Assembly: GCA_900315455.1 (NCBI GenBank)
Contig: OMZE01000009.1
Coordinates: 1 to 64,000 of the forward strand
Source of the DNA: an uncultured Prevotellaceae bacterium
GTDB taxonomy: Bacteria > Bacteroidota > Bacteroidia > Bacteroidales > Bacteroidaceae
Direction of reading: 5' to 3'
DNA length: 64,000 bases
The translations under genes were made by a program, and so were the position numbers. Shown here piece after piece: positions 1 through 64,000 of this stretch. The notes beneath the pieces were generated by a model. The model saw only the letters and a list, made by a program, of their open reading frames with translations, ran no database searches and was not told the origin of the DNA. Every line of letters begins with the position of its first letter. The stretch's first letter is position 1.

Positions 1-1
1 A

Positions 2-382
2 GGAAGCAAAATCTATTATTTAGGTGATATCTTTTGGGGATACCACGTTACAAATCCCAAGGAATATCTCGTCTATGATTTCGATTGGCAGATTGGCAAG
101 GAGATACCCATTTATTTCACCATGAATGGGGATGTGGTGTACGATACCATTACGGAAATCGACCAAGCAGAGATGCTCGACGGGAACTCATATGAATGTA
201 TTTACAGGCCGGGAAGCAAAGACCTGCTGCAAGTGAAGGGCATCGGCAACCTCAGCAATAACGGTGGCCTGTTCCACTATTTGATTGACTTCCCCTGGGA
301 TGGGTCTACGCTACGATACAAGCGGGTGATGAACTTCACTCGTGACGGACAGCTAATTTACCAGTGGGGAAGAAAAACTTAG
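2..382 (+). CDS. 3' end of a secreted or surface protein gene, unknown family (partial)
   Basis: The reading frame is open from the left edge of the window to a TAG at 380-382, so the 5' end lies outside. The visible 126 residues are rich in beta-type sequence with many aromatic residues (for example DIFWGYHV, LIDFPWDGSTLRY) and match no family I recognise. The stop is probably premature. Removing one G from the GGGG run at 366-369 joins this frame to a continuation ending at 525-527 that carries the conserved C-terminal tail seen on other secreted proteins here. That supports an exported protein and a recent frameshift or a sequencing error. Function unknown. Confidence 0.55.
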   Translation, partial: GSKIYYLGDIFWGYHVTNPKEYLVYDFDWQIGKEIPIYFTMNGDVVYDTITEIDQAEMLDGNSYECIYRPGSKDLLQVKGIGNLSNNGGLFHYLIDFPWDGSTLRYKRVMNFTRDGQLIYQWGRKT

Positions 383-389
383 TATTGAG

Positions 390-527
390 ATGGCAGAAAA
401 TGAGTCTTCCATAGAAGATGGGATGGTCTATACCTGCGACGGAAGACGTGTGGCTCAAGGAGCAGATATTCACCGACTGCCCAAAGGTGTGTATATTCAG
501 AATGGGAAGAAGCGGGTGGTGAAGTGA
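390..527 (+). pseudogene. Out-of-frame C-terminal tail of the preceding gene
   Basis: A 45-codon frame starts at an ATG at 390 and ends in TGA at 525-527. It includes the pattern YTCDGRRV, then LPKGVYIQNGKKRVVK, the same tail found at the ends of the S41 peptidase, the beta-helix protein and the LRR protein in this window. It lies one base out of frame with the gene ending at 382. The simplest reading is that both are one protein split by an extra G at 366-369. It is unlikely to be a free-standing gene. Confidence 0.5.
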
Positions 528-536
528 GGGGGCTGA

Positions 537-824
537 GTCCCGGCGGCATGGAAAGCGGAATCCACTACTTATTTCTCCAAAGTAGGAACAACGCCTGCTC
601 GTCAGATCGCATATAAATATACTGAAGAAGTTGAAGGAGGATTCTCTATCTCGAAAGAAGAAATGCGTTATACCAAGGATTTTCAGGATCGCATAGGTGT
701 TTCTTTCCAACTTCATGTCATGCTGTACGATGGAAACCAAGCAGTAGGCATAGATGGCAACATAGATTTGAATTCTTACGGCATAGGTGGATTGTCGGGG
801 CATTTTCCAATGACTATTTTTTGA
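537..824 (+). pseudogene. Gene remnant without a start codon
   Basis: A frame of 95 codons is open from just after an upstream TGA (534) to TGA at 822-824. It reads like real protein (VGTTPARQIAYKYTEE, SFQLHVMLYDGNQAVG, GGLSGHFPMTIF) but the first ATG is at 663, well inside. It looks like the 3' part of a lost gene. No family was recognised. A 53-codon ORF starting at 663 is possible but has no visible promoter. Confidence 0.3.
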
Positions 825-917
825 ATCGCGGAGACGGAGAGGAACCACTCTGACAGAAAAAAGGTTCACTTTCCTGAAAAATTCTCAGAGAGAGTTCGTT
901 TATTCAGATTATTTGTT

Positions 918-925
918 TATCTTTG
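918..925 (+). promoter_or_regulatory. Putative -7 box (TATCTTTG) upstream of GH28-CDF operon
   Basis: TATCTTTG fits the Bacteroidetes -7 consensus TAnnTTTG exactly. A weak -33-like TTCG lies at 896-899, 18 nt upstream. The distance to the GH28 start is about 190 nt, so a long leader would be needed. Inferred from motif only. Confidence 0.3.
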
Positions 926-985
926 CCTTATTGTGGACGACTATGCCCCTCTTGCTTTTCAGCACAGGGCAAATGGAAATTCTGA

Positions 986-1075
986 CAAGAAAAATCGCGG
1001 GTCTGGTACGACCTCTTCGTGAAACTCGGTGACAAACTTTACCATTCCCCTGCCGAGCGCATCCACATCTGGTAA
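986..1075 (+). pseudogene. Short gene remnant upstream of the polygalacturonase
   Basis: Thirty codons in one frame, ending with TAA at 1073-1075, read VWYDLFVKLGDKLYHSPAER and then IHIW. The composition is protein-like but there is no start codon. It is probably a decayed C-terminus. The rest of 825-1118 holds a TAtcTTTG box at 918-925 and nothing else I can support. Confidence 0.2.
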
Positions 1076-1118
1076 AGGGTCTGGCTAATAGTAAAAAATT
1101 ATTAAAATTATAGCAACT

Positions 1119-2519
1119 ATGCAGTCAAATCGCATTCTTCTTATCTATATTCTGACAGTTCTGTCGGTGTTGGCGGCACAAGCCATGCCCGGAGTATATC
1201 ATGTGCAGGATTTCGGGGCGAAAGGAGACGGCAAGACACTCGACCATACAGCCATCAACAAGGCCATAGAGGCTGCCACGAACAACGGTGGCGGACAAGT
1301 AATACTTTCGGCGGGCACCTATCTCTGCGGCAGCATCCACTTGAAGAGCAACGTCGACCTTCACCTGATGGCAGGAGCCACCATTCTCGCCGCTCCTGCT
1401 GAACTGAAGGCATACGACGAGAGCGAGGTATTCGGTGGTCCTGAGTACCAGGATGGCGGGCACACCTATTTCCACAACAGCCTCATCTGGGCGGAGGACC
1501 AGCAAAACATCAGCATCACAGGCCATGGCATGATTGACGGAGAGGGACTGACAAGGCACGACACCGAGAACGCCGGCAACGTGCAGGGAGGCTCTATCGG
1601 CACTGGCGACAAGTCCATCGCGCTGAAACGATGCCGCAATGTGACCATACGCGACATCACCATCTACCGTGGCGGCCACTTTGCCATCATCGCCACGGGG
1701 TGCGACATCGGCACCATCGACAACGTGACTATCGACACCAACCGCGATGGTATCGACATCGACTGCTGCAAATACTTCACCGTGAGCAATACGAAGGTGA
1801 ACACACCCAACGACGACGCCATCGTACTGAAGAGTTCGTATGCCCTAAAACGTCCTGTTCTCTGCGAGCACATCCTTATCACCAACTGCATCGTGACAGG
1901 CTATAAACTCGGTACGTTTCTCGACGGCACCTATGTTCCAGAGAAAGTGAACTGGGTGTGCGGACGCATCAAACTCGGCACCGAGTCTAACGGAGGCTAC
2001 CGCAATATCACCATCTCCAACTGCTCGTGCATGTGGAGCAGCGGACTCGCTTTCGAGGAGGTGGACCAAGGACGTATGGAGAACATCGTCGTCAACAACA
2101 TCTCGCTGAGCCATGTGCACCATTATCCCATCTATATCACGACAGGCTGCCGCAACCGCGGACCGAAAGAACGCACCGAGGTCTCATCAGCCCGCGACAT
2201 TTCCATCAGCAATGTGATTGCCGACGACTGCGATTCCCTGGCAGGCATTATCGTTACAGGCATGGAAGGTGCTCCCATCCGCAACGTATCGCTATCCAAC
2301 ATCCGCATCCAATACCGGGGCGGAGGCAAGAAAGTGACCACACCGTATAGGGAGCAGGGCACCAACTATCCAGAGCCCCGCTGGGCAGGCCCCACCCCCG
2401 CCTATGGCCTGTTTGCCCGTCATGTCGACGGCCTTCGTCTGCAAAATGTAAAATTCGAACTGATGCGCCCCGACGAGCGTCCCGACATCATCATGGAGGA
2501 TGTCAGGTTGGAGGATTGA
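1119..2519 (+). CDS. Secreted GH28 polygalacturonase-family glycoside hydrolase
   Basis: A 466-residue protein with a signal peptide (residues 1-22, ending LAAQA) followed by the N-terminal beta-helix entry motif YHVQDFGAKGDGKT of pectin-active GH28 enzymes. The right-handed beta-helix carries the expected catalytic set: N-R-D-G at 208-211, the Asp pair in N-D-D-A at 231-234, and R-I-K at 283-285. The usual G-H strand is not obvious before RIK, which fits the exo-acting or rhamnogalacturonan-side-chain subgroup rather than classical endo-polygalacturonase. The role is hydrolysis of galacturonic acid linkages in pectin, in the periplasm or at the cell surface. The CDF transporter gene starts 3 nt after its stop, so the two are probably co-transcribed. 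The family is certain from motifs; the exact substrate is not. Confidence 0.9.
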   Translation: MQSNRILLIYILTVLSVLAAQAMPGVYHVQDFGAKGDGKTLDHTAINKAIEAATNNGGGQVILSAGTYLCGSIHLKSNVDLHLMAGATILAAPAELKAYDESEVFGGPEYQDGGHTYFHNSLIWAEDQQNISITGHGMIDGEGLTRHDTENAGNVQGGSIGTGDKSIALKRCRNVTIRDITIYRGGHFAIIATGCDIGTIDNVTIDTNRDGIDIDCCKYFTVSNTKVNTPNDDAIVLKSSYALKRPVLCEHILITNCIVTGYKLGTFLDGTYVPEKVNWVCGRIKLGTESNGGYRNITISNCSCMWSSGLAFEEVDQGRMENIVVNNISLSHVHHYPIYITTGCRNRGPKERTEVSSARDISISNVIADDCDSLAGIIVTGMEGAPIRNVSLSNIRIQYRGGGKKVTTPYREQGTNYPEPRWAGPTPAYGLFARHVDGLRLQNVKFELMRPDERPDIIMEDVRLED

Positions 2520-2522
2520 AAA

Positions 2523-3416
2523 ATGAATTCGAGAGAGAAAGAGATTTATAAAGTGACGTTGGTGGGCAGCGCCGGCAACATGGCATTGCTCACATTCAAG
2601 TTCATTGCCGGTATCGTAGGACACAGTTCGGCAATGATTGCCGATGCCGTACACTCCCTGTCCGACTTCATCACCGACATCATTGTCATCCTCTTCGTCA
2701 GAATCAGCGCGAAGCCTCAGGATGAGTCACACGACTACGGCCATGGCAAGTTCGAGACGATAGCCTCGTTTGTCATTGGTCTGGCACTGGTTGCCGCAGC
2801 CACCGGCATCATCTTCTCTGGAGGCATGAAACTGGCCAAATGGTTGGAGGGAGAACAATTGGAGGCACCGGGCAAACTTGCCCTCTGGGCAGCCCTCCTC
2901 TCCATCCTCGTGAAAGAAGGACTATACCATTACACCGTCAGGAAAGGCAAAACGCTTCATTCGCAGGCGGTAGAGGCCAACGCCTGGCACCACCGCAGCG
3001 ACGCCCTCTCTTCGATAGGAGCAGCCATCGGTATCGGTGGAGCCATTCTCTTAGGCAACCGCTGGACGGTGCTCGACCCTCTTGCCTCGGTCGTCGTCGG
3101 CGCCATGTTGGTGAAGGTGGCGGTTGGTTTGCTGAAGACCAGCATTGGCGAACTGACGGAATGTTCGCTTCCCGAAGACACCGAGAACGAGATAGTGCAG
3201 ATTATCCAGTCGTATCCCAACGTGTACGAGCCACATAACCTCCGCACCCGAAGGATTGGCAACAGGATAGCCATCGAGGCGCATGTGCGCATGAACGGTG
3301 ACATCACGCTGACAGAGGCGCACAACAGGGCCACCGACATCGAGCATCAACTCAAGTCAAGGTTCGGCAAGTCTACGCACGTCACTATCCACATGGAACC
3401 GACGAAAGAAAAGTGA
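2523..3416 (+). CDS. Cation diffusion facilitator (CDF) family transporter
   Basis: A 297-residue inner-membrane protein with the CDF pattern: hydrophobic segments separated by short loops, the metal-site motif DAVHSLSD (H44, D48) in the second segment and HHRSDALSS (H156/H157, D160) in the fifth, then a cytoplasmic ferredoxin-like C-terminal domain ending THVTIHMEP. CDF proteins export Zn2+, Fe2+, Mn2+ or similar divalent metals by proton antiport. Both metal-site His/Asp pairs are present, so it should be functional. The gene starts 3 nt after the GH28 stop. The link to pectin breakdown is positional only, though pectin binds divalent cations. Metal specificity cannot be read from the sequence. 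Confidence 0.9.
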   Translation: MNSREKEIYKVTLVGSAGNMALLTFKFIAGIVGHSSAMIADAVHSLSDFITDIIVILFVRISAKPQDESHDYGHGKFETIASFVIGLALVAAATGIIFSGGMKLAKWLEGEQLEAPGKLALWAALLSILVKEGLYHYTVRKGKTLHSQAVEANAWHHRSDALSSIGAAIGIGGAILLGNRWTVLDPLASVVVGAMLVKVAVGLLKTSIGELTECSLPEDTENEIVQIIQSYPNVYEPHNLRTRRIGNRIAIEAHVRMNGDITLTEAHNRATDIEHQLKSRFGKSTHVTIHMEPTKEK

Positions 3417-3433
3417 AAGCCTTAGCGCATATT

Positions 3434-3450
3434 GTATTTGTTTCAAATAC
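3434..3450. promoter_or_regulatory. Small perfect inverted repeat GTATTTG-TTT-CAAATAC
   Basis: Two 7-nt arms are separated by TTT, just after the CDF stop and about 90 nt before the GH51 start. There is no T-run, so it is a poor terminator. It could be an operator for the arabinofuranosidase gene. Motif-only evidence. Confidence 0.25.
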
Positions 3451-3538
3451 TAACTGAATTGTATCATTTGAAAATGTTTCCAATGTGGTTTCAGTTTTTT
3501 TCACTAACTTAGCGACAAAAACCAAAACCATATCATTC

Positions 3539-5527
3539 ATGAAACGAGTATTTTTCTTTGCTGTAGCCTTCTTGGCAGCAACAACGGGCATGTGGGCTCA
3601 GAAGTCCATGAAAGCCCCCGCAGGTGGCAAAGCCATCAGCGACGAACTTATCGGCATCTTCTTCGAAGACATCAGCAGCGCCGCCGACGGCGGTCTCTAT
3701 GCCGAACTGTTGCAAAACGGTTCGTTTGAGTTCAATCCCACAGAGCGCGACGGCTGGGGAGCCGGTACGGCATGGCGCATGGTGCGCCCCGGCCACTCCT
3801 TAGGTCACCTGGCCCCGTGCAGCGAGCGCCCCATCCATGCCAACAACCCCACGTTCATGCGTCTGTTCATCGAGCGCGTGGGCCATTACTACGACTACAA
3901 AGGCTGGACGGGCTATGGTCTTCAGAACGACGGTTTCGACGGTATCCCCCTGAAAGCCGGCGCAAGTTACCATTTCTCCGCCTTCATGCGCAACATCAAG
4001 GGTGATGCCAAGCAAGTGAGGGTGGTGCTTGTCGAACCGCAGCAGGGTTTTGGTAAAGACCCCAAACTCATTGCCGAGACCACCTTCGACGTGAGCACGG
4101 GCGACTGGAAGAAATACGAGGCCGACCTCGTTGCCGGGAGCGACGTGTCGAAAGCACAGTTGCAGATTCTTTCCCTCACCACCGGTACGATGGATGTCGA
4201 CATGGTGTCGCTGATGCCTGCCGACACCTATAAAGGGCATGGCATGCGCAAGGACCTAGCACAGGCCCTCGCCGACCTGCACCCGAAGTTCATGCGCTTC
4301 CCCGGCGGTTGCGTGGTGCACGGTGGCGGCGACGGTTTCTGGAACACCTACCGTTGGAAGACCACGGTGGGACCGAAGGAGCAGCGCCGTGGCTTGAAGA
4401 ACACCTGGGGCTACCACCAGTCGATGGGTCTTGGCTACTTCGAGTATTTCCAGTTCTGTGAAGACCTGGGCATGGAGCCTGTCCCCATCCTTCCGTGTGG
4501 TGTGAGTTGCCAAGGCACCAATGGTGGCTGGTTCATGAAAGACCAGGCTCAAGACTGGGTTCCCATGGACGAGATGGAGGAATGGGTGAACGAAGCCCTT
4601 GACCTGATAGAATGGGCGAATGGCGATGTCACCACGAAGTGGGGCCGCATCCGTGCCGAGGCAGGCCATCCCAAGCCCTTCAACCTGAAATACCTGGGTC
4701 TGGGCAACGAGGAGCGCATCTCACCGGAGTTCATCGAGCGTTTCAAATACATCTACAACCGCGTGCGGGCCGCCCATCCCGAGATTGTCATCGTGGGAAC
4801 TGCCGGTCCTGGCTCACACCCCGGCAATCCTGACTTCGATAGAGGCTGGAAACTGGCAGAGGAAATCGACTTGCCCATCCTCGATGAGCACTACTATGAG
4901 CCGCACGACTTCTTCCTCACCAAGCGCCAGTACGACGACTACCCACGCGACCGCAAGACGAAGGTTTACCTGGGTGAGTATGCTGCCAAGGACAAGAAAC
5001 TCATCGATGCCCTTGCAGAGGGTCTTTACCTGCTCCATGTGGAGCGCAACGGCGACGTGGTTTGCATGACTTCCTATGCGCCTCTCTTTGCCCGCCGCGA
5101 CAACACCAACTGGAATCCCGACCTCATCTATTTCGACAACGAGCGTCCGTATCTCACCTGCAGTTACTATGTGCAGAAAATGTTCGGCGAGTCGTCGGGC
5201 AACTACTACTATGGCGACTGTGTGACCATTGCCGATGCCAGCAACCTGCAGGGACAGTCGGTGATTCTCAACACGAAGACCCGCAAACTCTTCGTGAAGA
5301 TGTGCAACGCCAGTGGCGAAACGAAGAAGGCATCCATCAACCTCTCCCGTTTCAAGGGGATGAAGTCTGTTGCCACGATGACCGTGCTCAAGGGACAGCC
5401 CAACGACGAGAACAACTACGATGCACAGCCCATCCAACCCGTCATGTCGAGATACACCCCGAAGAGCAAGACGCAACTCGACCTCGAGCCCTACTCCTTC
5501 GTCATGCTGGAGATAGATTTGAAATAG
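3539..5527 (+). CDS. Secreted GH51 alpha-L-arabinofuranosidase
   Basis: A 662-residue protein. The ATG at 3539 is chosen because it begins a good signal peptide (MKRVFFFAVAFLAATTGMWA); an in-frame GTG at 3485 would add 18 non-signal residues. After an N-terminal region with a carbohydrate-binding-like beta-sandwich (about residues 130-225, around YHFSAFMRN) comes the TIM barrel with MRFPGGCVVHGG. The acid/base Glu is in LGLGNEE (E391) and the probable nucleophile in YLGEYA (E480). The C-terminal beta domain of alpha-L-AFases follows (about 530-660). The enzyme releases arabinose from arabinan or arabinoxylan side chains, matching the neighbouring pectin and xylan enzymes. A degenerate -7 box (TAACTTAG, 3505-3512) lies upstream, so it may have its own promoter. 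Confidence 0.93.
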   Translation: MKRVFFFAVAFLAATTGMWAQKSMKAPAGGKAISDELIGIFFEDISSAADGGLYAELLQNGSFEFNPTERDGWGAGTAWRMVRPGHSLGHLAPCSERPIHANNPTFMRLFIERVGHYYDYKGWTGYGLQNDGFDGIPLKAGASYHFSAFMRNIKGDAKQVRVVLVEPQQGFGKDPKLIAETTFDVSTGDWKKYEADLVAGSDVSKAQLQILSLTTGTMDVDMVSLMPADTYKGHGMRKDLAQALADLHPKFMRFPGGCVVHGGGDGFWNTYRWKTTVGPKEQRRGLKNTWGYHQSMGLGYFEYFQFCEDLGMEPVPILPCGVSCQGTNGGWFMKDQAQDWVPMDEMEEWVNEALDLIEWANGDVTTKWGRIRAEAGHPKPFNLKYLGLGNEERISPEFIERFKYIYNRVRAAHPEIVIVGTAGPGSHPGNPDFDRGWKLAEEIDLPILDEHYYEPHDFFLTKRQYDDYPRDRKTKVYLGEYAAKDKKLIDALAEGLYLLHVERNGDVVCMTSYAPLFARRDNTNWNPDLIYFDNERPYLTCSYYVQKMFGESSGNYYYGDCVTIADASNLQGQSVILNTKTRKLFVKMCNASGETKKASINLSRFKGMKSVATMTVLKGQPNDENNYDAQPIQPVMSRYTPKSKTQLDLEPYSFVMLEIDLK

Positions 5528-5580
5528 GAAAACGCTTTATCTGATTCCAAAGCGACCTGATTCCAAAATGACTGAAATTT

Positions 5581-5668
5581 CCCCTCGACCCATTACAGCG
5601 TCGAGGGGAAATTCTTTTAGCAACATAGTTGCGACCATAGGTGCGGATTTCGTCCGCCCCCCACGACT
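5581..5668. repeat. Dispersed intergenic repeat, copy A (with hairpin)
   Basis: It begins with a hairpin CCCCTCGA/TCGAGGGG (5581-5588 and 5601-5608) and continues with TAGCAACATAGTTGCG and GGTGCGGATTTCGTCCGC. The same order of motifs occurs at 29316-29456 (inverted) and 33271-33440, with a short piece at 37916-37950. It lies just downstream of the GH51 stop and may help terminate that transcript. Confidence 0.6.
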
Positions 5669-5712
5669 TCGGGAGAAATGCGCGCAGACCTTTGGCTTGG
5701 ACAGAAAAAAGA

Positions 5713-5748
5713 AGTAGAGATGCCTATCAGGTGTCTCTACTTTTTTTC
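5713..5748 (+). terminator. Rho-independent terminator after GH51
   Basis: An 8-bp stem AGTAGAGA (5713-5720) / TCTCTACT (5734-5741) is followed directly by a run of seven or more T. It is placed 190 nt after the arabinofuranosidase stop, beyond the dispersed repeat. Confidence 0.7.
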
Positions 5749-5770
5749 TTATCTTCACCAAAGCACCACG

Positions 5771-5803
5771 AAAAAAATCCCGCCAATGGCGTGCATTGGC
5801 GGG
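5771..5803 (-). terminator. Rho-independent terminator of the GH10 gene
   Basis: A perfect 10-bp stem CCCGCCAATG (5779-5788) / CATTGGCGGG (5794-5803) with a 5-nt loop is preceded on the plus strand by seven A. On the minus strand this is a strong hairpin followed by a T-run, 31 nt past the xylanase stop codon. Confidence 0.85.
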
Positions 5804-5833
5804 ATGACCTTGCCGTTGCAAGGCTATGAATAA

Positions 5834-8506
5834 TTACCTATTGATGAATTTCTTTCCGTTCTTGATAACGACACCCTTGTAGTTGCCGTTCACCTTCACA
5901 CCATAGAGGTTATAGGTGTCGCCCGAAGCACGCTGTGAGCCATCAGCCACATCCTCTATGCCGAGGTCCTCCACGAGTATGGCCTCCACCTTGTCGATAT
6001 TGCAATACGGTCCGGTGATGGTGAGGCGGAACACGTGCGTGCCGGCATCTAGCACTGCCTCAGCACTGCCTGCCACCACCCTGTAGGTGTCCCAGGAACT
6101 GTTGCCCGTTTGTGGCACATTAAACTGGCAGAGGGTGTTCACCGTTCCGTTCTTCAACAGTCCGAGGCTGAACCCGGAGTTGGTGAGACCCGAAGAGGCA
6201 GTACCCTCGAAGGCATAACGGCCCGTCTTGTTCACCGTCACCGTATACTCCGTCCACTCTCCGTTGGCAGTATAACCGAGCGCATAGCCATTATTTCCGG
6301 TCACGATATCCACGCCTTCGTTGTCATTGCGGTAGTGCACGTTGCCCTCATCCTCAGCGTCAGAGTCGTGGAAGGTGAATCCTTCGCCACCCTTGTCGAA
6401 GTCCTCAGCCTCGATGATGCCTGGGAAACATGCCAGGGCATTATAAGGGATGCGCCTGTTGTTCACCATGAGCACATAGTCTGCCACCTTCGACAGTCTG
6501 CCCTCGTTGTCGACGGCCACAGCAGAGTACTTGAAATTACCCTTCGTGGTTGGCGTGAAAGTATAGTCGAACGGCTGACTGTCGAGCGTCTTGAACAGCA
6601 CGTCGTTGCGATAGAGGATGACCTTGTCGATGGTGCCTGTGGGCGAAGATGCTGTAATGCTCAGCGTGGTCTCCTCGCCGAGGACGGCAGGATCGGGATT
6701 GGCTGTGACAGTGATGTCGATATTCTCGTCCACCTCCACATGCTTGAACACCAACTTGTCGATATTGCAACTGCTGCCCGTGATGTTGATGCGGAAGATG
6801 TGCAGTCCGGCCTCCAGTGGCACGAGCAAGCGTCCGTGCAGCGTGCTGTAGGTATCCCAGTTGTTCGACTGCAGGCAAGGCACAACGATGTTGTTGGTGA
6901 GCGGTGTCAGTTCATCGTTCTCATTGAGCGACAGGCTGAACGAAGAATTGTTGACACCCGACGATACGATGGCATCATACTCATACACGCCAGCCTCTTT
7001 CACGTCGACGGTATATTCCAGCCACTCACCGCTACTGGTATAGCCAATGGCATACCCGCCATTGCCAGTAACGATATCCACGCCCTCGCTGTCGTTACGA
7101 TAGGCCGATGTGCCCTCGTTCTGGTTGTCGGAATCATGATAGGTCATACCCTCTGCGCCCGAGTCGAAATTCTCGCCCTCAAGCGTGCCAGGCAGTTCGA
7201 TGGCGCCCTTGAACGGTGCGCGCGGACTGTATGCCCTCACTCCAGAGTAGCGCTCATACTCCGAGCCGTCGGTGGCCACCACCACCGCTTTCACGTCATG
7301 ACGCCCTGAGGTGGTAGGCACGAAGGAAGTAGCAAAAGGTTCCTGGTTCATCGTGCATTGCAAGTTGCCGTCCACATACAGGTCGATATGGTCGATGGTC
7401 TTGGTTTTCAGCCGTGCATTGATGGTCACTGCCACCTCCTCGTCTACCGTCACCTTCACCGGACTGCACTTCACATATACCGATGCCTCTTTCTTCATGC
7501 CGGGATACGGACTCCTCGCGTTCTTGGCAGCATCGGTCTGCATATACTCACGCAACCATGTCATGGCAGGACGGTCCTTTCCGTCTCTGATGATGCCGGA
7601 GTTGCCGTCTGTGGTCCATGTGGCACCATAGATATAGCCCCAGAGGGTGATGCCGGCACAGTAGTCCGACTCCCACATATATGGTATCTGCTCCTGATAG
7701 CGCTGCAACTGCAACTGGTCGTCGGTGGTGCCGATGTCATACTCCGTGCTGTACATCGGCATCTTCAATGCGTCCTGAATCTCTGTCATCGCATTCTTGA
7801 AGTCATTGAGATTCATGTCGGTGAGGTCGTGCGACTGACAGCCGTAGGCATCAACGGGAGCGCCATAGTCGCGCATCGTCCTCACAAGGTCGATGAACTG
7901 TGCACGCTGCCACTGGAAGGTGTTGTAGTCATTATAGATGAGGATGGCATCCGGCCAACGTTCATGAGCCAATTCAAAAGCCTTGATAATCCAGTCGTAG
8001 CCAGTTTTTCCATCACCGCCGAGGGCCTCTTTGTAGGGAGCCGGCTGGTGACCTGCCACCGCCTCATTCACCACATCGATGAGAGGGAGGTCGGGATAGC
8101 GTTCCTTCACGGCGTCCATCCACTCTACGATAGCCTCATACTGCTGTTCTGGTGAAAGGTTGTTGAGCCAGTTGGGATACTGTGCGCCCCAGATGAGACA
8201 GTGGAACTTGAAGGGGAAGTTGTGCTGTTTGGCATAGTTGTAGGAGTTGTCGCACCCCCAATTGAACTGCCCACGGGCATTTCCCTCTATCGACCCCCAT
8301 TTCGACTCGTTCTCTGGAGTAATCTGGTTCCAGAGCGTATGGAAAGGTTCGTTTCCATAGTCCACCTGATAACGTGTGGTGATGTTGCCCAGGAATTTGT
8401 CTGGATTCGAAGACAACTGGGCAGAGGCATTTGTCGTGAACAGGCAAGCAGCCGACACGACGATGCCAGCGAGTAATGAATTTTGCAAATAGCGCATAGG
8501 AAGCAT
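5834..8506 (-). CDS. Secreted GH10 endo-beta-1,4-xylanase with two Ig-like and two CBM6 modules
   Basis: An 890-residue modular enzyme. A signal peptide (about 1-30, ending NASAQ) is followed by the GH10 barrel (about 31-325) with the acid/base Glu in LIDVVNEA (E148) and nucleophile in YSTEYD (E255). Next come an Ig-like linker (about 342-428), a CBM6 (about 435-590, EGENFDSG...SGEWLEYTV), a second Ig-like unit (about 595-685) and a second CBM6 (about 695-845, EAEDFDKG...NGEWTEYTV). The conserved secretion-type tail ends the protein (NLYGVKV...KGVVIKNGKKF). The two CBM6 modules repeat the same pattern and probably arose by duplication. It cleaves xylan backbones extracellularly. Met4 is an equally plausible start. 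A TAACTTTG -7 box lies upstream and a strong terminator downstream, so it appears monocistronic. Confidence 0.94.
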   Translation of the reverse strand: MLPMRYLQNSLLAGIVVSAACLFTTNASAQLSSNPDKFLGNITTRYQVDYGNEPFHTLWNQITPENESKWGSIEGNARGQFNWGCDNSYNYAKQHNFPFKFHCLIWGAQYPNWLNNLSPEQQYEAIVEWMDAVKERYPDLPLIDVVNEAVAGHQPAPYKEALGGDGKTGYDWIIKAFELAHERWPDAILIYNDYNTFQWQRAQFIDLVRTMRDYGAPVDAYGCQSHDLTDMNLNDFKNAMTEIQDALKMPMYSTEYDIGTTDDQLQLQRYQEQIPYMWESDYCAGITLWGYIYGATWTTDGNSGIIRDGKDRPAMTWLREYMQTDAAKNARSPYPGMKKEASVYVKCSPVKVTVDEEVAVTINARLKTKTIDHIDLYVDGNLQCTMNQEPFATSFVPTTSGRHDVKAVVVATDGSEYERYSGVRAYSPRAPFKGAIELPGTLEGENFDSGAEGMTYHDSDNQNEGTSAYRNDSEGVDIVTGNGGYAIGYTSSGEWLEYTVDVKEAGVYEYDAIVSSGVNNSSFSLSLNENDELTPLTNNIVVPCLQSNNWDTYSTLHGRLLVPLEAGLHIFRINITGSSCNIDKLVFKHVEVDENIDITVTANPDPAVLGEETTLSITASSPTGTIDKVILYRNDVLFKTLDSQPFDYTFTPTTKGNFKYSAVAVDNEGRLSKVADYVLMVNNRRIPYNALACFPGIIEAEDFDKGGEGFTFHDSDAEDEGNVHYRNDNEGVDIVTGNNGYALGYTANGEWTEYTVTVNKTGRYAFEGTASSGLTNSGFSLGLLKNGTVNTLCQFNVPQTGNSSWDTYRVVAGSAEAVLDAGTHVFRLTITGPYCNIDKVEAILVEDLGIEDVADGSQRASGDTYNLYGVKVNGNYKGVVIKNGKKFINR

Positions 8507-8548
8507 ATAGATTTTGGTTAGTTATTCGGCGATGTGTCTTCGCTACGG

Positions 8549-8556
8549 CAAAGTTA
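8549..8556 (-). promoter_or_regulatory. -7 box for the GH10 xylanase gene
   Basis: Minus-strand TAACTTTG matches TAnnTTTG about 43 nt before the xylanase start. No clear -33 TTTG was found. Confidence 0.4.
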
Positions 8557-8694
8557 CGTATAAATGTGCTCATCCCCCTTTTGATATGTTACATATATTT
8601 TAGCAAAAAAGACACAAAAGCCAAAATCATCTGAACGCCCCATCTCAATTCCTAAAAAATGTTGTCAAAACCACCATGTTTGACCGAAAAAGCG

Positions 8695-8702
8695 TAATTT
8701 TG
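8695..8702 (+). promoter_or_regulatory. -7 box for the membrane-anchored regulator
   Basis: TAATTTTG matches the -7 consensus 23 nt upstream of the ATG at 8726. A TTTG at 8679-8682 is too close to be a standard -33 box. Confidence 0.45.
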
Positions 8703-8725
8703 CCCTATCATCATTTCTTACTGTC

Positions 8726-9535
8726 ATGAAAGGACTACGCTACCTCATTATATGCCCTATTGTGCTGTTGTTGGCCTCGGTCACCATGGGCATCCACAAC
8801 TATCAATCGGCAAAAGAAGCCATGCGGCAAGACCTCACCCGCGCCTTGCGCCAGTTTGTGATGGACGAGTCGCAGCAACGGTTGCTCACCCACTCCATGG
8901 CTACTCTCCATGAAGACATGGTGCTGACGCTGAACGACCCCGACCAGTATTTCTGTGCCCAACTCACCATCCCCTCGCTCAAAGACACCTCGCATGTGGC
9001 GCTGTGCCTGATGGAGCGCAACCGCGAAGAAGCCTTCCGCGAAGAGGCACAGGTATGCAGCGACACCCTGTTATGGCATTCCACCAGTGCTGATGCCGCC
9101 GGGGTATTTATCGCCCTCAAGGCATACGCCAACCCTACTTTTTGTTCGATTCTGAGCCATTCCAGCCAGCGTCTTCCCTTTGCAGGCGCCCTCATCTGCC
9201 TGCTCATGCTCTCGGCCATGGCCATGAAGCGCCGGGGAGCGGAAGCCGAGACCGCGGTGCCGGTCTGTTCGTCCGACATACCGTCGGGCATTCACCTCAC
9301 ACCGATGCAGGAACAACTGATGGAGATGTTCGCTTCTGCTCCCCATCACACCCTCACCAAGGAAACCATCTGCGAGGCATTGTGGCCCAAGAAAGACCAT
9401 CCCGAAGACACCCTCTACACGTTTATCTGTCGTATGAAAGCCAGTTTGAAACGGCAGTCCGACATGGACATCATCAACAAGAGAGGCAAAGAGTATCAAC
9501 TTACCAAGAGAGCACAACAGGCTGAAGACCAATGA
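8726..9535 (+). CDS. Membrane-anchored winged-helix transcriptional regulator (ToxR/CadC-like)
   Basis: A 269-residue protein with an N-terminal membrane segment (about 5-22), an extracytoplasmic region rich in charged residues (about 25-145), a second membrane segment (about 149-168, LPFAGALICLLMLSAMAM), then a cytoplasmic C-terminal winged helix of the OmpR/PhoB type (about 188-262: LTPMQEQLMEMF, TKETICEALWP, YTFICRMKASLK, KRGKEYQL). The order is the reverse of ToxR/CadC, with the DNA-binding domain at the C-terminus as in many Bacteroidetes proteins. There is no receiver domain. It is divergent from the GH10 gene, so it could control that gene or the downstream DUF2723 gene; the signal is unknown. 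Confidence 0.75.
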   Translation: MKGLRYLIICPIVLLLASVTMGIHNYQSAKEAMRQDLTRALRQFVMDESQQRLLTHSMATLHEDMVLTLNDPDQYFCAQLTIPSLKDTSHVALCLMERNREEAFREEAQVCSDTLLWHSTSADAAGVFIALKAYANPTFCSILSHSSQRLPFAGALICLLMLSAMAMKRRGAEAETAVPVCSSDIPSGIHLTPMQEQLMEMFASAPHHTLTKETICEALWPKKDHPEDTLYTFICRMKASLKRQSDMDIINKRGKEYQLTKRAQQAEDQ

Positions 9536-9630
9536 TGTAAGTAAAATGTAAGACTATTGTAAGGCTTTTTTCTGCCCTTGCATCCGCTTTTCTTGTTACC
9601 TTCGCCGCATCCAACCAATAGCACGGCAAG

Positions 9631-12600
9631 ATGCGACAAAAAACCTTCTCGAAAATCGACACTGTTTTGGGGTGGACGGCATTCGCCATCGCCGCCATCA
9701 CCTATTGTCTCACCACGGAGCCTTCCGCCAGCCTGTGGGACTGTCCGGAATTCATCACCAGCGGTTACAAACTCGAAATCGGACATCCTCCAGGTGCCCC
9801 TTTCTTCATGCTTACCGCCAACCTGTTCTCACAACTGGCACGCGACCCATCTGAAGTGGCACTGATGGTCAACACCATGTCGGCACTGCTCAGCGCAGGG
9901 TGTATACTGTTTCTGTTCTGGACCATCACCCATTTCGTCAGGCGTTTATACGAATGCCATTCCCCATCGGGGCACCCCATTTCCATCCCGCAGGCCATCC
10001 TCATCGAAGGAAGCGGCATGACCGGTGCCTTGGCCTACACCTTCAGCGACACCTTCTGGTATTCTGCCGTAGAGAGCGAGGTGTATGCCTATTCGAGTTT
10101 CCTCACCGCCCTGGTGTTCTGGCTCATCCTGAAATGGGAAGACGAGGCCGACAAACCAGGCAGCGACCGCTGGCTCATCCTCATCGCCTACATCATCGGG
10201 CTCTCTATCGGGGTCCACCTGCTCTGTCTGCTGTGTATCCCCGCCATGGCACTGGTGGTGTATTACCGGCGCGCCAAACAAGCGAGCAAGATGGGAGTGG
10301 CGAAAGCCCTGGCATTGGGCACGCTGGCCCTTCTCGGCATCCTCTATCTCCTTGTGCCCGGTGTCATCAAGATAAGCGGATGGGCAGAACTGCTGTCTGT
10401 CAATGTCTTTGGATTGCCGCAGCACGTTGGCCTTATCGTGTCGTTTGTCCTTCTGTTAGCGCTCCTCTTCCTGGCACAGGCCAGAGCCAGACGGCGCGTG
10501 CCGAAGACCATTTTTCTCAGTATGCTGATGCTGCTCATCGGCTTCAGTTGCTATGCCGTCATCATCATCCGTTCTGCCGCCAATCCCCCGATGGACGAAA
10601 ACTCCCCCGACAACGTGTTCGCCCTTGGCAGTTACCTCAGCAGAGAGCAGTACGGCGACACCCCATTGCTCTATGGTCCTGCCTACAGCAGCCAACTCGC
10701 CTATGAACCTCAAGGCGAATACTACGTGGCCAAGCAAGAAGAGGGTTCACCCATCTATTATTTCGACACCAACAGCATGCGACGGCGATACACCACCATC
10801 GGGCAACGTCAGAAGTTTGTATACGAAGACAACATGTGGTTTCCGCGCATGCACTCGCGCCAGCACGCCCAAGCCTACGAAGCATGGATGAATGGCGTGG
10901 AGAAAAAGGGCAACCTGCCGACCACCCTCGACAATCTCAGGTTCTTCTTCACCTACCAGGTGAACTTCATGTACTGGCGCTATTTCCTCTGGAACTTCGT
11001 GGGACGGGAGAACAATATCCAGAGCCAGGGCGAGGTGGAGCATGGCCAGTGGCTCACGGGCATCCGACTCATCGACGACCTCTTGCTCGACTGCGACACC
11101 TCTCAACTCCCCTCCGACCTCCGCGACAACAAGGGGCGAAACGTGTATTACGGCCTTCCGCTATTGCTCGGCATCCTCGGTTTGTGGTGGCAGATGCGCC
11201 AGGGCCGACGCGGCAGACAACAGTGTGGGGTCATCGCCCTGCTCTTCCTCATGACCGGCCTTGCCATCGTGGTATACCTCAACCAGCCCCCTCAACCGCC
11301 CCGTGAGCGCGACTATGTGTATGCCGGCTCTTTCTATGCCTTCGCCATCTGGATAGGCATGGGCACATGCGCCATAGGTTCGATGGTCAGCCGGTGGGCG
11401 AAGAGGCCTCTCACGGCTGCCGTCATCGCTGCCCTGCTATGCCTGCTCGTCCCCATACAGATGGTGAGCCAGACATGGGACGACCACGACCGCTCGGGCC
11501 GCTATGCCTGCCGCGACTTCGGTCACAACTACCTGGAGAGCATGACTCGCGAGGGCCATCCCATCATTCTCACCAACGGCGACAACGACACGTTCCCACT
11601 ATGGTACAACCATGAGGTGGAAGGCACACGGCGCGACACGCGCGACTGCAACCTGTCGTATGTGAACACCGACTGGTATATCGACCAGATGAAGCGTCCA
11701 GCCTATGATTCTCCCGCCCTACCCTTCTCCTGGGAGAGGAAAGACTACCAGGAAGGTGTGAACGACTACGTGGAGGTGCGTGCCGACCTGAAGGAGAATA
11801 TCCTGCAACTGTATAGCGAACAGCCCGAGGAGGCGAGGAAGCAGTTTGGTGACAACCCCTTTGAACTCAGCAACATCATCCATCGCTGGATTCTCAGCGG
11901 CGACCCCAACCGCCACTTCATCCCCACCGACAGCGTGACCGTGACGGCAGGCGGCCAGCAGATGACCATTTCTTTCAGCGGGATACGGTTCTTGCAGAAG
12001 AACGACTTGTTTGTACTGGAAATGTTGTCGCACGGCGACTGGAGCCGTCCGCTCTATGCCTCCATCAGTCTGGGACCGAGCGAGGTGCCCTACCTTCGCG
12101 ACCATTACGTGCTCGAGGGGCTGGCCTACCGCATCGTCCCCTCTGCAGAGGGACAGCATATCGACGTGGAACGGATGTACGACAACGTGATGCACCGTTT
12201 CAGATACGGCGGTCTGTCGCGGGAGGGCATCTATGTAGATGCCGACGTGCTGCACATGGCGCATACCCACCAATATGTGATGGCCATCCTCATCGATGCG
12301 CTGCTTGAGCAGGGCGACAAGCGCCGTGCGCTGGCTGTGGCAGAGAAATGGCAGAAGGAGTTGCCTGTCTGCAACATCCCATACAGCGACGCTGCCCTGT
12401 CGCTGGCAAAATGCTACTATGCCACAGGGCATCCCGACAAAGGTGATGCCATCACCGCCAACCTCCTCTGCCGCAGTGAGGAATGGCTCTCATGGATTGG
12501 CACTATCGGTGCCCGTCGCCGCATGGCTTCGCTCTACACCGCCCACGACTGGCTGAAGACCATGCAGCAGTCGCTGACCCTGGCCTATCAATATGAAAGG

Positions 12601-12666
12601 AAATCACTGATTATGAAATACAACCCTATCTTCGACCGCTATGTCAACGAATACCAACAAGACTAA
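9631..12666 (+). CDS. DUF2723 family integral membrane protein (GT-C-like)
   Basis: A 1011-residue protein whose N-terminal third carries many membrane segments and the DUF2723 signature region: LTTEPSASLWDCPEF, then YKLEIGHPPGAP, and YSAVESEVYAYSSF near 140-155. The Asp/Glu in the first extracytoplasmic loops resemble the catalytic acid region of GT-C glycosyltransferases such as protein O-mannosyltransferases. A large extracytoplasmic C-terminal part (about 620-1011) includes helical, TPR-like sequence. DUF2723 proteins are near universal in Bacteroidetes; transfer of lipid-linked sugar to proteins has been proposed for the family. The next gene overlaps its 3' end by 26 nt. A TAccTTcG box at 9597-9604 is a possible promoter. 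Confidence 0.85.
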   Translation: MRQKTFSKIDTVLGWTAFAIAAITYCLTTEPSASLWDCPEFITSGYKLEIGHPPGAPFFMLTANLFSQLARDPSEVALMVNTMSALLSAGCILFLFWTITHFVRRLYECHSPSGHPISIPQAILIEGSGMTGALAYTFSDTFWYSAVESEVYAYSSFLTALVFWLILKWEDEADKPGSDRWLILIAYIIGLSIGVHLLCLLCIPAMALVVYYRRAKQASKMGVAKALALGTLALLGILYLLVPGVIKISGWAELLSVNVFGLPQHVGLIVSFVLLLALLFLAQARARRRVPKTIFLSMLMLLIGFSCYAVIIIRSAANPPMDENSPDNVFALGSYLSREQYGDTPLLYGPAYSSQLAYEPQGEYYVAKQEEGSPIYYFDTNSMRRRYTTIGQRQKFVYEDNMWFPRMHSRQHAQAYEAWMNGVEKKGNLPTTLDNLRFFFTYQVNFMYWRYFLWNFVGRENNIQSQGEVEHGQWLTGIRLIDDLLLDCDTSQLPSDLRDNKGRNVYYGLPLLLGILGLWWQMRQGRRGRQQCGVIALLFLMTGLAIVVYLNQPPQPPRERDYVYAGSFYAFAIWIGMGTCAIGSMVSRWAKRPLTAAVIAALLCLLVPIQMVSQTWDDHDRSGRYACRDFGHNYLESMTREGHPIILTNGDNDTFPLWYNHEVEGTRRDTRDCNLSYVNTDWYIDQMKRPAYDSPALPFSWERKDYQEGVNDYVEVRADLKENILQLYSEQPEEARKQFGDNPFELSNIIHRWILSGDPNRHFIPTDSVTVTAGGQQMTISFSGIRFLQKNDLFVLEMLSHGDWSRPLYASISLGPSEVPYLRDHYVLEGLAYRIVPSAEGQHIDVERMYDNVMHRFRYGGLSREGIYVDADVLHMAHTHQYVMAILIDALLEQGDKRRALAVAEKWQKELPVCNIPYSDAALSLAKCYYATGHPDKGDAITANLLCRSEEWLSWIGTIGARRRMASLYTAHDWLKTMQQSLTLAYQYERKSLIMKYNPIFDRYVNEYQQD

Positions 12667-12880
12667 TCCCTCATCTTTCTTTCACCGAGGCAACAGCCTC
12701 ATCCTACTGATGGCCTGTGGGCTTATCATCACCGGTATGGCACTCATGACCGGTGATGAAAGCACCCCACAGGCGTTCTGCCCCGATATGTTCTCCACCC
12801 GGCGTATTGTTGTTGCCCCGATGCTCTGCTTCGCGGGATATCTGCTGATTGTCGTGGGGATTATATGGAAAAAGGTTTGA
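12641..12880 (+). CDS. DUF3098 family small membrane protein
   Basis: A 79-residue protein with two membrane segments (about 18-36 and 56-76) and the DUF3098 pattern: a first helix ending GMALMTGDES, then FCPDMFSTRRIVVAPMLCF. The family is Bacteroidetes-specific and usually lies beside the cell-division protein FtsX and undecaprenyl-diphosphatase genes. Here it instead overlaps the end of the DUF2723 gene by 26 nt in another frame, which suggests translational coupling. Molecular function is unknown. Confidence 0.8.
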   Translation: MSTNTNKTNPSSFFHRGNSLILLMACGLIITGMALMTGDESTPQAFCPDMFSTRRIVVAPMLCFAGYLLIVVGIIWKKV

Positions 12881-12929
12881 GGTTTGAGGTTTGAGGTTTG
12901 AGATTTGAGGTTTGAGGTTTGAGGTTTGC
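12874..12929. repeat. Heptanucleotide tandem repeat (GGTTTGA)x8
   Basis: Eight 7-bp units start at the end of the DUF3098 gene; one unit reads GATTTGA and the last GGTTTGC. The stop codon of the DUF3098 gene lies inside the first unit boundary (GTT TGA). The array runs into the motif GCATGATGAACATCGGC, which also occurs at 20361-20377. The same heptamer appears at 25490-25550 and singly near 20481. Confidence 0.8.
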
Positions 12930-12999
12930 ATGATGAACATCGGCGGCGCCTCGGATATGCAAATTCGGGGCAATTTGTTTACATTTTTATCTCTACAGG

Positions 13000-13030
13000 C
13001 TTGTTGTTCCGCGATTTTTTTCTATATTTG
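13000..13030 (+). promoter_or_regulatory. Promoter (CTTG-N19-TATATTTG) for the 219-residue secreted protein gene
   Basis: A -33-like CTTG at 13000-13003 and a perfect -7 TATATTTG at 13023-13030 have the standard 19-nt spacing. The ATG used for the next gene is 44 nt downstream. Confidence 0.65.
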
Positions 13031-13073
13031 CCGTAGATTCGGATTTTTATGCCCTATATAAGAATTGCAGACG

Positions 13074-13733
13074 ATGAAATGGCCTCATATCAAGATTTGT
13101 CCTGTGCTGATGACCCTCGTGGCATTGGTATGGATGCAAGAGATGACAGCCCAGACTTTTGAATATCCCACCTACGATGACGACAGCGTGAGGATAGCAG
13201 TAAAAAGCAAAGGCAGTCGCCCTACCATAGCAGATTTTGCAACCGCCATCCTCAACCATTCCAAAGATATGGAGTTTTTTGACAAAGTGAACGAGGAATG
13301 GAAGCGATACCAGCAAAAAAAGCCTCTCCGCTATCATGGCAACTTTACCGTAGATACCAAAAACGGATTCATGAGTTACTACATGCCAGGCGAGGAGGCC
13401 AATGATACCATCTATCTGGAGATGTGTTTTTGGAATTGTGCCGATGCCAAGCACAAACTGGTGGCTTATAGCGTAAGATGGAAAATGGGCGAAGACTATG
13501 GCTGGAGCGAGTACGTGGGATGCAGATTCTACCTTTATGACAATCAGAAGAAAACGATGAGGACTATATTGCCTGAAGACATCAATGCCCTATATGATGG
13601 AAACGGATTGAGTATGTTTTTCCTACCTCGCAAAGGCAAGAACATTCGTGTATTAGTCTCATCCGAAGGAGATCGATGGGAAGAAGTACTGGAATGGGAT
13701 GGCTACAAATTCAAGACACAAGAGACTCCATAA
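13074..13733 (+). CDS. Secreted protein of unknown function
   Basis: A 219-residue protein. The ATG at 13074 gives a signal peptide MKWPHIKICPVLMTLVALVW followed by a cleavage-type TAQT; an in-frame TTG at 13065 is less likely. The mature protein is mixed alpha/beta and rich in Lys, Asp and aromatic residues (RWKMGEDYGWSEYVG, CRFYLYDNQKKTM, GDRWEEVLEWDGYKF). The second half resembles periplasmic DUF3256-like or beta-propeller-edge sequences, but I cannot assign a family. It has its own promoter and is followed by another promoter, so it is probably monocistronic. Confidence 0.7.
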   Translation: MKWPHIKICPVLMTLVALVWMQEMTAQTFEYPTYDDDSVRIAVKSKGSRPTIADFATAILNHSKDMEFFDKVNEEWKRYQQKKPLRYHGNFTVDTKNGFMSYYMPGEEANDTIYLEMCFWNCADAKHKLVAYSVRWKMGEDYGWSEYVGCRFYLYDNQKKTMRTILPEDINALYDGNGLSMFFLPRKGKNIRVLVSSEGDRWEEVLEWDGYKFKTQETP

Positions 13734-13820
13734 CCGCAAAAGACAATGGTGCGGAGAACAGGTGTTGGCGGGCGTTTGTTCAATATCGAGCGACAGAATA
13801 CAAAAAAGGAGAAAAAAGCC

Positions 13821-13851
13821 GTTGGCATTTGCAGGAAAAAACATACCTTTG
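13821..13851 (+). promoter_or_regulatory. Promoter (GTTG-N19-TACCTTTG) for the S41 peptidase gene
   Basis: A perfect -7 TACCTTTG lies at 13844-13851, with GTTG at 13821-13824 as a one-mismatch -33 at 19-nt spacing. The S41 gene starts 107 nt downstream. Confidence 0.6.
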
Positions 13852-13957
13852 CAGTGCTTTTCGGATGATAATGAGAGCATTATCACACCACAGCCCACTT
13901 CTACCCCCTTACTATCGCTTATATCCTAATCATGTAATAATTAATTAAGTTAGAAAG

Positions 13958-15889
13958 ATGAAAAAGTATTTACTATTCCTTCTGGTCCTTCTGCTGACGC
14001 TTCCCACGCTGGCCGAAGAGCCGTTTACAGTTGAGAAGCGGCAAGTGCCCGTAAACCGTGGCGGTGAAGACGACGGCACCGTGTGCCTGCTTTTCTACCC
14101 CGACATGCCCTCGGTGCCCTACATCTCCGTTGCTGATTTCCAGGCACTGATACTCCCCGGCACCACGATTAAAGTGACCAAAACCGGCAAAGGTGAGTAT
14201 CTCCTCGAGGGCCCGTATGCCAATGCCACAGTGAACACGGTGAACGACCAGTTCACGTCGGACGACTACATGGCTTTCACCAACCAGATGGGACAGGTGC
14301 AAGAGGGGATGGACAATGTCGGTTTCGGTGGTGCACCCTTCTTACGCTACAACCATCATGAATTGACACCAGCCTCGGCTACAGTTACCTTCGATTTCAG
14401 TAAGTACGACATCGACCTGCGCGGCGACGAGAAGGCTGTGTATTTCCCCTTCGCCACCATCTCTGACATCTTCAGCGATATGGATTTCCACCTCGCCGGC
14501 TATAATGGTGAGAAGGTGATTGTACTGACAGGTGAAGATGAAGATACCAGCGATGTTACCAAGTTAGAGCCTGAGAGGGCCAAGGAATTGCTGGAGACCG
14601 AGAGCCGTGAAGAAGACATGGCTGCATTCTGCTACTCCGAACTATGTTTTGTCATCGACCATTTCTATGGCATGCCGGGACGCTCGCCTCTCGAGGGTGG
14701 AATCAAAAACGACGGTCTGGACAAGACGCTCGACGCCATCGAACATGGACCGACCATCAAAAAACTGCTCAAGAGCACCAACACCGACGAGTACTTCTTC
14801 GGCATGAAAAGCCTTCAGGTGCTGCTCCATGACGGTGGACATACCAACCTGATGGTCGACTATAGCCTCTTCATGGCTCCTGCGGAAGAATACGAAATGG
14901 AGGAATATTTTGAAGAATGGAAGGAGAGGAATAAAGAATTCGAGGACACATATCCCTACCTGTACCAGCCGCTGATGGACCTTATCGAAGAATTTATGGA
15001 AAGTTCTAAGAGGGAAGTGATCAGTATGTATCGTCCGTCAACATCAGATCAAACCTATTACAAGGAAGGCGATACAGCCTTTTTGATGTATGATCAGTTT
15101 GGTCCGATTAACAACAAAGCATGGAAAGAATACTACGAGAATGGATGCCAAGGCGAGACACCTGCCATCGATGAAGAGTTCCCAGGTGACCTGAGCGTGG
15201 TGCTCGATGCGCTGAAGCAGGCCAGCGAAGACCCGGAGGTGAAGAACCTCGTGGTAGACCTCGCATGCAACACGGGTGGCGACTTCGACGTGTTGATGGC
15301 CATGTCGGTACTCATGGGCGGGCCGAACTATTACTACAGCGAGAACCTTGTGACCGGACAGCGTCAGATAGCCTACTTTGACGTGGACACCAACTTCGAT
15401 GGCGTTTTTGACGAAAAGGACAAGGAAGTGAAGTACGACCTCAACATCGCCGTGCTCACTTCCGACGTGTCGTTCTCTTGTGGTAACTTCTTCCCCTCGA
15501 TGATGCAGGACGTGGGATTCCCCATCATCGGCGAACGGAGCGGTGGTGGCTCCTGTGCCGTACATCCATTCATCACCCCAGAGGGAATGCAGTTCCAGAT
15601 ATCATCTGCTCGCGACCGCATAGCCAACAAAAATTGGGAAAACATCGACGGTGGCGTGGAGCCCGACTTCGTGATTGACGTCTCTTCGGGCGACTACTCC
15701 AAATTCTACGACGTGGCTGCCATCAAATCATTTATCAACAGTTACTGCAGCAGCCCCACTGCTATTGTCGGCATCGATGCCGCCAACCAAAACAGCACCT
15801 GCGTATATTACGACCTGTCGGGCCGCAGGCTGACTGCCCCCGCCGTCAAGGGTGTATATATCCTGAACGGCAAGAAGATGGTGAAATAG
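13958..15889 (+). CDS. Secreted S41-family peptidase with C-terminal sorting-type tail
   Basis: A 643-residue protein. A signal peptide (about 1-19) is followed by a beta-rich N-terminal domain and a helical acidic region (about 200-350). The S41/C-terminal-processing-peptidase fold (about 360-600) shows VKNLVVDLACNTGG, then IAVLTSDVSFSCGNFF with the likely catalytic Ser507, and IGERSGGGSCAV. The neighbour of the Ser is Cys rather than the usual Ala or Ser, which may affect activity. The end carries the conserved tail (YYDLSGRR...KGVYILNGKKMVK), so the enzyme is probably exported across the outer membrane. Substrate unknown. It has its own promoter and a bidirectional terminator after it. Confidence 0.85.
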   Translation: MKKYLLFLLVLLLTLPTLAEEPFTVEKRQVPVNRGGEDDGTVCLLFYPDMPSVPYISVADFQALILPGTTIKVTKTGKGEYLLEGPYANATVNTVNDQFTSDDYMAFTNQMGQVQEGMDNVGFGGAPFLRYNHHELTPASATVTFDFSKYDIDLRGDEKAVYFPFATISDIFSDMDFHLAGYNGEKVIVLTGEDEDTSDVTKLEPERAKELLETESREEDMAAFCYSELCFVIDHFYGMPGRSPLEGGIKNDGLDKTLDAIEHGPTIKKLLKSTNTDEYFFGMKSLQVLLHDGGHTNLMVDYSLFMAPAEEYEMEEYFEEWKERNKEFEDTYPYLYQPLMDLIEEFMESSKREVISMYRPSTSDQTYYKEGDTAFLMYDQFGPINNKAWKEYYENGCQGETPAIDEEFPGDLSVVLDALKQASEDPEVKNLVVDLACNTGGDFDVLMAMSVLMGGPNYYYSENLVTGQRQIAYFDVDTNFDGVFDEKDKEVKYDLNIAVLTSDVSFSCGNFFPSMMQDVGFPIIGERSGGGSCAVHPFITPEGMQFQISSARDRIANKNWENIDGGVEPDFVIDVSSGDYSKFYDVAAIKSFINSYCSSPTAIVGIDAANQNSTCVYYDLSGRRLTAPAVKGVYILNGKKMVK

Positions 15890-15910
15890 CCCACCGACCT
15901 TGCATACATA

Positions 15911-15953
15911 AAAATCACCACACCCCCGGTCATGGGGATGTGGTGATTTTTTT
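15911..15953. terminator. Bidirectional terminator between S41 gene and the minus-strand operon
   Basis: Arms AATCACCACA-C-CCCC (15913-15927) and GGGGATGTGGTGATT (15934-15948) form a long stem. A T-run follows on the plus strand and A's precede it, so it can serve both converging genes. Confidence 0.8.
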
Positions 15954-15969
15954 GTTGTATGATAATGCC

Positions 15970-16173
15970 TTACAACTGGTCCCAGTCGGAGCCGTCGTCC
16001 TCTTCATCCCAGAGGGTATTCTCACCTGCCCTGGCAGGACCGTTGCCACCGCCGCCATAGATGATACCACTGTTGCCGGCGGTGCTGGTCACCTCATTGC
16101 TTAAGGCAAGCAATGGATTCTCTGCAGTCAATACTTCCACCCAGATTTCGGGTTGCATATATGTCTTTTTCAT
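15970..16173 (-). CDS. Small acidic protein, MKxxYxxP family (member 1)
   Basis: A 67-residue protein beginning MKKTYMQPEIWVEV, with a middle Gly-rich stretch (IIYGGGGNGP) and an acidic end NTLWDEEDDGSDWDQL. It has no signal peptide or membrane helix. Two other small genes here share the plan: 26378-26560 (MKITYKKPYI..., ending SLWDEE) and 55852-56046 (MKRNYTKPTI..., acidic end). Shared features are MK-x-x-Y-x-K/Q-P-x-I near the start, a short hydrophobic spot (LLALS, PVVLS, LLAGS) near residues 20-26, and LWDEE in two of them. Each is in an operon with a surface protein; this one is downstream of the large beta-helix protein, separated by a tandem tail array. Function unknown. Confidence 0.7.
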   Translation of the reverse strand: MKKTYMQPEIWVEVLTAENPLLALSNEVTSTAGNSGIIYGGGGNGPARAGENTLWDEEDDGSDWDQL

Positions 16174-16762
16174 TGTCTTGTTCTCTTAATTATTTGATGA
16201 CAACCTTCTGACCGTTATTGATATAGACGCCCTTCCGGGTCGGCTTACCGCTGAGTTTGCGACCGTCAAGCGAGTAGTAGTAACTACTCCCCTCTCCCCT
16301 TGGAGAGGGAATGGGGGTCATTGTCTTGTTCTCTTAATTATTTGATGACAACCTTCTGACCGTTATTGATATAGACGCCCTTCCGGGTCGGCTTACCACT
16401 GAGTTTGCGACCATCGAGCGAGTAGTAGTAACTACTCCCCCTCGCCCCTTGGAGAGGGGATGGGGGTCATTGTCTTGTTCTCTTAATTATTTGATGACAA
16501 CCTTTTGACCGTTATTGATATAGACGCCCTTCCGGGTCGGCTTACCACTGAGTTTGCGACCGTCGAGCGAGTAGTAGTAACTACTCCCCTCTCCCCTTGG
16601 AGAGGGGATGGGGCCATTGTCTTGTTCTCTTAATTATTTGATGACAACCTTCTGACCGTTATGGATATAGACGCCCTTCCGGGTCGGCTTACCACTGAGT
16701 TTGCGACCGTCGAGCGAGTAGTAGTAACTACTCCCCTCGCCCCTTGGAGAGGGGATGGGGGT
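16171..16762. repeat. Four-copy tandem repeat (147-149 bp) of the C-terminal tail coding region
   Basis: Units start at 16171, 16319, 16468 and 16615, each beginning CATTGTCTTGTTCTCTTAAT. The rightmost unit is the real 3' end of the beta-helix protein gene (stop at 16634). The three others lie downstream of that stop on the minus strand and repeat the tail, the stop and the spacer. Each unit boundary creates an ATG. In the leftmost unit this opens a 43-residue frame (16190-16321, MTPIPSPRGEG...GQKVVIK). Unit 2 has one extra C and unit 3 lacks bases, so both are shifted out of frame. Units are over 90 percent identical by eye. This accounts for the whole gap between 16174 and 16633. Confidence 0.9.
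16190..16321 (-). other. 43-residue ORF made only of the C-terminal tail (within tandem array)
   Basis: A complete ATG-to-TAA frame in the leftmost repeat unit encodes MTPIPSPRGEGSSYYYSLDG followed by RKLSGKPTRKGVYINNGQKV and VIK. It is a detached copy of the end of the neighbouring 1173-residue protein. A start codon exists only because of the unit junction. Translation is doubtful, but it would sit in the same transcript 16 nt before the small gene at 16173. Confidence 0.35.
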
Positions 16763-19700
16763 GAGGCCCGTGTCGTCACCAAAATTAAGCACGAAGTTGT
16801 TGATGCCTTCTGTCGATGACGGTTCGCCGCCCACCAAGCCATTGTTCAGTTGGAAGTAGGCGCGGAAGGAGTTGATGGTCATGGCAGCATTGGGATAGAA
16901 AAGCGTGCTTTTGCCCTCATCGTCCAGACCGAGGTAGAGCATCGTGTTGTCGCCCCCTTCTCCCACGCCCACAGGACTGTAGTTGCCATAGAAAGTGACG
17001 ACACCTTTCTCCACAGGAAGATATGTATATTTGATTTTCACGTTATTGAATGTAGGATTAACGATGTCATCACCCTCATCCCACTTCACGATATAGGGTG
17101 TGCCGGCGGTGATGCTCTCCACTTCAGTAAAGTTGAGCGTCAGTGTGCCACTGGAGAATAAGGCACTGCTCAGCGTGCGGATGTCGCCACCGGCGAGTGG
17201 ACTGTTTGTCAACTGCTCCTCCGTGAGTGAGAACGGCAGGCACAGCGTGTTCCATTTGCCGTCCTTGTAGAGTGTGCGCCCTTGGAGGGTAACCGTGGCT
17301 GCAGTCATCCCATCGTATGCGAAGAGCGTCTCGCTGTTGAATCGGTCGTCGTAAAGGGTGACGTTGATTTCTTTGAAACGGGCAACAAAACCCACGTTTT
17401 CCGTGATGTTGTATTCGGCCAGTGAATCCCACAGTTTTCCTACTTCATATTCATCGGGTCTTGTCAAATAGGTAGTGTAATCATAGGGGTTCAAAGCCCA
17501 TCCTTCGAACTCATATCCGTCGGGGATGACTTCGCAGATAGGCAATGAGATAGTGCCAGGAACCATCTGATAAACTATTGGCTTATAAATTTCATTGGGT
17601 ACTTCGTCCTCCAAATCCGGCAAGTAGTAGGTCACTTTATAGGTTTTGTCTGTTTCGTAGTTGCACACGACGCACTTGCCGTTCTCAAAGAAATGATTCT
17701 CTTCTTTGGTATCGGCGCAGTAGTTGCAATGCCTGGTGTGTTTTTCGCTGGTCACGGTGTAGGTGCAACCATCGTGTGTGCAAGGCGAAACCTCTGCGTA
17801 AGAGTATAACCAGCAGGCTTTCCGGCGTTCATTGGCAGGGACGTATTTCTCCACAGAGCCGTTGTTGCCGGCACCCACCTTCATATAGTTGCCTATTTTC
17901 GGAGTGGCATTGTCTGGCTGATAACAATCTTTACCAGGTCCGAAGGCTCTGTTTGGGTCACCTCCCTGCTCTCCTGCCCTGGCAATGACGGTACCGCCAG
18001 CGATATACACGTCTTCATCAGTGTAAAGGATACTATTGCCTTTGTAGCCGCCGCCGACACCGGCAGCACCTAAGCCGCCATTGGCTGTCACTGTGCCATC
18101 CAAAACCTTGAGTGTGCCAGCTTCTCCATTTTCACCGCCGCCAAAGCCAGCACCGTGCTCGCCGCCATTGGCTGTCACTGTGCCATTATATATATACACT
18201 TTGGCACCACGACGATTTTTACCAAATCCACCACCGATACCGGCAGCACCTTTGCCACCGTTGGCTGTCACTTTACCATTGTATATGTTCACAATGCCAC
18301 CAACAAGAGAAGAAAGATCTATAGTAGCTGCAGCCTCTGTACCACTACCGATACCGGCACCTCTTTCACCACCGGTGGCGGTGAGTTCACCGCCATATAT
18401 ATTCACGGTGCCGCCCCAGCCGCCTATGCCTTCATCAAAAAAGGTAGTAAAGGCTCCGCCACCTCCTAAACCGGCGGCATATTGTCCACCCGTGGCAATC
18501 ACTGTTCCATCATATAGATTAAACGTTCCTCCGGGGATTTGGCCAGCACCTCCACCGATGCCGGCTGCATTTTTGCCGCCTATAGCCTTGACATAACCGC
18601 CATAGACGGTGACGCTACTGCAGAGATCAATTATCTGTCTATCTATTGATCGGCAAGAGCCGATGCCGGCGGCATAATCTCCACCGGTGACCTCGATGTG
18701 TCCGCCGTGGATGACCAGTTGGCCCACGGTTTTCACCACATCTTTCCCATTGACCCTATCCCATGCACTTCCGATGCCGGCTGCATTCTCATAACTGTTG
18801 GAAACTATCAGTTGCCCCATGTTGCCTGAATACGACTGGCTATGGATATAGAGTTTGTTGTTGCCTTCCAGTTTCAGTCCACCGGTAAGGGTAAGTTTGG
18901 AATTATCGCAGAGAATGAGATGCACATCCTTGCCCTGCACGACGATGGCCTTGCGACTCACGTCTCCGCTAACCACATAGTACTCGGGAACGGTGGTGCT
19001 ATATCCGCCCATTCCAAACCAATCTTCAGCATGGCTCGTCACTTTCTTGTATTGCCCCTCAGAGGGTTCGACTTCATAGCCGATTTCGGAGCCTGTAAGA
19101 GCCTTCAATGTGCTGACTACCTGCTCGTTTTCGGCATCCCACGACCGTTCGATGAAATATACAGAGCCCGTGGAATACAGACAAGCCTCATTCTCATTGT
19201 CTAAATCCAGACTCGCAATTTCAGAATAGTCGGAGGAGAAAAACTCGTTGGGGTCAATTTGTTCGTGATAGGTTTTGTAATCTTTGGTAAACGTACCCGT
19301 AATGCTTTCCATTTCTACGCCGATACTGGCTTCGACGAGTTCGCCGGTCAAGGTGATGACCTTGCCAGTCTTCAGATACACGTTGCTGGATATCCCAGAG
19401 GCTTTCTTGTTGTTAGTCACCGTGAGATCTCCCTCAACGTTCAGCGTACCGCCGTTCCAGATTCCGCCGCCGTAACTGCCGGCGGTGTTGTCCGTAATGG
19501 CACAGTCCTTGATATTCATCACCGTGGCGCCCAGGGCATTGGCCAGTGCGCCTGCACCTGTTGTGCCCTTGTTGCCTGTAAAGGTGCAGTTCGTCAGGGT
19601 GGCTATACCGCAACCGCTGTCGGTTTTGGAGTTATAGATAGCACCCACGTCTTTGGCGGTGTTGTTTAAGAAGGAGCAGTCGGAAGCCGTGAACGTGCCG

Positions 19701-20155
19701 TTGTTCCAAATGGCACCGGCATGGTCGGCTGCGGAGTTGTTTCTGAAGATGACATGGTCGGCAATCACTGTGTTGCCATACGGAATATGGATGGCACCGC
19801 CGTTGTTGGCTCTGCCGCCCTCGATTTTGCCGTCTTCTTCAGCAGTACTCTTCAGCGTAAGCGTACTTCCGTTGTGCACCCAAATCACGTGACCGTCGCT
19901 CTTGTTCTGGCTAAGATTGCGGCTGAGAGAGTGGCCATTCAGGTCGATGGTCACTGTCATGTTGTCAATGTCGAGGTACTTTTCAAGCACAATATCCGCT
20001 GTGAGTTGAAGGTTCGCACCGTTGCTTAGAGCGCCCTTCAGCGACACCTCGTCGCCGACGGTAATCTGCGCCCATGCCCCAGTGGTTGTGAGCATTGTGA
20101 GCAGCAGCATGGCTGCCCTCACGATAAATGAAGATTTGTTTAGTCTAATACTCAT
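16634..20155 (-). CDS. Large secreted glycine-rich beta-helix protein (putative adhesin)
   Basis: A 1173-residue protein with a signal peptide (1-30, ending TGAWAQ). Residues about 30-270 look like right-handed beta-helix rungs (FRNNSAADHAGAIWNNG, CTFTGNKGTTGAGALANALG). From about 415 to 760 come many copies of a Gly-rich unit with the core GG-x-x-A-A-G-I-G-G-G and GTVTANGG. A Cys/His segment follows (about 785-850: CTHDGCTYTV, HCNYCADTKEE, CVVCNYET), which may bind metal. Then there is an InlB-like repeat (about 855-960, YEFEGWALNP) and a beta domain before the tail (YYYSLDGRKLSG...KGVYIHNGQKVVIK). Just before the tail, TPIPSPRGEG is encoded by a repeat-like GC-rich sequence. It is probably a surface protein used for attachment. 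A minus-strand -7 box lies at 20251-20258. Confidence 0.8.
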   Translation of the reverse strand: MSIRLNKSSFIVRAAMLLLTMLTTTGAWAQITVGDEVSLKGALSNGANLQLTADIVLEKYLDIDNMTVTIDLNGHSLSRNLSQNKSDGHVIWVHNGSTLTLKSTAEEDGKIEGGRANNGGAIHIPYGNTVIADHVIFRNNSAADHAGAIWNNGTFTASDCSFLNNTAKDVGAIYNSKTDSGCGIATLTNCTFTGNKGTTGAGALANALGATVMNIKDCAITDNTAGSYGGGIWNGGTLNVEGDLTVTNNKKASGISSNVYLKTGKVITLTGELVEASIGVEMESITGTFTKDYKTYHEQIDPNEFFSSDYSEIASLDLDNENEACLYSTGSVYFIERSWDAENEQVVSTLKALTGSEIGYEVEPSEGQYKKVTSHAEDWFGMGGYSTTVPEYYVVSGDVSRKAIVVQGKDVHLILCDNSKLTLTGGLKLEGNNKLYIHSQSYSGNMGQLIVSNSYENAAGIGSAWDRVNGKDVVKTVGQLVIHGGHIEVTGGDYAAGIGSCRSIDRQIIDLCSSVTVYGGYVKAIGGKNAAGIGGGAGQIPGGTFNLYDGTVIATGGQYAAGLGGGGAFTTFFDEGIGGWGGTVNIYGGELTATGGERGAGIGSGTEAAATIDLSSLVGGIVNIYNGKVTANGGKGAAGIGGGFGKNRRGAKVYIYNGTVTANGGEHGAGFGGGENGEAGTLKVLDGTVTANGGLGAAGVGGGYKGNSILYTDEDVYIAGGTVIARAGEQGGDPNRAFGPGKDCYQPDNATPKIGNYMKVGAGNNGSVEKYVPANERRKACWLYSYAEVSPCTHDGCTYTVTSEKHTRHCNYCADTKEENHFFENGKCVVCNYETDKTYKVTYYLPDLEDEVPNEIYKPIVYQMVPGTISLPICEVIPDGYEFEGWALNPYDYTTYLTRPDEYEVGKLWDSLAEYNITENVGFVARFKEINVTLYDDRFNSETLFAYDGMTAATVTLQGRTLYKDGKWNTLCLPFSLTEEQLTNSPLAGGDIRTLSSALFSSGTLTLNFTEVESITAGTPYIVKWDEGDDIVNPTFNNVKIKYTYLPVEKGVVTFYGNYSPVGVGEGGDNTMLYLGLDDEGKSTLFYPNAAMTINSFRAYFQLNNGLVGGEPSSTEGINNFVLNFGDDTGLTPIPSPRGEGSSYYYSLDGRKLSGKPTRKGVYIHNGQKVVIK

Positions 20156-20520
20156 ATTGCTTTGATAAAATGTTCTGCTAAAAAGAAAGACAAAAACAGG
20201 GCAAGGGTCATAGTACGACCGTGAGCGCCCAATATGTATGCAACAGCGTGCAAAATTACTACAATATATTCCAATAAACGAAAAAAAAATTCCTTTTTAA
20301 AAAGAAATAACTCTTTTTTTCTATGTTCTTACACGAAAATAGGTTTAAGATTTATCATGCTTTGCATGATGAACATCGGCAGCGCCTCGGCATAGTGAAA
20401 ACAAGTTTTCCCTCTGCTTCAATAGTCTTTACACCCCCTTCGGTTCCCCCGTTGTCGGGGGACAGAAACGGCTTGCACGATGTTTGAGGTTTATTTATGA
20501 CCACAAAGAAGACTGAGGGT
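20156..20520. other. Intergenic region with promoter and dispersed motifs
   Basis: From right to left on the minus strand this holds the promoter of the beta-helix gene (20251-20258). It also has a copy of the ATGATGAACATCGGC motif (20363-20377) shared with 12930-12944, a small palindrome GAAAAC-AA-GTTTTC (20397-20410) and a hairpin around CCCCCGTTGTCGGGGG (20447-20462). A similar CCCCGTTTGGCGGGG hairpin lies at 40632-40646. Short open frames here look non-coding. Confidence 0.5.
20251..20258 (-). promoter_or_regulatory. -7 box for the beta-helix protein operon
   Basis: Minus-strand TAATTTTG is a perfect TAnnTTTG, 95 nt before the start at 20155. A TTCG-like -33 lies about 20 nt upstream. 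Confidence 0.5.
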
Positions 20521-20695
20521 ATTCCTATCATTCCTGATATTCCTGCCATTCCTGATATTCCTGCCATTCCTGATATTCCTGTCATTCCTGAACATTCCTG
20601 ATATTCCTGACATTCCTGTCATTCCTGAACATTACTGTCATTCCTGATATTCCTGTCATTCCTGATATTCCTGGACATTCCTGAACATTCCTGGA
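20521..20695. repeat. 9-bp minisatellite (ATTCCTGnn)
   Basis: About 19 imperfect 9-bp units built on ATTCCTGAT, ATTCCTGCC, ATTCCTGTC and ATTCCTGAA run almost without interruption. One unit has ATTACTG. It lies between the 3' end of the Ig-like gene and the beta-helix promoter. The open frames it creates (Ile-Pro-Asp or Gly-Ile-Ser-Gly-Met repeats) have no start signals. Confidence 0.85.
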
Positions 20696-20705
20696 AATGA
20701 CAAGA

Positions 20706-20749
20706 GCGTTCCAATTCCGGCGGATAACAAACCGCTTGAATTGGAACGC
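20706..20749. terminator. 12-bp hairpin downstream of the Ig-like surface protein gene
   Basis: Perfect arms GCGTTCCAATTC (20706-20717) and GAATTGGAACGC (20738-20749) enclose a 20-nt loop that itself contains CGG/CCG pairing. It lies 22 nt past the minus-strand stop. The T-run is on the plus-strand side (CTTTTTC), so as a minus-strand terminator it lacks a U-tract. Confidence 0.5.
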
Positions 20750-20771
20750 CTTTTTCAGGATTGGAAAAGGT

Positions 20772-23111
20772 TTATCTCACCACCACCTTGCTGATGGTGA
20801 CCGAGCCGTCAGCATGGATGTTGCGAACAATATTGACACCTTTCCTCATGCTGCCTACCTGTTCGCCCGTCGTGGTGAAGATTTCGGTGCGCACCACCCG
20901 ACTGCCGGCGCTCACCTGGGGCACGCCAGAGGTACCGAGAACCAGTTTCAGGTTGGAAAGACGGAAGAGATCCTCGCCCTTCGGAGCAGCCAGTATTTTC
21001 TCGTACTCAAAGCGGACTTTGTGATGACCAGGGGCGAAGACCAGTTCGCTGGGGTCGAAAGCGGTGGAACTGGCAGGGTCCTCGCCGCAGAACTCCCGCA
21101 CTACTGTGTCGTCGAGTTTGATGCGTGTGCCATCGTTGAAAGACATGTTTCCCATGAAGTTGAACCAGTCTTCCGAACTGTTCACTCCAGTCCACGACAG
21201 TGTTCCTTCCATACCCTCGGGCACCACGAAGTCGGCCTCCAGCCATGACACGAGTTTCCCATTCGAGCAATCCATATACGAAGTGGAACTGTAGGCATAA
21301 TCAGCCTCTTGCTTGAACGGATAGACAAAGTCGGTGTTGAAGGAGAATTCACCTCCTGTCACTATTGGCGTATAGTCGTAGGGCAGTCGCTCGCAAGAGG
21401 CGGTGCAGCCTACGGTGAAGTCACCTGCCGTAGTAGAGATAGTGACATTTCCGTTGTATTCGCCTATTTCTGCCGATTCAAAGGTCAGCATCACTTCACC
21501 TTTCTCTGAGAAAGGTATTGCTTCGGCCCTGACGATGCCGGCAAAAGGTCCGTCGGCACTCACCGCGGTCACCTGAAGAGGCTCTGTCCCAACATTGAGA
21601 AGGGTGACGGCAGCATGGTCCTGTGCCGACAGCTTATCAAGGTAGTGGCGTCCGAAGTCAATGGTGGGAGTCAGCAGCATGGCCGAATTGGCCTCCACGT
21701 CCTGAAGTTCAAGGCTCAGGTCATAGACATAGGTTCTGAAGGGGTCGCTACAGAATCCGTAGAGATAAGCGTTCATGTTGATTATGTTGGTGAACGTAAT
21801 CTCATGGTTGCCTTCGCCCAGCACAATGACATTGTCGATGGGGAGCCGCAGGAATCCCTCGCTCTGATGCTCGTAGACATTATTAACGATTTCTGCTCCG
21901 TCTAAATAAACATAACTGCCGCCATTGGGATGCAGGCACTCCGACATACCCTTCCAGGAGAATACCCCCACCTTGCCCTTTGGCACCCTTACATTGGCCA
22001 CAAGCGAAGATTTTCCGCTACTTTCCATATCGTTGGTGGAAACGGCTACGGGACAGTCTGCGACGTCGTTGGACAAGGCGAAGGGCAAGTCTTCGTTGAA
22101 AGAGAATGCGATATCACCTTTTTTCACGATGGCCGAGAAATCGGGAGCCTCACCCACCTCAGCGGTCAGGTTCACGACGGCTATCGACCCGTTGTCGGTG
22201 GTGAAAGTGAACTCATGTTCATAGGTGCCAGCTGCTGTGGGATACAGGTTGACGGTAATGTTCTCAGTCTCTCCTCCTTGAATATACTCGGAGGGATAGA
22301 GCACCTCTGCGTCGTCACGGCTTTGTGTGCAAATGAAGTGTGCCTCATTGTAACCGATGTTGGTGAGTTTGATTACGGTGCTTACCGAAGCGCCAACCGT
22401 CACGGTAGGACCGGAGAGGACGATGTTCTCTGGGGAGGCAATGAGTTGCGGTGCTTCGGTACGGCGGTTGTATGTAGCCGTCTTATAGAAGTTGAGGAAA
22501 CCCTGTGTCCTATTGTCGCTAACGGTAAAGCCATAGCATCCGTAACCTGTTCTCGGGGTCAGTGTCATGAAGTCATCGCTCACATCAAATACCAGTTCGT
22601 TTACGGTTTCGAGTGCATACTGTCCCATCATGTCGGGCTCAGTGGAGAAATCTCCTGCAAAGACAGCCAGATAGATGGGCGAACCGTAATAAAGCATCGT
22701 GCCCAGAACGCAGAAATCGTCCATGCCTTTTCCTTGCTCATATTCGGGAGTGGAGATGGTGATGGTCTTGGCCTCCGCATCATAATGCCCAATAATCTCG
22801 TTTTTCGTTTCCAACTCGAAGTAGCCAAGGTCGATGATGCCGTCGAAAGTCACTTCATCGCCGTTGAAGGTAAGTGTAGCCTCGGTGGAGGTCGGCGTGA
22901 GTGAATTGACGTCGAACCACCCATACTCATCCCAATAGGCCATGGCGCTGACCCAGAACTGCATGTTGCCCTCCATTTTCGGAAGACGCTGCACCTGCAC
23001 GGTGTGCTGCCCTGTTTCTGCTTTCATGACTTGTCCGGAGAGAAGGTGGCTCTGCGCCTTGCACATTTGTCCTACGGTGAAGAGGACAATCAAGGTAAAA
23101 AGTTTTTTCAT
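20772..23111 (-). CDS. Secreted multidomain Ig-like/ASH-type surface protein
   Basis: A 779-residue protein with a signal peptide (1-19, MKKLFTLIVLFTVGQMCKA). It contains at least two Ig-like domains of the ASH/choice-of-anchor type (about 226-310, ENIVLSGPTVTVGASVST and IKLTNIGYNEAHF; about 525-600, TIDFGRHYLDKLSAQDH). These alternate with two homologous jelly-roll-like regions (about 325-480 and 605-740) that share the pattern DFSAIVKKGDIAFSFN / DYTPIVTGGEFSFNTD. It ends in a type IX-like tail (RTEIFTTTGEQVG...VTISKVVVR). A surface-exposed adhesin or carbohydrate-contacting protein is likely; no catalytic motif is seen. Confidence 0.7.
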   Translation of the reverse strand: MKKLFTLIVLFTVGQMCKAQSHLLSGQVMKAETGQHTVQVQRLPKMEGNMQFWVSAMAYWDEYGWFDVNSLTPTSTEATLTFNGDEVTFDGIIDLGYFELETKNEIIGHYDAEAKTITISTPEYEQGKGMDDFCVLGTMLYYGSPIYLAVFAGDFSTEPDMMGQYALETVNELVFDVSDDFMTLTPRTGYGCYGFTVSDNRTQGFLNFYKTATYNRRTEAPQLIASPENIVLSGPTVTVGASVSTVIKLTNIGYNEAHFICTQSRDDAEVLYPSEYIQGGETENITVNLYPTAAGTYEHEFTFTTDNGSIAVVNLTAEVGEAPDFSAIVKKGDIAFSFNEDLPFALSNDVADCPVAVSTNDMESSGKSSLVANVRVPKGKVGVFSWKGMSECLHPNGGSYVYLDGAEIVNNVYEHQSEGFLRLPIDNVIVLGEGNHEITFTNIINMNAYLYGFCSDPFRTYVYDLSLELQDVEANSAMLLTPTIDFGRHYLDKLSAQDHAAVTLLNVGTEPLQVTAVSADGPFAGIVRAEAIPFSEKGEVMLTFESAEIGEYNGNVTISTTAGDFTVGCTASCERLPYDYTPIVTGGEFSFNTDFVYPFKQEADYAYSSTSYMDCSNGKLVSWLEADFVVPEGMEGTLSWTGVNSSEDWFNFMGNMSFNDGTRIKLDDTVVREFCGEDPASSTAFDPSELVFAPGHHKVRFEYEKILAAPKGEDLFRLSNLKLVLGTSGVPQVSAGSRVVRTEIFTTTGEQVGSMRKGVNIVRNIHADGSVTISKVVVR

Positions 23112-23229
23112 ATCTCAAGGTTTTTGGTTGATAATGTTTCCTATCGGCAAAAATAGGAAAAAGCCATCCAGAAGCATCATTTTCCGGACTCGAGGTTGTT
23201 CAAGATTATAAAAATGGACGAAAACACAC

Positions 23230-24894
23230 CTATTGGGCGCTGTTTTCCTTAGCCAGACGCTGGTATTCGGATGGGGTAAGGCCTGTGTATTTCTTGAAAG
23301 CCTGAATAAACGAAGTGCGCGACTTGAACCCTACCCCATTGGCAATACCTTCGATGGTGAGATGCCCGAAATGCTTGGGGTCGTTCATTCTCTTACAGGC
23401 TTCCTGAATGCGGTATTCATTGAGCAGGGCGTTGAAATTGGTGCCATAGCGCTCGTTGATGACGAGCGACACATTGTTGTATTTCTCACCTACAAGCGCT
23501 GCCAGACGCTGAGCAGAGAAATCGCTCGAGAAAATCTCCTGTGAGGTCTCCATCACACCAACGATATCGGAAAGTATCCTTCGCTTGGCTTCCTCGTCGA
23601 GCGAGGACCCCTTGTACTTGGGCTGTGGAGCATTCTGCATCTCCACGAGCCGCTCAAGTTCATGCCGTCGTTGCCTTTCTTCTTCCTCCTTCTTGAGCAT
23701 CTCCACATTCTTGAGATAGAGCGATTCGTTGCGCTGGCGCAGCAGCCTGTTCTTGCGCCACACGATGAGCATGGAGAGGAGAATGACAAGTGTGATGGCC
23801 GCGATGGTGGCAATGACCATGTTCTGTACGCGGCGGTGGTGCTCCATTTCCTGGATTTGCTTGTCTACCTTCTTCATCTCACCGAGAAAACGGAGTTCTC
23901 CCACACTGGCCACTTGATGGTAGTTGAGCAGCGAATCCTTGAGCCGGAAGTACTGGGTGCGGTATTCTTCGGCCTGCTTCTTACGGTTCAGTTTGTCGTT
24001 GTAGTCGGCCATGAGGTTATAGAGTTCGAGCCGTGCATCTTTCATGTCGAGCACATTGACCAAACTGTCGGATTTGGAGAGTATATCAAGCGCCTTTTCA
24101 TAGTCGCCCTTGGCTGCATACACTCTGGAGAGGTTGGCGTAAATGGCATAGGAATAGCGTATGCTGCCAATATTGTCGTTAAGAAGGGCCTTTTGGCGCA
24201 TGAACGACGCTTCAGCCTTGTCGTACTGTCCTTTCTCGAGTGCAGAGAAGCCTTCGAACATTAAAAGATTGTACGAATCGTTAGGCTGGGGGGTGCCAAG
24301 CGACCGGTAGTTTTCCAATTCCCTATTGATGCCTGACAACATTTTCAATGAATGTGCCACAGTAATCATGTTAGATACCGCCATGCGCCATGATGCGGTA
24401 TCGTTTTCCGCCCTCGACTGCCAATAAGAGCGCTTGTAGTAGTCAAGGGCGAGCGAGTCGGGCTTCAGGTCGCCGCTCTGCTCTGAAATGGTCTGATACA
24501 TACAACCGAAGTTGAGGAGCACACGTCCCATTCCCCTTTCCATGCTTTCGGCCAGTTCCTGTGCCCGCGAGAGGTTCTCGTAAGCCTGCGAATAATCGAA
24601 ATAGCAGAAGAAATAGACATACCAGCGACCGATAAAAGCCTGCATGAGATAGCGTGTCTCCTTCTCTGTCATGTTGCGTTTGTTCCTTCCCGTGACGATG
24701 GTGAAACATACGAGGGCGCTGTCGGGTTTCCCGTCGAGTTCGGCATATCTTGTGCCCATCATGATGAGTTCTTCCGATGGCACATGGAGCCATTTGCTGT
24801 AATAGTCGGGCTGCTTCTCAGCCTTCACAGTGAGGCATTGAAGCAGAAACATGCTGAAAAGCAGGCATATCGTTAGTCTTTTCGAGTGTATCAT
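23230..24894 (-). CDS. TPR-transmembrane-AraC one-protein sensor/regulator
   Basis: A 554-residue protein. A signal peptide (about 1-25) is followed by a periplasmic helical TPR region (about 60-340; GKPDSALVCFTIV, FSALEKGQYDKAEASF, VYAAKGDYEKALDIL). A membrane helix (about 365-388, IATIAAITLVILLSMLIVW) leads into a charged coiled coil (about 390-430) and a C-terminal AraC-type helix-turn-helix (about 460-550; NALLNEYRIQEACKRM, IANGVGFKSRTSFIQAFKKY, TGLTPSEYQ). This architecture is common in Bacteroidetes and couples a periplasmic signal to DNA binding. Targets are unknown; the adjacent surface-protein gene is the obvious candidate. A -7 box is at 24963-24970. Confidence 0.85.
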   Translation of the reverse strand: MIHSKRLTICLLFSMFLLQCLTVKAEKQPDYYSKWLHVPSEELIMMGTRYAELDGKPDSALVCFTIVTGRNKRNMTEKETRYLMQAFIGRWYVYFFCYFDYSQAYENLSRAQELAESMERGMGRVLLNFGCMYQTISEQSGDLKPDSLALDYYKRSYWQSRAENDTASWRMAVSNMITVAHSLKMLSGINRELENYRSLGTPQPNDSYNLLMFEGFSALEKGQYDKAEASFMRQKALLNDNIGSIRYSYAIYANLSRVYAAKGDYEKALDILSKSDSLVNVLDMKDARLELYNLMADYNDKLNRKKQAEEYRTQYFRLKDSLLNYHQVASVGELRFLGEMKKVDKQIQEMEHHRRVQNMVIATIAAITLVILLSMLIVWRKNRLLRQRNESLYLKNVEMLKKEEEERQRRHELERLVEMQNAPQPKYKGSSLDEEAKRRILSDIVGVMETSQEIFSSDFSAQRLAALVGEKYNNVSLVINERYGTNFNALLNEYRIQEACKRMNDPKHFGHLTIEGIANGVGFKSRTSFIQAFKKYTGLTPSEYQRLAKENSAQ

Positions 24895-24962
24895 TCTATA
24901 AAAGAGTTCTTATCCATGCAGAAGGTGTCTGACAGGCTCATTGCATTTTAATGATTTCCATG

Positions 24963-24970
24963 CAAAATTA
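24963..24970 (-). promoter_or_regulatory. -7 box for the TPR-AraC regulator gene
   Basis: Minus-strand TAATTTTG lies 69 nt before the start at 24894. It is a perfect match to TAnnTTTG; no convincing -33. Confidence 0.4.
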
Positions 24971-25055
24971 AAAAAAAGAGACAATTGACATACCTTCCAC
25001 CTTCATTTTTTTAGAAAAATCCCTCATCTCCACACCATTTATTCGGGAAATTGAC

Positions 25056-25063
25056 TATATTTG
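25056..25063 (+). promoter_or_regulatory. -7 box for the SH3/zinc-motif protein gene
   Basis: A perfect TATATTTG ends 27 nt before the ATG at 25091. No clear -33 box. Confidence 0.5.
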
Positions 25064-25090
25064 CAAAAGGTCTTATACAAATCAGAAATT

Positions 25091-25483
25091 ATGAAAAGAT
25101 TAATCTTCGTATTGGTATCGTTGTTTGTCATGTTGACGGCGAATGCGCAACATGATGGCTTTGTATGTACTGGTAATAACGTCAATGTCAGGACTGGGCC
25201 TGGTAAAAACTACGCCATCTATGACACTGGAGATGGCCATAAACGTCAACTGTCGAAAGGAGATGTCGTAGCCAACCGCGGGAAGAAAAAGAATGGGTTC
25301 TGTCTTATCCAAGGACCACTGGAATGGGGAGGAGACGAGAGAGATGGCTGGGTGTCAGCACAATATCTCCGTCCTGTTACCCTCTGCAAAAAATGCTTCG
25401 GCACAGGAGATATGAATGTTGGTGAAGTGGACATAGACCTTAGAACTTGCGATAAATGCAAAGGAAAAGGCTATGTCAAATGA
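25091..25483 (+). CDS. Secreted SH3-domain protein with DnaJ-type CxxCxGxG motifs
   Basis: A 130-residue protein. The ATG at 25091 gives a signal peptide (MKRLIFVLVSLFVMLTANA) and sits just after a -7 box. The mature part starts with a bacterial SH3 domain (about 24-95; NNVNVRTGPGKNYAIYDTGD...DGWVSAQYLRP). It ends with two CxxCxGxG-type motifs, CKKCFGTGD at 100-108 and CDKCKGKGY at 121-129, the spacing expected for one DnaJ-like zinc centre. SH3 domains of this type usually bind peptidoglycan or cell-wall peptides. A DnaJ zinc centre on a small exported SH3 protein is unusual; it could be a redox-sensitive or structural Zn site. The gene is followed by a long hairpin and appears to stand alone. 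Confidence 0.75.
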   Translation: MKRLIFVLVSLFVMLTANAQHDGFVCTGNNVNVRTGPGKNYAIYDTGDGHKRQLSKGDVVANRGKKKNGFCLIQGPLEWGGDERDGWVSAQYLRPVTLCKKCFGTGDMNVGEVDIDLRTCDKCKGKGYVK

Positions 25484-25489
25484 AGATTT

Positions 25490-25548
25490 GGTTTAAGATT
25501 TGAGGTTTGAGGTTTATCAAGCGAAGGGTAAACCTCAAATCTTAAACC
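25490..25548. terminator. 19-bp perfect hairpin built from inverted heptamer repeats
   Basis: The left arm at 25490-25508 (GGTTTAAGATTTGAGGTTT) is perfectly complementary to 25530-25548. The arms are two oppositely oriented short arrays of the TTTGAGG heptamer also present at 12874-12929. It lies 7 nt past the SH3-protein stop. It has no T-run but should form a strong RNA hairpin that could end or stabilise transcripts from both sides. Confidence 0.7.
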
Positions 25549-25573
25549 TCAAACCTCAGCCAAGGGCTGAGAC

Positions 25574-25636
25574 TTACTTCATCATGATTTTCTTTCCGTT
25601 GAGGTTTACGGGTGAAAGACGGTCCTTGACAGAAGG
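25574..25636 (-). pseudogene. In-frame C-terminal tail fragment behind the lipoprotein stop codon
   Basis: Directly after the TAA of the lipoprotein gene, in the same frame, come codons for PSVKDRLSPVNLNGKKIMMK and then TAA at 25574-25576. NLNGKKIMMK matches the tail found on exported proteins here. It is either the former end of the lipoprotein, cut off by a stop mutation, or the remnant of another gene's tail. Confidence 0.4.
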
Positions 25637-26056
25637 TTAATTGGTTTTTACCTTCGCGAAATGCTGTGTTTTGTTACCCCGATCGTTGCGGATGAGGGTG
25701 AACCCTTCGGGCGTAGATTCTCCAAGAACGAGGTTGAATTGGCAATGGGCATTGCCATTGGCGGTATTGATGATACGGAAATACTCCGCTGCATCATAGC
25801 GGTATTTTCCATGAGAAAACAGAAAGACATACTCTCCTTTGCCTGATTGCCCAATCTCAGGCAGAGCGTTCTCAAAATGCCATCTTATGGTCTTGCCGTC
25901 GCCATTCATCCACAACGTGTCTTTACCATTTACAAAAACACCATTGTGTGGTGGGGGCACTGGAGTGCTGAGCATAGGCGGCTTGTCATGAGTCCCGCAA
26001 CCCAAGAACACTGTCAGCACAGCAGACAGTAAAAACAAATAGTATAGTTGTTTCAT
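25637..26056 (-). CDS. Lipoprotein of unknown function
   Basis: A 139-residue protein with a lipoprotein signal (hydrophobic 4-17, lipobox FLGC with Cys20). The mature part begins with a Pro-rich linker (STPVPPPH) and continues as a beta-rich domain (NGVFVNGKDTLWMNGDGKTI, FLFSHGKYRYDAAEYFRI, FTLIRNDRGNKTQHF). I do not recognise a family. It is expected in the outer membrane or periplasm. A promoter lies at 26163-26193. In-frame sequence after its stop looks like a secretion tail, which is odd for a lipoprotein. Confidence 0.7.
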   Translation of the reverse strand: MKQLYYLFLLSAVLTVFLGCGTHDKPPMLSTPVPPPHNGVFVNGKDTLWMNGDGKTIRWHFENALPEIGQSGKGEYVFLFSHGKYRYDAAEYFRIINTANGNAHCQFNLVLGESTPEGFTLIRNDRGNKTQHFAKVKTN

Positions 26057-26162
26057 CTTTTCTGTTACTTTATATCTTACATCAATGAAAAAAACAAGTG
26101 ATTCACGAAGCGTTGGTGAAGTGAGTTGATTGAGTGGTTAATAAGTTAGTATGGTATGAATA

Positions 26163-26193
26163 CAAAAATAGAAATAATTCATGAAAAATCAAG
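26163..26193 (-). promoter_or_regulatory. Promoter (CTTG-N19-TATTTTTG) for the lipoprotein gene
   Basis: On the minus strand, CTTG (26190-26193) and TATTTTTG (26163-26170) are 19 nt apart, matching the Bacteroidetes consensus. The leader would be about 100 nt. The rest of 26057-26377 has only this promoter and the hairpin at 26294-26333. Confidence 0.6.
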
Positions 26194-26293
26194 TCACATT
26201 TCACTTGTGGGACTGCGATTTTAACAACTTTTATCAATAAGAAAATATGAAGTAACTCTTACCTTTGCCCCAGGGAGTATTATAGAATAAGCG

Positions 26294-26333
26294 ACACCAC
26301 CCTGTCAAGACATCTGTCATGGCAGGGTGGTGT
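26294..26333 (-). terminator. Hairpin downstream of the LRR/small-protein operon
   Basis: Arms ACACCACCCTG (26294-26304) and CAGGGTGGTGT (26323-26333) are perfectly complementary. It lies 45 nt past the minus-strand stop at 26378. The U-tract on the minus strand is weak. Confidence 0.55.
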
Positions 26334-26377
26334 TTTATGTATTCTGATGGCACAGATTGCTCAGGTGGAAGCGACTG

Positions 26378-26560
26378 TTATTCTTCATCCCACAATGAGG
26401 GATGGTAGAAATTGGCATCGGCTTCGTCGTCAGCATCGCCTTCGCCTCCAATAGATTTCACGTTCTCACCGATGCTTTGATTTGACAATACAACGGGAGC
26501 CATACATTCGCTTCCCATGCATTCCTTGTAGATGTAGGGCTTTTTGTATGTTATTTTCAT
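26378..26560 (-). CDS. Small acidic protein, MKxxYxKP family (member 2)
   Basis: A 60-residue protein. The ATG at 26560 is preferred because MKITYKKPYI aligns with the other members and an unusually good AAGGAGGA lies just before it on the minus strand. Upstream in-frame codons would only add a charged extension. It has a conserved start, a short hydrophobic spot APVVLS near 21-26, an acidic middle (GGEGDADDEADAN) and the end HPSLWDEE; LWDEE is shared with the protein at 15970-16173. There is no signal peptide. It follows the BspA-like LRR gene by 13 nt, so the two are one operon. Function unknown. Confidence 0.7.
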   Translation of the reverse strand: MKITYKKPYIYKECMGSECMAPVVLSNQSIGENVKSIGGEGDADDEADANFYHPSLWDEE

Positions 26561-26573
26561 TGTATCCTCCTTG

Positions 26574-28244
26574 TCATTTGATGATGATTTTCTTTCCATT
26601 TCTCACATAGATGCCTCTTTTAGGTTGACGAACCTGCTGACCCGCCAAATTATAGAGTAGTTGGTCAGACGCCTTTGCCTCCATTTGATATGATTCGATG
26701 ACGCTGGCATCACCTGAATGCCCGACGGCCAAGTCAAAGACACTGACATTGGCACCCGAGCCTTCGCTATTTCCGTCACTGACATAGACGATACCACCAT
26801 AGGCTTTCCACCCCAATGTGGTGTTTTCGCTTGGCATATAATAGAAAAGGTTATTTTTCAAGTAGTATGCGTATGTAGGTATCTTCTGGTTGGTGTAGGT
26901 GCCTTGGTAGGTAGAAGTGTATTGCTCAGGTCCTTTCTGACCACCAGCCACGGCAAGACTCGGACTGCCATTAAATGGCGTGTAATCCACATCCTGCCCG
27001 TTGAATTCATATTCCCCTTTCGCCACGCCTGGTTTAATCAGGTAAGGTGTGTCGGCTGCCATCCCTTTTTCGTCCTCTGTGACAGGTTGGTCGAAACAGA
27101 GCGTGTTGTTATATACACCGGAATAGCCCCACACTTGGGTCCCTTCGCCGAAAACCTCATTCAACTTTCCATAGGAAACATCGAATGGCAGCATGATGGT
27201 GTACCATTTGTTGACATCCATGCTCCGTACATAGACAGTATTGATAGTGAAAGTGGTGAGAGCGCCATCGTTAACATTGGGGCTTATCACCTCAAGTTGC
27301 TGCACTCCCGTCACCTGTGGACGTTGCAGGTCTGTGGGGCGCAGGTAGATTTTCACCATACCTTTAATGAAGAACTTTTGCCAATATGGAGCATTGCTAT
27401 ATGCTTCTAAAATTTCTGTTTTGGGCTCGACATAGAGAATGCAGTGGGAGTAAAAGTCGAACTCATCAGTTCCGAAGTTCCAGTTGTATGCACTATTGTA
27501 TGCAAAAGGGTCTTCAGCGGAGCAGAAGTCACCGAGTGCTTCGGGTGGCGTAGGGTTACGTGAGTATAGGGCGAGGACAGGGCTTTTCTCGATGACATCC
27601 TCACCGACAGTTTGAAGAGTGGCAGGAAAAGTGATACTGCCCAGCGAACCACAAAATGCAAAAGCCTGTTTGCCGATACTCGTCACACCCTCGGGGATAG
27701 TGATAGAGGTGAAGCCCGTATTGTTGAAGGCCATCTCTCCGATACTTGTCAAGGCTGGACTCCATCCCACATTGTTGAGGATGGTACAGCCGTTGAAGGC
27801 TCCATTGGCAAGTGTTGTCAAGCCATTGGGCATCACCACTGATGTGATTTTAGTTCTATTGCTTACCCCCTGGAAAGAGAAAAGATCGTCAGAGATAGTG
27901 ATACCTGAAAAATCAAGTGCCAACGTTTTTGTCTCGGGCTGAGTGACTCTATTAATAATTCGTGCTATTGCCCCCCAGTCATCACTATTATAAACCGCAC
28001 CATTTACGCTTTTAAATTGGATGGAGGACACTTGATCCCATGGTAGAAGAAGGATGGTGTTCGGCCATTCTACATTAGCAGATATGGCTCCACTGGTACT
28101 GAGGCTGACTTCCGCAATACCGTCATCATTGATGGTGATGTCTAGGCCATCAAAGTGGTAGTCTGTTGCTATGGCATCGACATGAAACATCAGAAGCAGA
28201 ATGATTGCTCCTATGCTTTTCCAGATTTTTCTTTTTATCATCAT
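26574..28244 (-). CDS. Secreted BspA-like leucine-rich repeat protein
   Basis: A 556-residue protein with a signal peptide (about 1-27). A BspA/TpLRR region follows (about 125-235; SVVMPNGLTTLANGAFNGCT, LTSIGEMAFNNTGFTSITIP, EGVTSIGKQAFAFCGSLGSI). A beta-rich C-terminal half contains NKWYTIMLPFDVSYG, a motif I also see in other Prevotella-type LRR proteins and, as WNTLCLPFSL, in the beta-helix protein of this window. The conserved tail ends it (LLYNLAGQQVRQP...RGIYVRNGKKIIIK). It is probably surface-exposed and involved in binding host or matrix molecules. A perfect promoter at 28439-28469 and a conserved leader precede it. Confidence 0.85.
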   Translation of the reverse strand: MMIKRKIWKSIGAIILLLMFHVDAIATDYHFDGLDITINDDGIAEVSLSTSGAISANVEWPNTILLLPWDQVSSIQFKSVNGAVYNSDDWGAIARIINRVTQPETKTLALDFSGITISDDLFSFQGVSNRTKITSVVMPNGLTTLANGAFNGCTILNNVGWSPALTSIGEMAFNNTGFTSITIPEGVTSIGKQAFAFCGSLGSITFPATLQTVGEDVIEKSPVLALYSRNPTPPEALGDFCSAEDPFAYNSAYNWNFGTDEFDFYSHCILYVEPKTEILEAYSNAPYWQKFFIKGMVKIYLRPTDLQRPQVTGVQQLEVISPNVNDGALTTFTINTVYVRSMDVNKWYTIMLPFDVSYGKLNEVFGEGTQVWGYSGVYNNTLCFDQPVTEDEKGMAADTPYLIKPGVAKGEYEFNGQDVDYTPFNGSPSLAVAGGQKGPEQYTSTYQGTYTNQKIPTYAYYLKNNLFYYMPSENTTLGWKAYGGIVYVSDGNSEGSGANVSVFDLAVGHSGDASVIESYQMEAKASDQLLYNLAGQQVRQPKRGIYVRNGKKIIIK

Positions 28245-28319
28245 AGTTAGGCAAATTTATTTGATACAAAACCTTTTTGTGGGCTATAGTTCTCCCCAAT
28301 CTCAGAGCAGCGACCCTTT

Positions 28320-28430
28320 GTTGCCAAGGCAATAGCCATAGTCCTTCAAACCCGCAAGGCAGACAACAGACAATGTAAGCCAGAGTTCTTTCTTTGACAA
28401 CAACGTAAAGGTTTACCGTCGTTTTTTCAT
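28320..28430 (-). other. Conserved leader element, copy 2 (upstream of LRR operon)
   Basis: Minus-strand bases 28379-28320 match 55696-55755 at about 51 of 60 positions, including ACATTGTCTGTTGTCT and CCTTGCGGGT. An ATG (28430-28428) lies 8 nt after the -7 box, as in the other copy. Here the frame is MKKRR then TAA, but in-frame reading beyond the stop gives LTLSVVCLAGLKDYGY, matching copy 1. It is either a leader peptide gene with a stop, or a structured RNA leader. Confidence 0.55.
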
Positions 28431-28438
28431 GGGTGCTA

Positions 28439-28469
28439 CAAAGATACAAAAAATTTCCGTTTTGGCAAA
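28439..28469 (-). promoter_or_regulatory. Perfect promoter (TTTG-N19-TATCTTTG) of the LRR operon
   Basis: On the minus strand, TTTG (28466-28469) and TATCTTTG (28439-28446) match both consensus boxes with 19-nt spacing. Transcription should start close to the ATG at 28430, leaving a leader of about 185 nt before the LRR gene. Confidence 0.75.
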
Positions 28470-28638
28470 GTTTTTACGTTTTTTTCACTCATGCCACATA
28501 TTTGTATCTATCCATCGGTATCTGGTGGTTGATGCCTTGGTGGCCATCAGCCATCAGCAAACCCCGTATTGTAAGATTTTACGGCTTAATCCAAGATTCA
28601 TCATGAAGCATGATAAACTTTAATTTTTTATGCAATTG

Positions 28639-28670
28639 TTTGGAAATATGGATGGGGAGAATTAAATTTG
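28639..28670 (+). promoter_or_regulatory. Perfect promoter (TTTG-N20-TAAATTTG) of the two-SH3 protein gene
   Basis: TTTG at 28639-28642 and TAAATTTG at 28663-28670 are separated by 20 nt. The gene starts 60 nt downstream. Between this and the divergent LRR promoter (28470-28638) I see a small inverted motif TCATCATGAAGCATGATAAA but no gene. Confidence 0.75.
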
Positions 28671-28729
28671 TAGATGAATTCCCCCTGTTCCCCACAGTGA
28701 ATCCACCAATCAACTAAATCCTATTCATT

Positions 28730-29296
28730 ATGAACAAGACAAGAGTTTTATTGCTATCCTTCATCGCTATCCTCTGCCAGGCTGTACATGTCATGGCACA
28801 AGACGAGTCCAAGGTAATCGTTGTTGTGATGAAAACCAACTACACCTATGAAGACCCCCGATGGGGACAGCCCGTCACTTTAGAAAAAGGCCATGCCATA
28901 ACTGTAATGGACGATGGCACCGACACATACGACTATTGGCCCTACCCCGCCGCAAATGTCGGATTGCCCAAAAATGTGACACGCCTGCCCGGTTCCAACG
29001 GCGAGCGTTACATCCAAATCAACGGCACGAACGTAAGGCTGAGGAAAGGTCCCTCAACCAATTACGGATATTATTGCTACAATCAGGCAAGCACCGCCTC
29101 GGTGTATCACAATCAGTTTATCAGCAACGGTACAAACCCCAAGACCGACGACTGGGGCCTTTATGCCGAGTGGAAGCCTTATTACCTTCCGAAAGGCACA
29201 CGATTACCCTATCTGGGCAAGAAGAATGGTTTTTACAAAACCGCATTCAATGGCGAAACATTTTATATTTCCGCGAAATACTGTCTGCTGAAATGA
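28730..29296 (+). CDS. Secreted SH3-domain protein
   Basis: A 188-residue protein with a signal peptide (1-24, ending VHVMAQ). A bacterial SH3 domain shows the typical ERYIQINGTNVRLRKGPSTN (about 91-110) and ends GKKNGFYKTAFNGETFYISA. A preceding segment (27-85) may be a second, divergent SH3-like or beta domain. Such proteins bind peptidoglycan stem peptides or act as periplasmic scaffolds. It is monocistronic, with its own consensus promoter; a dispersed repeat follows. It shares the domain type but not the zinc motif of the protein at 25091-25483. Confidence 0.75.
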   Translation: MNKTRVLLLSFIAILCQAVHVMAQDESKVIVVVMKTNYTYEDPRWGQPVTLEKGHAITVMDDGTDTYDYWPYPAANVGLPKNVTRLPGSNGERYIQINGTNVRLRKGPSTNYGYYCYNQASTASVYHNQFISNGTNPKTDDWGLYAEWKPYYLPKGTRLPYLGKKNGFYKTAFNGETFYISAKYCLLK

Positions 29297-29315
29297 TGCT
29301 TTTTTGAGGGCTTCA

Positions 29316-29456
29316 GGGGGTGCGGACGAAATCCGCACCTACGATCTCAACTTCGTTGCTAAAAGAAATTACCCCTACAGCCCATCAGTGGGTCGAGGGG
29401 TATTGGGGGCATTGACACATCGCCACCGTTCGGGCATGCTCCGCATGTCCGCCATC
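29316..29456. repeat. Dispersed intergenic repeat, copy B (inverted)
   Basis: Read on the minus strand it contains, in order, CATGCCCGAACGGTGGCGAT, CCCCTCGACCCACTGATGGG, TTTTAGCAACGAAGTTG and GGTGCGGATTTCGTCCGCAC. The same order occurs in copy C (33271-33440, plus). It also contains a GTGCGGA...TCCGCAC hairpin that may terminate the SH3 gene. It occupies most of 29297-29530. Confidence 0.75.
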
Positions 29457-29530
29457 CCTCCACCCTCCCCCCTTCCTTCCATCCTTCCCCTTCCTCCCTC
29501 CAAAAAAGCGCTGTGTGTACTACTCACAGG

Positions 29531-30061
29531 CTACTGTCCAGTAGCCTGTTGCATCCCCTCAAAAAACTTCTCCTGCAACTGTGAGGCGAGTTGGTTGTCG
29601 GGATTGAGTTTCAGCGCTTTCTCGAAGTTCTGCATCACATCGATGTAATAGCGCTGACCATTTTGCGCGGGGTCCTGCACGATGCGGACCATGTAGAGAA
29701 AACCGCGAAGGGTGCAGAGGTCCGACTGGTCGGCATTTTTCATCGTCTCCATTTGCGTGATGGTCTGCCCTGCCTCTGCCAACAACCTCTCCGTCTGTTC
29801 TGCATGGGGATTCATCACCGAGAAATAGAGACTGTGCAGCGCCATCTGATACTTGGGCTGGATGCTGTCGGGAAACATCGCGTCGATTCGCTTCATCTCC
29901 GCAATGCAGTTGAGATAAGCCTCTGGCGTGGGCGACTGGATTTTGGCGAGCGACTGGCCGATAAGCCCTTGCATAGTGGGCTCCTGGGCATGGATAGATA
30001 CTGATGCCATCACGAAGAGGGCGAAAGACAACACACGGGTCTTAAAAGTTTGAAATGTCAT
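29531..30061 (-). CDS. Secreted helical (TPR-like) protein
   Basis: A 176-residue protein. The ATG at 30061 gives a signal peptide (about 1-26, ending SVSIHAQ) and overlaps the receptor gene stop by 20 nt, suggesting coupling. The mature region is helical, with a TPR-like end (NFEKALKLNPDNQLASQLQE). It resembles short periplasmic TPR proteins; no catalytic motif is seen. It is the third gene of the LytTR/receptor operon and may assist that receptor. Confidence 0.7.
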   Translation of the reverse strand: MTFQTFKTRVLSFALFVMASVSIHAQEPTMQGLIGQSLAKIQSPTPEAYLNCIAEMKRIDAMFPDSIQPKYQMALHSLYFSVMNPHAEQTERLLAEAGQTITQMETMKNADQSDLCTLRGFLYMVRIVQDPAQNGQRYYIDVMQNFEKALKLNPDNQLASQLQEKFFEGMQQATGQ

Positions 30062-32093
30062 ATGCTTTATTATTTTTAAGTGAAACAAATATGCCGATAT
30101 AAAAGAAACGGTCGCGCGAGGCCGTCACGGGATTGCCTTTGGTGTCGTAGCGGAAGACGTTGGTCCGTCCCAGGATGTTGTTCAGCGAAGAATAGATGAT
30201 GACCTTGGGACTCACCAGATAGGTGACATTCACATCCACACTGTTGTAGACAGGCGTTTTGCCTTGCGGGAAATAGCGTGGACTGGCGTAAGATTCCGCC
30301 AAGCCTACGATGACCTTTCCCAAACCGTATTTGGCTGTCAGCCTCAGGTTATGACGCGAGGCGTAGTCGGGCATCCGCAGGGCGGTATAGTCGTGGTAGA
30401 GCCGTTCGGAGTCGTTGAAAGAGTAAGAGAGCGTGGTGACCAGGTTCTTCACCAGTGAGTGGTTTTCCACAAACACATCCACTCCCCTGCTCGAGCCATA
30501 GCCATGAGACTGATAAAGATTGTTTTCCAACAAGGGCAGATGATGATACTTCTTCAGATAGGGCTCTATGCGCAGGAGCATCTTCGGAGTCTTATACTGT
30601 ACAGAGAGGATGGCATGGTGGGCAGTGCTTTGTCGCAGCGTCTTCTGGCTCTGTGCCATATAGTCGTCATCAGCGGTCTGACTGTAACGGCCAGCCACCA
30701 GCGACACCTGCCAGCGTTTGTTGGCCACATAACTCAGGGTTGTCCTGGGCATGAAGAGCCAGTCGCTTCCCATCATCTCAGCCCTTGTCGACACATGGAG
30801 AAACAGCCGTGGAAAAACGCGCCATTGGGCGTCTGCATGAACCGCAAAGATATTGTAATCCAGATGATACCGGCTGGCTTCATACTCCGACTTGCTGTTG
30901 CGGATATAGTCTTCTGCGCCAGCCGACAACTTCAGCACATCAGAACAGACTTTGCGCACTTCGGCCTTCACATGCACCTCGTTGCGCCACTGACGGTAAT
31001 GGTCGCCCACTGCCAGCGCGTCGTCGATATGACTGAAAACCGTAGAATTGGCGATGCCGGTGAAGAGCGATAGTCCATGACAGAATGTTTTCTTATGCGT
31101 GACGTTGGCATAGATGTTATGCTCCTTGAGCGAGAGGCTGCGCCCGTCTACATGCTGTCCTACCGACGTGAAGTCGTAGCCGACGTAGGATTTCAGCACA
31201 CCCGACGACCCGAACTCTTTCTTATACTGTGCCTCGCCAGAGAGTTTGCGGTAGGGCCGGCTGAAGTCGAAGCGCTCTGTAAACAGACGGCTATACAGCC
31301 CCATACTGGTCAGCGCGGCATTAAACGACAAACTGCTGTTGGCGAACGCCTTCGTGCCGCCCACATTCCAGTCTACCAACGACGCGCTCACGCCATATTT
31401 GTCGCTCGTTGCCATGTCGGTGGCCTCCATGGGGAGCACGGCCGAAAGCGCCTGTCCGTATTCGCCTCCATAGCCGCCCAGTGAGAAATTGATGCCTTTG
31501 AACAGAAACGGGGAGAAACGCCCCCGCACTGCAGAGTTCTCCGTATTGGTGGAATAAGGCACCAGCACGTGCATGCCATTGACAAACGTCTGGCATTCCT
31601 CGCTCTCACCGCCCCTGACATACAACTTGCCGTTCTCGCCCACCGTCTGGGTGCCGGGCAACGTCTGCAATGCTGCCACGATGTCACCGCACGAATTGCC
31701 TGCCATCACCACGTCGAGCGCATCCATGGTCTTGAAATTGTCGCTCTTGCCAAAACTGAACGTGCTTGCCGTCACCACCACTTCGTTGATGGTGGTGGCC
31801 TGCTCGCGCATCTGTATAGAGAGGTTTGACAGTTGGCCGACGTCTGCCGTGCACGAATAGTCCTCGTAGCCCATGTAAGTCACCTGGAGTGTCACCTGAC
31901 CCGTCTTCGAGGTGTCGAAGGCAAACCGCCCGAGGGTGTCGGTCAGGCATCCGTCTATGGTTCCTACGATAAATACATTGGCGCCCACGAGCCTTTCCTT
32001 TCCGTCGCTGACGATACCGGAAACGGTGGTCTGGGCAGACAACTGGCATGCTGCCAAGAGCATGAAAAATAGATGTATCAGTGAATGTTTCAT
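30042..32093 (-). CDS. Small TonB-dependent outer-membrane receptor
   Basis: A 683-residue protein; the ATG at 32093 gives the signal peptide MKHSLIHLFFMLLAACQLSA. It has an N-terminal carboxypeptidase-regulatory-like domain (about 22-105; GIVSDGKERLVGANVFIVGT, LQVTYMGYEDY), a plug domain (about 110-230; NEVVVTAS, LQTLPGTQTVGENGKLYVRG) and a 22-strand-type barrel. The length is well below SusC proteins (about 1000) and no SusD gene is adjacent, so it probably takes up a small ligand or acts as a sensor. It lies directly downstream of a membrane LytTR regulator, and a small secreted helical protein follows with overlap. Confidence 0.85.
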   Translation of the reverse strand: MKHSLIHLFFMLLAACQLSAQTTVSGIVSDGKERLVGANVFIVGTIDGCLTDTLGRFAFDTSKTGQVTLQVTYMGYEDYSCTADVGQLSNLSIQMREQATTINEVVVTASTFSFGKSDNFKTMDALDVVMAGNSCGDIVAALQTLPGTQTVGENGKLYVRGGESEECQTFVNGMHVLVPYSTNTENSAVRGRFSPFLFKGINFSLGGYGGEYGQALSAVLPMEATDMATSDKYGVSASLVDWNVGGTKAFANSSLSFNAALTSMGLYSRLFTERFDFSRPYRKLSGEAQYKKEFGSSGVLKSYVGYDFTSVGQHVDGRSLSLKEHNIYANVTHKKTFCHGLSLFTGIANSTVFSHIDDALAVGDHYRQWRNEVHVKAEVRKVCSDVLKLSAGAEDYIRNSKSEYEASRYHLDYNIFAVHADAQWRVFPRLFLHVSTRAEMMGSDWLFMPRTTLSYVANKRWQVSLVAGRYSQTADDDYMAQSQKTLRQSTAHHAILSVQYKTPKMLLRIEPYLKKYHHLPLLENNLYQSHGYGSSRGVDVFVENHSLVKNLVTTLSYSFNDSERLYHDYTALRMPDYASRHNLRLTAKYGLGKVIVGLAESYASPRYFPQGKTPVYNSVDVNVTYLVSPKVIIYSSLNNILGRTNVFRYDTKGNPVTASRDRFFYIGIFVSLKNNKAYDISNF

Positions 32094-32205
32094 GCCGCAA
32101 AAATACGGCAAGAATCCATAGCCTCCAAATACCCGTGACAGACAACTAAATCGGCTGACAGAAAACTAAGCCGAATGACGAATGACTACAAAAAATGACG
32201 AATGA

Positions 32206-33030
32206 CTAAGCGATAAAAGCCTTTAGGCGTGGCACATACGAGCGTGATACGGGGATGGTATTCGTGCATGTGCCAAGGGTCAGTTGGTAGCCGTTGGAGT
32301 TGCCCTGCGCAGCGGTGATGTTGTTCACGTTGACCACAAACGAGCGGTGGCACTGAAAAATATTCTCATATTCTTTCAGTTCCTCCACCACGGCGCTCAG
32401 CGTGGCATGAAGTTCCATGGTCGTAGGCTTTCCATCCTTCATATAGCAAACAGAGACGTTGTTTTTCTGGGCCTCGACATACAGCAGGCTGTTGATGGGA
32501 ATACAGAGGTCGTTTCCCCTGACGCTGCTGTCATGGATGGTGATGCAAATGTCTTTCTGCTCCTCCGTGGTCTTGTTGAGCAGCGCCTCCATATTGTCTT
32601 TCAGAAACCTATTGTACTGTATGATGATGGAAACAACCGTAATGAAGATGCCGATGATAAACGTCCAATACAAGAACAAGAGGAAAAACTGAAGATAGAA
32701 GGGAGAATCGAAGACGATGCATACCGTAAGGAAATTGCAGACAGCGATGAAGAGTGTCAGTCCGATAATGACACAGGCATGATGCCAAATACGCCAGGGC
32801 TTTATTCGTTGCGGCAAACGGCCAAAGACAGCCCATCCATAGAAAGCATAGCAGCCCGTAGTGACAAGGCCAAAGATGGCTGCCGCCACGCACTTATTGC
32901 CCTGATAGGCACTGAATCCGAATGGTTGCAACAGATAGAGTATCGCCCATATGACTATACCATATAACACACTGTCTCTCAGCCAGTGTTTACTCTGCTT
33001 AAAAGGATATGTTCGAGTAAGGAATGACAT
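32206..33030 (-). CDS. Membrane-bound LytTR-family transcriptional regulator
   Basis: A 274-residue protein with four predicted membrane helices (about 20-36, 46-66, 85-107, 114-138). A short linker follows, then a C-terminal LytTR DNA-binding domain (about 165-272; INSLLYVEAQKNNVSV, ENIFQCHRSFVVNVNNI, IPVSRSYVPRLKAF). It lacks a receiver domain, so signal sensing should be through the membrane part. It is the first gene of a three-gene operon with a TonB-dependent receptor and a secreted helical protein. Autoregulation is likely, since its promoter lies within a palindromic element (33051-33082). Confidence 0.85.
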   Translation of the reverse strand: MSFLTRTYPFKQSKHWLRDSVLYGIVIWAILYLLQPFGFSAYQGNKCVAAAIFGLVTTGCYAFYGWAVFGRLPQRIKPWRIWHHACVIIGLTLFIAVCNFLTVCIVFDSPFYLQFFLLFLYWTFIIGIFITVVSIIIQYNRFLKDNMEALLNKTTEEQKDICITIHDSSVRGNDLCIPINSLLYVEAQKNNVSVCYMKDGKPTTMELHATLSAVVEELKEYENIFQCHRSFVVNVNNITAAQGNSNGYQLTLGTCTNTIPVSRSYVPRLKAFIA

Positions 33031-33050
33031 AAGTCTACGTTATTGACTTA

Positions 33051-33082
33051 CAAAAGTAGTGCAAGGCGAGAGAAATACCAAG
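33051..33082 (-). promoter_or_regulatory. Promoter (CTTG-N20-TACTTTTG) of the LytTR/receptor operon
   Basis: On the minus strand, CTTG (33079-33082) and TACTTTTG (33051-33058) fit the consensus. The -7 box is the left end of the palindromic repeat units described next. Confidence 0.6.
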
Positions 33083-33270
33083 CGAAAAACAAAGTTTTTT
33101 GCTTGAATTTCCGAGCCGCCGCCTACTTTCGCCACGCAGCGGCAAAGGTAGTGCAAACCGAACGGAATACGAAACAAAAAAAAGATTTTTTTTTGTTTCT
33201 ATTCCTGAGGTGCAGCCTACTTTCGGCGAAGCCAAAAGTAGTGCAAGGCGAGCCGCCGCCTACTTTCGGA
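33051..33270. repeat. Tandem palindromic elements with outward-facing -7-like ends
   Basis: Two full units (about 33051-33145 and 33152-33232) and a short third (33233-33270) share the plan: AAAGTAGTGCAAgGCGAg at the left, an AT-rich inverted core, and CCGCCGCCTACTTTCG at the right. The core of unit 2 is a long palindrome centred near 33185 (GGAATACGAAAC... /...GTTTCTATTCC, 33164-33206). The core of unit 1 is AAGCgAAAAAC / GTTTTTTGCTT. The left ends read TACTTTTG outward on the minus strand and the right ends read TACTTTCG outward on the plus strand. Confidence 0.7.
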
Positions 33271-33440
33271 GGGGCGGACATGCGAAACATGCCCGAACGG
33301 TGGCGATGGGCCAGCATGCCCGAACGGTGGTGATGTGTCAATGCTCCTGATACCCCTCGTCCCACTGATGGGTTGTAGGAGTAATTTCTTTAGCAACGAA
33401 GTTGCGTCCGTAGGTGCGGATTGTGTCCGCACCCCCATCA
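33271..33440. repeat. Dispersed intergenic repeat, copy C
   Basis: It contains CATGCCCGAACGGTGG twice in tandem (from about 33288 and 33315), then TACCCCTCGTCCCACTGATG, TTTCTTTAGCAACGAAGTTG and GTAGGTGCGGATTGTGTCCG. It aligns with copy B over about 130 bp and with the right half of copy A. Together with the palindromic elements it fills 33031-33500. Confidence 0.75.
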
Positions 33441-33540
33441 CCTCTCGAGAGATGCCCCTCTATCCTATACCTCAAGCCATTTCCGCTGAACAATTCGGGG
33501 TGTTCGTTGAAAAAAATCTCTGGAAATCCTGATTCTTGAC

Positions 33541-33548
33541 TATCTTTG
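33541..33548 (+). promoter_or_regulatory. -7 box for the secreted-protein/LytS/LytR operon
   Basis: A perfect TATCTTTG lies 57 nt before the ATG at 33606. TCTG at 33519-33522 is a poor -33 candidate. Confidence 0.5.
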
Positions 33549-33605
33549 CCAAGCAATTCCCACCATGATGGATGGGAAAACACAAGAACAACCAAAATGC
33601 AATAT

Positions 33606-34007
33606 ATGAAAAAGATTGTTTTATTGCTGATGACCCTGGCAGGAGCACTGACGGTGCAAGGCAGGGTACACACCCTCCAGGAGATGGCGGAGCGCGCCTA
33701 CAACTTCCTGACCTTTGAGATGACCGACGGGGCAAAAGTCTCCGTCGCCATATCGTCGCTGACGCTGACCATCAACGGCAACACCCTGACGGCCGGCTCG
33801 CAGACATTCACACTCTCCAACCTCTCAAAGATGTATTTCTCCAACACCGACGAGACCACCGGCATCGAGGAGACGACCTGCGCCACTCTCGAAGAAGCCA
33901 CCGAAATCTACGACCTGCAGGGCCATAGAATCGCCAAAGAGCAGATGACCAAAGGCGTGTACATCGTCAAGACCAAAAGCAAAACCCAGAAAATCGTAGT
34001 GAAATGA
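33606..34007 (+). CDS. Small secreted protein with type IX-like C-terminal tail
   Basis: A 133-residue protein. The ATG at 33606 begins a signal peptide (MKKIVLLLMTLAGALTVQG). The short mature region is beta-rich (NFLTFEMTDGAKVSVAISSL, LTAGSQTFTLSNLSKMYFS). It leads into a full-looking secretion tail (TEIYDLQGHRIAK..., KGVYIVKTKS, KIVVK). The next gene starts inside its stop codon (ATGA, 34004-34007). The TFEMTDG...ISSLTLTINGNTLTA part resembles the start of the next protein (YQFPSTETGDMTYTDGQTLT), so both may share one domain. Probably a surface partner of the next protein. Confidence 0.75.
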   Translation: MKKIVLLLMTLAGALTVQGRVHTLQEMAERAYNFLTFEMTDGAKVSVAISSLTLTINGNTLTAGSQTFTLSNLSKMYFSNTDETTGIEETTCATLEEATEIYDLQGHRIAKEQMTKGVYIVKTKSKTQKIVVK

Positions 34008-35974
34008 AGAAGATACACGCTCTCCTCATAGCCCTCATGCTGACGATAGCAGCCACGGGCCAGACGCTGAATGTCAAGGTGGGCAGCGTCGTATACCAGT
34101 TCCCCTCCACAGAGACGGGCGACATGACCTACACCGACGGTCAGACGCTTACCATCATGGGGAAAGAACTCCCACTTTCCGACATCGACGAGATGACGGT
34201 AGATGATACCAGCGTGACCGACGCCACTGTCGCTGTCGACTACAACGGCACTACCGCCACCGTCACCGTGGCTGGCGACGTGGCACGCTATGTCACGCCG
34301 ACCGTCGATGGCGCCCACGTCTCCATCGTCCAAAGCGACGACCTGGCTCAGGAAATCACCTACACGCTTAGCGGCACGACGACAGACGGCGAGTTCTATA
34401 TGTCGGGCTCCTACAAGGCCACGATAGCGCTGAACGGCCTTACCCTGACCAACGCGACACCCGTATACAGCGGTGCCGCTGTGCACATCCAGAACGGCAA
34501 ACGCATCAAGGTGAAAGTGATGAACGGCACTACCAACACGCTGACCGATGCCGCCAATGGCTCGCAGAAGGGATGCCTCTACATCAAGGGCCATGCCGAG
34601 TTTGCCCAGAAAGGCACGCTCAACGTGACGGGCAATACGAAGCACGCCATCAAGACAGGCGAATACATGACTCTGAAAAACGCCACCCTCAACATCACCC
34701 AGGCGGTGGCCGACGGCATCAACTGCGCCGAATACTTCCTCATGGAGAGCGGCACCATCAACATCAGCGGCACGGGCGATGACGGCATACAGTGCGACAT
34801 CGACGGCGATGCCTCCACCGGCGAGACGGCCGACCATGAGGAGGAGGACAGCGGCAATATCTACCTGCAAGACGGCACCATCGGCATCCACGTGACAGCC
34901 GATGCCGCCAAAGGCATCAAGAGCGCCGGGAATCTCAGCATCAGCGGAGGCGACATCACCGTGAAGACCTCGGGAGGGGGCGTATGGGACAGCGACGACC
35001 TGAAGACCAAGGCATCGTCGTGCCTCAGTGCCGATGCCGACATCACCATCAGCGGGGGCACGATCAACCTGACCAGCACGGGCGCCGGCGGCAAAGGCAT
35101 CAATGGCGACGGCATCTTCAACGCCACCGGAGGCACCCTGACCATCAGCACCTCGGGCAACGCCGTCGTCGCCTCGTCGAGCGGCAGCATCTCCACCGTC
35201 ACTTCCTCACAGCAACTCGACCGTTACAGCAGCGACTACAAGTCGTCGCCCAAGGGCATCAAGATAGATGGCGCCCTGACCATCGGCGGCGATGCCGTCA
35301 TCAGCGTCACCACGACAGGAGCCGGCGGCGAGGGCGTGGAGAGCAAGACTTCCATCGACATCACCGGAGGCCAGACCACCGTCAATGCTGCCGACGACGC
35401 CATCAACGCCTCGTATACCACCACGGCAAGCGGCAACGGCAACCTGACCATCAGCAGCGGCTATGTCTTTGCACGCTCCACGGGCAACGACGGCATCGAC
35501 GCCAACGGCAACTGCTACATCATGGGCGGACTGGTCTATGCCATCGGCAGTTCACAGCCCGAGGTGGCCATCGACGCCAACAGCGAGCAGCAGAAGAAAA
35601 TCTACCTCACGGGAGGCACCCTCATCGCCATCGGCGGACTGGAGAACGGCAGCAGTCTCACCCAGTCGTGCTACTCCACCAACTCCTGGAGCAAGAACAC
35701 CTGGTACGCCCTGACCATAGGCAGCGAGACCTTCGCTTTCAAGACTCCGGCGAGCGGCGGGTCGGCCCTCGTCGTCTCGGGTGCCTCACAGCCCACGCTG
35801 AAAAGCAACGTCACCGTGAGCGGCGGTGAAAGCATCTTCGATGGCATGGGCTATACCGGAGCGAGCGTCAGCGGTGGCTCTACGGTCAGTCTCTCGGCAT
35901 ACACCGGTGGCGGAGGTCCCGGTGGCGGAGGCGGTCCTGGCGGTGGCGGTGGTCATGGCCCCGGTGGCTGGTGA
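34004..35974 (+). CDS. Secreted carbohydrate-binding beta-helix protein (DUF4353/Cthe_2159-like)
   Basis: A 656-residue protein with a signal peptide (1-18). A short N-terminal beta domain is followed by a long parallel beta-helix (about 120-600) made of rungs such as AVHIQNGKRIKVKVMNGTTN, GTINISGTGDDGIQCDIDGD and GGTINLTSTGAGGKGINGDG. This is the architecture of the Cthe_2159 family, whose founding member binds acidic polysaccharide (polygalacturonate). The protein ends in a Gly-rich tail GGGGPGGGGGPGGGGGHGPG with no type IX-like tail. It overlaps both neighbours by a few bases and is encoded with a LytS/LytR pair, so its production is probably tied to that signalling system. Confidence 0.8.
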   Translation: MKKIHALLIALMLTIAATGQTLNVKVGSVVYQFPSTETGDMTYTDGQTLTIMGKELPLSDIDEMTVDDTSVTDATVAVDYNGTTATVTVAGDVARYVTPTVDGAHVSIVQSDDLAQEITYTLSGTTTDGEFYMSGSYKATIALNGLTLTNATPVYSGAAVHIQNGKRIKVKVMNGTTNTLTDAANGSQKGCLYIKGHAEFAQKGTLNVTGNTKHAIKTGEYMTLKNATLNITQAVADGINCAEYFLMESGTINISGTGDDGIQCDIDGDASTGETADHEEEDSGNIYLQDGTIGIHVTADAAKGIKSAGNLSISGGDITVKTSGGGVWDSDDLKTKASSCLSADADITISGGTINLTSTGAGGKGINGDGIFNATGGTLTISTSGNAVVASSSGSISTVTSSQQLDRYSSDYKSSPKGIKIDGALTIGGDAVISVTTTGAGGEGVESKTSIDITGGQTTVNAADDAINASYTTTASGNGNLTISSGYVFARSTGNDGIDANGNCYIMGGLVYAIGSSQPEVAIDANSEQQKKIYLTGGTLIAIGGLENGSSLTQSCYSTNSWSKNTWYALTIGSETFAFKTPASGGSALVVSGASQPTLKSNVTVSGGESIFDGMGYTGASVSGGSTVSLSAYTGGGGPGGGGGPGGGGGHGPGGW

Positions 35975-37164
35975 TGAAACAATATATCCCGCCTTCTTAC
36001 GTTATGATAATGACAATACCTTTTGGAATGAAACAGTCGCGACAGGAGAACCTGACTTACTTGGCAGTGTGGGGCTTGCTCTTTGCAGCCCCAGTGCTGA
36101 GCCTGTATGTGCGTAGCGTCAGCGACACCAACCTCACGTTCAATTGGGCAGAAGTGTTCGTCGTGTGGAAACTGTTCGCTGTCTACCTGGTTTTGTTCCT
36201 CATCCACAATTTCCTCCTGGCTCCGATGCTGGTGCATGGGCACCACCGCACAGCCTATTTCTCGCTCTTGGCAGTGGTCATAGCCGCATTTGCCGTTTTC
36301 CAATGCAGCAACAGACCGAGAGAGTGGCGACACGGCGACCGCCCACCCATCGAACAGCCAAGACAAGAGCCGCCACCGATAGGTGAACCGCCGATGAAGA
36401 TGGAGGGAGGACGCCCGCCGAAACCCGACGAGCCTCCGCACCAACGTCTCACCCCACCGCCCATCGTCGGCGAGCGCGACATCCTCGCCCTCATCACGCT
36501 CCTCCTCATGTTTGGCGCCAACCTAGGCATCAAGGTGTATTTCCGCAGCCGTGAAGACCGACAGCGGTTGGCAGAACTGGAGAAGCAGAATCTGGAACAG
36601 CAGTTGGAATACCTGCGATACCAGATCAACCCCCACTTCTTCATGAACACGCTCAACAACATCCACGCCCTCGTGGATATCGATCCGGAGAAGGCGAAAG
36701 ACACCATCCTGGAACTGTCGAAGATGATGCGCTACGTGCTCTACGAGGGCAACAAGCAGGGGGTGCCGCTATCGCGCGAACTCGACTTCATCCGCCATTA
36801 TGTGGCACTGATGCAGTTGCGCTACACCGACAAGGTGCGCATCAGCGTCCTCCTGCCCGGCGAGGTGCCCGACCGCCAAGTGCCGCCACTGATGCTCATC
36901 ACGTTCATAGAGAACGCCTTCAAGCACGGCGTCAGTTACCAGAAAGAATCATTCATCGAGGTGAAAATCGACGTGAAGGACGACCAGTTGCTGTTCTCCT
37001 GCCGCAACTCGAAAGCCGACAAGTCGAATGAGGAAAAAGGCGGCGTGGGCCTCACCAATGTCAGGGAGCGCCTCAACCTGCTCTACCGCAACGACTACAC
37101 GCTGCGCATCGACGACACCTCCGACATCTATACCGTTCAACTCATCATTCCCATCACCCAATGA
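35974..37164 (+). CDS. LytS-type membrane sensor histidine kinase
   Basis: A 396-residue protein. The ATG at 35974 overlaps the preceding stop (TGATG); a GTG at 35971 is the alternative. It has membrane helices (about 28-46, 62-82, 93-110 and 166-185), with a Pro-rich loop between the third and fourth (about 112-160, EQPRQEPPPIGEPPMKMEGG). A coiled coil follows, then the His_kinase domain (YQINPHFFMNTLNNIHALVD, phospho-acceptor His221) and an HATPase region (about 300-395; NAFKHGVSYQ, KGGVGLTNVRERL). It pairs with the LytTR response regulator overlapping its 3' end. The Pro-rich loop is unusual and may be periplasmic. Confidence 0.9.
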   Translation: MKQYIPPSYVMIMTIPFGMKQSRQENLTYLAVWGLLFAAPVLSLYVRSVSDTNLTFNWAEVFVVWKLFAVYLVLFLIHNFLLAPMLVHGHHRTAYFSLLAVVIAAFAVFQCSNRPREWRHGDRPPIEQPRQEPPPIGEPPMKMEGGRPPKPDEPPHQRLTPPPIVGERDILALITLLLMFGANLGIKVYFRSREDRQRLAELEKQNLEQQLEYLRYQINPHFFMNTLNNIHALVDIDPEKAKDTILELSKMMRYVLYEGNKQGVPLSRELDFIRHYVALMQLRYTDKVRISVLLPGEVPDRQVPPLMLITFIENAFKHGVSYQKESFIEVKIDVKDDQLLFSCRNSKADKSNEEKGGVGLTNVRERLNLLYRNDYTLRIDDTSDIYTVQLIIPITQ

Positions 37165-37898
37165 CCATTCGCTGTCTCGCCATCGACGATGAGCCTCTGG
37201 CTCTGCAACAACTCGTTGCCTATATCAAGAAAGTACCGTTCCTCGAACTGCAGGCCCAGTGCCAAAGTGCGATGGAAGCCCGGGCGTTTCTCGAGAATGA
37301 TACGGTCGACGCCATCTTCTGCGACATCAACATGCCCGACCTCAACGGCATGGACTTCGTCAAGTCGCTCGCCTCGCCGCCCCTCATCATCTTCACCACC
37401 GCCTACTCCGAATATGCCGTAGAGGGCTTCCGCGTGAACGCCGTAGACTATCTGCTGAAACCCTTCGGACTGCAAGAGTTCCAGAGGGCGGCAAACAGAC
37501 TGAGGGAGAGGCTTGAAGGGCAGAGAGAGCGGTTTGAGGGACAGAAGGAAGCGACCGAAGGGCAGGATGTACAAGACATCTTCCTCAAGACCGACTACCG
37601 CATCGTCAAGGTCAGCATCCCCGACATCCGCTACGTAGAGGCCATGAGCGAATATCTGAAAGTATGGGTAGAGGGGATGCCGAAGCCCATCATCACCCTG
37701 CTGTCGATGAAAAAAATGGAGGAGCGGTTGCCTGATGGCTTCATGCGCATCCACCGCTCCTATATCATCAACCTCTCAAAAATCCAAGAGGTGAACAAAA
37801 ACCGTGTCATCATGGACGCCCAGACCTTTCTTCCCATCGGCGACATGTATAAAGAAGCCTTCCAAGCCTATCTCGAAACCAAGTTCTTAGGAAAGTAA
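37161..37898 (+). CDS. LytTR-family response regulator
   Basis: A 245-residue protein. The receiver domain (1-115) has acidic residues D9/D10, phospho-acceptor D55 (FCDINMPDLNG), T80 and K100 (LLKPFG). A linker follows with a three-fold short repeat (RLEGQRERFEGQKEATEGQD), then a LytTR DNA-binding domain (about 145-240; IRYVEAMSEYLKVWVEG, GFMRIHRSYIINLSKI). It overlaps the kinase gene by 4 nt and forms a two-component system with it. The probable target includes its own operon. The linker repeat is coded by near-identical 21-24 bp units and could change length easily. Confidence 0.92.
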   Translation: MTIRCLAIDDEPLALQQLVAYIKKVPFLELQAQCQSAMEARAFLENDTVDAIFCDINMPDLNGMDFVKSLASPPLIIFTTAYSEYAVEGFRVNAVDYLLKPFGLQEFQRAANRLRERLEGQRERFEGQKEATEGQDVQDIFLKTDYRIVKVSIPDIRYVEAMSEYLKVWVEGMPKPIITLLSMKKMEERLPDGFMRIHRSYIINLSKIQEVNKNRVIMDAQTFLPIGDMYKEAFQAYLETKFLGK

Positions 37899-37915
37899 AC
37901 GCAAGGGTAAATCCT

Positions 37916-38025
37916 TCTCCGTAGGCGCGGATTTCGTCCGTGCCCACCACAATGGCGTTCTGCGATAAGAATTCCTTTCCTTTGAAATGATGAAGCAGGT
38001 ATGGGAGTGTATCGCAGAAACGCCA
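37916..38025. terminator. Inverted repeat between converging operons, with dispersed-repeat fragment (copy D)
   Basis: 37916-37950 holds GTAGGCGCGGATTTCGTCCG, the end of the dispersed repeat. Then TGGCGTTCTGCGATA (37953-37967) pairs with TATCGCAGAAACGCCA (38010-38025) with one bulged base across a 42-nt loop. It can stop transcription from both sides (stops at 37898 and 38034). Confidence 0.45.
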
Positions 38026-38033
38026 TGGGGTGG

Positions 38034-40592
38034 TTACAACCGGCTCTTCTCCGCATTGCCGGCACCAGTGCCCTTATACTTCGACGGGGTGACATTGAAA
38101 CGATAGCGCAGCGAGAGGGTAACACAGCGGGAGTCGTTGTCTTCCACCTTTCGGAACATCATGCGGTTGCTATAGAGCGTGAAGCGGTTGATGCCGCCAT
38201 TGAAAAGGTCGTTGCCCGTCAGTTTGACGTTCAGGCGGTGCTTGAAGAAGTCCTTGCTGACACTGAGCGAGAGCATCGCATTGGTGCAGTCAAACCAAGC
38301 GTTCTGCTGATGGCCGTGAGTGTTCATATTGAAGTCAGCCTGAATCAGCCAGTCGTGAGGCAAGGTAAGAATGTTGCCTAATTGCAATGTCATCATCGGA
38401 TGGTTGAAACTTTTCTGCTTGCCGAGGAACTCCGCCTTGAACCATGATTTCATCAGTGATACATTGTATTGGGGTGTCCACGTGGCCTGCCCCATTCTGA
38501 TGTTCTTCTGTGCCCCCAGCGTTACGGTGAGCCAATCGGCGTGGTCGTAGTTCTTGTGTGTCACATGATTGACTTTCGAGTCCTCTTCCATGCTTTCCAC
38601 CGTGTGTAGGATGGGGTCTACACAATGTGAGAAGTTTGTTGTCAGGTAGAGCCATTTCCACATCACTGTCGCATTCAGATTGTGATATTTGATGGGCTTC
38701 AGGTAGGGGTTTCCCGTTTGTTGGTTGAGACGGTTCTCGTAGGTGACGTCGCTGCTCAACTGCCAGTAGGATGGGCGTGTGGAGCGTTTGGAATAACTGA
38801 CGGAAAGTTGTACTTCCTTCAACTTTCCAGATGCAGATATGGAAGGGAAGAAATCATTGTAAGTGCGACATTGGTCATCGCGGCGAACACCACTCACAAA
38901 ATATTCCGATTCCACATGTTCGTAACGCAGGCCAACGGTTAGTTGGACGCGAGCCAGTTGCTGTCGCAGTTCCACAAACGGCGCAATATTGTTCTCATGC
39001 TGCTCGTTGTTGCTGTTGGAAATATAGCCTTCGGGGTTTTCGAACTGGCTGTGCCAACGGGTGCTGGTGTATTCCTCACCTACCTCTACCTGTCCTTTCC
39101 ATAACGGATGGCTCACAATCAGTTTTTCCGCCAATAGATTGCTGCGCGTCACGCTCTCGGTGTTGACGTCACGGTTTTCATATTCAGCGCTCAGTTCTTG
39201 CTGATGGTTACGACCCAATTGTTTGCGGAAAGTATAATCTGCGTTGAAGTCTATGCTAAACTGACCTACCTTTCCCGTGTAGTAGAGATTTACCTGATGA
39301 TTGGGTGCGTTTTTGTTACGTCTTACACTGCTGTTCTGCAGATGGTCGTAGTATATGCCATCGGCCAGCAGACCGTCGTCATACTCAGAATGCCTTTTCA
39401 CGTAGTCATAAGTGTGCTGATAGAATCCGCCAAAGGAATTATTGTCATCCAACTGATAGTTGAATCCCATACGTCCTTCAAAGAAAGGATTTTGCCTTGT
39501 GCTTTTCTCATTATTATTGATGACCCACAAGGTGTCTGCAAAAACGGTCTGTTGGAACTCGCAGCGCCTCCAGTAGTTGTTGTATGCCCCAAAGAGATTG
39601 GCGAACAATTCCAGCCCTCCTGTACGATACGTCAGGTTGGCGCGCTCGTTGTTGGCATAGCCATGCCCCTTGCGGCTCCAAGAGGTCAGTTCCACGCCCA
39701 GACCTTCGCCGGCAGCACGCTTGGTATGGATGATGATGACAGCATTCACCGAGGCGTCATAGCGGGCACCGGGATTCTGTATCACCTCCACGTTGCGGAT
39801 GAAGTCCGACTGGATGTTTCGCAGTTCGTTCAGGTCTGTCAACTTGCGGCTGTTCAGGTAAATCAAGGGAACTCCCTTCCCCAAAATCTCATAATTCTCG
39901 CCTTTTTTCGAAATCATCGGCACACGCGAGAGCACATCCTCTGCCGTGCCTATCCGCTCCATTACCGTGCCCTCCACGTTCATCACCAAGGCGTTGCCTT
40001 TGAGTTGCACCTTGGGGCGTTCTCCCGTCACCACCGCTCCGTTGAGGGTATGGGCTTCAGGCTGCATCCTTATCCTTCCCACATCCGTGTTGTTGCAACG
40101 TTTGTATATGGTCTTATAGCCTACGAAGGAGATGCGGGCCAGCACGGTTTGCTGTTCACAGGGAATGACGAAGACGCCACTCTCGTTGGTCACGCCACCC
40201 GCCTGCAGCGTGGAATCCTGTGGCGAGAGCAGCGCTACGTTGACGTAGGCCATGGGCAGTCCGGCTTCATCCACGACGGTGCCTTTGTAGCGGATGTCGG
40301 TCTTCTGCAGGCACTCCACGGTGATTTCCGTGCTGTCGATGCTCATGCGTATGGGATAGAAGCCTATCATCTGGCGAATAGCATCAGGCACTGTCTTGCG
40401 GTGCACGGAGGTCGTGATGCGGAAGTCTTCCAACTCATTGTAGAGGAAATTGATTTCATAGTCTTGGCATTGGCTGTTCAACTCTCGCAAGGCATCGCTG
40501 AACGACACGTTATTGTAATCGCGGGTGATGCGCTGGGCAGTTATCGAAATAGCCACACAAGTAAATATCAGAAGGATGATAACTCTTTTCAT
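38034..40592 (-). CDS. STN-domain TonB-dependent receptor-like outer-membrane barrel
   Basis: An 852-residue protein; the ATG at 40592 gives the signal peptide MKRVIILLIFTCVAISITA. An N-terminal STN signalling domain (about 22-85; TRDYNNVSFSDALRELNSQC) is followed by a carboxypeptidase-regulatory-like domain (about 92-165; YKGTVVDEAGLPMAYVNVAL), a plug (about 180-290; VVTGERPKVQLKGNALVM, VQVIQNPGARYDASVNAV-type sequence) and an outer-membrane beta-barrel. The STN domain and the upstream FecR-like and ECF sigma genes indicate a cell-surface signalling transducer that activates the sigma factor on ligand binding. No SusD-like gene follows. The barrel is shorter than SusC, so it may act mainly as a sensor. 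Confidence 0.85.
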   Translation of the reverse strand: MKRVIILLIFTCVAISITAQRITRDYNNVSFSDALRELNSQCQDYEINFLYNELEDFRITTSVHRKTVPDAIRQMIGFYPIRMSIDSTEITVECLQKTDIRYKGTVVDEAGLPMAYVNVALLSPQDSTLQAGGVTNESGVFVIPCEQQTVLARISFVGYKTIYKRCNNTDVGRIRMQPEAHTLNGAVVTGERPKVQLKGNALVMNVEGTVMERIGTAEDVLSRVPMISKKGENYEILGKGVPLIYLNSRKLTDLNELRNIQSDFIRNVEVIQNPGARYDASVNAVIIIHTKRAAGEGLGVELTSWSRKGHGYANNERANLTYRTGGLELFANLFGAYNNYWRRCEFQQTVFADTLWVINNNEKSTRQNPFFEGRMGFNYQLDDNNSFGGFYQHTYDYVKRHSEYDDGLLADGIYYDHLQNSSVRRNKNAPNHQVNLYYTGKVGQFSIDFNADYTFRKQLGRNHQQELSAEYENRDVNTESVTRSNLLAEKLIVSHPLWKGQVEVGEEYTSTRWHSQFENPEGYISNSNNEQHENNIAPFVELRQQLARVQLTVGLRYEHVESEYFVSGVRRDDQCRTYNDFFPSISASGKLKEVQLSVSYSKRSTRPSYWQLSSDVTYENRLNQQTGNPYLKPIKYHNLNATVMWKWLYLTTNFSHCVDPILHTVESMEEDSKVNHVTHKNYDHADWLTVTLGAQKNIRMGQATWTPQYNVSLMKSWFKAEFLGKQKSFNHPMMTLQLGNILTLPHDWLIQADFNMNTHGHQQNAWFDCTNAMLSLSVSKDFFKHRLNVKLTGNDLFNGGINRFTLYSNRMMFRKVEDNDSRCVTLSLRYRFNVTPSKYKGTGAGNAEKSRL

Positions 40593-40664
40593 TTGCTCTT
40601 GTATTTGTTGTACCCCTCGGCTTAAGCCGTTCCCCGTTTGGCGGGGACACTCAAATCTCATGGC

Positions 40665-41399
40665 CTATTCTACGATGATGGTGTTGTTTTCAAGCCTTAT
40701 GGTCAGGCTTTCGAAACGGTTCAACTTCTCTATGGCGTGCTGAAGGCCATCCTCTTGTTTCCACACGAAGTGGAAGCGCAGTTCGCGGGCCGACTCATTC
40801 TCGAACGCCACCTCTGTATGATAGAACGATGCGATATGCGGAAGCATCTCGTCGAGGCGCACATTGTCGAAGACCACGGGTTGCACGGCGGCATCCTGTG
40901 TTGCCGTAATGGCCGTGTCGGTTCTGAACGTATCTGTTGGTGCCGTTTGCTGCTGCGGTGTCATCGGCGTCTCCTGCCTGGGCGATTTCACATCGCCTTC
41001 CACGCCGCTGTGCCATCTCACGAAGTGGATGGCGGCAAAGGCAATGCCCGACACCACCAGCAAGCCTATGAAAGAAGCCACCTTTGGCCGATTGAAGATG
41101 GAAAAATGATGATTGAAAATGGCGTTCAGCCCATGGTAATTTGATGTTTGATGCTGTTGTTTCACATCGCTTCCTTCATCGAAGTGTTGGGCAGCAAACT
41201 TATTCCACTCCTCCTCCACGTCACATTCCTGCCCTTGCAACTCTTCATGCTTGAAGGCACGTTTGGCAAATGCCATCTGTTCCACCAGTTCACGCATCTG
41301 GGGGTCGTCGAGAGCCTGTTGCAACTCTTGGTCAGTTGCCTGCCCGGGGTGCTCCTGCAACTCCAGGAGCCGCTCTATTAGTTGTTTTTCCGTCATCAT
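40665..41399 (-). CDS. FecR-like anti-sigma factor with DUF4974 end
   Basis: A 244-residue protein. The N-terminal cytoplasmic region (1-75) should bind the sigma factor. Residues 82-104 (QHQTSNYHGLNAIFNHHFSI) have odd composition and look coded by an inserted AT-rich repeat. One membrane helix spans 107-127 (VASFIGLLVVSGIAFAAI). The periplasmic part is short and ends in a DUF4974-like/STN-like domain (about 172-244; NVRLDEMLPHIASFYHTEVA). The central FecR domain seems largely missing, so this is a reduced variant. It lies 5 nt after the sigma gene and 72 nt before the STN-barrel gene. Confidence 0.8.
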   Translation of the reverse strand: MMTEKQLIERLLELQEHPGQATDQELQQALDDPQMRELVEQMAFAKRAFKHEELQGQECDVEEEWNKFAAQHFDEGSDVKQQHQTSNYHGLNAIFNHHFSIFNRPKVASFIGLLVVSGIAFAAIHFVRWHSGVEGDVKSPRQETPMTPQQQTAPTDTFRTDTAITATQDAAVQPVVFDNVRLDEMLPHIASFYHTEVAFENESARELRFHFVWKQEDGLQHAIEKLNRFESLTIRLENNTIIVE

Positions 41400-41404
41400 A
41401 TGGC

Positions 41405-41896
41405 TTACTGTATTGATTTCAAATGCAATCTGATTTTTTCTATCGACTCACGCAGATGGTGGTGCACGGTTTGTCGGCTGACGCCCAAGGTGTCGGCCAC
41501 CTCCTGGCAGGTCATTTCACGCAGGTAGCGCAGTCGGAAAATCTGCCGGCTCATCGGCGGAAGATGGTTGTCCACATACTGCATCAGTTCCGTCATACGC
41601 CATTGTTCGCTGTCGGTCATCGTCGGTGCTGTGGCAGCAACGGAGAGCAGGCGCACCAACCGCTCGCGCACCTTTTTCCGTTCTATCACGTTCCGGCATT
41701 GGTTGCGCACGCCTGTTAGCAGATAGGCCTCAGTGGTTTCGGGGCGCAAGGTGGCACCACTGGCCAACAGGTGTGAGAAGACCTCGCTCACCACGTCCTT
41801 GCTCTCATCCTCGTCGTAGAGGATAGAAGCCGCCAGACGGTACATCCGCATATAGTGCTGCTTGAAAATGAGTTCGATGTCGTTTTTTGTCATCAT
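41405..41896 (-). CDS. ECF-family RNA polymerase sigma factor
   Basis: A 163-residue protein with sigma region 2 (about 8-75; FKQHYMRMYRLAASILYDED, DVVSEVFSHLL) and region 4 (about 110-158; PPMSRQIFRLRYLREMTCQE, VADTLGVSRQTVHHHLRESI). It is the FecI-like type found with FecR/STN receptors in Bacteroidetes. It should transcribe its own operon and possibly others on release by the anti-sigma factor. Its promoter is not evident. Confidence 0.9.
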   Translation of the reverse strand: MMTKNDIELIFKQHYMRMYRLAASILYDEDESKDVVSEVFSHLLASGATLRPETTEAYLLTGVRNQCRNVIERKKVRERLVRLLSVAATAPTMTDSEQWRMTELMQYVDNHLPPMSRQIFRLRYLREMTCQEVADTLGVSRQTVHHHLRESIEKIRLHLKSIQ

Positions 41897-42013
41897 GCGT
41901 TTCAGGCTTACGCCAATCCTTTTTCTGGAAATTTCGAAATTGTCATTTGTCTATAATACAGTTCAGGGCAGCAAAGTGTAAAGTGAAAAGTGAGTTTTTT
42001 TGTTCTTCCTACA

Positions 42014-42055
42014 ACAATCATCCCTCCCGCCATGGTAGGCAAGAGGGACGATTGT
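42014..42055. terminator. Hairpin between the patatin and sigma-factor operons
   Basis: Arms ACAATCATCCCTC (42014-42026) and GAGGGACGATTGT (42043-42055) pair with one mismatch. A second weaker hairpin TCATGCC/GGGCATGA lies near 42077-42111. They separate two minus-strand transcription units; no strong T-run. Confidence 0.45.
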
Positions 42056-42136
42056 GGGTTATTGGGGTTGGTGGTCATGCCGTTTCGCCGGCACAGTCGG
42101 AATGGGCATGACAGGGATAAACCATCTTCCGTAGTT

Positions 42137-44431
42137 TTAGAACTCGAATCCTAAGTTCACGTACAAATATGGCTTTTTGGTGTAGGTGCTGTAGCCCAAT
42201 GAAGCGCCAAGCGGACCAAACATGGTGTCGATGTAATAGGCCAACTGAGCACCAAGCACGGTGCGGTGGTCGAGAATCTCCTTCAGCACGCGCGACTGCT
42301 GTGCCCCTGCTAAGCGTAACAGCAGGTAGTGCTTGTTGCCCATACGCAGTTGCGACTGCAACTGGGCTGCTATGAATTGGCGGCCTACGTGTTCCAGGTT
42401 GCCGATGCCGGCAAAGGGCATCTGTTGTTCCACGTAGTGTCCGAACCACTCTCCGCCTACCGTGTTTTCAAATCCTGTAGGCACGTTGGCGCCGAGGAGC
42501 AGTCGCCCATAGAACATGGGCTGAAGGGTGAAACGGCTGCCGAAGGTGAACGACTTGCGCCAGTTGGCTCTTACGTCGCTCATGCCTGCCTTGCCATCGA
42601 GTTGTGCGAAGTTGTCGGTCATGTAGGCATATTCGGCGTAGAACCGCGACCCGCGTGTGGGGAAAGACCAATTGTCTTCGCTGTTGTAGTTCACCCTTGC
42701 GCGATAACTGAAGAAGTGCTCGTCCTTGAGGTCGACATCGAGCACGTGCTCTGCCTCCAGTGTGTTGCGGTAGTGCATATAGTCATACCTTACTCCCATC
42801 TGTAGGTTAAAGTGCTTGAGGTCGAGGTTGATAGGTATAACTTCCGCCTGCAACTGGTTGTAGAGGATGTTGTAGGAGAGGTCGCCCTCCTTGTAGATGT
42901 CTACGTCGTTTCGGTAGAAGCCAACCACTGTTCGCGGACAGGTGAGGGTCTGTGTGTGCGCAGTCAGTTCACCCTTTACCATATTGCGCTTGCCCAGTCG
43001 TAGGGTGACGTCGATGTCCATCGGCACCGCTGCCTTGATGGGGAAGTCGGCCCCCAGTTGCACGGCGGCATACTCCTCTGAGTCGTAGCGCAGTCCCACA
43101 TACGCCTGGTTGGTCTTGCGGTTTCCGGCGGTGAGTATCACGCGCACACCGGTGCCGTCGGGCTCGAGCCGGCACTCTGCCGTCTGGTAGAACAAGTCCA
43201 TTCGCATGGTGGTGGTGAGTTCTTGCTGCATTTTGGCATCTATAGTGTCGTGCTTCAGTGACGACGACAAGTCTATCATGTGGCGTGATGGGTTCCTCAC
43301 ATCTTCTACGGTGCTGCGGATGCCGAACTTATGTTTGATGAACTGCACGTCTTGTGGTGTCATGTTCTCGAAGACGTAGCCCGTGACACGATGTTTGTCG
43401 GTCATCACGGTGGGGTTCTTGGGATGCCGTTTTTTGGGTATGAAGGAGTCGTTGATGCCGATGAGTTTTTTCAGTGCCTTCAGGTCGTCCCAATGCCTCA
43501 TGGCTTCTTCCTCGCCCCTGCGGATGAGTGTATCGATGGCTGTGAGCGAGAAACTGGCGGCATTGTAGCCTTTCGTGTCCACCTTCACGTGCAGGTCGGT
43601 AATGGCAAGGTTCTCGTCGAGTTTGTTCTTACAGTTCACGTCAATGATTTGGCTGAGGATGCTCATCGTGCGCCCCATGTCGTTGGCAATCTTCGGTTCT
43701 CCCTGCACGGTGACGCCGATGATGATGTCGGCCCCCATCTCGCGTGCGATATCCGCGGGATAGTTGTTGCGCAGTCCGCCGTCTACCAGCACCATGTCGC
43801 CCATTCTTACCGGCGAGAATGCTGCGGGGATGGCCATTGAGGCCCGCATGGCTACAGGAAGTCGCCCGCTGTGGAAATCATACTCCGAGTTGTCGATGAC
43901 ATTGGTGGCGACGCAGGCGAAGGGGATGGGAAGGTCGCTTGAGAAATCAAGAGAGTCGGTGTACCCGTAGCACAGTTGCTGGAACAGTTCTGCGAGGTTC
44001 TTGCCTTGTATGATACCCCCGTCGTTATAGTTGCGTTTGCCCACCGTGATGCCTCGGCTGAATGCGTAGGTGTTCTGCTTCTTTCGGTCGGCCAGGCTCT
44101 GTTTCGTCAGGTCCTCCTTGTCGGTGATGACGTAACTCCAATCCTGCACCCTCACCATGGAGTCGAGCGAGTTGGCATTATACCCGATGGCATAGAGTCC
44201 GCCGATGATGCTGCCCATCGACGTTCCCGTGACGATGTCGATGGGTATCCCAGCCCGCTCCAACACTTTCAGCACTCCGATGTGGGCCATGCCTTTTGCT
44301 CCTCCGCCGCTCAGCACCACGGCCACTTTTTTCCTCCCGTCATCAGATTTAGTTGTGATGCTGTCGCTTTGTGCGCTTATTGTGCCACACATCAGTGCTG
44401 CCACAGCCATTGTCAATAGCGTCTTTTTCAT
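42137..44431 (-). CDS. Patatin-like phospholipase with outer-membrane barrel
   Basis: A 764-residue protein with a signal peptide (1-20). The patatin domain (about 34-320) has oxyanion loop GGGAKG (42-47), nucleophile Ser71 in GTSMG and catalytic Asp217 in DGG. A POTRA-like segment (about 345-400; VTGYVFENMTPQDVQFIKHK) leads to a 16-strand-type barrel ending YVNLGFEF, with a terminal Phe as in Omp85-related barrels. This resembles PlpD-type two-partner/autotransporter phospholipases, which are common in Bacteroidetes. It probably hydrolyses phospholipid at the cell surface or in the outer membrane. All catalytic residues are present. A 47-residue membrane protein gene lies 33 nt upstream, probably co-transcribed. 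Confidence 0.88.
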   Translation of the reverse strand: MKKTLLTMAVAALMCGTISAQSDSITTKSDDGRKKVAVVLSGGGAKGMAHIGVLKVLERAGIPIDIVTGTSMGSIIGGLYAIGYNANSLDSMVRVQDWSYVITDKEDLTKQSLADRKKQNTYAFSRGITVGKRNYNDGGIIQGKNLAELFQQLCYGYTDSLDFSSDLPIPFACVATNVIDNSEYDFHSGRLPVAMRASMAIPAAFSPVRMGDMVLVDGGLRNNYPADIAREMGADIIIGVTVQGEPKIANDMGRTMSILSQIIDVNCKNKLDENLAITDLHVKVDTKGYNAASFSLTAIDTLIRRGEEEAMRHWDDLKALKKLIGINDSFIPKKRHPKNPTVMTDKHRVTGYVFENMTPQDVQFIKHKFGIRSTVEDVRNPSRHMIDLSSSLKHDTIDAKMQQELTTTMRMDLFYQTAECRLEPDGTGVRVILTAGNRKTNQAYVGLRYDSEEYAAVQLGADFPIKAAVPMDIDVTLRLGKRNMVKGELTAHTQTLTCPRTVVGFYRNDVDIYKEGDLSYNILYNQLQAEVIPINLDLKHFNLQMGVRYDYMHYRNTLEAEHVLDVDLKDEHFFSYRARVNYNSEDNWSFPTRGSRFYAEYAYMTDNFAQLDGKAGMSDVRANWRKSFTFGSRFTLQPMFYGRLLLGANVPTGFENTVGGEWFGHYVEQQMPFAGIGNLEHVGRQFIAAQLQSQLRMGNKHYLLLRLAGAQQSRVLKEILDHRTVLGAQLAYYIDTMFGPLGASLGYSTYTKKPYLYVNLGFEF

Positions 44432-44464
44432 TTTCTATGCTTTTGCAGGTAAATACTTTGGGGT

Positions 44465-44608
44465 TCACTCCAAATCTTCCTTCCTTCCCAGCATATTCAG
44501 GGAGATGTGAAGGTTAACGGCGGCACAGCCCAGGGCTGCCAGGGCAATCCATAGAACGAAAAGGTCCTTGACCACTTCCTTCTTTTCATTGACAGTTTTC
44601 TTTTTCAT
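44465..44608 (-). CDS. 47-residue single-pass membrane protein
   Basis: A complete ATG-TGA frame on the minus strand. It encodes a Lys-rich start (MKKKTVNEKKEVVKD), one hydrophobic helix (about 16-35, LFVLWIALAALGCAAVNLHI) and a short charged end (NMLGRKEDLE). A perfect TAACTTTG -7 box lies 47 nt upstream (44656-44663) and the patatin gene starts 33 nt downstream, so it would lead that operon. The composition and context support a real gene. Family unknown. Confidence 0.6.
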   Translation of the reverse strand: MKKKTVNEKKEVVKDLFVLWIALAALGCAAVNLHISLNMLGRKEDLE

Positions 44609-44655
44609 AGAAGCGTAATTTCTTGATTATTTATTAATTGCAAACTCACCCAGGA

Positions 44656-44663
44656 CAAAGTTA
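44656..44663 (-). promoter_or_regulatory. -7 box for the small membrane protein/patatin operon
   Basis: Minus-strand TAACTTTG is a perfect TAnnTTTG match. No clear -33. Confidence 0.5.
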
Positions 44664-44768
44664 CTGATTATTTTTGTATTGCCGACGATTTCTGCAAGTT
44701 ATTTTGACGCCATGACGGAAAAATATACCATAAAAGCCCCTTCCAAACGCTAATATTATCGCGACCGG

Positions 44769-46508
44769 TTATCTGCCGCCACCGCCACCGCCGCCGGAGT
44801 AGCCGCCACCGCCGCCGATTGAAGAATAGTTGGAGAAGCCGGAGGAAGACATGGAACGGTCTGCCATACGTTCAATAGCACTGGTAGTGGCGGTGTAAAT
44901 GGAGTCGCTGAACATATAGATCACGTCACTCTTATCAACTGTTGGTGACGCATCAAGGCTCTTGGTGATGTTGGAAAGTTGAAGATACTCCGGACAAATG
45001 GTCTCCATATCCTTCCTCACCTGGTCGGCCAGTCCGAAGAACTCGGCGTAAACCAGATACTGGTCCCAAAGTCCCACCTCCATTGTTCCGCGCTCGTTGA
45101 GCAAGGTGAAGTCCTGCAAGAAAGATTTCAGTCCGAAGAGATGTGCGGCATGCTTTTGTGTGTATTCATCGTCAGACTTTCCTTCCAACGCCTTCATGAA
45201 GTTTTGGATGTCGGTTTTATTGCTCTTCTTCCTGCACCAGTTGTCAAATTCTTTTGGCTGCAGCACCAGGTCATCGCCCGATGCCAGTGTGAGCAACTTC
45301 AACACATGACAAGCCATGCGGTCGTCGCCTTTGGCATTCTGGTCGATCTCTTTCAATGGATGGACAATTTTCAGCATCTCCCTTACCTCCTGCTCATATT
45401 TCTCGCGTACGATAGTCACGTCGCCCTTAGCCATGAGTTTCAGCAGCAAGGCACCAATGACATTCTGGTTGCTCATGCCGTAGAAATAGGACAGGTCGTC
45501 TATCATCGTCTTATTCTTAACCAGTGTCCAGTCTTTCTCCACTTCACGGAAGTAATTGTCTTTTGCTATGCCGAGTTTCTTTCGCTTACGCCATTTGCGC
45601 AGCGGTGCAAGCGACACCACCCACCATGCAGCACACAGCAACATCCATACCAAGGAAAACAACAAATTAACCACCAGGTCGATGCAGAAATACGCAAAGA
45701 TTCCAAGCAAAACTACAAAGCCAAACAACACCCAGTCCCAAAAGCCCCAGTCATCTTCCTCGGCATTGCCCTTCAGGAAGTCGCTGCCGTCGAGAGCCCT
45801 CTGCTTGCGGCTCTCCCAACTCTCGTCGGAGGTTGTCGCCGGCTGAAACATCTCCTTGTCGAACTCTAGCATGACAATCATCCGCTTGCCTTTGCTTAAA
45901 GGACCGTTGGGAGTGGCCACGATGCTGTTGCCCTCGAACACGATGTCTCCCTCATAGCCAAAAGCCCAGCGGCGTGTGTTGGCTTCAGAGAGCAGGATAC
46001 CGTCGTCTGCAGTAATGACAATCCGTGCCTGCTCCACTGTGCAGTCCATATCTAAAAAGCAGTGGTTGAACCCGTCGTTTGTATCGTAGGCTTTTACAAG
46101 GTTTGTCAGATTGTAACGCACCACGTACTCGTGCTCACCCCAGTCGCCGAAGCCCCAGCACACTTCCTGGTCGTTGTTGGCAAGTCCGCACTTGCCTGCC
46201 TTTTCTTCACGACTGGCATCCAAATCCCACTCGCTGAGGGTCTCGAAGGGCACAAGTCCCGACTGTCCCGGCACATATCCCACAACCGAGAGATTTTCTA
46301 TGTGTATGCCGTCGATGCTGCGGTGCTCCACATACCACTCCGTTTTTGCGTCGCTGTCGTCGAGGTTGATGAGCCAGTGCTCCTCTATGGCTGCCGTACC
46401 ATCCTTATGGAGAACGGCCTTGACATCAATCCGCTTTACAACGCTTGCCATACTCTCCACCGAAGGGAGTACCGCCAGAAATGACAGCAATGCTATCCAG
46501 AGTTTCAT
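44769..46508 (-). CDS. DUF2207 family membrane protein
   Basis: A 579-residue protein. The ATG at 46508 begins the signal peptide MKLWIALLSFLAVLPSVESM; an ATG 9 nt upstream is also possible. An extracytoplasmic beta domain (about 25-225; DVKAVLHKDGTAAIEEHWLI, CWGFGDWGEHEYVVRYN) is typical of DUF2207. Membrane helices follow at about 258-300, then a cytoplasmic helical domain (about 310-540). The C-terminus is Ser/Gly-rich (SIGGGGGYSGGGGGGGR), as in the family. Function is unknown; DUF2207 proteins are widespread predicted membrane proteins. A TACCTTTG -7 box at 46661-46668 predicts a leader of about 145 nt. Confidence 0.85.
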   Translation of the reverse strand: MKLWIALLSFLAVLPSVESMASVVKRIDVKAVLHKDGTAAIEEHWLINLDDSDAKTEWYVEHRSIDGIHIENLSVVGYVPGQSGLVPFETLSEWDLDASREEKAGKCGLANNDQEVCWGFGDWGEHEYVVRYNLTNLVKAYDTNDGFNHCFLDMDCTVEQARIVITADDGILLSEANTRRWAFGYEGDIVFEGNSIVATPNGPLSKGKRMIVMLEFDKEMFQPATTSDESWESRKQRALDGSDFLKGNAEEDDWGFWDWVLFGFVVLLGIFAYFCIDLVVNLLFSLVWMLLCAAWWVVSLAPLRKWRKRKKLGIAKDNYFREVEKDWTLVKNKTMIDDLSYFYGMSNQNVIGALLLKLMAKGDVTIVREKYEQEVREMLKIVHPLKEIDQNAKGDDRMACHVLKLLTLASGDDLVLQPKEFDNWCRKKSNKTDIQNFMKALEGKSDDEYTQKHAAHLFGLKSFLQDFTLLNERGTMEVGLWDQYLVYAEFFGLADQVRKDMETICPEYLQLSNITKSLDASPTVDKSDVIYMFSDSIYTATTSAIERMADRSMSSSGFSNYSSIGGGGGYSGGGGGGGR

Positions 46509-46660
46509 TATTCTCATTTCTATCTTTATTACGCAGCCATTTATGTGAATGATTTGCATCAGTTGTTGGACAACTAAAGAGGCCAAGAACCTTTACACAT
46601 CAGACTTTTCACCTACCTTGTTGCTGCATTTCGGGACAGGCAAAATTGTCTATGGTGTGG

Positions 46661-46668
46661 CAAAGGTA
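46661..46668 (-). promoter_or_regulatory. -7 box for the DUF2207 gene
   Basis: Minus-strand TACCTTTG, a perfect -7 match. Confidence 0.45.
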
Positions 46669-46781
46669 ATCATAAATTCTGAGAAAAGCCCCAATTAGGT
46701 GGTATATTCAACAGAAGTTGCATATTCTATCGGATTGCGTACGCCATCACGTCCCCGTGACCGCTTTCATAACGTCGTACG

Positions 46782-46835
46782 TAAAATGACATGGTAATGG
46801 ATAGGTGATGAGGTTATCTTTGCCATGTCATTTTA
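46782..46835. promoter_or_regulatory. 13-bp inverted repeat enclosing the promoter of the DUF7833-like gene
   Basis: TAAAATGACATGG (46782-46794) and CCATGTCATTTTA (46823-46835) are perfect inverted repeats 28 bp apart. The -7 box TATCTTTG (46815-46822) touches the right arm. Transcription would start inside or just after the right arm, so this is better explained as a protein-binding operator than as an RNA hairpin. The downstream gene encodes a protein with an HTH-like N-terminus, so autoregulation is possible. Confidence 0.6.
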
Positions 46836-46846
46836 ATATTTTCACC

Positions 46847-47713
46847 ATGAACGACAAAGAAATCACCCAACAATTCCTCAGTCAGTTTCCCAGGCAGATA
46901 GACGGTTTGGTCTATCTTTTCCTGCGCTCCATCGCACATGAGGACACAGTGCACAGCAGCGGATATGCCCTGTCGAAAAAACTGGGCATCTACCGCACTA
47001 CTCTTTTCCGTATTCTCTACCAGTTGGAACAACAGCGGATGATTCGCCTCGTCAAGGACGATAGCCTCCACGCCCAAAGCAACCTCAGCATCACTCTGCT
47101 TCTCGAACCTATTCAGCATACGGAAAAGAACGACCAAAATGTTACGCTACCGGCTGAAAATGTTACGCTCCCGGCTGAAATTGTTACGCTCCAGACTGAA
47201 AATGTTACGGCTCAGGCTGAGACAGTTACGGCTATTCCATGCTATGATGACAGCACCGATGATACGGAAAACGGCAAAATGAAGCCACAAAAGAAAACAA
47301 AAGAAGAAAATCCCCCTGCACCCCCTAAAGAAAAAAACAAAAGAAAAAACTCTCACTCGTACGCACGCGTGAGTCAGCAAAATCTTGAGACGAGGAGGGA
47401 AGCATTCATCGACAGTCTGGCTGCTTTTTCATCCATCTATGGCAATGAGATGCTCCATGCCTTTGCCGACTACTGGACAGAGCCAAACCGCTCACTCACC
47501 CGCATGCGTTTCGAGATGCAGAAAACATGGAGCACGGCACTGCGACTGGCCACCTGGGCACGCAACGAGGCATCCTTCGGTCAACGGAGATGCTCCCAAC
47601 CTCGCCCCACTACTGCCGACTGCATACGCGATGCTCAACAATATGCCATGGAGCAAGCGATGCTCGTGTTAAGTAGAGCGGAAGAGAAGAGGCAGTTGAG
47701 ACAGTTGTTTTAA
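46847..47713 (+). CDS. DUF7833-like protein with helix-turn-helix N-terminus and variable repeats
   Basis: A 288-residue protein; the ATG at 46847 is used because the -7 box ends at 46822. The N-terminal 80 residues look like a winged helix (YALSKKLGIYRTTLFRILYQ, LEQQRMIRLVKDD). Residues 98-129 are a 7-residue repeat (NVTLPAE, NVTLPAE, IVTLQTE, NVTAQAE, TVTA). A Lys/Pro-rich linker follows (about 145-175). The C-terminal domain (about 185-250; FADYWTEPNRSLTRMRFEMQ, KTWSTALRLATWARNE) matches the DUF7833-type end found in Bacteroidales replication or mobile-element associated proteins. The role is probably DNA-related. It lies between repeat-rich DNA and a restriction system, so it may be part of an accessory island. 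Confidence 0.65.
   Translation: MNDKEITQQFLSQFPRQIDGLVYLFLRSIAHEDTVHSSGYALSKKLGIYRTTLFRILYQLEQQRMIRLVKDDSLHAQSNLSITLLLEPIQHTEKNDQNVTLPAENVTLPAEIVTLQTENVTAQAETVTAIPCYDDSTDDTENGKMKPQKKTKEENPPAPPKEKNKRKNSHSYARVSQQNLETRREAFIDSLAAFSSIYGNEMLHAFADYWTEPNRSLTRMRFEMQKTWSTALRLATWARNEASFGQRRCSQPRPTTADCIRDAQQYAMEQAMLVLSRAEEKRQLRQLF
47138..47233 (+). repeat. 21-bp coding minisatellite
   Basis: Units AATGTTACGCTACCGGCTGA-A at 47138, 47159, 47180 and 47201, plus a partial unit at 47222, encode NVTLPAE-type heptads. The unit is a multiple of three, so copy-number change would keep the frame. Confidence 0.8.
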
Positions 47714-47842
47714 ACCATCGCTGCCACTTCAAGGCAATAAGCAACACCATTTCTTTCCGAAACATCATTCATCAACATAAGAAGACGGAAAAATTGGTGT
47801 TAGGACATGCATAAAGCAAGTCGCATGGTTGCGATGTGTCTT

Positions 47843-48013
47843 CTAAAAAAGAAGTCCAGGCCAAAAACCAAATAGCAGCGAGACCGCTACCGGCTTCAGT
47901 CTGGACTTCCTGATAGGCATTGCCGCTCCGATAGCAATAGTTCAAGTGTCGCAATTTCATAAGGATTTGAATATAGTCCACGGGAGAACCTCCCCAACTT
48001 CTCGGAGCATTGA
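47843..48013 (-). ncRNA. Putative structured small RNA
   Basis: A perfect minus-strand -7 box TATCTTTG (48020-48027) predicts a start near 48013. The following 165 nt can form GGGAG-GTT-CTCCC, ATTGC...GCAAT (TATTGCTATCGG/GCGGCAATG) and a terminal stem GAAGTCCAG (plus strand 47851-47859) / CTGGACTTC (47901-47909), which is followed on the minus strand by six T. Promoter, hairpins and intrinsic terminator without a good ORF suggest an sRNA. An open frame with ATG at 47957 exists but has unlikely composition. No known RNA family was recognised. Confidence 0.35.
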
Positions 48014-48291
48014 TGGAGACAAAGATATCACAAAATATGCGAGAAGAAAAATAAATCGAGATTATTTTCCATCTTGGAGACTGGTATCTTGTAGCGTCAG
48101 AAACTCCGTCCCCGGTAATCTACACCATCCTGACTTTTTCTACGCAGTGAGTAGAAAATCTGATGATGCAAAACATTACGAATCAAATTCTCCGTCCCCG
48201 TGATCGTCCCCGTGATCGCTGGGAAAAAGAAAAATCCTTGCAACAAAACTATTTTTTTGTGACAAAACAACAGTTTCTAAAAAGATTTGCG

Positions 48292-48299
48292 TATTTTTG
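48292..48299 (+). promoter_or_regulatory. -7 box of the type I restriction-modification operon
   Basis: A perfect TATTTTTG lies 26 nt before the hsdM ATG at 48326. No clear -33 box. Confidence 0.55.
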
Positions 48300-48325
48300 T
48301 CCAATATTATCCTAAATCATATCTT

Positions 48326-49888
48326 ATGGCTAACTTACTACAAAAAGAAGAACTCCACCGCACTATATGGAACATTGCCGACGAATTGCGTGGTGCTGTC
48401 GGCGGATGGGAGTTCAAGGCTTATGTCCTCGGAACGCTTTTCTACCGTTTCATTTCAGAAAACCTTACGGAATACATTAACTCCTTGCAGCACGATGCTG
48501 GCATGACCGACTTCGACTATGCTGAGATGGACGACGAGGAAGCAGCGCCGGCGAAAGACCAGATTGTTGCTGAAAAGGGATTCTTCATCCTCCCGTCACA
48601 ACTTTTCTGCAACGTATGCAAACGCTGTGAGGAAGATGAAAACCTGAACATGACGCTCTCACGAATCTTCCGAGATATCGAAGGCTCTGCCATGGGCACT
48701 CCGTCGGAAGACGATTTCAGAGGCTTGTTCAACGATTTCAATCTGGACAATTCACAACTGGGTGCGGACGTGAAGACGCGCAACCGGCTCATCGCAAAGG
48801 TGCTCATCAAAATCAACGACATGGACCTCGGCGAGGACTTCCAGGAGAATAGGATTGACGCTTTTGGCGACGCCTATGAGTTTCTCATGACGATGTACGC
48901 CTCAAACGCCGGCAAGTCTGGCGGTGAGTTCTTCACCCCGCAGGAGGTCAGTGAGGTGCTGGCCCGACTGACGGCTGCCGATGGCCATGAGATACGCAGC
49001 GTCTACGACCCTGCCTGTGGCTCCGGCTCGCTGCTGCTGAAATTCTCGAAGACCATCGGCAAGGAAAACCCATCCTTGAAATACTACGGTCAGGAAATCA
49101 ACCCCACGACCTACAACCTCTGCCGCATCAACATGTTCCTCCACAATATCAACTACGACAATTTTGATATTCAATTAGGAGACACGCTCATCTCACCCAA
49201 GCATCGTGACTTTGAGCCCTTCGATGCCGTGGTGAGCAATCCACCCTACTCCATTCCATGGGAAGGCTCCAACAACCCGCTGCTCATCAACGACGACCGC
49301 TTTAGTGGTCCCGGCGTGCTGGCACCCAACTCCACTGCCGACCTCGCCTTTACGCTCCACATCCTACGCTCCCTCTCCGAGTGCGGCACGGCAGCCATCG
49401 TAGAGTTCCCGGGTGTTCTCTACCGTGGAGGCAAGGAGCGCACCATTCGTCAGTGGCTGGTGGAGAACAACTTCGTTGACACTATCATCCAACTGCCGTC
49501 GAACCTCTTCTTCGGCGTGGGCATCGCTACCTGCATCATCGTGCTGCGCAAAGGGGCACGCCCCGACAACAAGGTGCTGTTCATCGACGCATCAAAGGAA
49601 TTCGTCAAAAACGGCAATAAGAACAAGTTGACGGAGGAAAACCAGAACCATATCTTCGAGGTATTCAAAGACCGCAAGAAAGAGCAATACTTCTCTTGCC
49701 TCGTTCCTATTGACGACATTCTCAAAAACGATGCCAACCTCTCCGTCTCTTCGTATGTGGAGCAGGAAGATACGCGCGAAGTCATCAACATCAAAGAAGT
49801 AAATGCTTCCCTTCAAACACTCATTGCTGAAGGCAATGCGCTGAATGCAAAGATAGACGAAATCATTAAGAATCTGGGGGAGGAATAG
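48326..49888 (+). CDS. hsdM: Type I restriction-modification system DNA methyltransferase subunit
   Basis: A 520-residue protein; the ATG at 48326 fits the promoter spacing. An N-terminal HsdM_N helical domain (about 8-140) precedes the N6-adenine methyltransferase domain (about 165-490), with GGEFFTPQEV, the SAM-binding motif DPACGSGS (228-235) and catalytic NPPY (305-308). With HsdS it methylates adenine in a bipartite target, and with HsdR it restricts unmodified DNA. HsdS starts 1 nt after its stop. All key motifs are intact. Confidence 0.96.
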   Translation: MANLLQKEELHRTIWNIADELRGAVGGWEFKAYVLGTLFYRFISENLTEYINSLQHDAGMTDFDYAEMDDEEAAPAKDQIVAEKGFFILPSQLFCNVCKRCEEDENLNMTLSRIFRDIEGSAMGTPSEDDFRGLFNDFNLDNSQLGADVKTRNRLIAKVLIKINDMDLGEDFQENRIDAFGDAYEFLMTMYASNAGKSGGEFFTPQEVSEVLARLTAADGHEIRSVYDPACGSGSLLLKFSKTIGKENPSLKYYGQEINPTTYNLCRINMFLHNINYDNFDIQLGDTLISPKHRDFEPFDAVVSNPPYSIPWEGSNNPLLINDDRFSGPGVLAPNSTADLAFTLHILRSLSECGTAAIVEFPGVLYRGGKERTIRQWLVENNFVDTIIQLPSNLFFGVGIATCIIVLRKGARPDNKVLFIDASKEFVKNGNKNKLTEENQNHIFEVFKDRKKEQYFSCLVPIDDILKNDANLSVSSYVEQEDTREVINIKEVNASLQTLIAEGNALNAKIDEIIKNLGEE

Positions 49889-49889
49889 T

Positions 49890-51017
49890 ATGGTGGAGTG
49901 GAAAACGATAGATAGTTTAGGTAGCTATTTCGGTGGACTAACAGGTAAAACTAAAAAAGATTTTGAAAACGGTAATGCCAAATTCATTACCTATATGAAT
50001 GTGTTTTCAAATCCATCGCTCGATGTAAACACTGTCGGAATGGTGCATATAAATGAAGGGGAAAAGCAAAACAAAGTTCAAAAAGGCGACATTTTGTTTT
50101 CAGGGTCTTCAGAAACACCTGACGAAGCTGGCATGTCATGTGTTGTTACCGATGAATTAAAAGAAGATTTTTACATGAATAGTTTTTGTTTTGGTTTACG
50201 TCTTACTGAATCAGAGCAATATAACTTACATTTTTTTAAACATGTCCTTCGTTCACATGCAATAAGACAAGCGATTTCAAAGTCTGCAAGTGGCGTAACA
50301 AGGTTTAATATTTCAAAAGCACGTTTTGGTAAAATTCAAATCCCCATCCCCCCTCTCTCCGAACAAAACCGTATCGTTGGCATCCTCGATACTTTCACTG
50401 AAAGCATTGAAAACCTCAAAAAACAAATCTCTGAAAAGAAAAAACAATACGAGCACTACCGTGACCAGCTACTCGACCTTGAAGGAAAGCCTGGGGTGGA
50501 GATGGAAGAGTTAATAAATATTGCAGAATTGGGTACAGGAAGTAGTAATACTAATGAAGAACTACCCATTGGAAAGTACCCTTTCTTCGTACGATCTCAA
50601 GATGTAAGATGGAAAGACGAATACGAATTTGATGAAACTGCAATAATTACTTCTGGCGATGGAGTAGGAGTTGGGAAAATTTTCCATTATATTGAAGGCA
50701 AGTACGCTCTCCATCAAAGAGCATACAGAATACATATTCTTTCTGAGAAAATTATCCCAAAATTCTTTTTCTATTATTTTGTATGTCATTTCTATAATTA
50801 TATACAAAAGAATGCATACAATTCTTCCGTAACTTCTGTAAGGAAGCCTATGCTACAGAAATTTCCAGTTCCGATGATTAATTTGCAAAAGCAATTGACA
50901 ATTGTAAATCATCTAGACACCTTCGAGGCATCCATCGCCAACCTCGAGCAGCAACTCTCTCTCCGCCAAAAGCAATACGAATATTACAGAAATATGCTTT
51001 TAACCTTTGACGAATGA
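49890..51017 (+). CDS. hsdS: Type I restriction-modification system specificity subunit
   Basis: A 375-residue protein with two target-recognition domains (about 1-150 and 195-325). Each is followed by a related helical spacer: LSEQNRIVGILDTF...KKKQYEHYRDQLL (about 150-195) and KQLTIVNHLDTFEASIANLE...KQYEYYRNMLLTF (about 330-373). Base composition of both recognition domains is clearly more AT-rich than the flanking hsdM and hsdR, as expected for domains exchanged by recombination. The two domains define the two halves of the DNA target; the sequence recognised cannot be predicted here. Only one hsdS gene and no nearby invertase are visible. Confidence 0.95.
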   Translation: MVEWKTIDSLGSYFGGLTGKTKKDFENGNAKFITYMNVFSNPSLDVNTVGMVHINEGEKQNKVQKGDILFSGSSETPDEAGMSCVVTDELKEDFYMNSFCFGLRLTESEQYNLHFFKHVLRSHAIRQAISKSASGVTRFNISKARFGKIQIPIPPLSEQNRIVGILDTFTESIENLKKQISEKKKQYEHYRDQLLDLEGKPGVEMEELINIAELGTGSSNTNEELPIGKYPFFVRSQDVRWKDEYEFDETAIITSGDGVGVGKIFHYIEGKYALHQRAYRIHILSEKIIPKFFFYYFVCHFYNYIQKNAYNSSVTSVRKPMLQKFPVPMINLQKQLTIVNHLDTFEASIANLEQQLSLRQKQYEYYRNMLLTFDE

Positions 51018-51061
51018 CAGACGGTTATACAATCCACTGATAAAGAAAAAGAATAATAAGA

Positions 51062-51730
51062 ATGAATGAGCCTTCACCTGATAAGAAGTTTCAAGTGCTG
51101 AGACGGCAACGACCTTGGCGCACGGCATACTATTACCTCAAAGCGGATTCGCTCTACCGCATGACGTATGTGTTTTGCCAACGCTTCCTTCCTGCCTACG
51201 GAGACAGAACGGTAGACCAAATGTTGCAGGCTGCCCGTTCTGGCAAGCAAAACATCATTGAAGGGAAAGAGGACGGTGAGACTTCCACCGAAATGGAGAT
51301 AAAACTACTTAACGTGGCACGCTCGTCGCTGCAGGAATTGCGCGAAGACTATCGCGACTATCTGCACACGCGCAATCTGCCCGTATGGGACAGCACCCAT
51401 CCACGCTATACTGCCATGCAGACCTTCTGCCGCAATAACAACAAAGCCGAAGACTACGAGCCCTACCTGAAAAAGTGGGATGACGAGGAAATGGCTAACA
51501 CAGCACTAACGCTCTGTTATCAGACCGACAACCTTTTGCACAACGAACTAAAGCGCCTTGAGGCCGACTTTGTGAAAGAAGGTGGAATAAAGGAGCGCAT
51601 GCACGCTGCCCGCACCGGCTATAGAAAGGCTGAGATGGAAGAACTGGCCGCGCTGCGACAAGAAGTGGCCCGGCTGAGAGCGGAAAACGAGCAGTTGAGA
51701 AAGATGATAGAGGGCTATAGAGGGGGATAG
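51062..51730 (+). CDS. Four-helix-bundle (S23-like) protein inside the restriction operon
   Basis: A 222-residue protein. Residues about 20-125 match four-helix-bundle/S23-like proteins (SLYRMTYVFCQRFLPAYGDR, LQAARSGKQNIIEGKEDG, NVARSSLQELREDYRDYL). A suffix region follows (about 130-175), then a leucine-zipper-like coiled coil (about 190-218; ELAALRQEVARLRAENEQLR). The S23 fold is linked to 23S rRNA intervening sequences and to diversity-generating elements, but solitary copies inside type I operons are of unknown role. It is encoded between hsdS and hsdR in the same direction, so it may modulate the complex. Its stop lies within a 10-bp repeat array. Confidence 0.8.
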   Translation: MNEPSPDKKFQVLRRQRPWRTAYYYLKADSLYRMTYVFCQRFLPAYGDRTVDQMLQAARSGKQNIIEGKEDGETSTEMEIKLLNVARSSLQELREDYRDYLHTRNLPVWDSTHPRYTAMQTFCRNNNKAEDYEPYLKKWDDEEMANTALTLCYQTDNLLHNELKRLEADFVKEGGIKERMHAARTGYRKAEMEELAALRQEVARLRAENEQLRKMIEGYRGG

Positions 51731-51820
51731 AGGGGGATAGAGGGCTATAGAGGGGGATAGAAATCTATAGAAGGCTATAGAAGGCTATAGAAATCTATAG
51801 AAGCCTATAGTAATCTATAG
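51711..51820 (+). repeat. 10-bp tandem array between the four-helix-bundle gene and hsdR
   Basis: Eleven consecutive 10-bp units all end in ATAG: AGGGCTATAG, AGGGGGATAG (x2), AGGGCTATAG, AGGGGGATAG, AAATCTATAG, AAGGCTATAG (x2), AAATCTATAG, AAGCCTATAG, TAATCTATAG. The first two overlap the end of the gene, whose TAG stop lies in unit 2. The array ends 26 nt before the hsdR ATG. Confidence 0.95.
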
Positions 51821-51846
51821 AAAAAATAAGACAAAAAATAGGAAGA

Positions 51847-54800
51847 ATGGATAAATTCAATGTCATTGCCGAACAGCAGAACGCTACTGTGATGAGCCAC
51901 TACGAGGCACTGCCACGGGAGGTGAAGGAGTATGAGTCGGAGCAGGCGCTCGAGAACGCTTTTATACACCAACTCACCACTCAGGGATATGAAAAGGTGA
52001 ACATCACGACGGAGGCGGCACTCATCGCCAACCTCCGGGAACAACTGTGTCGGCTGAACGGCCTGACACTCTCAAACAGTGAATGGAAACGGCTCTTTGA
52101 ACAGCATATCGCTTCGCCGCAGATGACCATCGAGGACAAGACGGAGCGCATTCAGCGCAAGGAAATCGTCAACATCAAGATGGACAACGGCGAGTCGCAG
52201 AACATCCGGCTGATTGACAAAGCGAACATCCACAACAACCACCTGCAGGTGCTTAACCAATACGTGCCGGAAGGTGGAGCAAAGCAGAACAGATATGACG
52301 TGACCATATTAGTCAACGGACTACCGCTCGTGCATTGCGAACTGAAGAGAAGAGGGGTGTCGATAAAAGAGGCATTCAATCAAATCAACCGCTATGAGCG
52401 TGATTCGTTCTGGTCGGGCTCGGGACTGTATGACTACATTCAGATATTCCTTATCTCTAACGGCACGGAGACGAAATACTACTCCAACACGACGAGGTTT
52501 GCGCATACCAAAGCCCAGGGCGGCGGAAGGGTGAAGACACAGTCGCAGTCGTTCGAGTTCACGTCGTACTGGGCAGATGCGGAGAACAATCTTATTCTCG
52601 ACATCCGCGACTTCACCAGGACGTTTCTGACCAAGGCGTCGCTGCTGAATATCATCACAAAATACTGCGTCTTTACCGTGGACAAAAACCTGATGGTGAT
52701 GCGACCATATCAGATAGCCGCCACAGAGCGGATATTGCTACGCGTGCGCCAGGCCACGCTGAACAAGTGGCAGGGCACCATCAAGGCAGGGGGATATATC
52801 TGGCATACGACGGGAAGCGGAAAGACGCTGACGTCGTTCAAGACCGCACAACTCGTGGCACAACTGCCCGACATCGACAAGGTGCTGTTCGTCGTAGACC
52901 GAAAGGACCTTGACTACCAGACGATGAAAGAGTATGACAATTTTGAGAAGGGCTGCGCCAACTCGAACACATCGTCGAACATCCTGCAGAGGCAGTTGAA
53001 CGACCCTTCCGCAGACAAGCGCATCATCATCACGACATTGCAAAAACTCTCTTCGCTCCTAAAGAAAAAGAAGGAAATCAAGTGTGCGGAAAAGAACGTG
53101 GTGATGATATTCGACGAATGCCACCGCTCACAGTTCGGCGACATGCACGTGGCCATCACCAGGGCATTCAGGAAATACTATATCTTCGGATTCACCGGCA
53201 CGCCGATATTCGCCAAGAACGCTGGCGCCGGGAAGTTCGCCAACCTGCGCACCACCGCCCAGGCTTTCGGTGGGGAGCCGGATGAGAACGGACAGCCCAC
53301 ACGACCGCTGCATGCCTATACCATCATCGACGCCATCAGAGACAAGAACGTGCTGAAGTTCAAGGTAGACTACATCAGCACCATGAAGGCAAAGGAAGGC
53401 ATCAGTGACAAGAAGGTGTGGGGAATAGAGACCGACGAGGTGCTCCACTCGCCGGAGAGAATCAGAAACAACGTGGCGTATATTCTGGAGAACTTCCAAA
53501 GGAAAACGAAGCAGAACGAACGCTATGCCTACCGCGTCATCTCGAACGTGGTGGATGTGGCGAAAGACAACAAGACGAAAGAGGACCGACAGAGCCTGCA
53601 ACTGGGCGGATTCAACAGCATTCTGTGCGTGGATGCCATACCGACGGCTATACAATATTACATGGAATTCCGCAAGCAACAGGAAGCACTGCCAGCAGCA
53701 CGCCGATTGCGTATAGCCACGATTTTCACCTACTCGGCAAACGAAGAGGAGGACATCACGGGCACCATCGACGACGAAGACCCCGCCGGCGCCGGTATGC
53801 TCGATGCCACATCAAGGGATTTCCTCGACAACGTGGCCATCAAGGAATACAACGAGGCCTTCAACACGAAATACTCCACCGACAGCGAGAAGTTCCAGAA
53901 CTACTACAAGGACCTCTCACTGAGGATGAAAAACCGTGAAATCGACATCCTCATTGTCGTGAGTATGTTCCTCACGGGATTCGACGCAAAGACGTTGAAC
54001 ACGCTCTGGGTGGACAAAAACCTCAAAATGCACGGACTGCTGCAGGCTTACAGCCGCACTAACCGCATTCTCAACAGCATCAAGGACTGCGGCAACATCG
54101 TCTGCTTCCGTAATCTGGAAGACGCCACCAACGAGTCGTTCGCCCTCTTCGGCGACAAGGACGCGGTGGGTGTCGTGCTCATGCGCCCGTTCATGGACTA
54201 TTACCTCGGTTTCGAGGACGAGAACGGAAAGCACGTCTTCGGATACAAAGAAATCGCGGAGCGGCTGTTGGAAACATTCCCGCTGCCGTTGGTGCCGATG
54301 GATTTCACCCTGGAGCAGAAGGTGGAGTTCGTGAAACTCTTCGGCGGACTGCTCAAGATGCAGAACCTTCTCTCGGCCTTCGACGAGTTCACCCCCGACA
54401 AGCAAATCGTGTCGGACTTCGACCGCCAGGACTACCAGTCGTGGTATATCACCATCCATGACGAACTGCGCAAGGAGCGCGAGACGGGAGAAAAGGAGAG
54501 CATCACCGACGACGTGGAATTCGAGATGGAACTGGTGAAGCAGATTCAAATCAACATCCCCTACATCCTGCAACTGGTGAAGGAGTATCATGACGACAAC
54601 TGCCAGGACAAGACCATCATCGCACGTATCCAGAAGGCTATTGCGTCGAGCCCCGACCTCCGTGACAAGAAAGACCTCATCATGAAGTTCATCGACAGTA
54701 TGACTCCTGATCCGGGAATAATTGTGATGGTGGATGATTCCGAGAAGGACATCAACGACGAGTGGGTAGAGTATGTGGAACAAGAGCGCGACGCTGAACT

Positions 54801-55329
54801 AAGTAACATCATCCGGGAAGAAGGACTAAAGCCAAAGGAGACACGACAGTTCATCAACCAGTCGATTGCCGATGGCTATGTCACATCATCGGGTATAGCC
54901 ATCACTAAGGTAATGCCGCCCATGCCTATTTTTGGCAAAGGCGCTGGAAACAGGGAAATCAAGAAGAACAGAATTCTGGAAAAACTGACGGCTTTTTTCA
55001 ATAAGTATTTCAATCTCTCGTCTGCGCCGATGTCGCTTGAGACATTGCATCCGCTTGTACTGAACAACGTGGAGGATGACCAGGAGGTGCGCGGCCTTAT
55101 CTACAACAGGATACACAACAATGTCGACACCACGGATGCCGAACTGCAGCGCGAAGTGCTCGAAGTCTACGGCACACGCTATCCCGACATGTCGCTCAAT
55201 GACTGGCGCCACCTCATCGAGGCCTACACGCCCATGGTTAGGGATGCCATCAAGAGCAGAGACGAGAAGGCAAAAACTATCCCCTTGTCGCTGGACATGG
55301 CTGCAGAGGATTTAGACGGGGCAGAATAG
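51847..55329 (+). CDS. hsdR: Type I restriction-modification system endonuclease subunit
   Basis: A 1160-residue protein. The N-terminal nuclease domain has D151 and E165-x-K167 (HCELKRRG). A superfamily 2 helicase/translocase follows with Walker A TTGSGKT (321-327), DECH (423-426), TGTP and VSMFLTGFDAKTLNTLWVDK, then a helical C-terminal region that contacts HsdM. All motifs needed for ATP-driven translocation and cleavage are intact, so the system looks active. The ATG at 51847 follows the 10-bp repeat array, so array length sets its distance from the upstream gene. Confidence 0.96.
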   Translation: MDKFNVIAEQQNATVMSHYEALPREVKEYESEQALENAFIHQLTTQGYEKVNITTEAALIANLREQLCRLNGLTLSNSEWKRLFEQHIASPQMTIEDKTERIQRKEIVNIKMDNGESQNIRLIDKANIHNNHLQVLNQYVPEGGAKQNRYDVTILVNGLPLVHCELKRRGVSIKEAFNQINRYERDSFWSGSGLYDYIQIFLISNGTETKYYSNTTRFAHTKAQGGGRVKTQSQSFEFTSYWADAENNLILDIRDFTRTFLTKASLLNIITKYCVFTVDKNLMVMRPYQIAATERILLRVRQATLNKWQGTIKAGGYIWHTTGSGKTLTSFKTAQLVAQLPDIDKVLFVVDRKDLDYQTMKEYDNFEKGCANSNTSSNILQRQLNDPSADKRIIITTLQKLSSLLKKKKEIKCAEKNVVMIFDECHRSQFGDMHVAITRAFRKYYIFGFTGTPIFAKNAGAGKFANLRTTAQAFGGEPDENGQPTRPLHAYTIIDAIRDKNVLKFKVDYISTMKAKEGISDKKVWGIETDEVLHSPERIRNNVAYILENFQRKTKQNERYAYRVISNVVDVAKDNKTKEDRQSLQLGGFNSILCVDAIPTAIQYYMEFRKQQEALPAARRLRIATIFTYSANEEEDITGTIDDEDPAGAGMLDATSRDFLDNVAIKEYNEAFNTKYSTDSEKFQNYYKDLSLRMKNREIDILIVVSMFLTGFDAKTLNTLWVDKNLKMHGLLQAYSRTNRILNSIKDCGNIVCFRNLEDATNESFALFGDKDAVGVVLMRPFMDYYLGFEDENGKHVFGYKEIAERLLETFPLPLVPMDFTLEQKVEFVKLFGGLLKMQNLLSAFDEFTPDKQIVSDFDRQDYQSWYITIHDELRKERETGEKESITDDVEFEMELVKQIQINIPYILQLVKEYHDDNCQDKTIIARIQKAIASSPDLRDKKDLIMKFIDSMTPDPGIIVMVDDSEKDINDEWVEYVEQERDAELSNIIREEGLKPKETRQFINQSIADGYVTSSGIAITKVMPPMPIFGKGAGNREIKKNRILEKLTAFFNKYFNLSSAPMSLETLHPLVLNNVEDDQEVRGLIYNRIHNNVDTTDAELQREVLEVYGTRYPDMSLNDWRHLIEAYTPMVRDAIKSRDEKAKTIPLSLDMAAEDLDGAE

Positions 55330-55356
55330 CAGAAAATCTCAGGAAATCAACCCTTT

Positions 55357-55391
55357 CGGTGGAATTTTTCATGTGATGGAAAATTCCACCG
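55357..55391 (+). terminator. Hairpin after the restriction operon
   Basis: Arms CGGTGGAATTTTT (55357-55369) and GAAAATTCCACCG (55379-55391) form a 12-13 bp stem 28 nt after the hsdR stop. There is no T-run directly after, but T-rich sequence follows at 55414. A second small hairpin CGTGC/GCACG is at 55450-55464. Confidence 0.55.
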
Positions 55392-55664
55392 TTGCATCGT
55401 GCCCTGTTATCGGTTTTTTAATCGCCCTGCGGTGAGAACCAACGGTCGACGTGCGAAGCGCACGCTTATTTTAGTCGCCTACGGCGAGAAATCTTTCAAA
55501 TCTTTTTTATCATTATTATTGATTTGTACCGAGTAGGTATTTCTTTTGTCTCGCATTGCAAACAGTGGCCTTTGGTTCTCTCTCATACGTCGACTAAAAA
55601 ATTGGAAACGAATGGCTTGGGAGAAAAAATCCGGAAAAAAAGATGGCTTTTCGGGAATTTTTCG

Positions 55665-55672
55665 TATATTTG
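55665..55672 (+). promoter_or_regulatory. -7 box of the small-protein/fimbrillin/giant-protein operon
   Basis: TATATTTG is a perfect -7 match and is followed 8 nt later by ATG (55681), exactly as upstream of the LRR operon. The -33 is not clear. Confidence 0.6.
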
Positions 55673-55680
55673 TCGCATCC

Positions 55681-55836
55681 ATGAAAAGACTTTGTTTTAC
55701 ATTGTCTGTTGTCTACCTTGCGGGTCTGAAGAGTTATGGTTATAGCCTTAGCAACTTACGGTGTAGGTTGCCAGAAAAACAAATGGCGATTTCACATGAT
55801 GCTCACATGACGCGGAAGTTTTTTGAATTAATATGA
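55681..55836 (+). other. Conserved leader element, copy 1, with a 51-codon leaderless ORF
   Basis: The ATG at 55681 is 8 nt past the -7 box, so the transcript would begin at or next to it. The 51-residue frame starts MKRLCFTLSVVYLAGLKSYG and ends KFFELI at 55836, 15 nt before the next gene. Bases 55696-55755 match the leader upstream of the LRR operon at about 85 percent. In that copy the frame has a stop after five codons, so the conserved entity may be RNA rather than peptide. Confidence 0.5.
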
Positions 55837-55851
55837 ATAACATATAACAAG

Positions 55852-56046
55852 ATGAAAAGAAATTACACAAAGCCCACGATAGAGGCAGTGCCCTTGGATA
55901 TGGACAGACCCCTGCTCGCAGGGAGCGACACCGACGGCGTCAGTGCGACCATTTCTGGCTACCAGTCGTCTGATAATGACAATGATTATGGTGGTAATGA
56001 CAATGATGACGGCGACGGTTTTTCACAAGATTTTTTAGAGAACTAA
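55852..56046 (+). CDS. Small acidic protein, MKxxYxKP family (member 3)
   Basis: A 64-residue protein starting MKRNYTKPTIEAVPLDMDRP, then LLAGSDTDGVS and a highly acidic Asn/Asp/Gly-rich end (DNDNDYGGNDNDDGDGFSQD). It shares the start motif and hydrophobic spot with the proteins at 15970-16173 and 26378-26560. No signal peptide is evident. It is followed 14 nt later by a fimbrillin-like lipoprotein gene and then the giant LamG protein, and preceded by the conserved leader. Function unknown; a regulator, chaperone-like or precursor-peptide role is possible. Confidence 0.72.
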   Translation: MKRNYTKPTIEAVPLDMDRPLLAGSDTDGVSATISGYQSSDNDNDYGGNDNDDGDGFSQDFLEN

Positions 56047-56060
56047 TACCTTAAAGACAT

Positions 56061-56972
56061 ATGAAGCATACTGGTTTTCTTTTACTCTTATTGTCGGCTA
56101 TGGCATTGGCAGCCTGTTCGTCTGACGATGATGGACTGGCGGAAAACAGCAACGACAGGAAACTGCGCCAACTGACTATTGCCGAAGTGCCTGTCAACAA
56201 AGACGCACCCACATCCAAGAAGGTTAGGTTCACCGACAACTCATCGTCGCTGGACGCCTCATGGACCAAGGAAGACAAGGCCACATACTTCAATGTGAGT
56301 TCATTCAGTTCTGTGACAATTGATTACGGAAGACTGACAGCAGCATCCTCTACCAGCACTTCGATGTTTCAAGGTTCGGTGAACTGTAAAACCGGCGACA
56401 GAGTGGCATTGCTTTACCCCGCCAAGGATCCGGTTCTTTCTGGTGCAGACCGAGGCAAGTTCACCATCAGCCTCGACGGACAGAAGGGCACGCTGGAAGA
56501 TATTGCAGAGCGCTTCCACTATGTCTATGGCGTGGCAGAGGTGACTTCCGTGACTGAACAAACCGCCACTGCCAAAATAGACGACATGCAGTCGCTGTTG
56601 GCAGTGTGTAAATTCTCGTTTACTGATGGCTCGGTAGCCATACCCGTAAAGACACTGACCATCAACTTCTATGATAATGAATACGCTTACCCGATGGGCT
56701 ATTCGCTGACAGCCAAGTTCATACCAACGGCAGATGCCAGTTCACTCGCTCTCGCATATGCAGGGCCAGAGACTTGGGATGATACGCCTCTTTCCGTCAG
56801 CCTCGACGAAGAGACTTCCGACGGAGTGTATGTAGCCCTTTTCCCCTATAGTCCGACAGGCTATATGCACTTTACCGTGACAGGCAGTTCCGGCACCTAC
56901 ACCGGCATGGCCAAAGCCTCTCTGAAAGCAGGCAGATACTATCCTGCCTCCCTGAAACTTACCAAGCAATAA
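56061..56972 (+). CDS. Fimbrillin-like lipoprotein
   Basis: A 303-residue lipoprotein (lipobox LAAC, Cys19, followed by SSDDD). The two-part beta-sandwich plan fits fimbrillin/Mfa-type proteins. An N-terminal strand region has KVRFTDNSSSLDASWTKEDK and TYFNVSSF, a pattern where nascent fimbrillins speak of converting values (the W-x-x-x-D motif). The C-terminal domain ends YTGMAKASLKAGRYYPASLK, typical of FimA/Mfa family ends. It is probably an outer-membrane-anchored pilus subunit or anchor. It sits directly before the giant LamG protein, which may be its surface partner. Confidence 0.75.
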   Translation: MKHTGFLLLLLSAMALAACSSDDDGLAENSNDRKLRQLTIAEVPVNKDAPTSKKVRFTDNSSSLDASWTKEDKATYFNVSSFSSVTIDYGRLTAASSTSTSMFQGSVNCKTGDRVALLYPAKDPVLSGADRGKFTISLDGQKGTLEDIAERFHYVYGVAEVTSVTEQTATAKIDDMQSLLAVCKFSFTDGSVAIPVKTLTINFYDNEYAYPMGYSLTAKFIPTADASSLALAYAGPETWDDTPLSVSLDEETSDGVYVALFPYSPTGYMHFTVTGSSGTYTGMAKASLKAGRYYPASLKLTKQ

Positions 56973-56989
56973 CATAAACCTGAAACAAT

Positions 56990-59900
56990 ATGATTAAGGC
57001 AAAACATTTCTCCCGACTGCTCATGATGGCACTCTTGCTCATCGGAGCGGCAACCGATGTGTTGGCCCAGGAATACATCACTGAAGTGATGACCCTCGGC
57101 GCAGAGCAAGGCAAGGGTGCTAATGTAAGGCGCGAATACGAAAACAAAGGATGGACCGTCGTCAATCACGACCTGAACAAGGGTGCCGGTGGATGGGATG
57201 TCTATATCGCCTACAAGACCAGCAGCACTGCCAACCCCGAGACCGGCTACATCACCGACATCTGTACAAGCAACAAGTGGGTTGACTCCTTTACCTTCGA
57301 AGGAAGAACATACTACAAGGCTCAGAGCAACAGCGGATTCAACGGAGACCTTAACCGAGGGGCCGGCGGAGAAGACATCGTCGTCTATTACACCCGCGAG
57401 CGTGGAAAACTCGATTCTTACGGGGCCGACAAACGCGTCATAACTCAGTTGTCAATATCAGACGATCCCGAGGACGGCAACTCTTGGACTGCCGCCATCT
57501 CCTGGCGCAACTCGCCATACAATGGCATCTGCGACATGAACAGAGGAGCCAGAGGTGATTTCATCTACATACAGCAGCACTTCACCACCCAGACAATGAA
57601 GTGGACTGAAAAGCCCACCTTCGCCTCGGACCTTACCTACAACGGGCAGACACAGAACCTCATCGCCAAGGACACGTGGAAGAACAACTTCGGCACGCTG
57701 AAATATCGTGTCGACGATGGGCCATGGTCGTGCGCCGTGCCCGGAGCCATCGATGTGGGCAACTACAAGGTGGAGGCACACCTTGAAGGTGTCTCAGCCA
57801 GCGGCATCGTCTTCGCCGACAACAGCGAAGTCGTCACGAAGACCGTCACCATCAACCCGCCCATCGTGAAGGCCGAAAACCTGCACGGTATGTTCAACCA
57901 GGGCGACAAACGGGTGAACCTCATGTGGGATTCGCCTTCCATTCCCAACAATTACTCCGATTTCAAGTGGGTGGTCTATCGTGACGGCACGAAGATTGCC
58001 GAACTCGCTCCCGGCGTTCACACCTACGCTGATGACGGCTACGCCAACGAGGCGTCGCCGACCTACGACGTGTACTATGTCTCGAACTTCTGGGACATAA
58101 CAACGCAGCGCGACGACACGAAGGCCACGGTGACTGTCAGCACCATCCGCGACGTGCCCGTGCGCAACCTGAAGGTGGACCAGCAGCCCGACCGCATCGT
58201 GTTTACATGGACATCGGATGCCTATCCCGAGGGCTTCGGCCACAAGTTCCGCATCTATGTAGATGACGAGGAGGACCCCATCTACACACTCACACCCGCC
58301 GACATGCAGGACTTGCTGCAATGGGAGCACCGCACCACCGACAAGCACAACAACCGACAAAACAAGGTTGACCCGGAGACGGGAGTGCCTTATACCGAGG
58401 AACCGCTCAACGCCTGCTCCCCCAAGCCCTACCGCATAGAGGGTGTCATTGGCAACACTGTGCTCAGCACCATCACCATCAACCCCAAGGCCATCGGAGA
58501 TGCTACAAAGTTCTACTCGCTCGATGCCTCGAAGGGGATCTATGAGGGGGCGGTGAAATTGTCGTGGCATGTCGACCAGCAAGGCTCTCTCTATGCCAAG
58601 ACCTACATCGTGGAGCGACGCCGTGCCGAACAACAGAACGAGGAATGGGAGGTGCTGACCCGCCTGTCGAGCAACGAAGACTACCTGTTCTATACCGACG
58701 AGACGGCGCTGCCCGGCGTCTACTACGACTACCGCATCATCGTGGAGGACAAATGCGAAGATGGCTCTATCATCAACAACGAAGTGACCAACATAGGCTT
58801 CGCCAAGAGCACGGGCACCGTGACGGGCCGCATTGCCTATGGCTCTACAGGCACGGCGGTGCAGGGTGTAGATGTGGTGATGACAATGACCAGTTCTGAG
58901 GGAGACCAGATAGAGCAGTTCCACTCCATGTATTTTACCGACGTGAACGGTGTAGTGACATGGCAATACCCTGTTGGAGGGAATCAGGATTCCCCGACCA
59001 AGAACTACGCTACAGAAAAGTTCGCCACTGGCGACTTCTCCGTGCAGATATGGCTTAACCCAGAGTCGTTTAATGAAAGTACGATTGTGGACTTCGGCAA
59101 CGGCGTCGGCTTGGGCATGACAGTTGGCGGAGGACTGACCTTCAACGGTCAGACCTTCAACGGCATCACGCTCCAGCAGAATGTCTACAATCACGTAGCA
59201 CTGACCCGCAAGGGCAAGACACTGACGTGCTATGTGCTGACGCTGAATTCGAACAGCAGCGAGCCCCAAGTGCAGCGAGCCACTCTGACGATGGCTGATG
59301 GCTCATTAGCACTGACCAATGCTGAAGAGTTCCGCCTGGGCCGTTTCAAGGGTTTGGCAGATGAGTTCCGCCTGTGGACAAGGTGCCTCAGCGAGGATGA
59401 CATCCTGGAGAACTACGAACACCTGCTGGTGGGCGACGAGAAGCAACTGGAGACCTACTGGACCTTTGACGAGGGCCTGCGCACACAGTTCTTCGACTAC
59501 TCGCGCGACGGCACCAACTACCGCAAGCACCACGGTGTCGTGGGCAGCAACACCCAACCCTCCACCCTCACGCCCACTGCACTGAGGCTGAAGGCCAAGA
59601 CCGATGCCGACGGCAACTACGTCATTCAGGGCATACCGTTCACCGGAGAGGGAACGACCTACTCGGTGGTGCCCCTCTATGGCATCCATGAGTTCAACCC
59701 CGCCAAGAAACTACTCTTTGTGGGTAAGAACGCCCTTGTCCACACCGCCGACTTCGAGGACGTTTCATCGTTCCCCATGAGCGGATATATCTACTATGCC
59801 GGCACCAACGTACCCGTAGAAGGCGTGCAGATGTATGTAGACGGCATACTGCAGAACAAGGACGGCCAGGTGTTGCAGACCGACGGTAGTGGCAGATACA

Positions 59901-62900
59901 ACATCTCCGTTCCCATTGGTCACCACTTCGTGGAAGCCAAGATGGGCGGACATACGATGGTGGCGGGCGGACGCTGGCCCACTGCAGGGACGTTCTACTT
60001 CGACCGCCCCGTGCAGTACGACTTTGCCGACTCCACACTGGTGAACTTCGTAGGTCGTGTGGGTGGCGGTCTGAGCAACGACACACTGGCCGTAGGCTTC
60101 AACTTGTCGAAGAACAACATAGGAATAGCCACCATACAACTGGCGCTGAACAATGAGTCGTTCTCACTGAACTGTCAGGACGACCACATCAGCAATGCCC
60201 TCACCGCTCGCACATGGGAGAGCGACACCACAAGCATCAACAGCCATGCCTTTACGGGCACCGACTACAATGCGAAGTACATCACCATACGCACCGACTC
60301 GCTCTCCGGCGAGTTCTCTGCCCTGCTGCCACCGCTGAAATACAAGGTGAAGAGCATAGACGTAAAAAGCGGCATAGATTTCGGTACGCTGCCAGAGATT
60401 GATTTGACAGCCGTATCGCTAGAACAAACTGACTCAATCACTGAAATCTCTGATGACGGTACTGAACTGGAGAAATCCTACACCTACAACACCAAGATGG
60501 TGAAGACCTATTTTGCCGAACCAAAATTAGAACTCATCCAAATGTCGGTCAACGGCGAAGGCGATGCGCCGAAGGGCGTGTTCGGGCACAAGGCGATTGA
60601 GGACTTCAGCGACGATTTCGGCACTACCCCCATCGACAACATCTGGACCATTGATGGCAGCGGCAAACCCACCTACACCTACGGCTATCCCATCTACGAC
60701 GTAGCCGACAAGGTGAAAATGCGCGTCTGGGGCTATGAGGTTTACGTGAACCGCGACCCCGAGCCTGCCTTACCCGCAGTGGCCGACACCATTCCACTGA
60801 ACGGACAGGTGGTGACCATCAGCAACGAGATGAGCAGCGAACAGATGGTGGTGGCTCGCGTCGATGACGAGTCGCTGGGCCTGAAGCCAGGAGACATCTA
60901 CAACCTGAAGCAAGACCAACTGATACTCGACACTCGAGGCATGAACGAGTTCACATTCTTAACCGGACTGCCCAATATCGCGGCTCCCTATACCCGTCAG
61001 TTGAGTTTGGAGATGGAGCGCAACAACCGCACCTATACTTACAGCGGTGTCAATGCCATTGTCCTCGGCTCGCTGACCACCGGCACCAACTTCGTAACTC
61101 TCGGACCCGACATCGTGACGATGGTGCTGCGCGACCCACCGGGTGCAACGTCGAAGACCACATGGACTACAGGCACAACCAAGACCAAACTGCGCTCTGA
61201 GACACAAGGCTATTTTGGCGCTGAATCCTTCAAGGCTGACCAGAGCATGGGTTCTGCGGGAAGAGTGTCGGCGGGAGCGGCGGTCTTGTTGCAGACAGTA
61301 GATTACAAACTAAGTACCGATGTTGGAGGCACATATAGTTTCGATGTGTCGTATGACAACAAAACCGAGCGGACATGGTCTACAACCGTCACACAGTCGG
61401 TCTCTACAGGCACAGGATCGTCGTTTGTGGGGTCTGCAGGCGATGTATTTATCGGTGCTTCCACCAATATCATTATAGGTAAATGCCGCAAACTGGGATT
61501 CTTCCGCAAAGGCATCGGCTACCCCTTCGAACTAGATTTGAGAGATGCCATCTCTGTAGATGACAGCATCAAGACAAGTTTTACCTATTCTACCTACGAG
61601 TTGGAGAACGTAATGATACCCAAGTGGGAGGAGACACGACGCTCGCTGTTCACCTTTGTCAAGGACGAGGCTGAGGCAAAGGCATATGTGAACACCAGCA
61701 GCCACTGCGTCTATGCCACATGGCTGAACGAGGACGATCCTGACTTAGGCAAAGATGACAACACTTATATCCAGATTATTCCGAAAGGCGCCAAAGAGAA
61801 CGAGGTATTCCCCGACAGTGTGAGGTGGTGTACTGACCAGATTGAGAGTTGGCATCAAGTGCTTGCCGACAATGAGCAAGACAAGGTGGAAGCGATAAAT
61901 AACCAGGACTACTTCAAACGTAATATCTCGTTCGACGGTGGCTCCTCTTCCTCCTACAGTGAGCGATGCGACACAACTTACCAGCGGCGCCACGACTACC
62001 AGCACAAGATGAGCATGGCAGTCAGGGTTGGTTTCACCAGCGAAGAGTCTGCAACGGCGATCTATTGGAAACTTGTCGCATCTAATGAAATCAAAAACGG
62101 CTGGCACATGGCAACGACCGAAAGCGACCCCGATGAGAACCACAAGGAATGGGCACAGTTTGACTATTCGTTCAGCGATGGCAACAAGGGCACGGATTTC
62201 AGTACCAATATCTATAAGTCGCCCCGCGGCTATAGCGACAGTTTCTACCTCGTTGGCGGGCAGAGTTACAACCCCTACGAAGGCGAGCAGAAGACTAAAT
62301 ACTACGAACCAGGAAAACATATCCTTAGCAACGGCACCGAGCAGATGGAACAGCCCAACATTCGCATCAGCCTCGACGGCAATGGCGACAACAGTGCCAA
62401 GGAGGTAACCCTGAGTGACGTGCCCGCCGGACAGGCAGGACAACTGACGCTGCACCTCACCAACCTGAACAACACCAACCAGGACTTCGACTTCAGTTAC
62501 GACCTCATCGTGCAGGAGAAAGCCAACCAGATGGGACTGGAAATCCTGATGGACGGTTTTCCTGCCAATGGGCGTCCCATACTCATCCCTGCGGGCGAGA
62601 CTGTGAAGAAGGTCATCACCGTCAGACAGACCGACCAGAGCGTGCTCGACTATGAGGACCTGGAACTGTACTTCTGTTCGCAGTACCAGCCCACCAAGAT
62701 TCACGACATGGCGAAATTCAACGTACACTTCACGCCCTCGTCATCGCCCATCAACCTCGCCATCACTGACCCGGTGCTCAACATCGAGACGCTCGACCGC
62801 AACAAGGGCGACCTGGAACTGAAAGTCACTGGTTTCGACCGCCAGTTCAAGGGTATGAAGAAACTGGGCGTGGAATACCGCTTCGAGGGTTCCACCACCT

Positions 62901-64000
62901 GGACGAGACCCGACACGCTGACCTTCCTCGTCAACCGCGCCGACTCCACAAAGTTGCACGACCAGGTGCTGCCCTCTACGGGCGACCTGCTCCTGCGTTT
63001 CAACATGAAGGACGACAACCTCTACCCACAAGGCAACTACACCTTCCGTGCCTACACCACCACGGCGTATGGCACCGGCGACATCAGCGTGTACAGCAGT
63101 GAGGTGACCGTGGTGAAGGACAACGTGCGACCACGCAACCTCACCACTCCAGCACCCACCGACGGCATCCTGCGCTATGGCGACGACATCATCGTGGAGT
63201 TCAACGAGGACATCGTGCCCGGCTATGTCTCTGATAAGAACATCATCGTCACCGCCAAGTTGAACAACCAGCCTATCCAACACGATGTGGCACTGGAACT
63301 TATCCCCTACGGTACCACTGCTCATACGAATAATCCTGTATTCCTCAACGGCGACTTCTCCATCGAATTCTGGTTGAAGTGGACTCAGGGAGGCCACCTC
63401 CTCCGATGGGGAAAGGGGCTCAACATTACGTCAATGAGTATTGACAACAGCGGGCACTTTACAATTTGGATCGGCGGAAATTCTTACATCAGCACATCAG
63501 TTCTTCCAAAGGATACTTGGACGTACGTCGTTGCCAGTTACAAGGCCGACGACATGACCTTCTCGGCACTCGGGCAGTATGGCACAGAGTCGGTAATGCT
63601 CTTCGACAAGCAGCCTGTCACATTCTCGGCTTTGGAATCCATCAACTATTCCGACGACAACATCTTCTACCTTGGCGGTGGTATCACGGCAGCCATCCAC
63701 GACATGGCCCTTTACGACATCTTCCGCGATGTCTACGAGGCTGGGGCGACAAAGTATATCTCGAAAGACCAATACACCTATGGACTTACCAACTATTGGC
63801 CCATGAACGAAGGACACGGTTCGGTAGCTGCCGACTCGCGCCACACTCACGACTTCGAAGTGAACGACCGGTGGCAACTCTCCAACGTAAACTACAGCCT
63901 TGACACATCTTCGTTAGGTGAACTGACAGCCGACATCTCCCGTATCAACACGTCGGTGAGCGACAGTTACGCCATCGAACTTTGGGCAAGTATTCACAAT
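56990..64000 (+). CDS. Giant secreted protein with MABP-like beta-prism, Fn3-like and LamG domains (partial)
   Basis: The frame is open for 2337 codons from the ATG at 56990 to the window edge. A signal peptide (1-26) is followed by three related repeats with D-L/M-N-x-G-A-x-G-x-x-I/V-Y-I (DLNKGAGGWDVYIAY at 61-75, DLNRGAGGEDIVVYY at 120-134, DMNRGARGDFIYIQ at 182-195). This is the signature of a threefold MABP-type beta-prism. Fn3/Ig-like units occupy about 200-600. A LamG/concanavalin-like domain lies at about 670-830 (GDFSVQIWLNPESF...LADEFRLWTRCLS), with a second at about 2105-2300 (GDFSIEFWLKW) and a third starting at 2320. Carboxypeptidase-regulatory-like segments occur around 840-960. 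A Thr/Ser-rich amphipathic stretch (about 1370-1510) is unexplained. Probably a very large surface adhesin. Confidence 0.85.
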   Translation, partial: MIKAKHFSRLLMMALLLIGAATDVLAQEYITEVMTLGAEQGKGANVRREYENKGWTVVNHDLNKGAGGWDVYIAYKTSSTANPETGYITDICTSNKWVDSFTFEGRTYYKAQSNSGFNGDLNRGAGGEDIVVYYTRERGKLDSYGADKRVITQLSISDDPEDGNSWTAAISWRNSPYNGICDMNRGARGDFIYIQQHFTTQTMKWTEKPTFASDLTYNGQTQNLIAKDTWKNNFGTLKYRVDDGPWSCAVPGAIDVGNYKVEAHLEGVSASGIVFADNSEVVTKTVTINPPIVKAENLHGMFNQGDKRVNLMWDSPSIPNNYSDFKWVVYRDGTKIAELAPGVHTYADDGYANEASPTYDVYYVSNFWDITTQRDDTKATVTVSTIRDVPVRNLKVDQQPDRIVFTWTSDAYPEGFGHKFRIYVDDEEDPIYTLTPADMQDLLQWEHRTTDKHNNRQNKVDPETGVPYTEEPLNACSPKPYRIEGVIGNTVLSTITINPKAIGDATKFYSLDASKGIYEGAVKLSWHVDQQGSLYAKTYIVERRRAEQQNEEWEVLTRLSSNEDYLFYTDETALPGVYYDYRIIVEDKCEDGSIINNEVTNIGFAKSTGTVTGRIAYGSTGTAVQGVDVVMTMTSSEGDQIEQFHSMYFTDVNGVVTWQYPVGGNQDSPTKNYATEKFATGDFSVQIWLNPESFNESTIVDFGNGVGLGMTVGGGLTFNGQTFNGITLQQNVYNHVALTRKGKTLTCYVLTLNSNSSEPQVQRATLTMADGSLALTNAEEFRLGRFKGLADEFRLWTRCLSEDDILENYEHLLVGDEKQLETYWTFDEGLRTQFFDYSRDGTNYRKHHGVVGSNTQPSTLTPTALRLKAKTDADGNYVIQGIPFTGEGTTYSVVPLYGIHEFNPAKKLLFVGKNALVHTADFEDVSSFPMSGYIYYAGTNVPVEGVQMYVDGILQNKDGQVLQTDGSGRYNISVPIGHHFVEAKMGGHTMVAGGRWPTAGTFYFDRPVQYDFADSTLVNFVGRVGGGLSNDTLAVGFNLSKNNIGIATIQLALNNESFSLNCQDDHISNALTARTWESDTTSINSHAFTGTDYNAKYITIRTDSLSGEFSALLPPLKYKVKSIDVKSGIDFGTLPEIDLTAVSLEQTDSITEISDDGTELEKSYTYNTKMVKTYFAEPKLELIQMSVNGEGDAPKGVFGHKAIEDFSDDFGTTPIDNIWTIDGSGKPTYTYGYPIYDVADKVKMRVWGYEVYVNRDPEPALPAVADTIPLNGQVVTISNEMSSEQMVVARVDDESLGLKPGDIYNLKQDQLILDTRGMNEFTFLTGLPNIAAPYTRQLSLEMERNNRTYTYSGVNAIVLGSLTTGTNFVTLGPDIVTMVLRDPPGATSKTTWTTGTTKTKLRSETQGYFGAESFKADQSMGSAGRVSAGAAVLLQTVDYKLSTDVGGTYSFDVSYDNKTERTWSTTVTQSVSTGTGSSFVGSAGDVFIGASTNIIIGKCRKLGFFRKGIGYPFELDLRDAISVDDSIKTSFTYSTYELENVMIPKWEETRRSLFTFVKDEAEAKAYVNTSSHCVYATWLNEDDPDLGKDDNTYIQIIPKGAKENEVFPDSVRWCTDQIESWHQVLADNEQDKVEAINNQDYFKRNISFDGGSSSSYSERCDTTYQRRHDYQHKMSMAVRVGFTSEESATAIYWKLVASNEIKNGWHMATTESDPDENHKEWAQFDYSFSDGNKGTDFSTNIYKSPRGYSDSFYLVGGQSYNPYEGEQKTKYYEPGKHILSNGTEQMEQPNIRISLDGNGDNSAKEVTLSDVPAGQAGQLTLHLTNLNNTNQDFDFSYDLIVQEKANQMGLEILMDGFPANGRPILIPAGETVKKVITVRQTDQSVLDYEDLELYFCSQYQPTKIHDMAKFNVHFTPSSSPINLAITDPVLNIETLDRNKGDLELKVTGFDRQFKGMKKLGVEYRFEGSTTWTRPDTLTFLVNRADSTKLHDQVLPSTGDLLLRFNMKDDNLYPQGNYTFRAYTTTAYGTGDISVYSSEVTVVKDNVRPRNLTTPAPTDGILRYGDDIIVEFNEDIVPGYVSDKNIIVTAKLNNQPIQHDVALELIPYGTTAHTNNPVFLNGDFSIEFWLKWTQGGHLLRWGKGLNITSMSIDNSGHFTIWIGGNSYISTSVLPKDTWTYVVASYKADDMTFSALGQYGTESVMLFDKQPVTFSALESINYSDDNIFYLGGGITAAIHDMALYDIFRDVYEAGATKYISKDQYTYGLTNYWPMNEGHGSVAADSRHTHDFEVNDRWQLSNVNYSLDTSSLGELTADISRINTSVSDSYAIELWASIHN

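Follow-up and report, generated by a model that had tools for sequence, protein, structure and literature searches.

Relic right ends of an IS3-family insertion sequence as probable promoters of two surface-protein operons in a Prevotellaceae genome

Two copies of one unit in the window

Analyses of a 64,000-nucleotide stretch of DNA from an uncultured Prevotellaceae bacterium (the whole stretch being referred to here as the window) indicated, with high confidence, that the promoter-leader unit shared by two of its operons is the right, non-coding end of an IS3-family insertion sequence (IS). The alignments established the IS origin of the unit, the loss of the IS body, the retention of the -7 box and a position directly upstream of genes. 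The explanation we favour, with a probability of about 0.88, is that the unit is such a right end and that relic ends have been kept as promoter and 5′UTR for neighbouring genes, which often encode secreted proteins. According to this explanation the IS would carry a complete outward Bacteroidota promoter between the stop codon of OrfB and the right inverted repeat, and about 110–200 nt of end sequence would be transcribed after that promoter. Insertion ahead of a gene would add a promoter and a 5′UTR; the transposase body would then be lost and the right end alone kept. Within the window this would have happened twice, before an LRR gene at 28 kb and before an operon for a small protein, a lipoprotein and a surface protein at 55 kb.

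The first-pass annotation of this DNA had started from the 55-kb copy; its observation was confirmed, and its reading of the unit was partly supported. As it had noted, a -7 box (TATATTTG, 55665–55672, + strand), here assigned by sequence to the outward IS promoter, is followed after an 8-nt spacer (TCGCATCC) by an ATG at 55681, which begins a frame of 51 codons and a stop that ends at 55836, 15 nt 5′ of the ATG of a small-protein gene at 55852. We judged this frame (55681–55836, +) to be a chance one. The frame is already open upstream, within an ORF of 96 aa from a TTG (55546–55836), and the ATG therefore sets no limit to it; since 435 ORFs of 45 aa or more are present in the ORF list of the window, a frame of 51 codons is no rarity. 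The 60-nt block at 55696–55755 (+), described previously as resembling the leader of the LRR operon, has 86% identity (E 8e-14) to 28320–28378 on the - strand and is part of the IS right end. A genome-wide search for the block had been suggested and, when run, was negative for the remainder of the 4.76-Mb assembly, where these were its two places only (whole-assembly search), and positive for the genus, more genomes of which had matches.

Alignments to related loci (L021, L015/L022) placed the 55-kb relic at 55614–55762 (+), extending from about the OrfB stop into the leader, with the right terminus lost; the DNA match of this relic with the IS of locus L016 covers 55679–55762. The first gene after the relic promoter encodes a small protein of 64 aa (MKRNYTKPTIEAVPLDMDRPLLAGS..., 55852–56046, +) that has homologues in L094 and L095 and for which a Pfam search found nothing at E ≤ 1e-3. 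It is followed by genes for a putative lipoprotein of 303 aa (56061–56972, +), with no Pfam match and with homologues of 39–44% identity in the same two loci, and for a very large predicted surface protein (56990–63997, +; Laminin_G_3, PF13385, E 8.4e-18), which is stop-free to the window end. Homologues of this operon in contigs G237:C49 and G139:C17 comprise the small protein and the lipoprotein, and the L094 homologue operon also has the large surface protein (~71% identity). The unit at the 55-kb operon is most likely a later addition rather than an ancestral part, since the homologous operons have different sequence upstream, with TANNTTTG boxes of their own. A sequence-only model built from six copies of the unit (R1) found nothing at the two homologues up to E 10, in a search that was not exhaustive because R1 also misses the related locus L046.

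The relic at 28 kb (28285–28544, -) comprises the OrfB tail, promoter, leader and right terminus, and is 75% identical to the L016 IS (E 9.9e-61). The last 17 codons of OrfB were recognized at 28492–28542 (-; tblastn, 76% over 17 residues, E 8e-4), a -7 box (TATCTTTG) is located at 28439–28446 (-) with TTTG 19 nt upstream, and the right terminal repeat (...ATTGGGGAGAACTATA), which has one mismatch to the pattern, is at 28285–28300 (-). A search for the terminus pattern with three mismatches allowed also matched 32 of 100 shuffles, and the assignment of this repeat therefore relies mainly on the multiple alignment; the exact terminus, GGGGAGTACTATA, is absent from the window's genome. The ATG of the BspA-type LRR surface protein (26574–28244, -; PF13306, E 6.1e-22) is 40 nt past the IS end. 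The small protein of this operon is encoded 3′ of the surface gene, that of the 55-kb operon 5′ of it. The small proteins of both operons (55852–56046, + and 26378–26599, -) were observed to be acidic and to start with M-K-x-x-Y-x-K-P, which at 26378–26599 starts from an ATG inside the listed ORF. In L094 and L095 the small-protein relatives are followed by lipoprotein genes, one with LLAGS.

The parent insertion sequence and its relatives

All-against-all alignment showed that about 1.4 kb 5′ of the block is common to some of the loci and that homology ends sharply at ...GGGGAGTACTATA; between unrelated loci it ends at, or few bases from, this sequence. Intact IS copies were identified in related genomes (L016 and L021), each with OrfA, OrfB and terminal repeats, and with the promoter and leader 3′ of the OrfB stop. 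The L016 copy is 1438 bp in length (171–1608), and a full-length copy in G364 is 90% identical to it. L016 OrfB matched NF033516 (IS3 family transposase, NCBIfam) with 227.7 bits against a cut-off of 160 (E 2.6e-67), and the Pfam domains of OrfB include rve, rve_3 and HTH_21. The open frames in L016, of 108 and 292 codons, overlap in different frames (OrfA/OrfB, with putative frameshifting). Terminal inverted repeats (TATARTACTCCC...ACCAGTG) are present at both IS ends, the left end, TATAATACTCCC...GACCAGTG, being mirrored by the right end, TATAGTACTCCC...GACCAGTG. In L016 the distance from the OrfB stop to the right terminus is 246 nt, and the block is inside this region. No target-site duplication was recognized by eye at L016, L021 or L045. 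A possible third IS gene, a frame in L021 overlapping the stop codon of OrfB (ATGA), was rejected by eye because its L016 counterpart terminates in a different frame of the block.

The first-pass annotation was thus right in describing a promoter-leader unit common to two operons, and the two copies have the same origin in the IS3 right end. The common control mechanism to which it had pointed was not upheld as such: as the unit is an IS3 right end, what the two operons have in common is a mobile promoter and no dedicated regulon leader. In the transposition circle the promoter would, by comparison with other IS3 junction promoters, read over the right-left junction into orfA.

At E ≤ 1e-3, R1 had matches in 17 of the 398 genomes sampled from the genus, with those in G257 and G379 and the second place of G120 taken as likely chance. 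In a family-wide sample 2 of 399 genomes were matched, namely the window's own and one of another genus with a 46-base fragment. The exact core pattern was found in seven genome contigs, of which five have Prevotella and two have Prevotellaceae in the title, and in no viral contigs; source names on three of the seven contigs were water-buffalo rumen, omasum or abomasum. The count for the genus indicates that the recurrence of the block exceeds chance. The IS is found in Prevotella, and several of the host genomes are from ruminant stomachs.

A search of the window's own genome with OrfB returned no transposase at E ≤ 1e-3, an empty answer that alone is no proof, and a search with the whole IS returned the two relics and, besides them, only a promoter-like match of 38 bases. 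Because of the absence of a transposase match in this genome, the donor was deduced from the relatives. OrfB tails were detected 5′ of the block (E ≤ 1e-3) in the 28-kb copy, L032 (the same place as L042), L022 (the same place as L044), L040 and L023.

The leader of L045, whose OrfB is 53% identical, is unlike that of the other copies, yet TTTG-19-TATATTTG is present between its OrfB stop and right terminus. L046 (74% over the matched part of OrfB) has TACCTTTG and pieces of the block, and was not reached by R1 even at E 10. L050 and L048, which are distant relatives, have less sequence after OrfB (62 and 113 nt, respectively), and no such promoter was seen in these two by eye. The promoter-bearing right end thus belongs to part of this IS3 group.

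Retention of right ends and alternative explanations

The promoter consensus of B. fragilis is TTTG / TANNTTTG (PMC9330008), and of 21 loci scanned 15 had the octamer TANNTTTG at the equivalent place. Both window copies have it, with an exact TTTG absent at the expected place in the 55-kb copy. In all five LRR orthologues (L018, which is the window's 28-kb copy, L017, L027, L032 and L034) the octamer is intact despite diverging flanks, having changes at its NN positions only. We consider, with moderate to high confidence, that the relic ends function as promoters; we infer promoter activity, the driving of both operons, and selection for expression as the reason for retention.

The octamer conservation argues against the ends being neutral relics, that is, chance survivors of decayed IS copies beside operons that use other promoters. 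IS decay is common, and such an origin would be consistent with the loss of the -7 octamer in 6 of the 21 loci (L019, L024, L026, L029, L035 and L037) and with four right ends (L016, L022, L025 and L026) that have no co-directional ORF of at least 60 aa within 150 nt. For the 23 right-end loci, whose ends were set by hand from alignments (L030, L031 and L036 being omitted as likely chance), a co-directional ORF of at least 100 aa was present within 150 nt in 14, or in 10 of 19 when the LRR orthologues were taken once. The control, taken from both strands of the window and seven contigs with crude ORF calls rather than annotated genes, gave such an ORF at 997 of 4932 intergenic positions (20%) and, over all kinds of position, at 3371 of 31366 (11%). 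When ORFs down to 60 aa were counted, the comparison was 19 of 23 right ends versus 34% of intergenic positions; the 55-kb unit is counted at this limit only, because its first gene is short. Twelve of the 14 downstream ORFs begin 27–59 nt past the end; this excess of close downstream ORFs likewise speaks against neutral relics. Secreted-like N-termini were recognized by eye downstream of the LRR, L015, L020, L021, L024 and L028 ends.

The two IS ends were also compared, using queries of 215 bases from each in the same 329 genomes and the best two candidates per genome. At E < 1e-7, with same-place rows merged and weaker rows, mostly of 20–60 nt, omitted as likely chance, the right end was found in 16 genomes (at least 20 distinct places) and the left end in 4 (at least 6 places). 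Four of the right places are short of the terminus (G080, G079:C51, G157 and one of G163) and five are LRR orthologues. The genome tally is fairer than the place counts because a search with the whole IS identified at least three further left ends, in G079 (C51 and C30) and G163 (818865). More genomes with right than left ends at E < 1e-7 would speak against neutral survival, but the tallies reverse at the looser E ≤ 1e-3 (24 genomes right, 65 left), owing mostly to a common promoter motif at about positions 43–67 of the left query that gives short matches, and differing evolutionary rates of the two queries may partly contribute to the excess. Overall, we regard neutral survival as unlikely.

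A different function for the leader would be that of a cis-regulatory RNA (an attenuator or riboswitch) for surface-protein operons, which hitchhikes with the IS. Conservation among the LRR orthologues is 87% for the block and 92% for the terminal ~35 nt, above the 78% of the OrfB relic and the 74% of the post-IS UTR, and because of this the transcribed end might, with low confidence, serve some function beyond that of a promoter. However, much of the block is deleted in two of these five orthologues (L027 and L034), in which the multiple alignment showed the -7 box to be retained, and the leader is present in intact IS copies. Pairing of the TGTTGT/GCAACA inverted repeat holds in 96.6% of cells, but the helix is nearly invariant, and a transposase-binding repeat could be an equally good interpretation of it. 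A hand-drawn structure of ten pairs had 90.6% of cells paired; of 500 shuffles (mean 88.6) 18 did as well, but none of the six slid versions did. The same structure had only one doubly changed cell, and as much was reached by 171 of 500 shuffles. RNAalifold identified no compensated pair in 15 sequences, and the folding z-scores of five leaders were -1.02, 0.01, 0.74, -0.03 and 1.59. Rfam searches had nothing near gathering score on the unit: the five matches in 55350–56060 up to E 5 were all far under their gathering scores, and a search of five related loci up to E 1 matched a tRNA in L004, its other matches being sub-threshold and all of them outside the unit. The structured RNA contemplated for the leader by the first-pass annotation thus drew no support from folding, covariation or Rfam, and we consider a regulatory RNA very unlikely.

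That annotation had also viewed the 51-codon ORF as leaderless and placed it in a conserved leader, and such an ORF might encode a regulatory upstream peptide. The position of the ATG 8 nt after the -7 box suits this idea, as does a block frame that is open, with similar residues, in 10 of 15 aligned loci. The frame has stops in the other five, however, the ATG corresponds to AAG in the intact L016 and L021 copies, and at 28 kb the ATG after the -7 box reaches a stop at codon 6. The pN/pS in the frame (11 of the 15 rows, L024, L026, L028 and L029 being omitted) was 0.72, a value inside the range of 300 column shuffles (0.88, sd 0.22) and not below those of the two remaining forward frames (0.66 and 0.60). 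As the ATG is not kept, the frame is broken in five of the 15 loci and coding constraint drew no support, a true leader peptide is scarcely credible. Frame comparison gave no support to a protein encoded on the opposite strand.

Our preferred reading, retention of IS3 right ends as promoter and 5′UTR, could be extended to an IS3 lineage that is a portable promoter-plus-5′UTR cassette, repeatedly captured ahead of secreted and surface-protein genes, so that genes of separate descent form an IS-derived regulon, with a transcribed right terminus that is functional, beyond the promoter, in the mRNA or the circle. We view this extension as speculative and unlikely.

Relation to known mobile promoters and further observations

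Mobile, outward IS promoters are already well known. A 2022 genomic study that discusses mobile promoters cites a review that counts 40 IS with a complete outward promoter (PMC9208149). IS614 insertions accompany raised neighbouring transcription in B. caccae (PMC7260799), and this element resembles the one described here in being a Bacteroidales IS with an outward promoter. The IS614 promoter is near the 5′ end and antisense to the transposase, whereas that of the present, IS3-family, element is 3′ of OrfB and in the sense orientation, and the IS614 work concerned recent insertions whereas those described here are mostly relic ends (PMC7260799). In B. fragilis, cfiA has mobile promoters, IS1186 among them, that are likewise IS-borne and upstream of a Bacteroides gene (cited in PMC9330008); they serve a resistance gene, whereas the ends in the window are old, truncated and located before surface-protein genes. 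Within the IS3 family, IS911 and IS2 have an outward promoter element in the right end that serves the transposase in the circle (PMC9330008). According to the same source, IS911 has the -35 motif alone in its right repeat and the promoter is made at the junction, whereas here a complete promoter and a long end sequence are inside the right end. No description of this Prevotella IS3 unit was found in the open-licence literature, as judged by titles and the starts of abstracts.

The case is ordinary in kind, and its history is specific and rather clean: the right end of an IS3 element was kept twice in the window as a probable mobile promoter. It would explain a promoter-leader shared by unrelated surface operons of one genome without a new regulator, and it adds an example in which transposon ends were captured repeatedly, as likely promoters, ahead of genes for secreted proteins in Prevotella. 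It is also a warning that an IS end can lie behind "conserved leaders" common to a few operons. Should the promoters be active, they would provide a testable evolutionary route for the switching on of surface-protein repertoires.

Several further features of the related loci were observed. G163:C1 has three near-identical IS copies (98.6–99.7%) near 729, 800 and 820 kb (L035, L029 and L037), which keep long stretches of the transposase, lack the -7 octamer and have a leader centre unlike that of other copies; L035 and L037 have breaks at N positions, which may be assembly gaps. In L015, L016, L019, L021 and L029 a strong hairpin (GGGGCATCGAGCCCC) with its flanks is present between two AAGAAA-like leader repeats, and other copies are without it; the pattern suggests either a small nested insertion or repeat-mediated loss. 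A tRNA-Ser gene (L044 7747–7832, -) is just 3′ of a sister relic of the 55-kb unit. In L023 the region 3′ of the IS right end (1743–3101) has, as recognized by eye, a gene for a Cys-rich peptide of 60 aa followed by one for a radical-SAM-like cysteine protein, and may represent a peptide modification locus.
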